A stretch of 46,463 bases of DNA from Deltaproteobacteria bacterium. Lineage in GTDB: Bacteria; Desulfobacterota; Syntrophia; Syntrophales; UBA2210. The notes beneath the pieces are model-generated. The model did no database searches and had not been told where the DNA came from. It saw only the letters and a program-made list of their open reading frames with translations. The number at the start of each line of letters is the position of its first letter. The first letter of the stretch is position 1. A program made the position numbers and the translations under genes. This document shows, piece by piece, positions 1 to 46,463 of this stretch. The stretch spans positions 1 through 46,463 of the forward strand of contig JAFDBG010000012.1 of the NCBI GenBank assembly GCA_019313385.1. Direction: 5' to 3'.

Positions 1-471
1 GGTTCTAAGAATATTTTTACCGCTATGGGATGGGCTGCCGTGGCTGCCGTGGTTCCTCAGGTGAGCGTCAACCTGGAGATAACCTGCCCGATGGTGGTGG
101 CGTCTATGTTTGTGTTTGTTCTTGTCTTCTCAAAATCCGTGCTCTCAGATACGATAGATATTCAGAGTGACCGCCTGATCGGCCGGGAAACGATACCTGT
201 TATTATGGGGGAAGCACGCGCCAGAAACCTACTGAAGGGCATATCGATTTTTGCAGGCATTGTGCTTATTGCCGCAATGCCTGTAGGATGCGCTCCTTCC
301 TTTAATTTAGGCTTGGTACTGTTGGCGCCGCTGTTTTATATATGGATTTGTCTGAAACTTTGTGATAGAAAGGCCCGGTTCTCTAGGATGGCGCTGGAGG
401 GGTTGTTGGGGATGAGCTATGTAATTGCCGGATTAAGTGCCTTCCTGTGGTTTGTTATAACGGAAATATAG
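1..471 (+). CDS. UbiA-family prenyltransferase, C-terminal part (5' end outside window)
   Basis: Frame open from base 1; multi-TM with DTIDIQSDRLIGRETIPVIMG resembling the second Asp-rich motif of UbiA prenyltransferases. Confidence 0.7.
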   Translation, partial: GSKNIFTAMGWAAVAAVVPQVSVNLEITCPMVVASMFVFVLVFSKSVLSDTIDIQSDRLIGRETIPVIMGEARARNLLKGISIFAGIVLIAAMPVGCAPSFNLGLVLLAPLFYIWICLKLCDRKARFSRMALEGLLGMSYVIAGLSAFLWFVITEI

Positions 472-501
472 GGAAATTTGTAAAAGGGGGGTCGTCAATA
501 T

Positions 502-1089
502 ATGAGATTGCTACGAAGAACACTCCTTTTCGCTTTGCTCTTTGCAATGATTTCGGCCTGCGGGGAGTTGCGCTTTTCCCAGGTTGAGCCGGGTATTGGG
601 AATTTCCACCCTGAAAAGATATGCGTGTTCCCGGTTGCTACAGGCGCTTATACTGATGTGGCGGAAGTGGCTGACAATCTTATCGCGAATGCCGTTCGTA
701 AGCGAGGGTGTTTTTCCAGCGTTATTTCACCGGGGGATATGACGAAGCTGACGGAGAACGATACCAGGCTGAAGGGCGCGGTGTCCACTTACCTTGCAAA
801 GTTAAAAAAGGTAAACTTTTCCGATACTGATATGAGCAGATATATAGGCAAAGCATGCAATGCTGACGCCTTCCTTGTTGTGGATGTGGATTCCTGGAAT
901 TATACAACACAGGGGAATGATAAACTCGCCAAGGTTGGCTTCAGCATGGAACTGGTAGAGGCACAAACAGGAAAGATCATGTGGAGGGCACGGCACTACG
1001 ATACAACGGGCTACAATTGGTTCAAGCCGGATCTGTCTGCTCTTGCAAAAGAAGTTGCGGAAAAGATGGTTTCGCATATGCCCCATTAG
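502..1089 (+). CDS. putative lipoprotein
   Basis: Signal peptide with lipobox-like ISAC; conserved-hypothetical lipoprotein character. Confidence 0.6.
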   Translation: MRLLRRTLLFALLFAMISACGELRFSQVEPGIGNFHPEKICVFPVATGAYTDVAEVADNLIANAVRKRGCFSSVISPGDMTKLTENDTRLKGAVSTYLAKLKKVNFSDTDMSRYIGKACNADAFLVVDVDSWNYTTQGNDKLAKVGFSMELVEAQTGKIMWRARHYDTTGYNWFKPDLSALAKEVAEKMVSHMPH

Positions 1090-1124
1090 AAAAAACAGGA
1101 ATCAGAGGCTTAAAAAGAACTAAC

Positions 1125-1346
1125 ATGGAAGAAAAAGTGCGCGCAATGTTGAATGATGTCAGGCCCTCTCTGCAGGCAGATGGCGGAGATGTCGAATTTG
1201 TGAGTGTAACTGATGATGGTATTGTAAAGGTGAGGTTGAAGGGCGCCTGCGGCAGTTGCCCAATGGCTCAGATGACTTTGAAGATGGGTATCGAAAAATA
1301 CCTTAAGGAGAAAATTCCCGGGGTCGTTGAGGTTGTGGCAGTTTAA
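1125..1346 (+). CDS. NifU C-terminal-domain-like Fe-S scaffold protein
   Basis: RPSLQADGGDVEFV...LKGACGSCPMAQMTLK typical of NifU-like domain; internal ATG at 1125 preferred over ORF-track start. Confidence 0.9.
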   Translation: MEEKVRAMLNDVRPSLQADGGDVEFVSVTDDGIVKVRLKGACGSCPMAQMTLKMGIEKYLKEKIPGVVEVVAV

Positions 1347-1348
1347 TC

Positions 1349-1370
1349 CCGATAAATCCCGATTTATCGG
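1349..1370. terminator. hairpin between nifU-like gene and ferredoxin gene
   Basis: ccgataaat-cccg-atttatcgg, 9-bp perfect stem; no strong T-run, so it may be a processing or attenuating hairpin. Confidence 0.4.
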
Positions 1371-1379
1371 AATAAATAA

Positions 1380-1586
<207 letters not shown>

Positions 1587-1599
1587 CAGGCCGAATGGC

Positions 1600-2241
1600 A
1601 TGGGTGTATTCGTAACATTTGAGGGGATCGAAGGCTCCGGGAAGACGACCCAGATCAAAAAGGCCGGGGATTACCTGAAAGGGAGGGGTGTGCCTTTTGT
1701 GGTAACCGGCGAGCCTGGAGGCACTCCTGCAGGGAACGAGCTGAGAAAAATCCTGCTTGACAAGACGGCCCTTGTTCTGTCCGGTAGAACAGAAGTGTTG
1801 CTCTTTGCGGCAGACAGGGCCCAGCATATTAAAGAGGTCATAGCGCCCGCGATGCAAAGGGGGGAAATAGTTCTATGCGATCGCTTTTCTGATGCTACTA
1901 TTGCTTACCAGGGTTATGGAAGAAAACAGGAGATCAAATCCGTTCGGGAAATATGTGATTTTGCGTCCCGGTCTCTGGTTCCCGATATGACGTTTCTTTT
2001 TGATATTTCCGCCGGTAAGGGGCTCGACAGGGTGATCGGTCGCGCGCGCAGGGCGGGAAATGTTCCACTTGTAGACCGTTTCGAAAGAGAACACCTGAAA
2101 TTCCACGAGATGATCAGAAGCGGGTATCTTGCACTGGCTGAAGAGAATCCTGACAGGTTCAGGGTAATAGACGCGTCCAGAGATGTTGCCGCGGTGCACC
2201 GAGAAGTGTGTGCCCATCTGGAGGGATTGATTAAGAGATAA
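1600..2241 (+). CDS. tmk: thymidylate kinase
   Basis: FEGIEGSGKTTQ P-loop, DRFSDATIAYQGYGR; ATG at 1600. Confidence 0.95.
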   Translation: MGVFVTFEGIEGSGKTTQIKKAGDYLKGRGVPFVVTGEPGGTPAGNELRKILLDKTALVLSGRTEVLLFAADRAQHIKEVIAPAMQRGEIVLCDRFSDATIAYQGYGRKQEIKSVREICDFASRSLVPDMTFLFDISAGKGLDRVIGRARRAGNVPLVDRFEREHLKFHEMIRSGYLALAEENPDRFRVIDASRDVAAVHREVCAHLEGLIKR

Positions 2242-2246
2242 GGCTT

Positions 2247-3230
2247 ATGCCGTTCAGCGATATTTATGGTCAGGATAAACAGGTAAACGTAGTGCAGGGC
2301 GCTATGAAGAATGACCGTGTCCCGCATGCGTATCTCTTCTATGGGATAAAAGGTGTCGGTAAAAAAACCACGGCGAAAACCCTTGCAAAAGCCCTGAATT
2401 GTAAGGAAGAAAAAGTTGATTCCTGTGACAGGTGCCCTTCATGCTTAAAGATAGATCGCGGCACCCATCCCGATATCGTATTTATAGAGCCCGACGGTAT
2501 CTTCATAAAAATCGATAAGATCAGAGATCTACAGGATCAAATAAAATTCCGACCGTTCGAGGGCAGAAAGAGAGTTTTTATTATAGTAGATGCGGACAGA
2601 ATGAACGACCCGTCGGCTAATGCCCTCTTAAAGACCCTTGAGGAGCCTAATCCTTCCAATGCCCTGATATTGATAACATCCCGTATTCACAAGCTTCCCC
2701 AAACAATCATATCGCGGTGTCAGAAGATAAGATTTAATCCTGTGCGGGCGGAAACAATAGTCTCTTTTCTTACAGACAGGCGGTCTATGGATGAAAAACC
2801 TGCGCTGGCAATTGCCTCTTCGGCCGGAGGCAGTATCGGCAGGGCACTGGAGATAATAAAAGAATCGTTTTTTGACTTTAAAAATGATGTAACCAAGATA
2901 CTTTCAAATGCTGGCACTGTCCCCATGTCACTGCTCTTCCTTGCCGACAGCTTCGGGAAGGACAGGGATTCCGTCCTGCAGCAACTGGACATATTCAGAG
3001 GATGGTACAGGGATATACTGGTGTACCGGGAGACGCGCGATGTCAATAAACTGATTCACCGGGATATTGCCGATGCCACGAAAAAACTTTCAGAAAAAAT
3101 GGCAGGGACTGATGTTCTGGAAAATATAAAAATCATAGGTGACGCTTATGCCGCCATCGACCGGAACGCCAGCAGGCCTTTAACATTGGAATCGATGGCA
3201 TTCCGGCTAAAAACATCCAGCAGGATTTAA
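2247..3230 (+). CDS. holB: DNA polymerase III delta' subunit
   Basis: Clamp-loader AAA+ features (GIKGVGKKTTAKTLAKALNC, CDRCPSC, NALLKTLEEP, SRCQKIRF); adjacent to tmk. Confidence 0.9.
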   Translation: MPFSDIYGQDKQVNVVQGAMKNDRVPHAYLFYGIKGVGKKTTAKTLAKALNCKEEKVDSCDRCPSCLKIDRGTHPDIVFIEPDGIFIKIDKIRDLQDQIKFRPFEGRKRVFIIVDADRMNDPSANALLKTLEEPNPSNALILITSRIHKLPQTIISRCQKIRFNPVRAETIVSFLTDRRSMDEKPALAIASSAGGSIGRALEIIKESFFDFKNDVTKILSNAGTVPMSLLFLADSFGKDRDSVLQQLDIFRGWYRDILVYRETRDVNKLIHRDIADATKKLSEKMAGTDVLENIKIIGDAYAAIDRNASRPLTLESMAFRLKTSSRI

Positions 3231-3234
3231 GATT

Positions 3235-4092
3235 ATGGAACACAACAATCAAGGTACTCTGAAAAATATTACAAGCATCAGATTTAAAGACAAGGGAAAG
3301 GTGTATTCATTTGACGCCACCGATATTGTTTTGAAAGAAGGAGATATGGCTGTTGTCGATACCGAATCGGGATTGGCGATGGGGGTTGTCTCAAGTGGTA
3401 TTCGAGTTCTCCCCTATGACAAATTGCCTCATAATCTCCAGAAGATCGTGCGCAGGGCCACCGACGAAGATCTGAAATCCCATGAAGAAAATCTGAAGAC
3501 CAATAGAGAAGCGCTGGATTTTTGCATGGCGAGAGTCAGAGAAAGAAACCTTTCCATGAAACTGGTTAACGTCGAAGCCCTCTTCGATAAAAGCAAACTG
3601 GTGTTTTACTTCACCGCGGAAAACAGGGTTGATTTCAGAGAACTGGTAAAAGATCTTGTACAGAAGTATAAGACGAAGATTGAGCTTAGACAGATCTGGG
3701 TCAGAAGTGAGGCTCGCATATATGGCGGCATAGGCATGTGCGGCAGAGAACTATGCTGCTCCAGCTTTCTCAATAATTTTGCGCCGGTATCGATCAAGAT
3801 GGCTAAGGAGCAGAATATGCTGCTTAATCCAGATAAAATATCCGGACTTTGCGGCAGGCTCATGTGCTGTCTTGCGTTTGAACATGAAACTTACGCGAGA
3901 GCGAAAAAAAATATGCCTAAGTGTGGAAGGAGTGTGATTACTCCGGAAGGAAAAGGTAAAGTGGTGAGACAGAATATACTTGAAGAAACGATCGTTGTGG
4001 ATCTCGGTGATGGAAAAGAAGTGGAAGTATCTGTACACGAACTCCAGAGGAAAGACAGAAACCGGAAACCAGCAGGCAAAAATCAGGGATGA
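3235..4092 (+). CDS. PSP1 domain protein (RicT/YaaT-like)
   Basis: YGGIGMCGRELCCSSFL...SGLCGRLMCCLAFE signature; tmk-holB-PSP1-metG synteny. Confidence 0.92.
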   Translation: MEHNNQGTLKNITSIRFKDKGKVYSFDATDIVLKEGDMAVVDTESGLAMGVVSSGIRVLPYDKLPHNLQKIVRRATDEDLKSHEENLKTNREALDFCMARVRERNLSMKLVNVEALFDKSKLVFYFTAENRVDFRELVKDLVQKYKTKIELRQIWVRSEARIYGGIGMCGRELCCSSFLNNFAPVSIKMAKEQNMLLNPDKISGLCGRLMCCLAFEHETYARAKKNMPKCGRSVITPEGKGKVVRQNILEETIVVDLGDGKEVEVSVHELQRKDRNRKPAGKNQG

Positions 4093-4131
4093 GGGTCTGT
4101 CATGACAGGCCCTGACTTTTCGGAGAGAAAC

Positions 4132-6021
4132 ATGAAAAATTTTTATATCACCACACCCATATATTATGTGAACGCATCTCCGCATATAGGACACGCGTAT
4201 ACCACCATAGTAGCCGATATCATGGCACGATTCCACAGAATGTCTGGATACAGGTCTTATTTTCTGACCGGCACTGATGAGCATGGAGACAAGGTCGCGG
4301 AGGCGGCCAAACAGGCCGGTGAAACCCCTCAGGCTTATGCGGACAGGATAAGCGGAAAATTCAGGGCCCTTTGGCCTGAGCTTTCGATAACCAATGACTA
4401 TTTTGTAAGGACAACGGATAAAGACCATATAGAAGTGGTCAGATCAATACTACAGAAGGTATATGACTCGGGGGACATATATTTCGGTGAATACGAGGGG
4501 CATTATTGCGTGGGATGTGAGCGATTCTACAGAGAAAGCGAGCTGGTGGATGGGATGTGCCCCGATCACCACACGGTTCCCGAGACCAGGAAAGAAAGTA
4601 ATTATTTTTTCAGGATGGGTAAATACCAGGACTGGCTGATTGGGCATATTCAGGATAACCCTGACTTTATCAGGCCGGAGAGATACAGAAATGAGGTGCT
4701 CGCCTTTTTGAGAGAACCGCTCGAAGACCTCTGCATATCAAGACCCAAAACAAGACTGACATGGGGTATAACTCTCCCCTTTGATGAAAATTATGTGACC
4801 TATGTATGGTTTGATGCGCTGATAAATTATCTGACGGGAATAGGATATCCCGACAGTGAGAAATTTAAAACCTTCTGGCCCAACTCTCAGCACCTGATCG
4901 CCAAGGATATCCTCAAGCCACATGGTATCTACTGGCCCACCATGCTGAAAGGGGCGGGGGTAGAGCCTTATCAGCATCTGAACGTGCATGGGTACTGGAA
5001 CGTTGACCGGAACAAGATGTCGAAAAGCCGTGGGACTGTGGTAAACCCCCTCGATCTGAAGGACAAGTATGGTCTGGATGCGTTTCGATATTTCCTCATG
5101 AGAGATATGGTCTTCGGTCTTGATTCTAACTTCAGCGAGGACGCCTTTGTTCAGAGAATAAACTCCGATCTGGCGAATGACTTGGGAAACCTGGTCAGCA
5201 GGTCTCTCTCAATGGCGGTGAAATACTGTGATGGCCGGGTGCCCGGAGCAGTTAACCATCCTGATGATGCTCCCCTTATCGAAAGAGCGGCAAAACTCTT
5301 TCCCGAAATGGAAATATCTTTCCAGTCTCTGGAGTTTCATAAGGCCCTGATTTCCATATGGGACTTTATCAACATGACAAACAGATACATAGTGGAACGG
5401 GAACCCTGGTCCCTGGCCAAAGACCCTTCTTCCAAAACAAGGCTGGACACTGTTATCTACAATATACTGGAGGCGCTTCGTATTACCGCCATCCTGCTCC
5501 TTCCCTTTATGCCCGATTCCGCCGGGGACATCTTGACCAGACTCGGCATAAAGGATATTGAATCTCAGGGCTTTGACAGTGTACGCGCGTGGGGTGGCCT
5601 TTCGAAGGGCAATGTCCTAACTCGCGGCAAATCCCTGTTCCCCCGTGTGGAACATGAAAAGCCCGAGGATACGCCAGCGGCAGGGCTTACAGATATAAAG
5701 GAAGAGATATCCTTCCAGGATTTTGAGAAGATCGATCTGCGAGTAGCGCGGGTGGTCAAGGCCGAAAGGGTAAAAAAATCAGACAAGCTGTTGAAGCTGA
5801 AGATTGACGTAGGCGAAGAGAGAACCATCGTCGCTGGGATCGGCAAAAGCTACAGGCCTGAAGATCTTGTAGGAAAGAAGATAACTGTCATACTTAACCT
5901 GAAGCCGGTAAAACTGATGGGGGTGAAATCACACGGTATGCTCCTGGCAGCGGACGCGGGAGAAAAGGTTTCTTTAGTGTCCTTCGATGGCGATGCCGAT
6001 GTAGGAGCAAAGATAGGTTAA
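4132..6021 (+). CDS. metG: methionyl-tRNA synthetase with C-terminal tRNA-binding domain
   Basis: HIGHAYTTI (HIGH), KMSKSRG, C-terminal FEKIDLRVARVVKAE...; ATG at 4132. Confidence 0.97.
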   Translation: MKNFYITTPIYYVNASPHIGHAYTTIVADIMARFHRMSGYRSYFLTGTDEHGDKVAEAAKQAGETPQAYADRISGKFRALWPELSITNDYFVRTTDKDHIEVVRSILQKVYDSGDIYFGEYEGHYCVGCERFYRESELVDGMCPDHHTVPETRKESNYFFRMGKYQDWLIGHIQDNPDFIRPERYRNEVLAFLREPLEDLCISRPKTRLTWGITLPFDENYVTYVWFDALINYLTGIGYPDSEKFKTFWPNSQHLIAKDILKPHGIYWPTMLKGAGVEPYQHLNVHGYWNVDRNKMSKSRGTVVNPLDLKDKYGLDAFRYFLMRDMVFGLDSNFSEDAFVQRINSDLANDLGNLVSRSLSMAVKYCDGRVPGAVNHPDDAPLIERAAKLFPEMEISFQSLEFHKALISIWDFINMTNRYIVEREPWSLAKDPSSKTRLDTVIYNILEALRITAILLLPFMPDSAGDILTRLGIKDIESQGFDSVRAWGGLSKGNVLTRGKSLFPRVEHEKPEDTPAAGLTDIKEEISFQDFEKIDLRVARVVKAERVKKSDKLLKLKIDVGEERTIVAGIGKSYRPEDLVGKKITVILNLKPVKLMGVKSHGMLLAADAGEKVSLVSFDGDADVGAKIG

Positions 6022-6044
6022 TACGTCTGTCGACCGCGCAGGAG

Positions 6045-6150
6045 TGTCATGTTAACGCTACTCTGTTGTTTCGCGAAGGAGTATTCACGACTGAGAAATC
6101 TTAGATTTCACCCTGACGGGCACTATAGTTCCCTGCGGTCGAAATGACAT
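6045..6150 (+). repeat. dispersed intergenic repeat, copy 1
   Basis: gtcatgttaacgctactctgttgtttcgcgaaggagtattcacgactgagaaat...tttcaccctgacgggcactatagttccctgcggtcgaaatgaca; the same sequence is found inverted at 31814-31915. Confidence 0.85.
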
Positions 6151-6208
6151 TTCTTGATTGACGCGGCGGTAGCCATATTACACCGATCTCTTTTTATGTC
6201 AGGGAACT

Positions 6209-6985
6209 ATGAAGCCATGTAGATTACTGGGTATTCCGGCCATCATTTTCCTTCTCGCCCTGTTTACTATGACGGGGTGCGCTCCAAGTCAAATTCCTTC
6301 CCATAATTATCATCCGCTTACTACAGAAGAAAGACCGTTGATCCAGATGGGCTACACCATCCAGGTTGGCGCCTTCTTAAAAGTTGAGAATGCCTCCCGG
6401 CTTGTCAACCGTCTGAACAGCGATAATCTGGATGCATATTATTTCCTTTACAAAAAAGGGTTGTACAAGGTTCGCTTTGGCAGTTTTGAATCCCGGGAAC
6501 TTGCCTGCAGAGAAGCGGAAATTCTGAGGGCAATGGGCGTCATAGATGAATTTTACATCGTCCATCCGGAAGATTATTCCATAACAAAGAGTCAGAAATA
6601 TGGTGAGACATACTTCAGAGATGAGATAGTTAAGACAGCCAGGAACTTTATCGGTGTCCCCTATCAATGGGGCGGTTCTTCCGCCGAGAAGGGATTTGAC
6701 TGCAGCGGGCTTGCAATGGCCATCTACAGGCTGAACGGCCTGAAACTCCCACGCACATCCGGGGAGCAGTACAAAGCAGGTACCTGGGTCAGCCGTAAAA
6801 AGCTGACAAGGGGCGATCTGGTGTTCTTTGATACCCGCGGCAGTGGAAAGATCTCACATGTGGGTATATATACCGGCCAGGATAAATTTATCCATGCCCC
6901 GCGAACGGGTAAAACAGTGCGCACAAGCTCACTTTCAAATCAATACTACAAGAAACGATATGCAGGTGCCAGATCTTATATCTAA
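6209..6985 (+). CDS. SPOR-domain lipoprotein with C-terminal NlpC/P60 peptidase
   Basis: Lipobox MTGC; YTIQVGAFLKVENA (SPOR); YQWGGSSAEKGFDCSGLAMAIY...RGDLVFFDTRG...HVGIYTG (NlpC/P60). Confidence 0.92.
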   Translation: MKPCRLLGIPAIIFLLALFTMTGCAPSQIPSHNYHPLTTEERPLIQMGYTIQVGAFLKVENASRLVNRLNSDNLDAYYFLYKKGLYKVRFGSFESRELACREAEILRAMGVIDEFYIVHPEDYSITKSQKYGETYFRDEIVKTARNFIGVPYQWGGSSAEKGFDCSGLAMAIYRLNGLKLPRTSGEQYKAGTWVSRKKLTRGDLVFFDTRGSGKISHVGIYTGQDKFIHAPRTGKTVRTSSLSNQYYKKRYAGARSYI

Positions 6986-6992
6986 AAATCGG

Positions 6993-7236
6993 GTAACCGT
7001 TCACGGTTGTCGGTTTACAGTTCACAGTTTTTCAATGAACTATGCAACAACTGAAGCATTTTGGATGTTGATTTCAACTCTTGAATTAATTCCTTCGCAT
7101 CTAAATCATAGAATATATTACCCTCTCGTGAAATATAAATCTGTGATTCCAGTTTCCCAGCCTATTGCTGTGCGGTATTCATAAGGCTTCTGTTTTTTCA
7201 ACCGCTAACCGGTAGCTGTAAACCGTGAACGGTTAC
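6993..7236. repeat. inverted-repeat-bounded ~244-bp intergenic element
   Basis: Perfect 16-bp IR gtaaccgttcacggtt (6993-7008) / aaccgtgaacggttac (7221-7236). Confidence 0.6.
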
Positions 7237-7245
7237 GTGAGTAGT

Positions 7246-8640
7246 TCATTTTCTCAATGCCAAAGGAATTTCCAGGGGAACATCAACAGGCTTTACGAAT
7301 CTATCTACGATATCCCTTGTTCCGGACAGATTGAGCTTGTCGAACAGGAATGAAAACTGGTCTTCAAGCTCCGCTCCGATCGACCTCAGTATGTCGGGTG
7401 AAAAATCCCACATATCCTTTTTGAAACAGCCGAACCCCTTTTTTCTGGGCTTGTAGATAAACTGTTCTTCAGTGTCGCCTTCTTTTTTTTCACTTTGCAG
7501 CTCTGTGTTAATGTACGTGTATATCCTGTCTCGCAGATCCGCGGGGAAGATTTTGCTGTCATATATAATGTTCTGGAATCCTGTTGCCAGATGTATCTCT
7601 GAGGTCCTTATTTTGGGAAATTTGTCGAATGCCTCATTGGGAAGGGTTGATGCACCGTGCTGCACGGCTCCTGACAGGCCATATTCGGATTTTGCCACCC
7701 GGGAGATTTTTTCCAGTGTGTCGAAGTCTATACTGACCTTTGCTACTGAGCCGTCCGGCAGAGGAACGCCCCCGTGTGTGGTTCCTGTCTGGATGCTTAT
7801 TTTGCTGATTCCCTTCAAATTCTGCCCATATTTCCGGAGGGTTTTGAGATAATTGTCCATGAATATGATAAATTCTTCAACGGTGGTGTTCTTGTCTCCT
7901 ATCTCTCCTATCTCTCCCCCCACTGACACAGTGACGCCTTCCGGTTCTATTTCCCGTATCATGGCAGTCATGTCCGCCGTTATCGAATAATTGCCCTTCT
8001 GCTGTTCTCGGATGGTGGGCCTGCCCAAATCCACCACGGTGGAGGCATCTATGTCGATGTTATAAAATCCCGCTCCAATAGCCTCTCTTATAAGAGATTT
8101 AATTGACTGGGTCTCAGCCTCCGGATCTTCAAGATATTTTTTTGCGTTGATCTGAAAATGGTCGCCCTGCAGGAAGAGGTGGCCGCTGTAGCCGGTCTTT
8201 ATAGCGGCGGCGGTTATCGCCGCGACATATTCCGAGGGACGCTGGTCGGTATAAGCAATTTCCGACCGGGCGATTTCAAAGATAAATGCCCCCACTTTAT
8301 CTTGCAGGGCCGCGCGGAATATCGCCTGGGCGCTGTAATACGTGATCCCACGAAGATTGATTGCAGGTACAGTGAAACCCGAGACCTTGTCATTTCCCAT
8401 TGCGTCATACAGGGACTGGATTGAGCAAGCCATGCATCCCAGCCTTGTGCCGGCCCTTCGAATCAACCATCGCGCGGATGATTTCACTTCATCGTCAGAA
8501 CTGAATATGGCGGAATAGATCAGGTCATCAATGAGGGTATCCCGCAAGCGCTTCTCGTCCGATATAACAATATCCCCTTTATCAATCGTCAGCACATCGA
8601 TAATATTTTGTTTCAACTGGTCAATGGTCTGATAAATCAT
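7246..8640 (-). CDS. class II fructose-bisphosphate aldolase family protein
   Basis: HLFLQGDHFQIN, YNIDIDASTVVDL, SIQTGTTHGG, AVQHGASTLP metal/substrate motifs of class II aldolases. Confidence 0.85.
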   Translation of the reverse strand: MIYQTIDQLKQNIIDVLTIDKGDIVISDEKRLRDTLIDDLIYSAIFSSDDEVKSSARWLIRRAGTRLGCMACSIQSLYDAMGNDKVSGFTVPAINLRGITYYSAQAIFRAALQDKVGAFIFEIARSEIAYTDQRPSEYVAAITAAAIKTGYSGHLFLQGDHFQINAKKYLEDPEAETQSIKSLIREAIGAGFYNIDIDASTVVDLGRPTIREQQKGNYSITADMTAMIREIEPEGVTVSVGGEIGEIGDKNTTVEEFIIFMDNYLKTLRKYGQNLKGISKISIQTGTTHGGVPLPDGSVAKVSIDFDTLEKISRVAKSEYGLSGAVQHGASTLPNEAFDKFPKIRTSEIHLATGFQNIIYDSKIFPADLRDRIYTYINTELQSEKKEGDTEEQFIYKPRKKGFGCFKKDMWDFSPDILRSIGAELEDQFSFLFDKLNLSGTRDIVDRFVKPVDVPLEIPLALRK

Positions 8641-8670
8641 GGCTGGCTCCTCTGTAAATGTGCTTTGTGT

Positions 8671-9621
8671 TTATATGGTTACTGTATTGCCCTCTAAGAA
8701 TGTCTTTGCCTTTTTGACCTCGTATTTGCTTCCTATATATATCGGGCACCTTTGATCGAGTGTTTCCGGTTTTATCGAAAGGATGCTTTGTCTTCCGTCT
8801 GTGGCCATCCCCCCTGCCTGCTCCGCAAGAAATGCCATGGGCTGTAGCTCAAAGATAAGACGCAACTTGCCGTTTGGGCTTCCCTTCAGAGCCGGGTATG
8901 TAAAGATGCCCCCTTTCTTTACCAGAATCTGATTGATATCCGGGACAAATCCCCCACTGTAACGCAGTTTGTATCCTTCACTCTCCAGAGATCTTATGTA
9001 GTCGAGATGTTCCTGGGTCCAGTCCCTTCTCAGCCCTCCGATGCTGTATATATTCCCCCTTTCCCCGAGGATTATATTTTCTTCGGAGAGCACATATTCC
9101 CCCTCTCTGTTAAGGACAAATTCATGAGTTCCATTGCCTGCCGAATAGATCATTGTGATCAAAGGTCCATAAGTTACATACATCGCGGCTACGAGACTTT
9201 TACCACCTCCCGTCAGAATTGATTCCCTGTGGATACCGATGATGGTTCCAATTGCCAGATTGGCATCCACCAGAGAAGATCCGTCCAGAGGATCCGCGGT
9301 GACGATGTACTTTTCTCTACCCTTCCCCACCTGGATTATGGAATCCTGTTCTTCCGAGGCATACTCTCTGACAAAGCCTGAAAACTCGAGCTGGTGTTTG
9401 ATGATTTCGTCGGAACTTCTGTCCAGGGCGAGTTGCTCTTCTCCATAGATATTTTCAAAGCCGGCCAGCTTCCGGTTGGATTCCTGGATTTTGGAGGAAA
9501 TATATTTCCCAGTTACGGCTATCTGCCAGATGAGCCTGCGCAGATCTACCTCAATACCGGCCATCCACATGTGCCGTCTCAGATCAAAAAACTGTTTAGT
9601 GGCATCAGATATATTTTCCAT
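8671..9621 (-). CDS. fbp: class I fructose-1,6-bisphosphatase
   Basis: ADPLDGSSLVDANLAIGTIIGIH; YSGGFVPDINQILVKKGGIFTYP. Confidence 0.95.
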   Translation of the reverse strand: MENISDATKQFFDLRRHMWMAGIEVDLRRLIWQIAVTGKYISSKIQESNRKLAGFENIYGEEQLALDRSSDEIIKHQLEFSGFVREYASEEQDSIIQVGKGREKYIVTADPLDGSSLVDANLAIGTIIGIHRESILTGGGKSLVAAMYVTYGPLITMIYSAGNGTHEFVLNREGEYVLSEENIILGERGNIYSIGGLRRDWTQEHLDYIRSLESEGYKLRYSGGFVPDINQILVKKGGIFTYPALKGSPNGKLRLIFELQPMAFLAEQAGGMATDGRQSILSIKPETLDQRCPIYIGSKYEVKKAKTFLEGNTVTI

Positions 9622-9740
9622 GACAATCCTTTCTTAAATATTTCTCCCGAATCTCTAACAGGGAGATCGATTTTATACAAGTAAATTTTTGATTTATCGA
9701 AATGCTTATAACAGTATGCGAGTAAATGGACGATGGACCA

Positions 9741-9776
9741 AAAGAAAAGGGGCTAACTGTCTCCAGCTAACCCCTT
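9741..9776 (-). terminator. Rho-independent terminator downstream of tRNA-Leu
   Basis: Minus strand aaggggttagctg-gaga-cagttagcccctt (13 bp incl. two G-U) then ttctttt. Confidence 0.75.
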
Positions 9777-9785
9777 CGTTGTTCA

Positions 9786-9872
9786 TGGTGCCGAAGCCCG
9801 GACTTGAACCGGGACGGCCGTAAGCCACTACCCCCTCAAGATAGCGTGTCTACCATATTCCACCACTTCGGC
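9786..9872 (-). tRNA. tRNA-Leu (anticodon GAG), CCA encoded
   Basis: Minus strand GCCGAAG...CTATC-TTGAGGG-GGTAG...GTTCAAGTC...CTTCGGCACCA; long variable arm; acceptor and anticodon stems pair. Confidence 0.95.
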
Positions 9873-9919
9873 ATTTTGTGGGAATCTAATTTCTTTCTGT
9901 GTCTCTGTCAACATAAAAA

Positions 9920-10276
9920 TCAATCGGTCTTTTCTTTAACTGGCTCCGGCAAAGTAGCATCATTACCGGATGCGGCACCATTTCCTTCATCTGTCGGGAT
10001 GGTTTGCTCAACTCCGGGTGTGGAGACACCATCCATTATGGAGCTGGTCTTATGCGTCGAGGAGTAGGCAAGCCACAGAGATGTCAGCATAAAGAATATC
10101 GCCACAAAGGTGGTCATCTTTCCGAGAAATGTTCCCGGACCGCTGCTTCCGAAGACTGTCTGACTGGAGCCTCCGAATGCCGCCCCCATATCCGCGCCCT
10201 TTCCGGTTTGTAGAAGCACGATTAAAATCATCGCTATACACACTATTATGTGAAAACCTACTATGACTGTATGCAA
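9920..10276 (-). CDS. secG: preprotein translocase subunit SecG
   Basis: VLLQTGKGADMGAAFGGSSQTVFGSSGPGTFLGK signature; apparent TTG start. Confidence 0.92.
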   Translation of the reverse strand: MHTVIVGFHIIVCIAMILIVLLQTGKGADMGAAFGGSSQTVFGSSGPGTFLGKMTTFVAIFFMLTSLWLAYSSTHKTSSIMDGVSTPGVEQTIPTDEGNGAASGNDATLPEPVKEKTD

Positions 10277-10290
10277 TTTTGTTGGTCTCC

Positions 10291-11049
10291 TTATCTCCCT
10301 GCAATTCTGATGATATCAGCGAATGAGTCGAAATCCAGGCCCGCTCCTCCCACCAGCGCACCGTTTATATCGGGCTGGTCTACAAGGCTGCCTGTGCTTT
10401 CAGGATTAACGCTGCCCCCGTAAATAATCACTGTATCCGAGGCATGAGCATACTCAAGATCAACAGCTATTGTTTTCCTAATAAACCCATGTACTTCCTG
10501 CGCCTGGAGAGGGGTTGCTGTTTTTCCCGTACCGATCGCCCAGACGGGTTCATACGCAAAAGCGACCTGCCTTATATCATTAGGAGTTATATTATTCAAT
10601 CCCTCTTTTATCTGTTTTTGAATAATCTCGAATGTTGCCCCTGATTCCCGTTCCTCCAGCGTTTCTCCTATGCAGAATATGGGCTTCAGACCGGATTTCA
10701 GGGCCGCGTGCATCTTTTTGTTCAACATCCCGCCTGTTTCGCCGAACAGGGCGCGCCGTTCCGAATGGCCTATTATTACGAATTTGCAGCCCGCGTCAAC
10801 AAGCATGGCAGCGGAAATCTCTCCGGTGTAGGCGCCCTTTTCTTCCCAGTGCATATTCTGAGCCGATATGTGGATGAGGGAATCTTTCAGGACTTCCATG
10901 ACCGAACGCAGCGCCGTAAAAGGGGGCGCTATAACTATATCCACCCTGCCGGGTTCGGGAAATTCTTTTTTCAACTGTTTCGCGAATGCGACCGCCTCGG
11001 GAATAGTTTTGTGCATCTTCCAGTTCGCGGCTATAATAGGTTGTATCAT
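10291..11049 (-). CDS. tpiA: triosephosphate isomerase
   Basis: AANWKMHK, GHSERR, AYEPVWAIGTGKTATP, YGGSVNP. Confidence 0.97.
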   Translation of the reverse strand: MIQPIIAANWKMHKTIPEAVAFAKQLKKEFPEPGRVDIVIAPPFTALRSVMEVLKDSLIHISAQNMHWEEKGAYTGEISAAMLVDAGCKFVIIGHSERRALFGETGGMLNKKMHAALKSGLKPIFCIGETLEERESGATFEIIQKQIKEGLNNITPNDIRQVAFAYEPVWAIGTGKTATPLQAQEVHGFIRKTIAVDLEYAHASDTVIIYGGSVNPESTGSLVDQPDINGALVGGAGLDFDSFADIIRIAGR

Positions 11050-11077
11050 GATATCCGTCCTCCGGGATCCGAATCGG

Positions 11078-12085
11078 TTATAACCTTTCCCCTATATAGA
11101 TGGCAAGGTCTCTCATCCTGCACGCGTAACCGCTTTCATTATCATACCATGAGAAGACCTTGACGAGATTGCTGCCAATAACCTTTGTCAGGGGCGCGTC
11201 CACTATGGATGAATGGGAATCACTGGTAAAATCCACTGAGACCAGTTCTTCCTCACAGAATGCCATGATCCCCTTGAGCTTGCCTTCAGATGCGGATTTC
11301 AGGGCGGAGTTTACTTCGTCCACTGTCACCTTTTTTTCCAACTCTACCGTCAGATCCACAAGGGAAACATTCGGAGTAGGAACCCGCAGCGCCAAGCCGT
11401 CGAGTTTCCCCTGAAGAGAGGGAATGACCTCGGCAACTGCCTTTGCGGCTCCCGTGGATGTAGGAACTATGGATATGGCGGCGGCCCTGCCCCTTCTCAG
11501 ATCCTTGTGCGAGCCGTCGAGGAGCCGCTGGTCCATCGTATATGAATGAATGGTCGTCATGAGCCCTTTTACAATGGAGAAATTGTCCTGTATTACCATG
11601 GCAACCGGGGCGAGGCAATTGGTGGTGCAGGATGCGTTGGATATGACGTCATGCTTCTCCGGATCATATGTCTCTTCGTTCACACCCATGACAAACGTGC
11701 CGTCAATGCCCTTGCCGGGCGCCGCAAGAATAACTTTTTTCGCGCCGGCCCTGATGTGAGCGCCCGCTTCGTCCTTTGTCCGGAATTTTCCTGTAGCTTC
11801 CATGACTACATCAATGTTCAGTTCCTTCCATGGAAGATCTGCCATGTCGCCGGTTACGTTTGTCACTTTTATCTTTTTGCCCCCAACGACAATAAAATCT
11901 CCATCCACCGCAACATCCGCTTTGATCTTACCATGAACGGAATCATACTTCAGGAGATGTAGAAGGGTTTGCGCGTCCGCCCTCGTGTTAACGGCGGCAA
12001 TCTCAATATCGTCTCTTTCGAGGCAGGCCCTTACAAGAAATCTGCCTATCCGTCCAAACCCGTTTATAGCTACTTTAACACACAT
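11078..12085 (-). CDS. gap: glyceraldehyde-3-phosphate dehydrogenase
   Basis: KVAINGFGRIGR, SNASCTTNCLAP, TVDEVNSALK, WYDNESGYACR; start taken at MCVKVAING. Confidence 0.97.
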   Translation of the reverse strand: MCVKVAINGFGRIGRFLVRACLERDDIEIAAVNTRADAQTLLHLLKYDSVHGKIKADVAVDGDFIVVGGKKIKVTNVTGDMADLPWKELNIDVVMEATGKFRTKDEAGAHIRAGAKKVILAAPGKGIDGTFVMGVNEETYDPEKHDVISNASCTTNCLAPVAMVIQDNFSIVKGLMTTIHSYTMDQRLLDGSHKDLRRGRAAAISIVPTSTGAAKAVAEVIPSLQGKLDGLALRVPTPNVSLVDLTVELEKKVTVDEVNSALKSASEGKLKGIMAFCEEELVSVDFTSDSHSSIVDAPLTKVIGSNLVKVFSWYDNESGYACRMRDLAIYIGERL

Positions 12086-12278
12086 GATGAACCTCCCAAT
12101 CACAGCAAATAAATTTTCTCAAACTCGCCCTCTTCCTGTCATGGCAGGCGCGAGTCTATATGGCCACAGGGAGTTAGTCAATATTTTTTGTGTGTTTGTG
12201 TGACTCTTGCAAGTCGAGCTTGACAGGGGAAATAATCGTTTATAGAATAGACCGGTTCGAAAGTGGTTGTCAGGAAGA

Positions 12279-13772
12279 ATGAATAAATTTGTCAAAACAA
12301 TATCTTGTATGATTCTTGTTATTTTCCTTGGCTTTTCGATTTCCGCACAGGGGGAAGGGGGAGAAATGGACAATGTAAGGAAAGCTAATATTGCGGGTAC
12401 GTGGTATCCGGGGGATCCGGCGCAACTGAAGGCTGATATAGAAAGATACCTCCGTAGCGCACGAGTGGCTGATATTGATGGAAAAGTGACAGGCATTGTT
12501 GTTCCTCATGCCGGGTACGTATATTCGGGACAGGTCGCCGCTTATGCCTACAAGGCCGCGCAGGAGAATGGGTTCGACGCGGTAATTTTAATAGGACCAA
12601 GTCACAGGGCATATTTCAAAGGGGCTTCCATATATAATGGGGATGGATATGAGACCCCGCTGGGAGTTCTGCCTGTTGATTCAACCCTGGCCGGGGAAAT
12701 AGTGTCGAACAGCAATGGCACGGTATCACTTGTTCCCGATGAGCGTTCACCGGAAAATTCCCTTGAGATCCAGGTCCCCTTTCTGCAGATGGCCATCGGG
12801 GATATCCCTTTTGTTCCCGTTTTGATGGGGGCACAGGGCCTGGATACCTGCAGTGCATTGGCCGACGCGATTATAAAAGCGATCGGAGACAGGAAAGTGT
12901 TGGTTGTTGCCAGTTCTGATTTTTCTCACTATCATGATTACGATAAGGCAGTCGAAATGGATTCGGCAGCGCTTGGACATATTGAAAAGATAGATATAGA
13001 GGGATTTCTGCGAAGCCTTGGAAGCGAAGAGTGCGAGGCGTGTGGCGCCGGGGCTGTTATTGTAACTATGATGGTAGCCAGGGCGATGGGGGCTGACAGT
13101 GGCAGAGTGCTGGAATATATGAATTCCGGTGATGTCACGGGGAATAAAAGCGGGGTTGTTGGGTATGCCGCCGTTGTTTTTTATGAAGATGCCGGAAACG
13201 ATATTAAAAAACGGGAAATTGCCGGAGATGAGCTGACAAAACAGGAAAAGGAACTGCTTCTCAGGATAGCGAGGGAGAGTATCGAATCCGGGTTTACCGG
13301 AGGAGACATGCCCCATATTAATATAGAGTCCGGTCCCCTGGAGAAGAAAATGGGTGCCTTTGTCACACTCAAAAAACAGGGCCGGTTGAGGGGGTGTATA
13401 GGGCTTATCCAAGGCATGAAACCCCTGTATGAAACTGTTGAAAAAATGGCGCAGGCGGCGGCCTTCGAGGATCCGCGGTTCCGTCCCGTCCAGAAAGATG
13501 AACTTGGGGGGCTGGATATAGAGATCTCGGCATTGACACCCTTGAGGCAGATAGAGGATGTCCGTGAGATTGAGGTGGGAAGGCATGGAATCTATATTGC
13601 CAAGGGTTCCCATTCGGGATTGCTGTTACCGCAGGTTGCCACGGAATACAACTGGGACAGGGATACATTCCTGAGAGAAACCTGTGCGAAGGCCAATCTA
13701 CCGCAGGATGCGTGGGAAGATAAGGACACCAAGATATATATTTTTTCAGCAAGCGTCTTTGGTGAAGATTAA
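12279..13772 (+). CDS. MEMO1 (AmmeMemoRadiSam B) - AMMECR1 (A) fusion protein
   Basis: AGTWYPGDP...VVPHAGYVYSGQVAAYAY...SSDFSHYHDY (MEMO) followed by GAFVTLKKQGRLRGCIGLIQ (AMMECR1). ATG 12279 with signal-like N-terminus; alternative ATG at 12366. Confidence 0.92.
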   Translation: MNKFVKTISCMILVIFLGFSISAQGEGGEMDNVRKANIAGTWYPGDPAQLKADIERYLRSARVADIDGKVTGIVVPHAGYVYSGQVAAYAYKAAQENGFDAVILIGPSHRAYFKGASIYNGDGYETPLGVLPVDSTLAGEIVSNSNGTVSLVPDERSPENSLEIQVPFLQMAIGDIPFVPVLMGAQGLDTCSALADAIIKAIGDRKVLVVASSDFSHYHDYDKAVEMDSAALGHIEKIDIEGFLRSLGSEECEACGAGAVIVTMMVARAMGADSGRVLEYMNSGDVTGNKSGVVGYAAVVFYEDAGNDIKKREIAGDELTKQEKELLLRIARESIESGFTGGDMPHINIESGPLEKKMGAFVTLKKQGRLRGCIGLIQGMKPLYETVEKMAQAAAFEDPRFRPVQKDELGGLDIEISALTPLRQIEDVREIEVGRHGIYIAKGSHSGLLLPQVATEYNWDRDTFLRETCAKANLPQDAWEDKDTKIYIFSASVFGED

Positions 13773-13783
13773 TGCACTCGTAA

Positions 13784-13799
13784 TCCCGACTCGTCGGGA
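13784..13799. terminator. hairpin downstream of MEMO-AMMECR1 gene
   Basis: tcccga-ctcg-tcggga, T-rich tract shortly after. Confidence 0.4.
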
Positions 13800-13997
13800 C
13801 TAGTCCGATTTTTCCTCTTCATACAGGATTTTTGAGAGACGGGAGTAGTTGAAATCGAAGAGGTGTTCCTTTGTCAATTTAATTACCCCGCCTTATTGCT
13901 TCTTATTCTTTCCGTATTTTTTCCTTGACATATCATTCATCTTCCTCTATTAAGGCGCCGTTTGAAAAACACTGTCCATTTATTAGAGGAATTAGTC

Positions 13998-14597
13998 ATG
14001 AACGAGGATTTGCCATTACAACGGCACGTCGTTTCGATATGCTGGCTGGCATTTATTATCGGAACGGTTGTGCTTTTTCTTATTCCAGGAATATTTTATA
14101 ACTTCAGTCACTTTCAACCGTCAATCAGCAACTCAGCAGCTGTCTCTCAACCGTCAGAAGATATTTCGCCTCAACCCGCGGTGCCCGGTAAGACAGAACC
14201 TTTGTTCCACTCTATCATACAAGAGGCGTCTGATCGCTATCAGGTCGAGCCGGAACTCATACGAGCTATTATCATGGCGGAGTCGAGCAACAATCCCAGG
14301 GCTGTCTCAAGGAAGGGCGCTCGCGGATTGATGCAGCTCATGCCCGCAACGGCAAAAGCCCTCGGGGTGGAAGACAGCTTCGATCCTGAGCATAACATAC
14401 ATGGTGGCGTCAGGTACTTCAGGCAACTCCTCGACAGATTCGATGGAGACACCAAAATGGCCCTCGCGGCATACAACGCCGGAAGCAGAAAGGTCAGGCA
14501 GTACCAGGGAGTACCACCATTCGAGACCACACTCTACTATATCAAAAGGGTGTTCTCCTATTATAATCAATACAAGGCTGAGTTGGAAAGCGCGTGA
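13998..14597 (+). CDS. membrane-anchored lytic transglycosylase (SLT domain)
   Basis: AIIMAESSNNPRAVSRKGARGLMQLMPATA...AAYNAGSRKVRQYQG; N-terminal TM. Confidence 0.92.
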   Translation: MNEDLPLQRHVVSICWLAFIIGTVVLFLIPGIFYNFSHFQPSISNSAAVSQPSEDISPQPAVPGKTEPLFHSIIQEASDRYQVEPELIRAIIMAESSNNPRAVSRKGARGLMQLMPATAKALGVEDSFDPEHNIHGGVRYFRQLLDRFDGDTKMALAAYNAGSRKVRQYQGVPPFETTLYYIKRVFSYYNQYKAELESA

Positions 14598-14639
14598 TCA
14601 TCTCCAGGACAGCTTACCCAGACCACATCCCTGTCTATG

Positions 14640-15461
14640 TTACTTTCCGGTAAAATTGGGCTTTCTCTTCTCGGCAAAGGCGGTAAACGCTTCCATCAGG
14701 TCGTCTGAAGGGATAATATTCGCGCTGATAGAGGCAACATATCGAAGCCCGTCATTTACGGACTTGCCGATCCCGTAATTCAGCACTTCCTTCGATGCCT
14801 GCACCGCCAGCGGGGATCTTTCGGCAATCTCCATAGCCATCTCTTCCGCCTTTTTCATAAGCTCTTCATAGTCCCGGTACACTTCGTTAGCCAGCAGGAT
14901 TTCTTTCGCGCGGGCGGCGGTTATGTTTTTCGCGCTGTAGGCAAGTTCCCTGGCGATGCCCTGTCCCACAATCAGCGGTATCCGTTGAAGCACCCCTACA
15001 TCGGCCACGAAACCTACAGCGGTTTCCCTCAGCGAAAAGATCGCGTCTTCCGAACAAAGTCTGATATCGCATGCCGTCGCCATGTCAAGACCTGCTCCCA
15101 CGCAGTACCCGTGAATGGCTGCGATAACCGGTTTACGACATTTCTCGATACAGGTCATGGTCTCCTGCAGAGGATATATTTTAGAAATAAGGCCCCACTT
15201 GGTCCCGCCCTTCTGATCGCTATTGAGGATTTCCGGCACAGCCTCCGCCATGCTCATAAGATCAATGCCGACGGTAAAACACGAGCCCTTGCCGCTTATG
15301 ACAACCACTCTGATCTCCGGATCCTTATCGAGATCATCAAATATCGGCATGGCTTCCCGCCAGGCAGGAAGATTCATGGCGTTCTTTTTCTCGGGCCGGT
15401 TGAGATATACCCACGCAACCGGCGGCCTCTTTTCCACCAAATAATATTCATATTTCTTCAT
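14640..15461 (-). CDS. enoyl-CoA hydratase/isomerase family (crotonase) protein
   Basis: PEKKNAMN, GKGSCFTVGIDL, AAIHGYCVGAGLDMATACDIRLC oxyanion-hole motifs. Confidence 0.92.
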   Translation of the reverse strand: MKKYEYYLVEKRPPVAWVYLNRPEKKNAMNLPAWREAMPIFDDLDKDPEIRVVVISGKGSCFTVGIDLMSMAEAVPEILNSDQKGGTKWGLISKIYPLQETMTCIEKCRKPVIAAIHGYCVGAGLDMATACDIRLCSEDAIFSLRETAVGFVADVGVLQRIPLIVGQGIARELAYSAKNITAARAKEILLANEVYRDYEELMKKAEEMAMEIAERSPLAVQASKEVLNYGIGKSVNDGLRYVASISANIIPSDDLMEAFTAFAEKRKPNFTGK

Positions 15462-17692
15462 ATCTGCTCCCCTCCTGTCAGTTTCGGATTTCGGACGCGT
15501 CTTTTTTGGAGACTTTCATTCACCGGACCGATTGTACCGAATAGCTTCTCAATTTGAGACATCCGTTCAGCTCCTTCGCCGATGGGTTCTCCGTCCGCTG
15601 AAACGATCCTCTTGATAACATCGAGTGCGCTCGCCCGTTCATCGGCATCAGCGGGCAACATGCCGGGGATCGTTTCCAGCGCCATGTCGCGTTCCAGCAG
15701 TAACGTAAAATACTGCTCACGCACCAAGCGTTTGAGCTCTTCCAGGGTCATGTCGTTATGCTCGATGCGAAGCTGTCGCAACACTTCGAAATTTCGCTCG
15801 TCCACCCCTGAATCCGCCATCCCGATGTAAATGAGGCTACGGATGGATGCCTCGCGTATCCCGCCATTAGACATGTTGCTTTTGAGCTCGTTGATAGTCG
15901 CTCGGACAAACTCAACTCTTTCCGGCTCTACTCCGGGACGCCGACGCAGGTTTTCATCAGAGGCCCGCAGGCCTGCCAGCGCCTGCAACAGAGGTGTACC
16001 ATAAATTCCCAGAAAGAGCTGCTCCAGGCTGCGATCCCGCAGATCACGCCAGCCATCGAGGGATGCGATGATCCCGTCCGAGACAATTCCCTGTGTCTGC
16101 AAAAGGGGATTGTCTGGTGAAGAAGGGTGTCGTGATTTACGTACCTGTTCGGCGAGTTGAGCGATCTGTTGCGCGAATGGATTGCGATCTGAAAATAGTT
16201 CATAGGGCAGTACAGATGGATTCAGCTTATGCAACCATTCGGCGCTTTTTTCATTGGCGAATGCCTGTACAAAAGGTTGCAGGAACGTGCGGTAGAGGCC
16301 GAGACCGGTTTCAGATACACGCCGCACCGTAGCGAAGCGTAATTCGTTTTCCGGCTTGGGTTGAACAATAGCACGGATATCGTCCAGAGTGCGAGGTTCG
16401 AAACGCGTAATCCAGTCACCAGAGACCAGATCAGGATGAACACAGTCATCGGCCTTAGGAATCATTACTGCCTCGTATAGACCTGGAGGCAGCACATCGA
16501 TCAGATCAATGTTTGAAGCGAACTCCTCATGCTCTTTACGGGCCACACTGCCTGACACAAAAATGCCAAGGTGACCGATGCTTTCGTGGATAGCGTAGAC
16601 GATGGTCTGGTCGCAGGCACGGATGTCGTTATCATTCTCGTACATATCGACGATCCACCCTAGCGCCTGTTGCTGCGGAGTGATGTTGTCGCCCTTGGAA
16701 CAAAAACAGACGATCGGAGAGCGGATGTTGCGCAGATTGATTCGGACTCCTTCACTGGTAATGATCTCAGCGGTGGCGAGGCGGTTGCCGACAAACAATT
16801 GATCGACTGTCCACTGCATCTCCTCTGCGTTCAGGTTGACATGGCCACCCCACCAGTTTTCAAACTCGAGAAAGCGTTTTGCCTCGGTGTCAACCTGAGC
16901 CCAGACATTGTAGTTCTTGGCCCAGAAGGTGTTAGCCGGGTTGAGATTCTCGAAGTTACCAACCAAATACGCACCGTCAAACTTGCCGTTGCCGAGGTCG
17001 CTGGTGAGCGCGGTCAGCCAACTGCCGCCCAGCAACCCAGCGCCGTAGCGCATCGGGTTTTTGCCTTCCATCCCGGCCCAGTAAGATATTGGTGAGCCGG
17101 CGAGAATGATCGGGCCGAAAAGTTCCGGTCGAGTTGCAGCCAACATTGCTACCGCCCATCCGGCCTGACAGTTACCGATCACACAGGGTTTGCCATTGGC
17201 TTCCGGATGTAGTTCAATCACCTTTTCAAGAAATACCGCTTCGGCACGCATGATATCCTCGATGGTCTGCTCAGGCATCGGGTCAGGGGTGAAACCGATG
17301 AAATAACAAGGATGACCGGTGCTCATCGCTACACCGATTTCGCTGTCAACCTTGAATCCGCCGATCCCCGGCCCGTGTCCGGCGCGCGGATCAATCACCA
17401 CAAATGGTCGCTTGCGCGGGTCAGTGACGACCCCTTCCTGCGGTTTAATCCACATCAGTCCGTAATTGACGGGCCGTTCGAATGTTCGTGCATCAAGTAC
17501 CCCTTCACCCTCGAAGTGGAGAACGTGGGGCTCCGACATTGCCCTGTGCCGATAGTACTGGTTACCGCGCTGACGCAACACGTCCCAGAACAGTACTGTG
17601 CGTTGCCATGAATCAACCCAGTAATCGACGTTCTGTTGGGCAAAGGTAAACATCTCTTCCCAAGGAGAAACAGATTTTGATGAGTCTTTCAT
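15458..17692 (-). CDS. DUF3141-family protein (PHA-synthase-like alpha/beta hydrolase)
   Basis: VIGNCQAGWAVAML (G-x-C-x-G nucleophile box), RPFVVIDPRAGHGPGIGGFK; 4-bp overlap with crotonase gene. Confidence 0.85.
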   Translation of the reverse strand: MKDSSKSVSPWEEMFTFAQQNVDYWVDSWQRTVLFWDVLRQRGNQYYRHRAMSEPHVLHFEGEGVLDARTFERPVNYGLMWIKPQEGVVTDPRKRPFVVIDPRAGHGPGIGGFKVDSEIGVAMSTGHPCYFIGFTPDPMPEQTIEDIMRAEAVFLEKVIELHPEANGKPCVIGNCQAGWAVAMLAATRPELFGPIILAGSPISYWAGMEGKNPMRYGAGLLGGSWLTALTSDLGNGKFDGAYLVGNFENLNPANTFWAKNYNVWAQVDTEAKRFLEFENWWGGHVNLNAEEMQWTVDQLFVGNRLATAEIITSEGVRINLRNIRSPIVCFCSKGDNITPQQQALGWIVDMYENDNDIRACDQTIVYAIHESIGHLGIFVSGSVARKEHEEFASNIDLIDVLPPGLYEAVMIPKADDCVHPDLVSGDWITRFEPRTLDDIRAIVQPKPENELRFATVRRVSETGLGLYRTFLQPFVQAFANEKSAEWLHKLNPSVLPYELFSDRNPFAQQIAQLAEQVRKSRHPSSPDNPLLQTQGIVSDGIIASLDGWRDLRDRSLEQLFLGIYGTPLLQALAGLRASDENLRRRPGVEPERVEFVRATINELKSNMSNGGIREASIRSLIYIGMADSGVDERNFEVLRQLRIEHNDMTLEELKRLVREQYFTLLLERDMALETIPGMLPADADERASALDVIKRIVSADGEPIGEGAERMSQIEKLFGTIGPVNESLQKRRVRNPKLTGGEQI

Positions 17693-18001
17693 TAGTTAAC
17701 CTCTTGACAAACGTTAATCCCGCTATGACGAATTATGAGTCAACGCTCCCATTTTAGTTACTCCTTCGGTAACATTTTATTTTTGGAATTTCAAGGATGT
17801 GTGTCAGTCACAAAAACCTCACGCGAGCCACGGGCTACTCTTATATTGGCCAGTTTTTCTGCCAAAGACCGCGCGTTTCTTCTCGCATTGTCTCATAAGC
17901 CTTTGTGATTTTATCGATCCATATTGCCCGAATTTCTATAACCTCAACAGCAGGCAGCAAGATGAGCAGCCAACGGTAATCTGCTTTGTGGTGTGCAAGA
18001 A

Positions 18002-19417
18002 TTATTCACTCCCCCCGCCCAGCACCGCGTAAAGCTTTACCTGGTTGGCGAGCCTGGCCAGGCGGAGCGAAATGAGCCCCTGCTGTGCCGCGTAGAGGAA
18101 TCGCTGCGCGTCAAGGACACCCAGATAGCTGGTAATCCCACTTGTATAGCGTTTATTTGAGAGGCGATAGGTTTCCGCAACTGCATTTACCAGGGATTGT
18201 TGCGCCGCTACCCGCTGGTCTACCATACCCCGCTCGGCAAGTGTATCGGCCACTTCTTTGAAGGCCGTTTGAATTGCCTTCTCGTATTGGGCCAAAGCGA
18301 TTTCCCTTTCTATTTTGGTCACCTTGTATGCCGACCACGTGCGGGCATCGAAAATCGGAATGGCAATCCGCGGTGCGAAACTCCATACACCCGATCCGTC
18401 CTTAAAGAGCCCCGATAGATCGGAGCTTGCAGTTCCAATAGCGGTCGTCAGGGAGATGCTGGGAAAGAAAGCCGCACGTGCAGCTCCAATATTGGCGTAG
18501 GCCCCTTTGAGTTGGTGCTCGGCTTGAAGGATATCGGGGCGGAGGAGAAGAACCTCGGAACTCATACTGGGGGAAATCTCTCTTTGAAGAATGACTCTGC
18601 TCAAATCAACCGGTAAAAGGTTGCTCGGCGCAGGTGAGCCGAGTAAAAGGTTCAAGGCGTTTTCATCTTTCGCCACCTGTTGGATGTAGCGGGCGAGGTC
18701 TCCGCAGGCTGTATCCACTTGCGTTTGGGATTGACGCAGTTCCAGTTTGTTTGCAACTCCGACCTCATAACGCTTATGCGTCAACTCATAGGCGGCCTGA
18801 TGTGTCTCCATCGTTGACCTCGCCAGTTTGAGGTTTTCCCGGTCCGCGGCCAAAGCCAGATAAGCCTCTGCTACCGCAGACACCAGCGAGATTTGCGCAC
18901 TGCTTCGGGCCTGATCCGTGGCGAGGTATGCTTCCAGCGCCCGATCCTTCAGGCTGCGGATGCGGCCAAAGAAATCTATTTCCCAGGAAGTTATACCGAG
19001 ATTGACACCGTATTTTTCAGCGGTCATCGCCCTTCCGGTGGACGAAAGATCCGCCGACACGCGTTCCTTGCTCCCGCTCCCCACCGCGTTGGCAGATGGC
19101 AGGAGCTCGGCCCTTTGAATACCGTACAGTGCCCGGGCCCTCTCGACGTTCAAGACCGCAAGGCGTAGATCGCGATTGTTATTCAAGGCAATTTCGATGA
19201 TCTTTTGAAGGCGCTTATCAGTGAAGAACTCCCGCCACCTCATCTCCGTCACGACGGGGGCAGGGGTTCCGGCTTCAACCTCGGAAGCACTGTAGGCAGC
19301 GGTGCTCGACCAATCCGCAGGGATCGGAGCATCAGGTCTTATGTATTCGGGAGCCAGCGAGCAACCTCCCAAGAGAGTAACGATCACAACCAGTGGCAGA
19401 AACAAGTTTCTATTCAT
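18002..19417 (-). CDS. RND efflux outer-membrane lipoprotein (OprM/NodT family)
   Basis: Lipobox LLGGC; NNRDLRLAVLNVERARALYGIQRAELLP; LRPDILQAEHQL. Confidence 0.93.
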   Translation of the reverse strand: MNRNLFLPLVVIVTLLGGCSLAPEYIRPDAPIPADWSSTAAYSASEVEAGTPAPVVTEMRWREFFTDKRLQKIIEIALNNNRDLRLAVLNVERARALYGIQRAELLPSANAVGSGSKERVSADLSSTGRAMTAEKYGVNLGITSWEIDFFGRIRSLKDRALEAYLATDQARSSAQISLVSAVAEAYLALAADRENLKLARSTMETHQAAYELTHKRYEVGVANKLELRQSQTQVDTACGDLARYIQQVAKDENALNLLLGSPAPSNLLPVDLSRVILQREISPSMSSEVLLLRPDILQAEHQLKGAYANIGAARAAFFPSISLTTAIGTASSDLSGLFKDGSGVWSFAPRIAIPIFDARTWSAYKVTKIEREIALAQYEKAIQTAFKEVADTLAERGMVDQRVAAQQSLVNAVAETYRLSNKRYTSGITSYLGVLDAQRFLYAAQQGLISLRLARLANQVKLYAVLGGGSE

Positions 19418-19418
19418 A

Positions 19419-22400
19419 TCATCGATCCTCTGATGGATTTACATCGGCCGTTTCGGCTGATCCACGTTTCCCGTGTTTGCCGAAGATCTTTTCAATCAAC
19501 ACATAGAAGAGGGGCGCAAAGATAACCACAAGGACGGTAGCGGTCACCATCCCCCCCAAGACGCCGGTACCGATGGCATTTTGGGCTCCTGCTCCGGCGC
19601 CGGTAGTTAAGGCAAGGGGCAGTATCCCGAAACCGAAGGCCAGAGAGGTCATAATGATTGGACGAAAACGCAGCTTTGCCGCTTCTAGGGTCGCGTCAAT
19701 CAGTCCCATACCCCTTTCCAATCCGCTCTTGGCGAACTGAACGATCAGAATGGCGTTTTTGGTGGCCAAACCCAGCGTAGTCAAAAGGGCGATCTGGAAA
19801 TAGACGTCGTTGGCCAGCTCACGCATGCTCGAAGCGATGACACCACCGATAGCCCCAAGGGGCAGAACCAGCAGGACCGCGATGGGTATAGTCCAGCTCT
19901 CGTAGAGTGCCGCCAGACAAAGGAAGATCACAAAAATGGAAAACGCGTACAGCAGGGGTGCCTGAGAACTCGACGTCACCTCCTGATAGGAAAGCCCGGT
20001 CCAGTCAAAACCAATACCCTTAGGAAGCTTTTCAACCGCATCTGTCATGGCCTGCATGGCCTCTCCAGAGCTTCTTCCCGGTGCCGCCTCCCCCCAGATG
20101 TTTATGGAGGGAAAACCGTTATACCGCGCCAGCTTGGGAGACCCCGAGGTCCAGCGGCCGGTGGCGAAAGAGGAAAAGGGAACCATTTTCCCCACCGTAT
20201 TCCGTACATACAGTTTTTCCAGATCACTGGGTAACATCCGATAGGGGGCATCGGCCTGAACAAACACCCGTTTGATCCGGCCACCCTGAATAAAATCATT
20301 GACATAGGCGCTACCGAAAGCTGCCGAAATAGTTCTGTGAATGGAGGTAATGGGGACGCCCAATGCGCCGGCCTTTTCCCAGTTTACATCAATCCGGTAT
20401 TCGGGTACATCGGCCATGCTGTTGGGCCGAACTTTGGTCACTCTGGGATCCTTTGCAGTTATTCCAAGAAGTTGGTACTGGGCATCCATCAGGGCCTGGT
20501 GCCCGAGACCACCACGGTCCAGTAGTTCAAAGTCGAACCCCATGGACATGCCCAGTTCGGGAACGGCAGGTGGCTGGAAGACAAAGACCATGGCGTTGCG
20601 GATATGCGAAAGGGCCATTGTGGCTCTTCCCGCAATGGCCTTGGCCTTCAGGTCACTCCGGTCACGAAGGCCCCAATCCTTCAGTTTGATAAATACCATT
20701 CCGTTGTTTTGGGATCGCCCGGAAAACCCCATCCCGGAGAGAGCCATCGTAGATTCTACTGTCTCCTTTTCATTTTCCTTGAAATAGTGCTCAATTTGTT
20801 TAGTGACCTCTCTGGTCTGCTCCAGCGTGGAGCCTACCGGCATGATCAACTGGGCGAGCAATATTCCCTGGTCTTCATCCGGGAGGTAGGCAGTGGGCAT
20901 ACGTATAAACAGAACCCCCAGCACCGCCACGATAACAAGGAAAACGATCAGGTAGCGTTTCCCCCGGGTAAGGGAGTGACCGACAAGGCCCATATACCGG
21001 TCTCTGAGGCCGAAAAATACACGGTCAAACCACAGGAAAAAGGGGCGCAAGAAAAAGACCGCGTTCTCGGCCGGTTCATGCCCGGCCTTGACCGGCTTGA
21101 GAAGTGAGGCGCAGAGCACCGGTGTCAGGACCAGTGCTACGACCACCGACAGGAGCATGGCAGAGATGATGGTGACGGAGAACTGGCGATAGATTACGCC
21201 GGTGGAACCGGGGAAGAAGATCATGGGGCCAAACACGGCCGATAAAACCAGGCCGATGCCGATCAAGGCGCTGGTGATCTGCTCCATGGATTTGGCTGTG
21301 GCCTCTTTAGGGGGCAGGCCCTCCTCGGCCATGATGCGTTCCACGTTTTCCACGACGACGATGGCATCGTCAACCAGAAGGCCGATGGCCAGCACCATGG
21401 CAAACATCGTCAGCATATTGATGGAAAAGCCGAAAAGCCCGAGAACAGCGAAAGTCCCCAGGATTACGACGGGCACTGCAATGGTCGGGATCAGAGTAGC
21501 TCGCATGTTTCCCAGAAAAAGCCACATGATCAGAAATACCAGCAGGATCGCCTCGAAAAGGGTTCTTACTACGTCTTTGATAGCTACCTTGATAAAAGGA
21601 GTGGTGTCATAGGGATAGACGACTTTCATCCCCGAGGGGAAAAACCGGCTCATCTCTGCCAGCTTCGCCCTGACTGCATCAGCCGCGTCCAGGGCGTTGG
21701 CACCTGCGGTCTGACGGATGGCGATGCCTGCTGAAGGTTTCCCGTTATAGGCACCCTGAATGTCATAGATCTCGGTGCCAAGTTCGGTACGTCCCACATC
21801 ACCTATCCGCAAGATTGATCCGTCCGGATTGGTTCGCAGGGGAATAGCGGCAAACTCTTCCGGAGTCGAAAGCATATTCTGAACAACGATTGAGACGTTC
21901 AGGCGCTGGCCCGGAACGGCAGGCGCACCGCCAAATTGCCCGGCCGAAACCTCCACATTGTATGCCTTGAGCGCCGCAAGCACATCACCTACCGTGAGGC
22001 GATAATTGATCAGCTTATCGGGATTAAGCCATACACGCATGGCATATCCTCCGCCGAAGACTTGCACCTCACCCACGCCCGGCACCCTGGCCAAGATCTT
22101 TTCCAGACTTGATTTGGCATAATCTCTCAGGTCAGTACCATCCATGCTGTCATCTTCCGAGATCAAGCTCACAATCATCAGGTAATTCCGTGTGGATTTT
22201 ACGACCTGGACCCCTTGATTTTGGACCATATCGGGAAGGCCCGTCAAGGCAGATTGGACTTTGTTCTGTACCTTAGACCAGGCGATATCCGGATCTGTTC
22301 CCGAGGCAAAGGTCAGTTCAAGACGAGAGCCGCCTGCTGAATCGCTGGAGGCGGACATATACAGCAGGTTATCCATACCGGTCATCTTCTGCTCAATGAT

Positions 22401-22592
22401 CTGGGTTACACTGTTTTCCACGGTCTCGGCCGAGGCCCCCGGGTAGGAGGCAAAAACAGCGATAGATGGCGGAGCCATCTCGGGATACTGCGAGATGGGC
22501 AGATTGTAAATCGCCAGCCCGCCTCCCGCCATCATAATAATAGCGATGACCCACGCAAAGACCGGACGTTCAAGGAAAAATTTCGATAGCAT
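19419..22592 (-). CDS. RND efflux permease, HAE1/AcrB family
   Basis: LERPVFAWVIAIIMMAGG, YPEMAPPSI, DDAIVVVENVER, GLATKNAILIVQFA. Confidence 0.96.
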   Translation of the reverse strand: MLSKFFLERPVFAWVIAIIMMAGGGLAIYNLPISQYPEMAPPSIAVFASYPGASAETVENSVTQIIEQKMTGMDNLLYMSASSDSAGGSRLELTFASGTDPDIAWSKVQNKVQSALTGLPDMVQNQGVQVVKSTRNYLMIVSLISEDDSMDGTDLRDYAKSSLEKILARVPGVGEVQVFGGGYAMRVWLNPDKLINYRLTVGDVLAALKAYNVEVSAGQFGGAPAVPGQRLNVSIVVQNMLSTPEEFAAIPLRTNPDGSILRIGDVGRTELGTEIYDIQGAYNGKPSAGIAIRQTAGANALDAADAVRAKLAEMSRFFPSGMKVVYPYDTTPFIKVAIKDVVRTLFEAILLVFLIMWLFLGNMRATLIPTIAVPVVILGTFAVLGLFGFSINMLTMFAMVLAIGLLVDDAIVVVENVERIMAEEGLPPKEATAKSMEQITSALIGIGLVLSAVFGPMIFFPGSTGVIYRQFSVTIISAMLLSVVVALVLTPVLCASLLKPVKAGHEPAENAVFFLRPFFLWFDRVFFGLRDRYMGLVGHSLTRGKRYLIVFLVIVAVLGVLFIRMPTAYLPDEDQGILLAQLIMPVGSTLEQTREVTKQIEHYFKENEKETVESTMALSGMGFSGRSQNNGMVFIKLKDWGLRDRSDLKAKAIAGRATMALSHIRNAMVFVFQPPAVPELGMSMGFDFELLDRGGLGHQALMDAQYQLLGITAKDPRVTKVRPNSMADVPEYRIDVNWEKAGALGVPITSIHRTISAAFGSAYVNDFIQGGRIKRVFVQADAPYRMLPSDLEKLYVRNTVGKMVPFSSFATGRWTSGSPKLARYNGFPSINIWGEAAPGRSSGEAMQAMTDAVEKLPKGIGFDWTGLSYQEVTSSSQAPLLYAFSIFVIFLCLAALYESWTIPIAVLLVLPLGAIGGVIASSMRELANDVYFQIALLTTLGLATKNAILIVQFAKSGLERGMGLIDATLEAAKLRFRPIIMTSLAFGFGILPLALTTGAGAGAQNAIGTGVLGGMVTATVLVVIFAPLFYVLIEKIFGKHGKRGSAETADVNPSEDR

Positions 22593-22604
22593 AAATTGCC
22601 TCCG

Positions 22605-23828
22605 CTAATTCGATTCTGCGGGTTGAGGTGTTGAATCTTTTCGTTCATCACCCTTTTCTTCGCTATCGGCTGTAAAGGGAACAACCTTCACGGAAGCGCC
22701 GGGCCTCACCTTTTGCATCCCTTCGACGATCAGACGATCGCCGGGTGCCAAACCCGTCGAAACGAGCCATGTATTTCCGATGGCCCGATCGAGCGTGAGC
22801 ATTTGCTGCTGGACTTTGCCCTCGGCATCCACGATCAGTGCCACGGGATTCCCCTTCGGGTTGCGCGAAACGGCCTGTTGAGGAACCAGGATCGCCTGCG
22901 GATTGGCGCCTTCTTCCACCACCGCCCGGATGAACATGCCGGGCAGAAGAACACCCTTCGGATTCGGAAAGACAACCCGTAGAATGACCGATCCAGTCGT
23001 CGGATCCACTGTGACATCGCGAAATTGAAGGGTCCCCTCTAATGGGTATGCTGTACCGTCATCCAGAATGAGTCGTACTTTTTTCTGATTTGTTCCATTT
23101 TGATCCAGACGGCCTTCCTCCAAGCGATGTCGCAATCGAAGCACTTCGGTCGTGGATTGGGACACATCCACGTACATGGGATCCAGTCGTTGAATGGTTG
23201 CCAGGGCCATGGGCTGATACGCCGTCACCAGCGCACCATCGTTCACGCCGGATTTTCCGATGCGACCAGAGATGGGGGCTGTAATCCTGGCATATTCAAA
23301 ATTTATACGTGCCGTCTTCACCATCGCCTTCCAATACTCAATGTCGGCTTCAGTCTGTTTTAAGGCGGCAGCCGCGTCATCATAGTCCTGTTGGCTGACC
23401 GCCTTGACGGCAAGTAACTCTTCGAAACGCTCTGCTCTCGATCTCATCGCAGACAGACTGGCCCCAGCCCTGCCAAGGGCGGCACTTGCATTGTCGAGCC
23501 CCGCCTGAAAGGGAGCGGGAGCAATCTGATAGAGCACCTGACCGGCCTTTACATCTGATCCTTCCGTAAACAGGCGTCTCTGTATGAGGCCGCTGACCTG
23601 GGGGCGAATCTCGGCTATCCGGAAAGCGGATGTCCGACCCGGCAATTCAGTGGTCAGTACAACCTTTTGAAGGTCGACCGTTACCACAGCCACCTCCGGT
23701 GCCGGGCGCTGGGGAGATTGGGATCGCCCGGCATCGTCGCAACCACCGAGCAAAAGACCGCCCAACAGGGCCACCGGAAGCAGATTCCATGTCATTGATT
23801 TGCATACAATTCTATTGAGCAACATCAA
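22605..23828 (-). CDS. RND efflux periplasmic adaptor (AcrA/MexA family)
   Basis: TELPGRTSAFRIAEIRPQVSGLIQRRLFTEGSDVKAGQVLYQI; lipoprotein signal LLLGGC. Confidence 0.95.
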   Translation of the reverse strand: MMLLNRIVCKSMTWNLLPVALLGGLLLGGCDDAGRSQSPQRPAPEVAVVTVDLQKVVLTTELPGRTSAFRIAEIRPQVSGLIQRRLFTEGSDVKAGQVLYQIAPAPFQAGLDNASAALGRAGASLSAMRSRAERFEELLAVKAVSQQDYDDAAAALKQTEADIEYWKAMVKTARINFEYARITAPISGRIGKSGVNDGALVTAYQPMALATIQRLDPMYVDVSQSTTEVLRLRHRLEEGRLDQNGTNQKKVRLILDDGTAYPLEGTLQFRDVTVDPTTGSVILRVVFPNPKGVLLPGMFIRAVVEEGANPQAILVPQQAVSRNPKGNPVALIVDAEGKVQQQMLTLDRAIGNTWLVSTGLAPGDRLIVEGMQKVRPGASVKVVPFTADSEEKGDERKDSTPQPAESN

Positions 23829-23943
23829 ACTCTCCTCTATATAAAATGATATATACCATAAACTACCCCGAAGCCCACTGTGGGGGATTATGACATATGA
23901 TCCCCCCGCCCCTTAAGTGATTATAATAATCCGTGCCCACCTT

Positions 23944-24558
23944 TTACTCCCTGTTCCTTAATCCTTCCATGAATATGTCTGTAACCTGTTTTGCGTCTTT
24001 TTCAATCTCGCCTGAAATCCCGTCATGGATACGCTGCATCACCATTCCCATATTGGCTTCGACAAACATGGCGGCAACCTTCATCGAATCGAGAGGTTGA
24101 AACAGGCCCTCTCTCACCCCATCATCCAAGACACCGGCCACCCGTTCTACAAAGGTTCGGTACCTGCTGTCGGCATAATGGTCCCTCTCGGAATGCATCC
24201 TCTCCCGATCGAAAAAGAGGACGCGGATCAGATCCCTGTGTTTATCAAAGAATCTCAACTGACAGAGAGAAAATTCCTCCAGCTTTCTCTCAGGGACACA
24301 ATCGCCTTCCAACAGGGCAAAACTTTCTCTGATAAGCGGATCAAAACTCGCTTCAAGGGCCGCGTCCAGGATCTCTTCCTTGTTTGTGAAATAGACGTAT
24401 AGCGTCCCTTTCGCCACACCGGCCTCCGCTGCCACACGGTCCATCGTCAGACCATGCATGCCTTCACGCATCAGCAGGCCGACAACAGCATCCAGGATGC
24501 CCTGTTTTGTAAAGGCCTCTAAAACCTTTTTGCGTTCTTGCTTTTTGTCTACACCCAT
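23944..24558 (-). CDS. TetR/AcrR family transcriptional regulator
   Basis: GMHGLTMDRVAAEAGVAKGTLYVYFTNKEEIL helix-turn-helix; upstream of efflux genes in same orientation. Confidence 0.93.
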   Translation of the reverse strand: MGVDKKQERKKVLEAFTKQGILDAVVGLLMREGMHGLTMDRVAAEAGVAKGTLYVYFTNKEEILDAALEASFDPLIRESFALLEGDCVPERKLEEFSLCQLRFFDKHRDLIRVLFFDRERMHSERDHYADSRYRTFVERVAGVLDDGVREGLFQPLDSMKVAAMFVEANMGMVMQRIHDGISGEIEKDAKQVTDIFMEGLRNRE

Positions 24559-24572
24559 AAGAGAAAACCGCC

Positions 24573-24598
24573 CGGTCAGTCTTTGAACTGAACAGTCA
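24573..24598. promoter_or_regulatory. candidate TetR operator upstream of tetR-efflux genes
   Basis: cggtcagtctttgaactgaacagtca: repeated CAGT/ACTG half sites just upstream of the TetR start codon. Confidence 0.35.
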
Positions 24599-24787
24599 AC
24601 CTATAGTCTTTGCTGTTGGCTGTCAAGTAAAAATTTTTAGAAAAGAGTGGTGTGAATAATTGGTTTTTACCCGATGGAAAAAGTCTTTTGGGTCACCATC
24701 GGCGTCTATTGCCGGGCACACTACGGATACAGGATCTCTCTCGCATAGATTGACAGGACAGTGGGAAAAATGTAGATTCATCACATC

Positions 24788-25852
24788 ATGAAAACACGTA
24801 GAACCTTGAATGCGAAGGCATCTTTCATAATTCTTTTCTGCTTTATGTTCATCCTGCCCTGCCGGGCTTTTGCCGAAAGTGATACCGCGCGGCTTATGCG
24901 TACCGTTACCCTGTATATGGAGAATGACCTGTTCTACAATACCGATCGGCAGTACACGCACGGAACAAAGCTCTCATGGATCTCGCCGGACCTTTCAGAC
25001 TATCGTGACGACCCTCTCGTCCCCGAATGGAGTTATCCGCTCATTGAACGCCTGCCCTTCATAAATAAACCGGAATATCAGCGTTCCGTATCCTTCTCGC
25101 TTGGACAAAGCATGTACACACCGGAGGAGATTGAACGGAGCGATCTCATCGAAGAAGACCGGCCCTATGCCGGCATTACATACCTGGCCGTCGGGTTCCA
25201 CAGCAAAAACGACTGGCAGATGGACACCCTTGAGCTCGATGTGGGAATCGTCGGTCGTCACTCTTACGCTGAGGATTGTCAGAAAACCATCCATCACTGG
25301 GTAGATGCGCAGGATCCCAAGGGATGGGAGCATCAGCTTCACGACGAACCGATCCTCAATGTCTTCTTTGAACGCAAATGGCGGCTGTTCCAGCGGAAAT
25401 ATAGCCGTGGCTTCGGTTCTGACTGTATCCCCCACATAGGATGCGGCATCGGGAACGCCTTTACCGGCGCCAATGCGGGAGGAGAGGTCCGGTTTGGCTG
25501 GAACCTTCCGAATGATTTCGGGACGTTTATCATCAGACCGGGTTCGGACAGCAATGCCCCTGTTGACAACACTGATCCACGCTTCTACCGCTTCCTTCAC
25601 CGTGTCGGCGTCCATCTCTTTTTTGCCGTTGACGGAACCGCCGTTGCACGGAATATCCTGCTCGACGGGAACACATTCCGGGACAGTCACAGCGTTGACA
25701 AAAAACATTTTGTCGCCTGTTTTGTCGGGGGAATCGGTTTCATCGTTAGCCGTTTCAAAATTACGTACTCCCACGTCTATCAGACAAAAGAGTTTAAGAC
25801 CCAGGAGAAGGAACAGCAGTATGGCGCGATATCGCTATCATGCACATTTTAA
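24788..25852 (+). CDS. LpxR-family (DUF2219) outer-membrane lipid A deacylase-like protein
   Basis: Signal peptide; LYMENDLFYNTDRQYTHGTKLSWISP, EEDRPYAGITYLAVGF typical of LpxR family. Confidence 0.85.
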   Translation: MKTRRTLNAKASFIILFCFMFILPCRAFAESDTARLMRTVTLYMENDLFYNTDRQYTHGTKLSWISPDLSDYRDDPLVPEWSYPLIERLPFINKPEYQRSVSFSLGQSMYTPEEIERSDLIEEDRPYAGITYLAVGFHSKNDWQMDTLELDVGIVGRHSYAEDCQKTIHHWVDAQDPKGWEHQLHDEPILNVFFERKWRLFQRKYSRGFGSDCIPHIGCGIGNAFTGANAGGEVRFGWNLPNDFGTFIIRPGSDSNAPVDNTDPRFYRFLHRVGVHLFFAVDGTAVARNILLDGNTFRDSHSVDKKHFVACFVGGIGFIVSRFKITYSHVYQTKEFKTQEKEQQYGAISLSCTF

Positions 25853-26080
25853 TCCACAGATTTCGCAGATTACGCGGATTACTCTAAAGCGGCAAAGTCG
25901 CAAAGGCAGGAAATTAAGATTCAAAAGTCAGATTTGTTTTTGCCTTTCAGCCTTCAGCTTTTATCCGTTATTTTTTATCTTGTCTACGTGAGCTGATGCC
26001 AATATCTGCAAGAAAAACAAAGTTGTTGAGGATAAAGACTCTATATATACCCCGGCATTTTTAAGTTGAAGGCAAAGACC

Positions 26081-27373
26081 ATGGATCCCCGAAAGGTTCA
26101 ACAGACAGAACGGCAACCGGCGCACGAAGAGGGCGAGCATTCCGCACCTTTCCATCGCGGGTATTTCCCTGCCTTTCGGTCGTTCCAATATCGGGACTAC
26201 CTGTGTCTGTGGCTCGGAACTGTATTTTCTTTTCTGGCGGTCGGCATGCAGCGGATCACCCGAGCATGGCTCGTACTTCGCCTGACTAACGACTCCCCTT
26301 TTGCCCTCTCGCTGGTTATAGTCTCTTTCACCCTGCCCCTGACTTTTGTATCCGTGCTCGGAGGCGTCTTTGCAGACCGCATTTCTCGAAGGCAGATAAT
26401 CTTGATAGCCCAAAGCGGTAATGCAATCTTAACTTTTCTCTTGGCAACGTTGGACATGATGAACATCATCTGCTTCTGGCACCTACTGGTAATTGGATTT
26501 TGCAACGGCACCCTGGCGGCTTTCAATATGCCCAGTCGGCAATCGATCATCTCGGATATTGTACCTGAACAAAACCTCATGAATGCCATTTCCCTCAGTA
26601 GCGCGGGAATGAACCTGACAAACATCCTCGGACCGGTACTGGCAGGCGTGTTTATCGTTTACCTCGATACGGCTGGCGTCTTCTATCTGATTGCATTATT
26701 TCATGCTTTTTCTGTTGTATGCACAATCCTGATCAAGGCGGGCAGGACGCCTTCGGCCGTTAGTCCCCGCAAGGGAATGTGGGTAGATCTTCGTGAAGGA
26801 TTTCAATATGCCGCAGGAAACCCCACCCTTCTCGGACTTGTTATAATGGGATTGGTGCCGGCCCTTTTTGGATTTACCTACCTGAATCTCTTGCCGGTAT
26901 GGGGCAGAGAAGTATTAGATGCCCCGTCTGACGGCTTGGGACTCTTGATGGCATTCGTGGGTATCGGTGCTCTTATCGGCACACTGGTTCTCGCTTCCCT
27001 TCCTTATCTGAAAAGGCGTGGGAGTTTTCTCATGGTCAATGGTTTTGTGTGGGGAATTGCGCTGATCGCGTTCTCCCTGTGTAATTCTTATATAACGGCC
27101 TTGCCTGCCCTCCTGCTCATAGGATTTTTGAGCGCCATTTTTATGTCGCTCAATATGACCCTCATGCAGTTTTACTCATCTCCTGAAATGAGAGGCCGTA
27201 TAGTAAGCATGTCTATGATGACATTCGGGATTATGCCCTTGAGCACCGTGCCCTTCGGTATCCTCGCTGAGAGTATCGGAACCGCCGACTCCCTGAAATT
27301 CAGCGGTCTGCTGCTGTGTCTCTTCATAATCGTTTTCTTTTTTGCCTTTCGCAGATTTCGCAAGGTGGCCTGA
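26081..27373 (+). CDS. MFS transporter (EntS/enterobactin-exporter-like)
   Basis: 12-TM pattern; FQYRDYLCLWLGTVFSFLAVGMQRITRAWLV, GGVFADRISRR. Confidence 0.85.
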   Translation: MDPRKVQQTERQPAHEEGEHSAPFHRGYFPAFRSFQYRDYLCLWLGTVFSFLAVGMQRITRAWLVLRLTNDSPFALSLVIVSFTLPLTFVSVLGGVFADRISRRQIILIAQSGNAILTFLLATLDMMNIICFWHLLVIGFCNGTLAAFNMPSRQSIISDIVPEQNLMNAISLSSAGMNLTNILGPVLAGVFIVYLDTAGVFYLIALFHAFSVVCTILIKAGRTPSAVSPRKGMWVDLREGFQYAAGNPTLLGLVIMGLVPALFGFTYLNLLPVWGREVLDAPSDGLGLLMAFVGIGALIGTLVLASLPYLKRRGSFLMVNGFVWGIALIAFSLCNSYITALPALLLIGFLSAIFMSLNMTLMQFYSSPEMRGRIVSMSMMTFGIMPLSTVPFGILAESIGTADSLKFSGLLLCLFIIVFFFAFRRFRKVA

Positions 27374-27529
27374 CATGGTGAGTAAAGGGTTCAGGGGTAA
27401 AAGGGCCAAACTTGGGAATAACACCCGGCTATTATCTTGCACCAAATCCCAAGGTTTGATAGTGTCCGCCCGGTAGTATCCTGCAAGGCGTTTTTTAACA
27501 CGCGGGAAATTTTCAGCAGGAGTCGTTTT

Positions 27530-28570
27530 ATGGAATCAAATCTGTATATCCCGGAGCATTACAAACCATTGCTCGATCTGCGCGAAACAGAAAAAGCCAT
27601 CGGTCAGATCAAAGCCTTCTTCCAGACCAACCTGTCCTTCGAATTGGACCTGATGCGCGTGACGGCGCCTCTGTTCGTCAAAGCAGGCACGGGGATTAAT
27701 GATGATCTCAATGGGATTGAGAAACCTGTCTCTTTCAATTTGAAAGGAGCCGGCAACATGGGCGTTGAGATGGCACAGTCTCTCTCGAAATGGAAGAGGA
27801 TAATGCTGGCCGATTACGGCGTAAAACAGGGCCGTGGTTTATGCACAGACATGAATGGCATAAGACCGGACGAGGTGCTGGACAACACGCATTCAATATA
27901 TGTGGACCAGTGGGACTGGGAAAGAGTGATATCGGAAGAGGAACGAAACCTGGAATTTTTGAAGTGTATCGTGAGAAAGATATACGATGTCATACGACGA
28001 ACGGAAAAGTACATCTGCTACCGGCGCAACGTTATCGAGCCGATACTTCCCGAAGAAATTACCTTCATCCACAGCGAAGAGCTGGAGGAAAGATATCCCT
28101 CTTTGACACCCAAAAAACGAGAAAATATCGTATGCAGGGAATATGGGGCCGTCTTTATTATAGGAATCGGGGGCAAGCTGAAAAACGGTAAACCACACGA
28201 CGACCGCGCGCCTGATTATGATGACTGGTCCACCCCGACCGCGGGAGGGCGCACGGGACTCAACGGAGACATTCTTGTACACTATCCGATGTTCGATTGC
28301 GCGTATGAGCTCTCATCCATGGGAATCCGGGTAGACACGGAGGCCCTCCTAAGGCAACTGGAGATTACCGACAACATGGAACGAAAGGAACTGCTCTTTC
28401 ACAGGCGTCTGATCAATGGGGAACTGCCACTCTCTATCGGAGGAGGCATCGGCCAGTCGCGGCTCTGTATGTTTTACCTGAGAAAGGCCCATATTGGCGA
28501 AATACAGGCAAGTATATGGCCCGAAGACATGATTGAAAAATGCGGTAAAAACAAGATCTTTTTATTATAA
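27530..28570 (+). CDS. asnA: aspartate-ammonia ligase
   Basis: ALFVKAGTGINDDLNGIEKPVSF, VDQWDWE, GDILVHYP, SIGGGIGQSRLCMFYL. Confidence 0.93.
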   Translation: MESNLYIPEHYKPLLDLRETEKAIGQIKAFFQTNLSFELDLMRVTAPLFVKAGTGINDDLNGIEKPVSFNLKGAGNMGVEMAQSLSKWKRIMLADYGVKQGRGLCTDMNGIRPDEVLDNTHSIYVDQWDWERVISEEERNLEFLKCIVRKIYDVIRRTEKYICYRRNVIEPILPEEITFIHSEELEERYPSLTPKKRENIVCREYGAVFIIGIGGKLKNGKPHDDRAPDYDDWSTPTAGGRTGLNGDILVHYPMFDCAYELSSMGIRVDTEALLRQLEITDNMERKELLFHRRLINGELPLSIGGGIGQSRLCMFYLRKAHIGEIQASIWPEDMIEKCGKNKIFLL

Positions 28571-28581
28571 GAGGACGGACA

Positions 28582-29964
28582 ATGAAACGCACAAAAATAT
28601 TCAGGCTTTTGGAATCAGATTCGCCGATGGACAATATCCTGATCAAGGGATGGGTCAGGACCAGGCGTGATTCAAAAGGATTTTCCTTTATTGAGATTAA
28701 TGACGGGTCATGCCTTGCAAACATACAGGTCATCGCAGACAACGGTCTGGACAACTACGACGACATTCTGAAACTGTCAACCGGTTCCGCGGCGGCCGTA
28801 ACCGGGAAGCTGCTGGCATCAAAAGGCAAAGGACAGAAATGGGAGATACAGGCGGACTCCATAGAGATAATCAGTATAGCGCCGGACTCGTACCCCCTGC
28901 AGAAGAAGCGCCACAGCGACGAGTTTCTGCGCACCATTGCGCACCTCAGACCACGAACAAATAAGTATGGAGCGGCATTTCGCATCAGATCAGAGCTGTC
29001 ATACGCCATACATAAGTTTTTCAGGGAAAGGGCCTTTACCTACATTCATACCCCCATCGTAACCGCGTCTGATTGCGAAGGTGCCGGAGAGATGTTCAGA
29101 GTAACAACCTTGGACACGGGCAATCTTCCGAAAATAGATGGGGCCGTGGACTACTCCCTGGATTTTTTCGGAAAGCAGGCAAACCTGACCGTGTCGGGCC
29201 AGCTTGAGGCGGAACTGTTCGCGCTGGCCCTGGGTGATGTCTATACCTTCGGCCCCACATTCAGGGCAGAGAATTCCAATACCAGGCGACATGCCGCGGA
29301 GTTCTGGATGGTGGAACCGGAGATGGCGTTCTGCGATCTTGCGGGCGACATGGATCTCGGTGAAGAGATGGTAAAGTATCTGGTCGCTTACGCAATGGAC
29401 ACGTGTCGCGATGATCTTGAGCTCTTTGCGAAGTTTGTGGATAAGGGCTTGATGGCAACCCTGGAGAATATAGCCTCATCGGATTTTATAAGACTTCCAT
29501 ACCGGGAAGCGGCGGATATATTGAGCAGGGTCAAAGGCAAATTCGATTATGATGTGGGATTCGGGAAAGACCTCCAGTCCGAGCATGAACACTATCTGAC
29601 CGAACAGCATTTCAAGGGGCCTGTCATAGTCTACGATTACCCAGCCACGATAAAACCCTTTTACATGAGGGTAAACCCCGACGGGGAAACAGTTGCCGCC
29701 ATGGATGTGCTTGTGCCAAGCATAGGGGAGATAATAGGGGGCAGTCAGCGTGAAGAGCGTCTCGACATCCTGGAGGATCGGATGGATGAGGCCGGCCTGA
29801 TTAAAGATAATTACTGGTGGTATCTGGACTCCAGAAGGTTTGGAGGCGTTCCGCACAGCGGTTTCGGTCTGGGATTCGAGCGTCTGGTGATGCTGATCAC
29901 CGGTATATCAAACATAAGGGACGTTATACCCTTTCCACGGACACCCAACAGTGTAGAATTTTGA
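28582..29964 (+). CDS. asnS: asparaginyl-tRNA synthetase
   Basis: FTYIHTPIVTASDCEGAGEMF, TFGPTFRAENSNTRRHAAEFWMVEPEMAF, GFGLGFERLVM. Confidence 0.95.
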   Translation: MKRTKIFRLLESDSPMDNILIKGWVRTRRDSKGFSFIEINDGSCLANIQVIADNGLDNYDDILKLSTGSAAAVTGKLLASKGKGQKWEIQADSIEIISIAPDSYPLQKKRHSDEFLRTIAHLRPRTNKYGAAFRIRSELSYAIHKFFRERAFTYIHTPIVTASDCEGAGEMFRVTTLDTGNLPKIDGAVDYSLDFFGKQANLTVSGQLEAELFALALGDVYTFGPTFRAENSNTRRHAAEFWMVEPEMAFCDLAGDMDLGEEMVKYLVAYAMDTCRDDLELFAKFVDKGLMATLENIASSDFIRLPYREAADILSRVKGKFDYDVGFGKDLQSEHEHYLTEQHFKGPVIVYDYPATIKPFYMRVNPDGETVAAMDVLVPSIGEIIGGSQREERLDILEDRMDEAGLIKDNYWWYLDSRRFGGVPHSGFGLGFERLVMLITGISNIRDVIPFPRTPNSVEF

Positions 29965-30057
29965 TAGAAAGGAGATGATTCTGTTGAGTTATGAGGATTT
30001 TCGTTCAAGATGAAGGCATGCTAAAAGACCATTAATCAACAGAGTCAGGAAGATACC

Positions 30058-31593
30058 ATGATAAAAATAACATGCATGGGGGCCGCTGGAACGGTAACCG
30101 GATCGAATTATCTTATCGAAGATTCCCGCGGTACAAAGATACTGGTGGACTGCGGTCTCTTTCAGGGAGGGAAACAAACCGAGTGGCGCAACTCGGCTGA
30201 CTGGGGATTTGATCCCCGGGAGATACACACCCTCCTGCTGACCCACGCGCATATCGACCACAGCGGCAGGATCCCCAAACTTGTCAAAGACGGCTTCCGC
30301 GGAAAAATCATCACCTCTCCCCCCACTGCACAACTGTGCGATGTAATGCTCCTTGATTCAGGACATGTACAGGAAATGGAGGCGGAGTGGCAGACGCGGA
30401 AAAACAAGCGCAGGAGCAAAAAGGGGATTGAACCGCTCTATACAGTTGAAGACGCTCAGACGAGCCTTCAATACCTTTCTCCCGTGGAGCGGGATCAGGT
30501 CATCGACATCGAACCGGGGATAAAAGCGCGCTTCAGAAATGCGGGACACATCCTCGGCTCCTCAATCATAGAAATGTGGATAGAAGACGCGGGCGCGGAA
30601 ACAAAGGTCGTTTTCTCGGGAGATATCGGGAAAAACCGCCAGCTGATCGTTAAAGATCCCTTCGAGATTACAGATGCGGATTATCTTGATGCTATCGAAT
30701 ATGCCGTATCGAATAACGAAAAAACTATCATCCCGGCATTCGCGGTGGAGAGGACCCAGGAAATACTCTATATCCTGGGTGAATTTCAGAGAGAGGGGTC
30801 CCTGCCTGATATACCGATCTATCTTGACAGCCCGCTCGCGATCAAGGCCACGGAGATATTCCGCAAAAACAAAAAGTACTTCGATGAAGAGGCGATGGAT
30901 ATCGTCAACAAGGGATTCGACCCCTTTGACATGCCCAACCTGAAATTCACCCCCTCGACCGAAGAATCCATGGCGATCAATAAAAAATCGGGCTCCGCGA
31001 TCGTCATAGCGGGTAGCGGTATGTGCACCGGAGGAAGGATCAAGCATCACCTCAAACATAACCTGTGGCGTGAGGGGGCAAGCGTCGTCATCGTGGGCTT
31101 CCAGGCCATGGGCACCACCGGAAGAAGGATAGTGGACGGAGAAAAGCGGGTCAGGGTATTCAGGGAAAACGTTGCCGTGGCGGCAAAGGTCTTTACCATC
31201 GGTGGATTCTCGGCGCACGCAGACCAGAAGGGTCTTCTGGAATGGGCGGGAAACTTCGCCGAATCACATCCCCGTGTCTTTGTAACTCATGGTGAGGCAA
31301 CGGCCAGCGAGGCCCTCGCAGCCAAGCTCAGGGAAGGCCTCAATCTGGAGACCTATGTTCCCCGTATGCGAGAATCCCTGGTCCTTGAACGCCAGAAAAT
31401 GACCAGCGCGATGGTCCCTGAGGCGGCACCGGGAGACCTGCAGCAGGTCATAGGCGCCACAGTCATCAGTCTTGAGAAAGAACTGGAAGAGTTAAAGATA
31501 AGGCTCACGGCAAAGGGTGGCAGGATTCAGGAGGCCGATATCGACCGGCTGAAAGACATCGAGGAAGATCTGCGGATGGTTCTGCCTGAATAG
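30058..31593 (+). CDS. MBL-fold beta-CASP RNA metallo-hydrolase
   Basis: LTHAHIDHSGRIPKLV, GHILGSSIIEMW, GFSAHADQKGLLEW, SGMCTGGRIKHHL. Confidence 0.94.
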   Translation: MIKITCMGAAGTVTGSNYLIEDSRGTKILVDCGLFQGGKQTEWRNSADWGFDPREIHTLLLTHAHIDHSGRIPKLVKDGFRGKIITSPPTAQLCDVMLLDSGHVQEMEAEWQTRKNKRRSKKGIEPLYTVEDAQTSLQYLSPVERDQVIDIEPGIKARFRNAGHILGSSIIEMWIEDAGAETKVVFSGDIGKNRQLIVKDPFEITDADYLDAIEYAVSNNEKTIIPAFAVERTQEILYILGEFQREGSLPDIPIYLDSPLAIKATEIFRKNKKYFDEEAMDIVNKGFDPFDMPNLKFTPSTEESMAINKKSGSAIVIAGSGMCTGGRIKHHLKHNLWREGASVVIVGFQAMGTTGRRIVDGEKRVRVFRENVAVAAKVFTIGGFSAHADQKGLLEWAGNFAESHPRVFVTHGEATASEALAAKLREGLNLETYVPRMRESLVLERQKMTSAMVPEAAPGDLQQVIGATVISLEKELEELKIRLTAKGGRIQEADIDRLKDIEEDLRMVLPE

Positions 31594-31646
31594 GGGGCTT
31601 AATGGAGGCACAGCCTCTCTTTCAGCGTAACTATTCAGGAATAATA

Positions 31647-31682
31647 GATGGGCAGAGGCAACTGAAGTCGCCCCTACCCATC
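31647..31682 (-). repeat. REP-like intergenic hairpin
   Basis: Minus strand gatgggtaggggcgac-ttca-gttgcctctgcccatc: 16-bp stem with three G-U pairs. Confidence 0.6.
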
Positions 31683-31813
31683 TGTCAAGTTGTTTGGAAT
31701 CAGAGTTATTCATTCCGAAGCCTATAAATTATTTCTATAGCTATCCCCAATCTTATAGTTTATTTGAATTTGACCAATCTGTCGTTTTTACGTAGTGTCG
31801 TGCCAATCAAGAG

Positions 31814-31915
31814 ATGTCATTCCGACCGCATGGAGCTATAGTGCCCGTCAGGGTGAAACCCAGGGTTTCTCAGTCGTGAAAACTCCTTCGAAATGACAGA
31901 GTGTCGTTGACATGG
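31814..31915 (-). repeat. dispersed intergenic repeat, copy 2 (inverted relative to copy 1)
   Basis: Reverse complement tgtcaacgacactctgtcatttcgaaggagttttcacgactgagaaaccctgggtttcaccctgacgggcactatagctccatgcggtcggaatgaca aligns with 6045-6150. Confidence 0.85.
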
Positions 31916-31951
31916 CAGTATCATCAGAAAACTAATGTCAGGATGAATCAT

Positions 31952-33106
31952 ATGGAGAAAATAATCTACATGGATAACGCCGCCACCTCATGGCCGAAAC
32001 CTGAGGAAACCATAAAGGCAATGGCGGAATATTTTCACTCAATCGGGGCAAGTCCGGGACGATCAGGACATCGCCTGTCCCTCGATGCCGGGCGGGTTGT
32101 CCTGGACGCACGGGAGTCTGTTTCAGAGCTTTTCGGCATAAAGAGTCTCCTCAGAGTCGTCTTTACCAAAAACGCGACAGAATCTCTCAACATCGCCATC
32201 GCCGGTCTTTTGAAGCCCGGCGACCATGTAATCACATCTGGAATGGAGCATAACTCAGTGATGCGCCCACTGAGGGTAATGGAGGAAAGCGGCGTAGAAC
32301 TGTCAATTATACCATGTTCACTCTCTGGCGAGATGGACCCGGAGGATGTGGGCCGGCATATAAAGAAAAATACAAGGGCAATCTATCTTACCCATGCCTC
32401 CAACGTTACGGGCACAATCATGCCCATCGCCGAAACAGGAAAAATCGCCCGTGAAAAAGGGGTCATATTTTGCGTTGATGCCGCGCAGACTGCGGGCGTC
32501 ATTCCGATAGATGTGGAGGAAATGTTCATAGACATCCTCGCGTTTACCGGTCACAAGGCCCTTTTCGGTCCTCAGGGAACGGGAGGACTTTACATGGCCG
32601 AAGGATTGGAAAAGGAGATTTGCCCCATCATGACCGGCGGCACAGGCAGCAGATCCGAGTCGGAGGAACACCCGGATTTTCTTCCCGATAAATATGAAGC
32701 GGGCACCGCGAATGTGATAGGGATTGCAGGCCTCAATGCCGGCATCCGGTTTGTCCGCTCGGTCGGGATAGAAAGCATAAGAAAAAAAGAGTCGGAACTG
32801 ACGGCAATTCTTGTGGAAGGGCTTAGATCCATTCCGGAGGTTACCCTGTACGGGTGCGGTGACGCGAAAAAGCAGACATCTGTTGTGTCATTCAATATAT
32901 CGGGTATGGATTGCGCCCGGGTTGCCATGGCCCTTGATGAAGAGTTCAATATCATGTCGAGGCCGGGCCTGCAGTGCGCCCCTGCCGCCCACCGCACCAT
33001 CGGAACCTTTTCAGCGGGAGCTGTGAGGCTCAGTCTGGGATACTTCCTTGAAAAGGACGATATCCAAGCCGTTCTTTCCGCCGTGGAAAAACTTGTTCAA
33101 AGGTGA
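31952..33106 (+). CDS. cysteine desulfurase family protein (class V aminotransferase)
   Basis: YMDNAATSWPKPE, FTGHKALFGPQGTGGLY PLP lysine, RPGLQCAPAAHRTIGTF catalytic Cys. Confidence 0.92.
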   Translation: MEKIIYMDNAATSWPKPEETIKAMAEYFHSIGASPGRSGHRLSLDAGRVVLDARESVSELFGIKSLLRVVFTKNATESLNIAIAGLLKPGDHVITSGMEHNSVMRPLRVMEESGVELSIIPCSLSGEMDPEDVGRHIKKNTRAIYLTHASNVTGTIMPIAETGKIAREKGVIFCVDAAQTAGVIPIDVEEMFIDILAFTGHKALFGPQGTGGLYMAEGLEKEICPIMTGGTGSRSESEEHPDFLPDKYEAGTANVIGIAGLNAGIRFVRSVGIESIRKKESELTAILVEGLRSIPEVTLYGCGDAKKQTSVVSFNISGMDCARVAMALDEEFNIMSRPGLQCAPAAHRTIGTFSAGAVRLSLGYFLEKDDIQAVLSAVEKLVQR

Positions 33107-33113
33107 TCAGAAT

Positions 33114-33344
33114 ATGATGGACACAAAAACCTGCCTTGTCCTTCTCTTTGACTCGGCGAGCGAAGCTCTGCTTGCCGAAAAACTCTTCAAAAGGGCAGGC
33201 ATTTCCTACAAGATAATACCGGTGCCGCGCCATCTCAGCTCCGACTGTGGCGTCTGTATACGAGTCTTTGCCTCCGACAAAGAGAGAGCACGTGAAACCC
33301 TCGACGGCAGGGTGGATATTCGGGATATCTGTCCAATAGATTAA
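33114..33344 (+). CDS. DUF3343 putative Se/S-carrier-like protein
   Basis: CLVLLFDSASEALLAEKLFKRAGISYKIIPVPRHLSSDCGVCIRV typical of DUF3343; follows cysteine desulfurase. Confidence 0.85.
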   Translation: MMDTKTCLVLLFDSASEALLAEKLFKRAGISYKIIPVPRHLSSDCGVCIRVFASDKERARETLDGRVDIRDICPID

Positions 33345-33461
33345 AAACCCATTTGACATACTGGAGTGTCGGCCTTATTATAACCCGCGTATCCGGAAAC
33401 GGTTATGTGAAACTCGTTAGAAGATTCACTCAAGAGTAACAAAAATAAAGGAGAAAATATA

Positions 33462-33779
33462 ATGTTTAAAGTTTCAGAAAAGGCGCACGAAATGATCAAA
33501 AATGTCCTTGAATCGAGGGAAGAAAACCTCCCTGTCCGGCTGGTGTATTCCGAAGGCGGATGATCGGGTCCCTCCCTGGGAATGTCTCTGGATGAGACAA
33601 AGGAAGCGGATAAGGTTTTTGAGGAAGATGGCATCACATTCGTGATGGACGAACAATTGTTTGAACAGGCAAAGCCTGTAAACATAGATTTCATCACTAC
33701 GGACAGAGGCTCGGGGTTTTCCATTACCTCAAGGCTGTCGTCTGGCGGTTCATGCGGAGGAAGCTGCAGCGGCTGTTAA
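33462..33779 (+). CDS. HesB/IscA-like selenoprotein (UGA-Sec at 33561-33563)
   Basis: ATG 33462 reads MFKVSEKAHEMIKNVLESREENLPVRLVYSEGG-U-SGPSLGMSLDETKEADKVF...SGGSCGGSCSGC; the only in-frame stop is TGA at the position of Cys in the conserved GGCSG motif. Confidence 0.88.
33583..33599 (+). promoter_or_regulatory. candidate bacterial SECIS hairpin
   Basis: tgtctc-tggat-gagaca: 6-bp perfect stem with GG in the apical loop, about 26 nt after the UGA. Confidence 0.65.
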
Positions 33780-33831
33780 AGATAATGCCTGAAATGGATT
33801 GCTGCCGTCAGCGAATGAGGGGGCAAAACAC

Positions 33832-35070
33832 ATGAGTTTCTTGGCGCATGCATCAAAAGAGGTCCTGTTCTTTTTCAATGAGATATCAGTTTATCTGCTG
33901 TTCGGGTTTATTGTTGCCGGGATACTCTATGTTTTCTTTCCGGAATCCGTTATACGTCGTCACCTGGGGCGCGACTCCTTTCGTTCTGTCATAAAATCAA
34001 CGATATTCGGCATCCCCCTTCCTCTCTGTTCATGCGGCGTTGTACCGGTTGCGGCTTCCCTCAGAAAAAGCGGCGCGTCAAAGGGCTCTACCATTTCATT
34101 TCTCATCGCGACACCACAGGTTGGCGCGGACAGTTTCATGATTACCTATTCTCTTCTCGGATGGGTGTTCGCTCTTTTCCGCATTGTCGCATCACTGGTC
34201 ACCGCACTGGCTGCCGGTGTCATGGTTAATCTTCTTGGCAGGAACGGGTCCGATCAACCGGAGGTTATTTTACCGGATGATGCGGTCCCGAAGGAAAGTT
34301 ATTATAAGCGGCTCAAATCAATCCCCGGCTATATTGAATATGACCTGCTCGGCTCCCTCGCGAACGCACTGCTGGTGGGGATAATTGCCGCGGGGATTAT
34401 ATCCGCTCTGATACCTGACGGATTTTTTGAGAAATACCTTGGCAGTGATTTTCTATCCATGCTTTTAATGCTGGTCGTCGGAATCCCTATCTACGTGTGT
34501 GCCGCGGCATCCACACCTGTCGCCGCCTCCCTTATAATGAAGGGCATCTCACCGGGCGCTGCTCTGGTTTTTCTCCTGACGGGTCCCGCGACGAATGCCA
34601 TGACTATTTTGACGGTCTTTAAAGTTCTTGGCAAAAAATCCACTGTTGTTTATCTGTTGGCCATTGCCCTTATCAGTCTCTTGCTGGGATACCTGCTTAA
34701 CATATTTACAGCGCACTTCGGTTTTCAAAACGTCATAATCCTTCATGATCATGAGATACTGCCGGCATGGCTGAAAATCACAGGGTCCATCATACTGGCC
34801 ATAATGATCGGATGGTATTATTTAAAAATCAAGATTCTGGACAGGGTAAAGGGGGAAATAGACGTGGGAGACAATAAAATAAGCCTGTCTGTTCAGGGTA
34901 TGACCTGCATGCACTGCGCTGGCGCGGTAAAAAAGGCTGTCGAATCGGTCGCCGGGACATCGAATGTGGATGTCCACCTGGACAAAAAAACGGTGGCATT
35001 TGAAATAGAGGAAAAAGACAGCGTTGAAAAAGTAAAGGCGGCAATCGAGCACGCAGGCTACAGCGTTTAA
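33832..35070 (+). CDS. SO_0444/DUF318-type permease with C-terminal HMA metal-binding domain
   Basis: IPLPLCSCGVVPVAASLRKSGASKGSTISFLIATPQVGADS repeat architecture; C-terminal VQGMTCMHCAGAVKKAVE HMA motif. Confidence 0.87.
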   Translation: MSFLAHASKEVLFFFNEISVYLLFGFIVAGILYVFFPESVIRRHLGRDSFRSVIKSTIFGIPLPLCSCGVVPVAASLRKSGASKGSTISFLIATPQVGADSFMITYSLLGWVFALFRIVASLVTALAAGVMVNLLGRNGSDQPEVILPDDAVPKESYYKRLKSIPGYIEYDLLGSLANALLVGIIAAGIISALIPDGFFEKYLGSDFLSMLLMLVVGIPIYVCAAASTPVAASLIMKGISPGAALVFLLTGPATNAMTILTVFKVLGKKSTVVYLLAIALISLLLGYLLNIFTAHFGFQNVIILHDHEILPAWLKITGSIILAIMIGWYYLKIKILDRVKGEIDVGDNKISLSVQGMTCMHCAGAVKKAVESVAGTSNVDVHLDKKTVAFEIEEKDSVEKVKAAIEHAGYSV

Positions 35071-35150
35071 GAATTATAAAGGCAGTGCCTGCACTTTTAT
35101 ATCGGATAGCCGGGGCTTTTTCATATGTTTCCCGACAATCCCCGATTCTT

Positions 35151-36317
35151 CTATTTCAGAAGGACGATCTGTGCGGCGGCAAGGCCCGCCCCATGTTCAA
35201 ATTTATATCCCGCCTTTGCAAATCCTGACTCTATCGCGCCAACGGTGGCGAGGATATCCGAAGCGTTCACGACGCCCATATGTCCCACGCGGAAATACTT
35301 TTCCTTGATTTCGGCGTGGAGGCCTCCGGCGAGTATGGCACCGGCCTTTGCGATCAGCGGGAGCACGCTACCGTTCACACCTTCCGGGAAGTATGGAGCA
35401 GTCAGTGTGTTGGCCGCTTTATCTGCGCTTACCGGAATCTGTTTCAGACCTATGGCGTTCATTGCCGCCTTGAAGGCGTCGCTCATGAGACGGTGACGGG
35501 CAAACCGATTGTCCATCCCTTCGGCGAGGATCTGTCCGAGGCTGACATTAAGCGCCCATACGAGATTTACCGCCGGCGTTCCGAAGTAAGCTGCCTTGCG
35601 GGCCTCGTAAGACTCCATTACGGGAAGCCAGTTTGCCCAGTCGGAGTAATAGTTTCCAACAGGTGTACTGCGGTTTTTGAATGTCTCTATCGCTTTGGGA
35701 CTTGCCACGAGAAGCGCCAGTCCCGGGGGAACCCCGATGGCCTTCTGGCAGGCGGTGAGGGCAATATCCACACCCCATTCTTCCTGACGCAGTTCTTCGC
35801 CGGCAACGGAGCAGACGCCGTCCACGATGCTCAGTATTCCATGCTTCCGGCACAGGCCGCCCAGTCCCTTTATATCGGCGCGTACAGCGGTTGATGTGTC
35901 AACGTGTGTCACAACCAGTCCCTTATAATCAGCCTTGCCAATTTCCGCCTCAACCTCATCCAGAGAGGGCATATCCCCGATAGTCGTCGCCTTCACATAT
36001 GTGACCCGCGCCCCATAGCGTTCCATTATGGCGCCGAAACGGTCGCTGAAATAACCCGTGTTTACCACCAGAACATTATCTCCCGGTTCGATGACGTTGC
36101 AGGCTGCCATGTCCATGGCCATCGTTCCGGAACCGGCAACGATAAATGGCTGCCCGCCCGGGCATAGAAACACCTCCCGCATCCGTTCAAGCGCCTGGCC
36201 CATACAATCGACAAAATTGGGGGCCACATGGCTCGCGGTGGGCATACCCATCGCCCGCATTACCTCGGGAGTAAACTCGATCGGCCCGGGGATCATAAGA
36301 AGCTTTCTGTTTTTCAT
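35151..36317 (-). CDS. alanine-glyoxylate / serine-pyruvate aminotransferase family protein
   Basis: MIPGPIEFTPEVMRAMG, VAGSGTMAMDMA, VDGVCSVAGEEL, TACQKAIGVPPGLALL. Confidence 0.9.
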   Translation of the reverse strand: MKNRKLLMIPGPIEFTPEVMRAMGMPTASHVAPNFVDCMGQALERMREVFLCPGGQPFIVAGSGTMAMDMAACNVIEPGDNVLVVNTGYFSDRFGAIMERYGARVTYVKATTIGDMPSLDEVEAEIGKADYKGLVVTHVDTSTAVRADIKGLGGLCRKHGILSIVDGVCSVAGEELRQEEWGVDIALTACQKAIGVPPGLALLVASPKAIETFKNRSTPVGNYYSDWANWLPVMESYEARKAAYFGTPAVNLVWALNVSLGQILAEGMDNRFARHRLMSDAFKAAMNAIGLKQIPVSADKAANTLTAPYFPEGVNGSVLPLIAKAGAILAGGLHAEIKEKYFRVGHMGVVNASDILATVGAIESGFAKAGYKFEHGAGLAAAQIVLLK

Positions 36318-36536
36318 GGTCGTTACCTCCATTTTAAATTAATGGCACTCGTTGGACACGAATGGAATGATGCTTCTCATCTGAAACTGCTCCTTACTGG
36401 TATCATATTTTGCCGACTGAGGGAATCTTTGGCGGCGTTTTTTTGTGCCCGCAGTTATCTCTGTCTGAAATCCAAAATTTTCTCTTGCCGCAGGGTTTGA
36501 ACTTTATTATAGGGATAACATAAGGGGGGAAACGAT

Positions 36537-37277
36537 ATGAAAGTTATATATCACGAAGATTTTAAAGAGTCTTATTGTTCCGATCCCGCCGCCGCCGATG
36601 GAAGGATCGAAGCCGTTATCGAAGCTATAGAAGGCAGGGTTGAATTTGTTGAAGCGAGTCCCGCCGATGAAGGAGACATTCTTGCCTGCCACACGGGTAA
36701 CCATGTGGCGCATGTGAGAAGGCAGGGGCTTTACGATATAGCTGCCCTTGCGGCAGGAGGAGCCATCCAGACAGCCTTCAACGGTCTTGTCGAACCCTGT
36801 TTTGCCCTTATAAGACCACCGGGACACCACGCGTCGGCGAACAGCTCATGGGGCTTTTGTTTCTTCAATAATATGGCCATTGCCATATCAAAATTGAAGA
36901 GAGAAAACAGGATAAAAAAGGCCTTTATCCTGGATTTTGACCTCCATTTCGGTGATGGCACCATAAACATACTGGGAGATTCCGATTATGTAACCATATA
37001 CAACCCACAGGAGTCCGATCCAAACAGATATCTCAAACGTGTAGAAGAGAGGCTTCCTGACGACGCGGATATCATCGGTATCTCAGCCGGTTTCGATAAT
37101 CACAAGGAAGACTGGGGCGGCGTCCTCTCCACAGATAATTATCGGGAGATGGGGCGGATGGTTCGGAACGCGAGCCGGAAAAGCGGCGGAGGCTGCTTCG
37201 CCATACTGGAGGGAGGTTACAACCACAGAGTGCTGGGACTGAACGTCATGGCCCTGATAGAGGGGCTGGAAGAATAG
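36537..37277 (+). CDS. histone deacetylase-family hydrolase
   Basis: RPPGHHASANSSWGFCFFNNMAIA, DFDLHFGDGTINI, ISAGFDNHKEDWGG. Confidence 0.9.
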   Translation: MKVIYHEDFKESYCSDPAAADGRIEAVIEAIEGRVEFVEASPADEGDILACHTGNHVAHVRRQGLYDIAALAAGGAIQTAFNGLVEPCFALIRPPGHHASANSSWGFCFFNNMAIAISKLKRENRIKKAFILDFDLHFGDGTINILGDSDYVTIYNPQESDPNRYLKRVEERLPDDADIIGISAGFDNHKEDWGGVLSTDNYREMGRMVRNASRKSGGGCFAILEGGYNHRVLGLNVMALIEGLEE

Positions 37278-37299
37278 TAAAACCGGGAATTAACCGACC

Positions 37300-37346
37300 A
37301 GCACAAGCCCTGTTTTTCGAAACGAGAACCGAGGCTTGTGCTTTTT
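37300..37346 (+). terminator. Rho-independent terminator
   Basis: agcacaagcc ... ggcttgtgct 10-bp perfect stem followed by ttttt. Confidence 0.7.
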
Positions 37347-37388
37347 CAGGGCATGGTCAATAAAATGAGAATCTGTCCCCAATTTACA

Positions 37389-38609
37389 CTACTTTATTCC
37401 ATACTCCTTCCCATACGTCTCAACCACAAAATCTATATCCTTGTCTCCTCTGCCTGACAGGTTTACCAGTATGGTTTTGTCGCTGTCGAGAGTCCCCGCC
37501 AGTTTCGTCGCGTATGCCACAGCGTGGGCGCTTTCCAGAGCGGGAATTATCCCCTCAACCCTCGAAAGTTCAAAAAACGCGTCGAGCGCTTCCCTGTCAT
37601 TCGCCGTTACATATGTAACCCTCTTTATATCCTTGAGGAGACTGTGCTGGGGGCCGACGCTCGGATAGTCAAGACCGCTCGCGACGGAATATACAGGTAG
37701 AGGCTCTCCATCTTTGTCCTGAAGCATATAGGAATTGAACCCATGAAGTACGCCGGGTGTGCCAAGTGTCAGGGTTGCCGCATGTTCACCATCTTTAAAG
37801 CTGAGTCCTGAAGGTTCAACTCCGTACATGGAGACATCTTCATCTTCCAGGAAGGCAGTAAAAAGCCCTATCGCGTTGGAACCACCACCAACACATGCCA
37901 CCAGATTATCGGGCAAGCCGCCTGTAATTTCTTCAAACTGTTTCCTTGCCTCTATGCCGACCACCGCTTGAAAGTCCCTGACCATCATTGGGAATGGATG
38001 AGGCCCCACAACGGAACCGATGGCGTAGAACTGGGTAACAGGATCTTCGAGATACGCTTCAAATGCCGCGTCAACCGCGTCTTTGAGTGTCTTTGTGCCG
38101 CGTGACACGGGGATAACATCTGCACCCACAATCTTCATCCGGATGACATTCGGATGCTGTTTGACTATATCAACTTCGCCCATGTAGATATCGCATTCAA
38201 GTCCCACAAAGGCAGCGGCCGTCGCAAGCGCCACTCCATGCTGGCCCGCTCCCGTCTCCGCGATAATCTTCTTTTTACCCATTTTTTTCGCGAGCAGAGC
38301 CTCGCCCAGGCAGTGATTTATCTTATGCGCGCCGGTATGGTTCAGATCCTCTCTTTTTAAATATATGCGCGCGCCGCCACATTTTTCCGAAAGAGATTTC
38401 GCGTAAAAAATGGGGCTGGGTCTTCCCACATAGTCTTTATACAATGACGACAGCTCATCTTTAAAGCACTCATCATTTTTTATTTTGCTGTATGCTGTCG
38501 CGATTTCATCCAGCACTTGCTGTATCTGCGGCGGCACAAAACTGCCGCCATATTCTCCGAAGTATCCCGTCTTGTCGGGCATTTCCACTGATCCTAAATT
38601 CATGCTCAT
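37389..38609 (-). CDS. trpB: tryptophan synthase beta chain (TrpB1 type)
   Basis: [48 protein letters not shown]. Confidence 0.96.
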
Positions 38610-38610
38610 C

Positions 38611-38889
38611 CTATTCTATTCCTCCATAGTATCTGTTAAGTATTTTTTTTGTGATCGAATTATCTTTCTTCAATATCTTCGAACCTCTGGTGATCTTGCA
38701 GAGACTTATTCCATGCTTTGCCGCTATATTCCTCTGGGTATGGCCCTCGCTGAGCTCCCTCAAAAGCTTCCAGCGAAGGACGAAATCCTCGATTTCTTTC
38801 GGAGTGAGAATTTCTTCAATAAATGACTTCATTTCCTCAAAATCAGATATCTCTGTAAATATCTTTACAAGCTCGTCTCGAGAAACCAT
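38611..38889 (-). CDS. Trp-repressor-like DNA-binding protein
   Basis: [47 protein letters not shown] matches TrpR fold pattern; immediately precedes trpB1. Confidence 0.88.
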
Positions 38890-38899
38890 TTTGCCCCCC

Positions 38900-38919
38900 T
38901 GTTTCTACGGGCAGAAACA
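38900..38919. promoter_or_regulatory. candidate TrpR-like operator, copy 1
   Basis: TGTTTCT-ACGGGC-AGAAACA, perfect 7-bp arms, 6-bp spacer, 10 bp upstream of the trpR-like ATG; matching site at 45475-45494. Confidence 0.65.
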
Positions 38920-39126
38920 TATATAAACAAATTACAAATAGCAAGATATTTTTCAGAAAAAAAAGAAACAGACTGAATGGATGACTGGATGGATGGATTC
39001 CATTGTTGAAACTCACCAATTGGTGAGCCTCAATACCTGAAACCTGGCGCGGAAAAGGGAGTGGACTGTTTGTATGGCTTTAGTTTCTTGAAGGAACCCT
39101 GCAGAATTGACAGGGCATCTATCGCT

Positions 39127-39954
39127 CTATTCCAGGTCTTTTCCTATTACCTTTCTAACTCGTTCTATAAGTTTTTCCTTTGTTTCATATGTATATTTGT
39201 CAACAGGAATAGGCTCATGTATTATTATTTTCATATTGCCCGGCAGGACCCGCAGGCTTTTCCTGGGTAATATCTTTCTTCCTCCCACCACGGTTACGGG
39301 AAGTATCGGCATCTTTGCCTCCAGCGCCATAACGAAACCTCCTTTTTTAAAACGCTGGAGTTTTCCATCGGGGCTTCTTGTGCCTTCGGGAAAAAATACC
39401 ACAGAAGAGCCGGCCCGTATCTTTTCACCCGCCGCCCTGAGGCTCTTTTGCGCCTTTTCAGAATTCCCCCTGTCAATATAGATGTGCCCTACCTTCTCAC
39501 AGGCAATCCCGAATATCGGTATCTCCCTGAGCTCCATCTTCATAACCCATTTCAACGGCAGGGGCAGATACCCTATCAGGGCAAACACATCATAGTAACT
39601 CTGATGATTCGCCATCACTATATATGGCTGATCTTTATCTATAAGTTCATCTCCACTTATTGATATTGGGACCCCTGACAACGCGAGATTAAGCCGGGCC
39701 CAGAACGCGCTTACGGAATCAACCCCACCTCCTTGAGGATCAAAGTATGCGGCAAGCATGGCGGTAGTAGCGGCAACGGCGGTATTCAATGCAATCAACA
39801 CAACAAGAACCGGACGATAGAGATAAAATACGGATCTGGTTACCCTCTCTCTTACCTGTTCACCTGTTAAATTATAAGAAGAAAGATTAATATGCGGCAT
39901 GCGATACATGATACACCTCTTTTTTGAATTGAGCAGCGAGTGCGTCCCCCGCAA
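39127..39954 (-). CDS. 1-acyl-sn-glycerol-3-phosphate acyltransferase (PlsC family)
   Basis: MANHQSYYDVFAL (HX4D-type), FFPEGTRSPDGKLQRFKKG. Confidence 0.92.
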   Translation of the reverse strand: MRGTHSLLNSKKRCIMYRMPHINLSSYNLTGEQVRERVTRSVFYLYRPVLVVLIALNTAVAATTAMLAAYFDPQGGGVDSVSAFWARLNLALSGVPISISGDELIDKDQPYIVMANHQSYYDVFALIGYLPLPLKWVMKMELREIPIFGIACEKVGHIYIDRGNSEKAQKSLRAAGEKIRAGSSVVFFPEGTRSPDGKLQRFKKGGFVMALEAKMPILPVTVVGGRKILPRKSLRVLPGNMKIIIHEPIPVDKYTYETKEKLIERVRKVIGKDLE

Positions 39955-40257
39955 TTTGTCGGAGTTATACGGGATTGCGGGGAGTTTCGATTTCGATTCC
40001 CTTGCCTTATGCTGATCCTCGCATCCATTCCCTGGATGCTACAAGACAAAAATCAGTGATAAAGACGTCCTTATCGTAAATCTAATCCCGGAAGTAATCA
40101 AGAAATATTGCGAACAATTTTTCAGGAACAAAGCAGATCCCTGATTATATATCCTCTGGCTGCAGGGGCGGAAAAGTCTAAAACCCGCATTGAAATTGGA
40201 AACTTTTGATGTTACGTGCAAGAGACTATAGCCGATGTAACTAATGGAGAATATTGC

Positions 40258-40641
40258 ATGGGTACAGGAAAAGAAAGATTGAGAAGATGGCGGGAGCGAA
40301 ACAGGGCAGAAGGAAAACAATCTTTTACTATCATGCTCTCGAAAGAGGCCAGGAAAATTTTGTGCGACGAAAAGGAAGCCTCAGAAACAAGTTATTCTGT
40401 GATTATTGAAAACGCCCTTTTAAACCTCAGAAAGCCAGCCGGGAGCCTCACTGCAGGCAACAATAAAACAGAAACCGCCAAGATATTGATAGACGGCGAC
40501 AACATATGGCGGGAAGACATCGAAAGAGAAAAAACCCCTGTAAAAAAAATCGCGATGGAAGATGACTATAAATTGAGCGGGGGATTTTTACCGAGACTCT
40601 TGAGAAAATCCAGAGACAGGCTCTACAAGTTAAAAAAATGA
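40258..40641 (+). CDS. hypothetical basic protein, possible ribbon-helix-helix N-terminal region
   Basis: KQSFTIMLSKEARKILCDEKEASETSYSVIIENALLNL resembles an RHH strand-helix-helix; ATG at 40258. Confidence 0.5.
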   Translation: MGTGKERLRRWRERNRAEGKQSFTIMLSKEARKILCDEKEASETSYSVIIENALLNLRKPAGSLTAGNNKTETAKILIDGDNIWREDIEREKTPVKKIAMEDDYKLSGGFLPRLLRKSRDRLYKLKK

Positions 40642-40738
40642 TTACCCTTAACATAGCGTTAGCATTACGTCTCTGGAAACAATTGTAAGGAAAGACCTTC
40701 AACTCCAATAAGAGATAACTATTCCCTTTCAGCCGGAT

Positions 40739-40762
40739 AAAAAGCAGGGAGGCCTTGCCTGC
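40739..40762 (-). terminator. Rho-independent terminator
   Basis: Minus strand gcagg-caaggcctc-cctgc followed by ttttt, downstream of the ProX-like gene. Confidence 0.6.
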
Positions 40763-40794
40763 ACGAGCCGCCCCACTTGGTTTTTGTATTTCTA

Positions 40795-41805
40795 TTATTT
40801 CATTGCCGCCTTGACCTTTTTCGCCACATCGGCAGGCACCCAGGCTATCCACAGGTCTTCATAATTCTTCAGGAACCAGATTGCGGCATCTTCCGTACTC
40901 GCCTTTGTTTGCCGTATGTACGAAAGGAACTTATTGTTGAGCGCCGTTGTGGTTTCATAGTTCCGGAAGAATTTGACAACGTCGGGGGCCCTCTTTGTGA
41001 GAGTTGAATTGACCAGGATATTTACCTGAACGGATTTGAAGGCGCACGCCTTTGTCGTATCCCATATCTTCTGGTCGAAGGAGGGTTCCTCCAGGGCTGT
41101 CATGTCAAGTTTTCCCAATATCCAGGTAGGCGCCCAGTAATACCCCATCCAGGGTTTGCCTTTCTTGATCGCGGCAACCATGGAACCAGACAGCGCCGCA
41201 TCGGAACCGGGCAGAAAGTCTTCATAATATTTGTCCAGTCCGTAAGCCTTCAGCTTTGTTGAATTGACCTCCGTCACCTTCCATCCGGGGATAGAATTGT
41301 AGAAACGCCCCTTGTCCGGATTTTCTGGGTCTTTGAACACCTCCCAATATTTGGCCAGGTCGGAAACGGATTTCAGACCAGGGGCCATTGGCTTGATACC
41401 CCTCTTTGGATCTCCCTTTATAACGAAGGTGGGCACCAGCCATCCCTGCCAGCTGTCGGGATAGTTGCTTCCCAGATCCAGGACCTTGCCTGAACTGATC
41501 CCCTTATCATAAACCTCCTGGATGTTTTCCGTCCAGGATTCCATGTCAACATCTACATTGTCGCGCATAAGTCCAGTAAACAGGGGAATCGTCTCGCCGG
41601 GTATGTATTCCACATCATAGCCGTAGCCGTTCTCTATGATGAAGCCGGCAATGCGGTTGTGAACCTGGATACTGTCCCAGCTGAGATCCATGAACCGTAT
41701 TGTGTCCTTCGCCTTTGCGGCACAGGCGTTAAAAGGAAACGCGATCATCATAATTACAGCCAATAATACAGTAATACCAATTAGTTGTCTGATACATCTC
41801 TTCAT
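40795..41805 (-). CDS. glycine betaine/proline ABC transporter substrate-binding protein (ProX/OpuAC family)
   Basis: Signal peptide; RFMDLSWDSIQVHNRIAGFIIENGYGYDVEYI, VDMESWTENI, GYYWAPTWIL. Confidence 0.87.
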   Translation of the reverse strand: MKRCIRQLIGITVLLAVIMMIAFPFNACAAKAKDTIRFMDLSWDSIQVHNRIAGFIIENGYGYDVEYIPGETIPLFTGLMRDNVDVDMESWTENIQEVYDKGISSGKVLDLGSNYPDSWQGWLVPTFVIKGDPKRGIKPMAPGLKSVSDLAKYWEVFKDPENPDKGRFYNSIPGWKVTEVNSTKLKAYGLDKYYEDFLPGSDAALSGSMVAAIKKGKPWMGYYWAPTWILGKLDMTALEEPSFDQKIWDTTKACAFKSVQVNILVNSTLTKRAPDVVKFFRNYETTTALNNKFLSYIRQTKASTEDAAIWFLKNYEDLWIAWVPADVAKKVKAAMK

Positions 41806-42110
41806 TTTACTCCTCCATCTCTTTCTGGTTAAGAAATACGTTAACTGGTCTGTCAAACTTTGATTTGTTTAAGCTTTGTGTAAACCACGGAAATTAAGGC
41901 GAGTGTCAGACACAGGCTAAAGAACCTGTGAACAACGGACAGTATGTTGATAAAACAGTCAGACAAAAAGAATAGTGATACCGATAAGCTCCAACCCCCT
42001 TCCATCCTGTATTTTAGATGTCAATAAAGCACACCCCCCTCTGTTTGTCAAATCTGCCCGCAAAATGAGAGCCGGGAAACCACTCCTCAGCAAGTTGCGA
42101 AGAAAAGCAG

Positions 42111-43469
42111 TCATCGGTTCCCTTCACGAGCTTTTCCACTGCCAGAAAGCTTCCTTCTGATGCTGTACCATTTTTCTATCCTGTCTTTTATGATCTTCTC
42201 GTACCCTCTGTTGGTGGGAGAGTAGTAGGTCTGGTCTTTTAATTTTTCCGGCAGATATTCCTGGGGAACATGGGCATCCGGAAAGTCATGAGCGTACTTA
42301 TAGCCCTTGCCGTAGCCGAGATCTTTCATAAGCTTTGTCGGCGCGTTTCTTATGTGAAGAGGAACAGGGAGAGAACCCGTTTTACTGATGTCTCCCTTCA
42401 CCCTGCCCAAACCGGCATACAGGGCATTGCTTTTCGGAGCGGTCGCGAGATATACTGCGGCCTGCGCGAGGGCAAGATCTCCCTCCGGGAGTCCGATAAA
42501 TTGAAAGGCCTGCATGGCGGATACTGCAATCCCCAGAGCTGCCGGGTCGGCGTTCCCCACATCTTCGGAGGCAAATATTATCATCCTGCGGAGGATAAAG
42601 AGCGGGTCTTCGCCGGCCTCAAGCATACGCCCTAACCAGTAGAGGGCTGCGTCCGGATCGCTTCCCCTGAGACTCTTGTGGAGGGCCGATATCAGGTTAT
42701 AGTGTCCCTCGCCCTTCTTATCATACTGAAGGGCCTTCTTTTGAAGCGCCTCTTCCACTGTTGCAAGTATAATCCTTCCGTCAGGCAACCCGGCGACAAG
42801 AGCCGCTGCGGCTTCCAGATTATTGAGAGCCGTGCGGGCATCTCCATCCGCCGCCCATATGATGTGATTAAGGGCATCATTATCCACCGCCAGTGAGAGT
42901 GTGCCAAGCCCGCGCTCTTTATCCCTGATTGCGCGCTTAAGAATCGCGCCAAGTTCCTCATGGGAATAGGGCTCAAGCACCATTACCCGCGTTCTGGACA
43001 GGAGGGGAGATATGACCTCAAAAGAGGGGTTCTCTGTGGTGGCTCCGAGAAGTGTAATCAGACCGCTTTCCACGTGGGGAAGGAAGGCATCCTGCTGTGC
43101 CTTGTTGAAACGGTGGATCTCATCGACAAACAGTATCGTTCTTTTCCGGTGATAACGGACCTGCGATTTCGCCTCTTCTATTACTGACTTGATCTCCTTT
43201 ACCCCGGAGAGCACAGCGGAAATTATCTCAAAATGGGACTTTGTTTTATTCGCGATCAGACGTGCCAGAGTTGTCTTGCCCGAACCCGGAGGTCCCCAGA
43301 AGATCATTGAAAAAAGATTATCTTCATCGATGGCGTGGCGCAACAGACTGTCAGGGCCGATAAGGCGAACCTGCCCCTCAAAATCCTCAAGGATTTCAGG
43401 TCTCATCCTGTCCGCCAGAGGACGGCCCATTTTTTTAGTTTCTTTTTCCTGCTGATCAAAAAGGTCCAT
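42111..43469 (-). CDS. rarA: replication-associated recombination protein A (RarA/MgsA AAA+ ATPase)
   Basis: [59 protein letters not shown]. Confidence 0.95.
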
Positions 43470-43502
43470 TGTATTGCCGGCTTCAAGTTTAGAGTCCGGA
43501 TA

Positions 43503-43763
43503 TCAGCCTTTCTTTCTTTTTTTTGCTGCTTCCACGATTTCAAATATGGTTGAAATTTTGTCCTTTGGCAGCTGATTAAAACATCGACCCCATTCTTCTG
43601 GAGTAAGCTTTTCCTTCAGATAGGTCTCCACGGGAAAGTATCCCTGCCAGCAGGTAATAACGCGTTGACATGGGAGATTATCCCGTTCCTGCAGGCAATA
43701 GGCAAAGGTAACCTCCCCACCAAGTCTGGGGCACCTGATTTCTAAATCTTCATATTTTTCCAT
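43503..43763 (-). CDS. small conserved-looking cysteine-containing protein of unknown function
   Basis: 86-aa ORF with CPRLGGEVTFAYCLQERDNLPCQRVITCW; good codon structure, between rarA and trpB2. Confidence 0.65.
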   Translation of the reverse strand: MEKYEDLEIRCPRLGGEVTFAYCLQERDNLPCQRVITCWQGYFPVETYLKEKLTPEEWGRCFNQLPKDKISTIFEIVEAAKKRKKG

Positions 43764-43847
43764 TTTTCATGATACCTGAATCGGGTCCCGAATTCAACGA
43801 TTCAAATCTATTACTCGAAACTTCAAATTCGAGACCCATGACTCTCT

Positions 43848-45209
43848 TTATAGTTTTGGATATTGCCCGACTGTCTTCTTCGCCCGATCGATCTCACTTT
43901 CAGGAAGCACATAATCTGTAAGCTTTCCGGAAAGGTATGCATCATACGAAGCAAGATCAATGAGCCCGTGGCCGCTCCAGTTGAAAAGGATTACCTTTTC
44001 TTTTCCCTCTTCTTTGGCACGCCTTGCCTCATCAACAACGGCAGCGATTGCGTGATGTGTTTCAGGAGCAGGAATGAACCCTTCCGTTCTCGCCCATTTT
44101 ACACCAACATCAAAGGTCTCAAGCTGATGGTAAGCCCTTCCCTCAATAATATTTTCTTTAGCAAGCTGGCTGACAATCGGCGACATGCCATGATATCTGA
44201 GACCCCCGGCGTGAATCGGAGCGGGAACAAAATCGTGACCGAGTGTATACATGGGCAGTAGAGGTGTTTTCTGTGAGAGATCTCCAAAGTCGTAAGCATA
44301 GGGCGCTCTGGTTATTGTCGGGCATGATGCGGGTTCGGCGGCAATTATTGATATATCTTTACCGTGAATCTTATCCCTCACATAGGGCAGGCACAGCCCG
44401 GCGAAGTTACTTCCACCGCCAGCGCAACCGATTACAACATCAGGATACTCACCAATCTTTTCCATCTGCTTCTGGGCTTCCAGCCCGATAATAGTCTGAT
44501 GCAACATGACATGATTCAGAACACTTCCGAGGGAATACCGTGCATTTTCGTCACCGAGCATATCCTCGATTGCCTCGCTTATGGCGATACCTAGACTTCC
44601 AGGTGAATCGGGGTTTTCAGCAAGTACCCTTCTCCCCGTCTCCGTCAAGTTACTCGGACTGGAGAAGCACTCGGCGCCCCAGGTTTGCATCATCAGCCGC
44701 CGGTATGGCTTCTGATCATAACTGACCCTTACCATAAATACCCTGCACTCAAGGCCAAACATCTGGCATGCCATGCTCAGCGCGCTTCCCCACTGGCCTG
44801 CACCGGTTTCAGTGGAGATTCTTTTTACTCCGGCCATTTTGTTGTAATAAGCCTGGGCTATAGCAGTATTTGGCTTGTGAGAACCAGCCGGGCTCACTCC
44901 CTCGTTTTTGTAATAGATCTTCACCGGTGCATCCAGAAGCTTTTCAAAATTATATGCCCGATATAACGGGCTGGGTCGCCATAACAAATATTTTTCCAGA
45001 ACCTCTTCAGGAATATCTATCCAGCGCTCTGTGCTCATCTCCTGTTCAAGAAGAGCCATCGGGAAGATCGCGGACATATCATCCGCGCTAAGAGGCTTTC
45101 CAGTTCCCGGGTTAAGGGGTGGGCTCATAGGGGTCGGCAGATCGGCCTGAATGTTATACCATTGCTTCGGGATTTCACTTTCATCTAAAAATACCTTTGT
45201 CTGTCTCAT
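43848..45209 (-). CDS. trpB2: TrpB-like pyridoxal-phosphate enzyme (TrpB2 type)
   Basis: [71 protein letters not shown] 45209 preceded by aaaggagg. Confidence 0.93.
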
Positions 45210-45296
45210 AACATCTCCTCCTTTGTAAAATTTACTAAAATTCACTACGCAGGGTTCAAATACCATTCCACCCAAATCGGATGGCATGACAAAAAC

Positions 45297-45327
45297 AAAA
45301 ACGCCATGGAAAAATCCCATGGCGTTT
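45297..45327 (-). terminator. second terminator between trp leader and trpB2
   Basis: Minus strand aaaacgccatgg-gattttt-ccatggcgtttt then gttttt; 12-bp stem. Confidence 0.65.
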
Positions 45328-45338
45328 TATGACTGAAT

Positions 45339-45366
45339 AAAAAACCGTGGGAAACTCCGCCCACGG
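45339..45366 (-). terminator. trp attenuator terminator (3:4 hairpin)
   Basis: Minus strand ccgtggg-cggagttt-cccacgg-tttttt. Confidence 0.85.
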
Positions 45367-45414
45367 CCGGTAAATATTTCGGTACCTACGTGGACAGATC
45401 AGAGCAGACCTGCC
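45361..45414 (-). promoter_or_regulatory. trp attenuator 1:2 hairpin and 2:3 antiterminator region
   Basis: 1:2 = ggcaggtc-tgctct-gatctg(t)cc (45414-45392); 2:3 = ccacg-ta-ggta...tacc-ggc-cgtgg (45393-45361), competing with the terminator for cgtgg. Confidence 0.75.
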
Positions 45415-45454
45415 ACCACCAGAAAAACCTGTTTTTTATTTCAAAATGCACCAT
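45386..45454 (-). CDS. trpL: trp leader peptide MVHFEIKNRFFWWWQVCSDLST
   Basis: 22-aa ORF with three tandem TGG codons (45413-45421) directly before mutually exclusive hairpins and a terminator upstream of trpB2. Confidence 0.85.
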   Translation of the reverse strand: MVHFEIKNRFFWWWQVCSDLST

Positions 45455-45474
45455 CAGAATGATCCCTGTGAAAT

Positions 45475-45494
45475 TGTTTCTATGTACAGAAACA
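45475..45494. promoter_or_regulatory. candidate TrpR-like operator, copy 2
   Basis: TGTTTCT-ATGTAC-AGAAACA; arms and spacer length identical to 38900-38919; downstream of a minus-strand TTGACA (45514-45509). Confidence 0.65.
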
Positions 45495-45601
45495 CAGCTG
45501 AAACCGAATGTCAAGCAAAAACAGCCTCCCTATACTCCCATCACAAAAAAGGAAGTTCTTATCAAAAAATCAAACAAATAGTTTAATCATTGAGTAGTAA
45601 C

Positions 45602-46282
45602 ATGGAAAAATACGATATAAGAAAATATATAGAAAAATATATCCCATCAAAACAAACCGTAAAAAGAGCGGCAGTGACCGGTTTAGCAGCACTAACAATT
45701 ACCACAGCAACAGCAACCCTTACAGGATGTCCTCATGCAAACCAATCCCCAGGCGCGTATGACAGCCTTGACATTGACAGCGGAGGCGGTTGTTGTTTCC
45801 CAGCAGGCACCAAAATTTCAATGTCCGACAACTCTCTAAAAAATGTCGAAGACGTCCAAGCCGGAGACACCGTAATAAGTTTCGACGAAGAAAACAAAAA
45901 ACTAGTCAACGCAAAAGTTCTGGAAGTCGAGTCCCCAATCCGAGACCACATCTGCACAATATCTTTCGATAACGGAGAAAAGCTAGACATCACAGACGAC
46001 CATCCCATCTTCACAAAAGACGGCTGGAAATCAATCAATCCAGAAGCAACCCTAAAAGGCGGGCGATACAAAATACCAGTAACAAAACTAGAAGAAGGAG
46101 ACGAAGCCTTCTGCATTAATGGAAACTATATGAAAATCTTAGATATCAAAAAAGAAATGAAAAAAACCCAAACCTTCACTCTGAAATATGTTGATAAATT
46201 TCATAACTTCTTCGCCGATAATGTTTTAGCACATAATTGCGGCGGAGGCGGAGGCGGCGGAAGCGGCGGCGGCGGACAATAA
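45602..46282 (+). CDS. predicted lipoprotein with minimal Hint/intein-like domain and Gly-rich C-terminal tail
   Basis: Lipobox ATLTGC; CFPAGTKISMSDNSLKNVEDVQAGDTVISFD (block A), LDITDDHPIFT (block B), VDKFHNFFADNVLAHNC (blocks F/G), then GGGGGGGSGGGGQ. ATG at 45602. Confidence 0.87.
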   Translation: MEKYDIRKYIEKYIPSKQTVKRAAVTGLAALTITTATATLTGCPHANQSPGAYDSLDIDSGGGCCFPAGTKISMSDNSLKNVEDVQAGDTVISFDEENKKLVNAKVLEVESPIRDHICTISFDNGEKLDITDDHPIFTKDGWKSINPEATLKGGRYKIPVTKLEEGDEAFCINGNYMKILDIKKEMKKTQTFTLKYVDKFHNFFADNVLAHNCGGGGGGGSGGGGQ

Positions 46283-46463
46283 AAACTTAACTTTTGAATC
46301 TTTTTATTTCACTTTTTTAAACTGTAACAGTAATACTATAACTAACTTGGTAACCATTCAGCACAATTTATTTTCAGTTCTTTGAAAAAAGTTCTTGACA
46401 CGGTTTTTGGGCGAATTTTCAAAAAACCGATACAATCTAAGAACATGTCCGTAGTGTTGTTGT

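Follow-up and report, generated by a model that had tools for sequence, protein, structure and literature searches.

The window (the whole 46,463-nucleotide stretch of DNA analyzed) carries on its minus strand trpR, trpB1, and trpB2, and the palindrome TGTTTCT-N6-AGAAACA, itself without strand, lies ahead of the first and the last of these genes (Table 1). The exact repetition put forward in the original prediction was borne out: the 7-bp arms are identical and the spacer is 6 bp in both copies, while flanks and spacers differ, indicating that the copies are not a duplicated block. Instead of random scatter, the genome-wide motif scan proposed as a check returned only these two perfect copies, at trpR-trpB1 and trpB2, in the 2,146,530-base assembly; the next best matches had 2 mismatches. 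The closest named records are metagenome-assembled genomes labeled Syntrophales, Syntrophaceae, Syntrophobacterales, or Deltaproteobacteria, which makes an uncultured Desulfobacterota member of the order Syntrophales the most likely source of the window.

Predicted operator 1 ends 10 bp before the trpR ATG (38889). The TATATA that it touches is a possible −10 element, and a promoter scan of the trpR promoter found no match to the full sigma-70 consensus. Predicted operator 2 lies 14 bp past the TTGACA, so that a −10 element at 17-bp spacing is expected inside the palindrome, and is followed after 20 bp by the ATG (45454) of a short leader open reading frame (ORF). Both promoters were searched for an E. 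coli-type operator, and neither contained one.

The TrpR protein scored above the curated PF01371 cut-off of 27 bits and was the only PF01371 member in the window's genome. Its score of 50.9 bits against the TrpR equivalog TIGR01321, under the curated 67.25, marks it as related to that model and outside it.

Table 1. Genes and predicted regulatory features at the trpR-trpB1 and trpB2 loci
Feature	Position	Strand	Basis or remark
trpB1, tryptophan synthase beta	37389..38609	−	TIGR00263, 549.9 bits; one base after trpR
trpR, 92-aa Trp-repressor-family protein, recognition helix SLCKITRG	38611..38889	−	Pfam PF01371, 56.6 bits, E 2.7e-15
Predicted operator 1, TGTTTCTACGGGCAGAAACA	38900..38919	strandless	Before trpR-trpB1; kept ahead of trpR orthologues
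TATATA, possible −10 of trpR promoter	38920..38925	−	Sequence; touches operator 1
trpB2, TrpB-like PLP enzyme	43848..45209	−	TIGR01415, 668 bits; NF009057, 742 bits
Second terminator in series, segments 5:6	45298..45328	−	Between attenuator and trpB2; 5′ arm complementary to segment 4
Attenuator terminator, segments 3:4	45343..45368	−	Fold and terminator analysis, alignment
trp leader peptide, MVHFEIKNRFFWWWQVCSDLST, three Trp codons at 45413-45421	45386..45454	−	Sequence
Predicted operator 2, TGTTTCTATGTACAGAAACA	45475..45494	strandless	Within trpB2 promoter; follows trpR presence among relatives
TTGACA, −35 of trpB2 promoter	45509..45514	−	Sequence; cTTGACA kept in seven aligned relatives

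Conservation of the palindrome and its predicted targets

Phylogenetic footprinting, the other check proposed, found the motif kept at orthologous promoters. A sample of 60 relatives, the window's genome among them, contained 18 genomes with TrpR; of the 17 others, 12 fall outside genus g3. With at most 1 mismatch, the motif lies just 5′ of the trpR start in all 12 of these same-order orthologues, a count that comes from related genomes and not from independent events. Among 80 trpR homologues from GTDB genomes of Desulfobacterota and other phyla, 42 carry a site of 2 mismatches or fewer no farther than 150 bp from trpR, and 38 have none by this measure; the 42 include members of Desulfobacterota, Neomarinimicrobiota, Zixibacteria, Spirochaetes, and KSB1. 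Conservation of the half-site consensus TGTTTCT is 90% or more at every position but the outermost T, which is at times C. In family f49, trpR mostly lacks an autoregulatory site, and in genus g3 the trpR gene is located elsewhere and has no site. Most Spirochaete sites have diverged in one arm: the trpR promoters at L169, L177, L180, L194, L195, L207, and L213 retain one good arm (e.g., CGTTTCTCTCAGTAGTATTA), and several of the diverged sites come after TTGACC.

The motif (at most 1 mismatch) occurred 5′ of trpB2 in 7/9 genomes with TrpR compared with 0/21 without it (30 trpB2 upstream regions; Fisher P = 1.8e-5, relatedness ignored). The two exceptions were G007, with no site, and G013, with a 2-mismatch site only. 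A perfect site precedes trpEGDCFBA in the congeners G004 and G002, and in genus g3 the trpE, trpB, and trpB2 operons carry the site; sites at trp genes in genomes whose trpR is located elsewhere and lacks autoregulation indicate that the motif tracks the protein rather than the locus.

A second sample of 296 genomes from the phylum contained 13 with TrpR above the cut-off, the window's included; the 12 others were scanned, and 11 were read for gene neighborhoods. The site stands ahead of trpE, trpD, trpB, or trpB2 genes in 10/11 of these further TrpR-containing Desulfobacterota genomes, which again are related genomes and not independent events. Three of the 11 also have a site at DAHP synthase, which has none in the window's own genome. 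Motif matches in the TrpR-lacking genomes that were read did not lie near trp genes. The trpE operon of the window's genome (contig C60:28379-31005) has a leader attenuator and no operator, unlike that of G004 and G002, where trpE has both. The predicted target set across genomes thus comprises trp biosynthesis genes, trpR itself, and DAHP synthase, the targets of a classical TrpR. A 1-mismatch site at a solute-binding/ABC-transporter region of G004 (L119) was not counted, because it was found in a single genome and overlaps an ORF start.

G004 also has a second trpR copy (L026/L142, contig C95) that is near-identical to the trpR of G006 (L015/L143), and each of these two genes is reported with one in-frame TAA. 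Since contamination of the G004 assembly is estimated at 6%, the second copy may be a stray contig.

The original prediction assigned the site, as an operator, to the neighboring Trp-repressor-fold protein, which would thereby regulate both its own gene and trpB2. This is supported by the orthologous promoters, by the co-occurrence of the trpB2 site with trpR, and by the trpE, trpB2, and DAHP synthase sites in genomes where trpR is elsewhere. We put at roughly 0.94 the probability that the TrpR protein encoded beside the palindrome uses it as its operator, one belonging to a new sequence class. Alternatively, a different regulator of the trp genes could bind the palindrome, with trpR merely one of its targets. 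The scarcity of sites at trpR itself in f49 genomes would fit this alternative, as would the fact that binding of TrpR to the site is predicted from sequence, but sites at trp genes occur only in genomes holding this TrpR class, even those with trpR elsewhere, the 20-bp palindrome has the published shape of a TrpR-family operator (PMC9413887), and no second PF01371 protein is present to take the role. We consider control by another regulator very improbable.

Residues of the TrpR protein and relation to known repressors

The recognition helix of this TrpR class differs from GIATITRG of E. coli TrpR. Positions 79 to 81 are L-C-K in 81 aligned sequences versus I-A-T in E. coli (I79L, A80C, T81K), an invariance that is possibly biased, as the 80 GTDB loci were partly selected by the search seed CKITRGSK; two unbiased TrpR sets agree on the helix, and one has SLCRITRG. 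In the same alignment, Arg69 is invariant, and the Trp-pocket residues T44, R54, R84, and G85 show little or no variation; Thr83 is kept in this class, and two positions that contact Trp in E. coli have changed (L41 to E/D and S88 to I/V/L). In the E. coli TrpR-operator structure, Arg69 contacts the G of the outer TGT. The two systems would form a natural matched pair of changes, helix residues 79 to 81 against the inner bases of the operator, with the expected Arg69-G contact unchanged, and Trp repressor specificity thereby becomes directly testable by swaps.

Comparison with the E. coli operator consensus (PMC9413887) upheld one part of the claim that the arms depart from the E. coli core and qualified another: the inner bases differ (half-site TGTTTCT here, TGTAcTnGT there), whereas the 20-bp length and the TGT/ACA ends are common to both (TGTAcTnGTnnACnAgTACA in E. 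coli, TGTTTCTnnnnnnAGAAACA here). Shared with the E. coli/gammaproteobacterial TrpR are also membership in the Trp_repressor family, the residues Arg69, Thr44, Arg54, Arg84, and Gly85, autoregulation and trpE, trpB, and DAHP synthase targets (here as predicted sites), and an attenuator on a target operon. In contrast to E. coli TrpR, the protein has one residue fewer before the helix-turn-helix, its gene pairs with a lone trpB or trpB2, and it occurs in Desulfobacterota, Neomarinimicrobiota, Zixibacteria, and Spirochaetes.

A PF01371 protein with a lineage-specific 20-bp palindrome has been described in HisR (YerC), which occurs in Firmicutes and other phyla (PMC9413887), and the protein studied here could instead be a repressor of the HisR/YerC type, with histidine or some other ligand as its signal. 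The two have in common the Pfam family and a 20-bp palindrome with a 6-bp unconserved center and a lineage-specific consensus, and the YerC model TIGR02531 gave a weak match (32.9 bits, under its 42.2 cut-off). However, the targets here are trp and aro genes, and the T44, R54, R84, and G85 positions are essentially unchanged, as are Arg69 and Thr83, which are Tyr and Ser in HisR; only two of the nine Trp contacts are retained in HisR, which has the consensus cacTTTAnnnnnnTAAAgtg, his targets, and histidine as co-repressor (PMC9413887). A HisR-like identity is thus a still remoter prospect than that of a different regulator. Chance occurrence of the two palindromes and membership in a small dispersed repeat are both refuted by the comparison, for although matches with at most 2 mismatches in the window's genome are no commoner than those of a reversed-pattern control (7 versus 15), only about 0.008 perfect copies per genome are expected under a uniform model, flanks and spacers differ, and the site is conserved at orthologous promoters across phyla.

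A trpR gene followed directly by a lone trpB (about 70 to 94% identical to trpB1) recurs in distant phyla, at many of the loci L137-L216, and at L173, L183, and L191 trpR is directly followed by trpB2, in Neomarinimicrobiota and KSB1. The patchy spread of the trpR-trpB pair suggests horizontal transfer. In Chlamydia trachomatis, trpR likewise heads an operon that includes trpB, namely trpRBA, and represses it (PMC7755916). The likeness drawn here concerns gene order and repression, and the Chlamydia operon differs in being also under an iron-dependent repressor and in including trpA, which is outside the operon here.

A survey of Proteobacteria described TrpR as gammaproteobacterial and absent from other classes (PMC5343134), and a search of open-access papers turned up no previous account of this TrpR class or of the motif. 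The occurrence of the same site before tryptophan genes in several phyla is almost certainly a new version of the known TrpR switch, one that extends beyond its known range. With it, Desulfobacterota, Neomarinimicrobiota, Zixibacteria, and Spirochaetes gain a TrpR class for which an operator and a regulon are predicted, and trp regulation can be annotated in many uncultured lineages.

The trpB2 leader and a model of tryptophan control

The trpB2 leader has the hallmarks of a ribosome-mediated trp attenuator, the function of which is predicted: a run of Trp codons, 1:2, 2:3, and 3:4 pairings, and a terminator. In the antiterminator 2:3, GTCCACG (45389-45395) can pair with CGTGGGC (45359-45365). 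The leader RNA folds with z = −4.4 and contains two strong terminators; an Rfam search of the window gave no match. Leaders containing WW precede trpB2 in most relatives, whether or not these have TrpR, which makes attenuation look like the older control, with the operator following the repressor. The trpE leader peptide of the window's genome is MKNTISRANNWWCWQNSMGRFVYR.

Across the order, trpE and trpB2 leaders often have a second terminator, placed after the attenuator and ahead of the gene (e.g., trpE leaders L278, L279, L283, L284, and L285 and trpB2 leaders L057-L065; L278 is that of the window's genome). In 11/13 leaders tested, the pairing of segment 4 with the 5′ arm of the second hairpin equals or exceeds that of the top 3% of shuffled arms. 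This suggests, as a hypothesis, that the attenuator works as a six-segment relay: once the first terminator is relieved, the second would be relieved too. The 5:6 hairpin is more stable than the attenuator hairpin 3:4, and the relay would therefore have to act during transcription.

In the model we favor, the TrpR protein would bind the palindrome with tryptophan as co-repressor, and binding would repress. Each recognition helix of a TrpR dimer carrying tryptophan would take one half-site. Since the sites overlap or touch the −10 region at both promoters, binding should block RNA polymerase, and when tryptophan is plentiful TrpR would silence trpB2 as well as trpR-trpB1, the operon to which its gene belongs. 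At trpB2, ribosomes reading the three leader Trp codons would set the attenuator, so that this gene would be under two controls, predicted operator and attenuator, a refinement of the original prediction. A broader reading, to which we give even odds, is that a multi-phylum TrpR subfamily marked by the SLCKITRG helix governs lone trpB and trpB2 genes through its own operator, layered on a six-segment relay attenuator at trpB2 and trpE, where release of segment 4 would break up the second terminator further downstream.

Neither trpA nor the indole-3-glycerol phosphate synthase gene (IGPS, trpC) was found in the window's genome. Indole salvage was considered on these grounds and rejected; the genome has trpE, and contig C60, which carries it, breaks off within trpD, so the missing genes probably reflect an assembly gap. 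Both trpA and trpC are likewise missing from G006, G007, G023, and G041, and the first three have no trpE match; indole salvage is possible in these four genomes.

Divergent from trpB2, a small ORF on the plus strand (45590-46282) encodes a lipoprotein-like N terminus (LTGC), a Hint/intein-type domain (CFPAGTK...HNC), and a short glycine-rich tail at its end; its product is possibly a bacterial intein-like protein.

Follow-up and report, generated by a model that had tools for sequence, protein, structure and literature searches.

Bacterial TrpB2 may act in the cell as the main enzyme, in indole salvage or in some other capacity. The locus studied here raises the question of when such a gene is read; an earlier note on this DNA had claimed that trpB2 is preceded by a ribosome-mediated attenuator sensing tryptophan. 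The window, i.e. the whole stretch of 46,463 nucleotides that was analyzed, encodes on its minus strand a TrpB-like protein that exceeds the curated cut-offs of both TrpB2 profiles (Table 1) and whose nearest named relatives belong to Deltaproteobacteria of the Syntrophales type. Among 149 genomes from related taxa, 137 contain TrpB2 or its paralogue. As the product is related to TrpB by profile, the gene probably serves the same amino acid as the codons of its putative leader.

Table 1. Features of the trpB2 and trpR-trpB1 loci in the window.
Feature	Positions	Strand	Basis
Putative TrpR operator before leader, palindrome GTTTCTGTACATAGAAAC / GTTTCTnnnnnnAGAAAC	45476..45493	minus	genome scan, comparison of loci
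TTGACA, probable -35 box, kept in relatives	45509..45514	minus	sequence
Leader ORF, peptide MVHFEIKNRFFWWWQVCSDLST	45386..45454	minus	direct reading; position and WWW run kept in relatives
Trp control codons, three adjacent	45413..45421	minus	direct reading
Hairpin 1:2	45390..45416 (45416-45407 with 45400-45390)	minus	fold; covarying helix in relatives
Antiterminator 2:3	45356..45398 (45398-45389 and 45386-45383 with 45372-45369 and 45365-45356)	minus	stalled-ribosome fold; covariation in relatives
Hairpin 3:4 with U-tract, terminator 1	45343..45368	minus	fold and terminator scan; U-tract family-specific
Pairing 4:5	45315..45352 (45352-45337 with 45330-45315)	minus	fold before segment 6 is made; 4:5 counts in relatives
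Terminator 2, the conserved one: hairpin 5:6, U-tract reaching about 45290	45298..45328	minus	fold z -5.1 versus shuffles; terminator scan
trpB2, TrpB-like PLP enzyme, 453 aa	43848..45209	minus	NF009057 742.5 bits (cut-off 366); TIGR01415 668.2 bits (cut-off 518.85)
Second perfect palindrome copy, just upstream of trpR	38901..38918	minus	genome scan
trpR, Trp repressor family	38611..38889	minus	PF01371 56.6 bits (cut-off 27); TIGR01321 50.9 bits, under its cut-off of 67.25
trpB1, directly 3' of trpR	37389..38609	minus	TIGR00263 549.9 bits

Leader peptide upstream of trpB2

Direct reading bore out the leader ORF that had been proposed on the minus strand, with its ATG at 45454, three adjacent Trp codons and a TAG stop codon that ends at 45386. 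To assess its conservation, 400 nt before each of 110 TrpB2 genes from the same order as the window were inspected. A short ORF containing WWW occurs on the sense strand at 78 of these loci, compared to none on the antisense strand and an expectation of 0.1 from shuffled sequences; for WW the corresponding numbers are 82, one and 4.7. The window and these 78 loci thus share the feature by which leader-peptide attenuators are recognized, adjacent cognate codons in a short ORF before the gene. The remaining loci include two with WRW and one with GWQWR, and at L157, L177, L184, L090, L091 and L094 the Trp codons are not adjacent, occurring as WRW, as GWQWR or as two W at a distance from each other. 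Some trpB2 loci have no leader, trpB2 being located immediately 3' of another gene, yet at two such loci (L109 and L141) terminator remnants of a former attenuator persist. At L128, L151 and L180 a repeat-like insert of about 250 nt separates the attenuator from trpB2.

In the alignment of relatives (A1) TGGTGGTGG is near-invariant. Conservation of the peptide is limited to the run of Trp residues and the terminal VCP, and the latter reads as the complement of the Trp-Gln codons within hairpin 1:2. This pattern bears on the idea that the leader acts in trans as a small RNA or peptide (cf. rnTrpL/peTrpL of Sinorhizobium), attenuation of trpB2 being secondary. Attenuator leader peptides can work in trans in another bacterium (PMC7298713), but a peptide that is unconserved beyond WWW and VCP, with VCP explained by pairing to the Trp codons, and an element that retains its position before trpB2 make such a role very unlikely here.

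Hairpins between the leader and trpB2

Folding recovered all three pairings that had been described for this region, including the 1:2 hairpin after the Trp codons. The 2:3 pairing exists as well, although it is longer than claimed, and the 3:4 hairpin was found together with its U-tract. It is not the sole terminator, since a second one (5:6, 45328-45298), overlooked in the earlier note, is situated between terminator 1 and trpB2 and is the conserved one. The three pairings are therefore not the complete attenuation logic; alone they would leave trpB2 shut off, because 5:6 follows 3:4, is more stable and has a long U-tract. In the window, pairing 4:5 extends over both the U-tract belonging to terminator 1 and the 5' arm of terminator 2. 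A further hairpin at 45284-45268 was excluded from the switch, as it lacks a real U-tract. No Rfam family, T-box and other known cis-regulators included, matched the window at its gathering score, and Trp_leader (RF00513) gave no match at the gathering score or at E values up to 5.

The alignment of relatives consists of six segments, 1 TGGTGGTGGCAGAC, 2 GTCTGCCCATAAGCTC, 3 GAGCATGGGCAGGG, 4 CCTTCCCATGACTC, 5 GCCATGGGAAG and 6 CCATGGC followed by the U-tract, which form two mutually exclusive sets of pairings, 1:2, 3:4 and 5:6 versus 2:3 and 4:5. In most relatives 3:4 has no U-tract. Their terminator is a hairpin 107-121 nt past the last Trp codon, equivalent to 45328-45298 of the window, and this 5:6 terminator was found in nearly all leader-bearing relatives. 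A covariance model trained on 44 relatives, none of which belongs to the window's family, recovered the window with 76.4 bits (E=1.4e-13, 45421-45297, minus strand).

Across the 44 relatives 97.8% of cells form the terminating pairings and 92.7% the read-through pairings; cells with both sides changed number 33 for the former (10.5 after shuffling) and 23 for the latter (8.8 after shuffling). Four pairs of 4:5 are changed on both sides. Exchange of segments between families weakens 1:2 in 13, 3:4 in 14, 4:5 in 13 and 5:6 in all of the 17 families, but has no effect for the unused combinations 3:6, 1:4, 2:5, 1:6 and 2:4 of similar complementarity. In a family-level permutation with wider segments 1:2, 2:3, 3:4 and 5:6 hold and 4:5 is not significant (110/1000), while a narrower test of 4:5 is significant; part of the 4:5 complementarity follows from the CCATGG core common to both hairpins. 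By covariation upstream of the relatives' trpB2 genes, helices 1:2, 2:3, 3:4 and 5:6 are well supported and 4:5 moderately so; the latter is the least certain step and can act kinetically only. Lack of conservation of the leader and its pairings, which the earlier note had named as evidence against its reading, was not the case, as the WWW leader recurs (78/110) and the helices covary. As far as sequence comparison can tell, this also contradicts a chance ORF beside ordinary tandem terminators without any regulation. Moreover, the same covariance model finds leaders with matching amino acids before aromatic genes such as trpE and aroF, and a chance origin is regarded as practically negligible.

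Eight leaders of the window's family carry a separate U-tract at 3:4; their 4:5 pairing is weaker and varies little between the modelled states. A mismatch in 4:5 and a weak modelled switch were seen in the window and close relatives of it. These features would agree with classical attenuation by the three pairings alone, in which 3:4, with its good U-tract and its competitor 2:3, is regulated and 5:6 is an inefficient or back-up terminator outside the control of 4:5. However, this is difficult to reconcile with the greater stability, long U-tract and conservation of 5:6 and with the U-tract missing from 3:4 in most relatives. An uncontrolled 5:6 would keep the gene mostly off, and most relatives would have nothing regulated. 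Classical attenuation alone is thus considered unlikely. We read the leaders of this family instead as having converted 3:4 to an extra terminator, which gives two terminators in series, the second of them at least partly controlled by 4:5.

Predicted switching of the six-segment relay

Switching was modelled in 79 relay-type relatives by folding the RNA that is free downstream of the ribosome, taken just before segment 6 is made. With the ribosome stalled at the Trp codons, segment 4 is predicted to pair with 5 at P=0.73 and with 3 at P=0.12; once the ribosome has advanced to the stop codon, the values are 0.10 and 0.73, respectively. Scrambling segment 2 in the stalled state resulted in 0.29 for pairing with 5 and 0.54 for pairing with 3. 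The shift had the expected direction in 71 of the 79 relatives and the opposite direction in none. In the stalled state the window folds into 2:3 and a 14-pair 4:5 hairpin. In silico, the leader RNA thus adopts exclusive structures that include an intrinsic terminator and are switched by the position of the ribosome. At equilibrium of the full RNA, 5:6 dominates every state (mean P 0.91-0.95 in the relatives, 0.92 in the window), and an equilibrium switch at 5:6 was ruled out, since the completed hairpin prevails in all states. We therefore infer that the switch must be kinetic and that read-through needs trapping by 4:5. Kinetic switching is generally assumed for such attenuators.

Under a shortage of charged tRNA-Trp, the ribosome would stall on WWW and cover segment 1. 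Segment 2 would then pair with 3, releasing 4 for pairing with 5 ahead of the transcription of segment 6. With 2:3 and 4:5 in place, 3:4 and 5:6 would come too late and RNA polymerase would continue into trpB2. When Trp is ample, the ribosome would reach the stop codon within segment 2, 3:4 would form, and segment 5 would be left free to form 5:6, which would end transcription. In the window's family, the U-tract gained by 3:4 would provide two consecutive terminators, and the promoter is probably overlapped by a TrpR operator. According to the model, the switch should let trpB2 be read only under Trp shortage.

Taken together, trpB2 is probably controlled by a ribosome-mediated attenuator that senses Trp-tRNA through a relay of six segments. 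The central claim of the earlier note, that ribosomes mediate Trp attenuation of a gene of the TrpB2 family, is supported as a prediction, and the predicted attenuator is conserved across the order. A conserved predicted Trp-tRNA switch provides independent evidence that TrpB2 functions in supplying Trp and is drawn upon when Trp runs short.

Probable control by TrpR and genome context

The palindrome before the trpB2 leader was spotted by eye prior to its testing. It is situated behind the TTGACA, at which a strict promoter scan made no call owing to a poor -10 region. The genome of 2.15 Mb contains only two perfect copies, one before the trpB2 leader and one before trpR-trpB1. Of the 17 trpR loci that were read, 12 have a perfect copy near trpR. 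Perfect copies also precede trpB2 in eight genomes, all of which carry TrpR, and were absent from all 96 other upstream regions compared. TrpR is almost confined to the window's family. Because of the placement of its two copies and because it tracks the presence of TrpR, the palindrome is a probable TrpR operator, and trpB2 in the window is probably under dual control by a repressor and an attenuator. The window's TrpR has the Trp_repressor domain according to PF01371 and misses the stricter cut-off of TIGR01321.

The trpB1 gene of the window stands alone, with trpR directly upstream. The earlier note had set the trpB2 leader against the lack of a trp operon in the window. Such an operon is indeed lacking, but the contrast was incomplete, as trpR-trpB1 is located at 37389-38889 and trpE of the same genome (contig C60, L199/L200) has its own leader MKNTISRANNWWCWQNSMGRFVYR (WWCW) with two tandem terminators. 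Contig C60 carries trpE-trpG and breaks off inside trpD. TrpA, IGPS and PRAI were not found in the source assembly (2.15 Mb, 93.6% complete, 138 contigs). Loss of indole synthesis was rejected in view of trpE-trpG and the start of trpD at the broken contig end; the missing TrpA does not indicate loss of the pathway, because the remaining trp operon is probably just absent from the assembly. Divergent from trpB2, the plus strand of the window carries at 45590-46282 a gene whose small lipoprotein-like product contains a Hint/intein-type domain and ends in a glycine-rich stretch.

Comparison with known attenuators

The logic of leader-peptide attenuation, including an extra hairpin of the his type, is already known. 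The his attenuator follows a six-segment scheme, A:B/C:D/E:F. Its extra hairpin follows the pause hairpin and precedes the terminator, and it has been proposed that this hairpin lowers basal read-through (PMC1183508). Like the his attenuator of Salmonella and E. coli, the trpB2 leader has an extra hairpin between 1:2 and the terminator and alternating pairings that would form a relay. This layout fits most relatives, with moderate covariation of 4:5. In contrast to the his system, the codons are Trp instead of His codons, trpB2 is the single target and the sequence is unrelated; the extra hairpin also bears a U-tract in the window's family and is itself a terminator there. The E. coli trp attenuator (RF00513) shares the adjacent Trp codons, the 1:2/2:3/3:4 logic and the added Trp repressor, which is probable here, whereas the present leader does not match RF00513, has two serial terminators and targets trpB2 rather than trpE.

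Trp attenuators predicted in Actinobacteria include that of trpB2A in Corynebacterium diphtheriae (PMC1262725). They resemble the present system in a Trp-rich leader peptide and a terminator/antiterminator before trp genes, one of which is named trpB2. However, trpB2 of C. diphtheriae forms an operon with trpA, the structures are simple two-hairpin ones and the phylum is different (PMC1262725). The rimP leader likewise harbors two tandem terminators with related motifs and a possible antiterminator, but no control-codon leader peptide is described for it and it precedes another gene (PMC2965389). No description of trpB2 attenuation in this group was found in the literature searched, whose coverage mostly left out subscription journals. 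As far as this literature shows, the place before trpB2, the Trp-coded relay, the extra hairpin turned terminator in the family that carries TrpR and the hairpin module shared with swapped codons are new.

Related aromatic leaders in the phylum

The same covariance model was run across 395 genomes of the phylum. It finds Trp leaders before trpB2, trpE and DAHP synthase genes; leaders rich in Phe or Tyr precede genes of DAHP synthase, ADTH synthase and an aminotransferase family as well as paaK. The Phe and Tyr codons are informative, because the model selects partly for the hairpins but not for those codons. In the window's own genome, a Phe leader MGNVICKQAGGFFSFFSFFEEVCLL (FFSFFSFF) with the same tandem hairpins precedes the gene of a branched-chain-type ABC-transporter binding protein (C89:16253-16372, plus strand; L202:1501-1620). 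The alternative shikimate route starts with ADTH synthase, and Tyr/Phe-rich leaders with tandem hairpins are located before the gene of this enzyme at L245 (assigned by TIGR01949) and at L250, L257, L260 and L272 (assigned by similarity).

Tentatively, and with slightly more doubt than confidence, the window may be placed in a phylum-wide family of aromatic attenuators with tandem CCRTGG-core hairpins, whose control codons (Trp, Phe, Tyr) are swapped to suit the gene. Its design would shift between a his-like form, with a non-terminating 3:4 and without a repressor, and one with doubled terminators in the sole family with a TrpR operator, matching the theory of basal read-through. The correlation between design and repressor is an observation within one family. 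These natural variants of one attenuator, with or without the extra terminator and the repressor site, make it directly testable whether an extra hairpin lowers basal read-through (PMC1183508).

Trp-rich leaders with terminators also occur before trpB2 in other phyla, at the few loci seen outside any systematic count (L032, L039, L044, L057-L059, L068). At L244 and L254, Tyr/Phe-rich leaders precede the gene of a 461-aa protein, which for L244 had no NCBIfam match; this may be an aromatic amino-acid gene so far unrecognised. L236 and L258 have Phe-rich leaders such as MSGIFFFFFYFTRSAREMAT. That of L236 precedes a gene for phenylacetate-CoA ligase (PaaK), which suggests control of aryl-acid use or Phe salvage by Phe-tRNA.

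Follow-up and report, generated by a model that had tools for sequence, protein, structure and literature searches.

What could a Hint domain do at the very end of a predicted lipoprotein, where only a short Gly-rich tail follows it? Known forms of the Hint domain are the selfish inteins, the processors of hedgehog proteins and the BIL domains, which mainly cleave. The question is raised by P0001, the protein encoded by an ORF at 45602-46282 (+) of the window (the whole stretch of DNA analysed here, 46,463 nucleotides of contig JAFDBG010000012.1 from a Deltaproteobacteria bacterium). The following features were assigned to it.

45602..46282, + strand: whole gene, predicted lipoprotein of 226 aa with a C-terminal Hint domain
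45602..45727, + strand: predicted export signal, residues 1-42, with the lipobox LTG ahead of Cys43 (lipobox pattern)
45728..45793, + strand: putative mature N-extein, residues 43-64 (CPHANQSPGAYDSLDIDSGGGC), 22 aa (translation)
45794..46237, + strand: Hint domain, residues 65-212, long (phage-type) form (Pfam, NCBIfam, AF2, Foldseek)
45794..45796, + strand: Cys65, the Cys1 nucleophile of the Hint domain (aligned to profile position 1; invariant in the alignment)
45992..46003, + strand: block B, T131-D-D-H134 (alignment)
46232..46237, + strand: block G, His211-Asn212 (alignment)
46238..46279, + strand: C-extein, Cys213 (+1) and the Gly-rich tail CGGGGGGGSGGGGQ, disordered in the model (pLDDT)

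The translation is identical to that of a first-pass annotation made from the sequence alone, and ORF, lipobox, Cys43, Cys65, HN with the following Cys, and tail are as described there. Its Hint boundaries (148 codons, 45794-46237) are right, and a domain of 148 aa indeed leaves no room for a homing endonuclease. The 22-residue linker terminates in GGGC64 directly ahead of Cys65, and the residue preceding Cys65 is thus likewise a Cys. The C-extein is as short and Gly-rich as had been claimed: 11 of its 14 residues are Gly, the last residue is Q, and the stop codon follows.

P0001 was the sole match in a search of its own assembly, which consists of 138 contigs, and its gene stops 181 bp short of the contig end. 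For residues 1-63, neither Pfam nor a search of plasmids returned any relative, and PADLOC gave no match. The gene's divergently oriented neighbour, on the minus strand, is a trpB-like gene. Ahead of the latter, a leader peptide (MVHFEIKNRFFWWWQVCSDLST, 45386-45454 (-)) is followed by terminator-like hairpins at 45368-45343 and 45328-45298. This arrangement looks like a classic trp attenuator; Rfam gave no match.

The Pfam models Hint (6e-10) and Intein_splicing (3.7e-9) both exceeded their gathering scores, and position 1 of the NCBIfam model intein_Nterm aligned to residue 65, with 24.2 bits vs a cut-off of 24.5. An AlphaFold model, with 26 Hint sequences from the relatives' loci as input, reached a pLDDT >90 across most of residues 64-213. 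Confidence was low in the signal and the tail (pLDDT <50 for residues 217-226). The top Foldseek match was Tetrahymena BIL2 (6y75, E 1.3e-13, TM 0.89 by target length), and the next solved folds were a C. thermocellum BIL, the DnaB and gp41-1 mini-inteins and hedgehog (1at0). The Hint domain proposed by the first-pass annotation was thereby confirmed. The residues that it had named as needed for splicing or cleavage are all present as well: C65, TDDH, H211-N212 and C213 make up a complete class-1 set. By its profile matches and its modelled beta fold, together with Cys1, block-B TxxH and the His-Asn end, P0001 is a member of the Hint superfamily. Fold, intact residue set and extreme C-terminal position of the domain are directly established.

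The long-form Hint subfamily, comprising P0001 and the phage protein L064, has a further likeness. In these two proteins the Pfam model AXH beats every Hint model (6e-11 and 2e-13, above gathering). The match covers the N-terminal ~110 residues (45791-46120 in the window; 5716-6036(-) in L064), and GWxS..PExT...KLxxGD is common to AXH of ataxin-1/HBP1 and to both Hint domains. With a two-sequence profile of the subfamily, ataxin-1 chains were retrieved at 2e-9 and HBP1 at 9e-5, and among 297 genomes of the phylum only P0001 had an AXH match. When the isolated N-terminal Hint part was used in Foldseek, AXH structures were listed among inteins and BILs, all with low TM-scores. Sequence and model suggest that AXH may be homologous to the N-terminal part of Hint, a tentative reading in view of the poor TM-scores obtained with the half-domain model. 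We found no paper in the open-access literature that states such a homology.

Upstream of the Hint domain, P0001 carries what defines a bacterial lipoprotein, a signal with a lipobox: the pattern matched ITTATATLTGC with Cys43, though the h-region is weak. Since its hydrophobicity (KD15) is 1.43 vs 2.4-3.2 in relatives, export of P0001 and lipidation at Cys43 are predictions only, and it is as a prediction that the lipoprotein assignment of the first-pass annotation stands. The KR pair and the long n-region of the signal might also suit Tat.

Relatives were sought in genomes of the genus, family, order and phylum (class-level and order-level searches covered an identical 155 genomes) and, with a single genome for each GTDB species, by the DNA pattern [AV]HNCGGGG. 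The majority of HNCGGGG matches were due to chance or to Gly-rich proteins without a Hint domain, and GTDB genomes scanned for peptide patterns of P0001 gave no relative. In the same phylum (Thermodesulfobacteriota, which is Desulfobacterota in GTDB), a sparse set of exported proteins was found in which the Hint domain comes last and is followed by HN(C/S/T), a very short Gly-rich tail and the stop.

L002: from the genus of P0001; coiled-coil-like N-terminal part; HN then SCGGGDGDGDGDITK, with Ser at +1
L079-L081: from the family of P0001; signal, FecR and a coiled-coil-like part; HN then SCGGGGNK or SSGGGGNK
L104: exported Hint protein; HN then TGGGGK
L027: lipobox; HN then CGGGGGGGK
L042: lipobox; HN then CGGGGK
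L025: fragment; HN then CGGGGK

Exported proteins with the nucleophile and Gly tail of P0001, the homologs that the first-pass annotation had proposed to look for, therefore exist (L002, L027, L042, L079-L081, L104). They are scattered: a short-tail Hint gene is present in 5 of the 19 genomes of P0001's GTDB family, and in an even sample of the phylum (395 genomes) only in those of P0001 and L042. An orthologue of P0001 was absent from the six other genomes of its genus, where only G002 has a different short-tail Hint. The closest relative found is a phage protein with 41% identity, and no close orthologue was detected. Conservation of the splicing residues held in part. Short-tail members with intact HN have a nucleophile (C/S/T) at +1, except L125, which terminates in HNK-stop. 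Block-B TxxH, in contrast, has become TxxE in L027, L079-L081 (TGTE in L079) and L104 (TAGE), with Cys1, HN and the +1 nucleophile retained, and the degenerate L105 has kept the Hint domain but lost HN and tail.

In three genomes of different groups and genera (L231, L232, L233) a Sel1-repeat gene adjoins the short-tail Hint gene, and two of the three Sel1 neighbours contain the peptidoglycan-binding domain PG_binding_1. Sel1-repeat proteins are a possible functional partner of short-tail Hints. For P0001 itself this partnership was rejected, as its genome had no Sel1 match; the L002 locus likewise had no Sel1 gene. A C-terminal Lys as in Braun lipoprotein, suggested by the many relatives ending in K, was also discarded as a general feature, because the last residue is Q in P0001 and either S or G in the phage members.

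In a maximum-likelihood tree of 76 Hint cores, the P0001 Hint groups with the phage protein L064/L100 (support 99/95), while six other short-tail proteins form a clade of their own (99/95). A grouping of P0001 with L002 from the same genus was rejected by the tree. The phage tail-region protein (L064/L109) ends in HNCGGGGSGS (LAHNCGGGGSGS), and a second contig has LAHNCGGG. Two genes away from L064 lies the gene of a Baseplate_J-like protein, whose match (E 4e-4) fell slightly short of the cut-off. Because P0001 pairs with a phage Hint and the other short-tail proteins are separate, the ending is present in two Hint branches; +1 nucleophile and short Gly tail in both are directly established. 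From the sequences, the order of Hint, nucleophile, Gly tail and stop would have either arisen twice or persisted in two distant branches.

Where HN is intact in short-tail members, position +1 is occupied by C in P0001, L064/L109, L027, L042 and L025 (of which L025, L027 and L064 came from the pattern requiring Cys at +1), S in L002 and L079-L081, and T in L104. Tim44-type exported Hints of the same phylum have Lys at +1 in 31 of 31 domains, in a survey without pattern bias; the Tim44 domain of these proteins was confirmed at 3e-22. Counted per genome with pattern matches excluded, a nucleophile vs another residue at +1 was found 6:1 for short-tail and 0:12 for Tim44-type Hints (Fisher p 3e-4, uncorrected for ancestry and, because the lineages are related, merely indicative). 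Scanning viral contigs for HNKGGGG, a pattern that itself fixes Lys at +1, yielded 67 true Hint ends, mostly continuing into long virion sequence; none of the seven viral HN[ST]GGGGG matches was a Hint.

Two architectures recurred in these surveys. The exported proteins L003, L012, L014-L016, L102, L114, L116, L118 and L121 carry between two and four Hints in tandem, all of them ending in HN-K, ahead of a membrane span and Tim44-like domains. L159-L227 include many phage virion-type Hint proteins with HNKGGGG after the Hint domain, often in tandem. A near-stand-alone lipoprotein Hint had been called unusual in the first-pass annotation; Gly-linked exported Hints are not rare as such, as these phage virion and Tim44 proteins illustrate.

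P0001 probably trims or joins itself, because all splicing residues are present and the ending recurs in two Hint branches. The single likeliest explanation, which we hold tentatively and put somewhat short of an even chance, is self-splicing of P0001 as the precursor of an envelope lipoprotein. Predicted export and lipidation at Cys43 would come first. In an N-S acyl shift, the bond between C64 and C65 would then be attacked by Cys65; transfer of the acyl group to Cys213 would follow, and cyclisation of Asn212 would free the 148-aa Hint domain. The product would be a lipid-anchored peptide of ~36 residues, CPHANQSPGAYDSLDIDSGGGC-CGGGGGGGSGGGGQ, most simply pictured, as a guess, as a flexible tether at the surface. 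For P0001 we infer the occurrence of the reaction, its order and its product, as well as export and lipidation. BIL domains without a +1 nucleophile mostly cleave (PMC7664689), and since P0001 has kept this nucleophile, we argue for a use of the transfer step. Against splicing stand the block-B Glu in L027/L079-L081/L104, the loss of HN and tail in L105 and the HNK-stop in L125. The 36-residue product has no evident function, a plain disordered linker would look like the Gly tail, and both branches could simply retain an ancestral nucleophile.

The flanks may also stay unjoined, in BIL- or hedgehog-like cleavage or conjugation, the chief alternative to splicing. The Cys65 thioester would then be passed to an outside envelope nucleophile or hydrolysed, by which the lipid-anchored N-terminal part would be fixed or released, and Asn212 would free the tail. 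We regard this as possible, if on the doubtful side. The nearest solved fold, Tetrahymena BIL2, is reported to form an isopeptide bond with lysine (PMC8616854), BIL domains mainly cleave (PMC7664689, PMC7765530), and envelope modules (lipoprotein coiled coils, FecR) make up the N-terminal parts of the relatives. The adjacent Sel1 or Sel1/peptidoglycan-binding gene in three genera looks as if envelope anchoring mattered, yet it is this partner that is missing from the genome of P0001 and the L002 locus. Moreover, such chemistry could dispense with the +1 nucleophile, yet every short-tail exported member with intact HN has one, except L125. A relic is unlikely: a phage-virion-type Hint, captured behind a lipoprotein signal, would be folded but non-processing, and the Gly tail would be a linker remnant. 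The clustering with a phage Hint, the GC content of the gene (42.7% vs 49.4% in the window) and the single sporadic copy, absent as an orthologue from the rest of the genus, are consistent with this, and the decayed L105 demonstrates such loss; in several relatives, the block-B His is Glu. However, every catalytic position of P0001 is intact at only 41% identity to its nearest relative, which would be unexpected without constraint, and it has an intact ORF and a Hint fold predicted with high confidence.

An ordinary intein within a short host protein would account for the class-1 residue set and the mini-intein size, yet its exteins would have 22 and 14 residues, no relatives of residues 1-63 came up in Pfam or on plasmids, an endonuclease is lacking and export is predicted; we consider it very improbable. 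Equally improbable is a truncated polymorphic toxin, in which a Hint normally placed ahead of a toxin tip has lost this tip. The PT-HINT model of Pfam scores P0001 just under its cut-off, and the plasmid matches are polymorphic-toxin Hints, but no toxin domain follows the Hint, the 181 bp up to the contig end contain no ORF, and short-tail relatives with known downstream genes have no toxin domain there.

If P0001 does splice, splicing or ligation would serve envelope maturation, by means of a small dedicated lipoprotein with a complete splicing set. A wider proposal, which we consider rather unlikely as a whole, is that extracytoplasmic splicing or ligation is a form of envelope maturation: single-Hint lipoproteins, FecR proteins and some phage tail proteins would keep the +1 nucleophile, and self-removal of the Hint would leave a Gly-tailed membrane-anchored product, or the anchored part would pass to a partner. 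With 226 aa, P0001 is a compact system for direct tests of Hint chemistry outside the cytoplasm.

In the open-access literature we found neither solo Hint lipoproteins nor a combination of Hint and FecR described. P0001 matches neither the definition of an intein nor that of an A-type BIL. It has the +1 nucleophile of an intein (Cys213) but lies outside the intein definition because there is no host protein, that is, no conserved protein with intein-free homologues, around its flanks of 22 and 14 residues. A-type BILs are defined by a missing +1 nucleophile (PMC7664689); they end in His-Asn and reside in proteins that are not conserved and are often exported (PMC7765530). P0001 has the HN end, relative-less flanks and predicted export; it is not an A-type BIL because its +1 nucleophile is present. 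A polymorphic toxin Hint would precede more than a 14-residue Gly-rich tail, and the N-terminal signalling domain and sterol-recognition region of hedgehog/Hog proteins are absent from its 226 aa.

BILs and class 1 MafB proteins share with P0001 the Hint fold, Cys1 and the His-Asn end within exported variable proteins. BILs, however, have no +1 nucleophile and are embedded in larger proteins, whereas Cys+1 of P0001 begins a tail of only 14 residues. BIL2 of Tetrahymena BUBL1 (6y75, 6tmm) is the nearest in solved fold, with 26% identity, but is eukaryotic, flanked by ubiquitin-like domains and reported to conjugate to lysine and to be activated by zinc. Class-1 mini-inteins (Ssp DnaB, gp41-1) agree in all catalytic positions and in their endonuclease-free size; unlike them, P0001 has no conserved host protein and no functional C-extein domain, and is predicted to be exported. 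Phage virion Hints (HNKGGGG) and L064/L109 have the long-form Hint and the Gly linker in common with P0001, and L064 also has C+1 and the terminal position at 41% identity, whereas the phage Hints found by the HNK pattern have Lys+1 and mostly run into a large virion protein. The exported Desulfobacterota Hints (L002, L027, L042, L079-L081, L104) resemble P0001 in export signal, C-terminal Hint and HN(C/S/T)-Gly tail, but form a separate clade with longer N-terminal parts (coiled coil, FecR), mostly a final Lys and, in several, TxxE.
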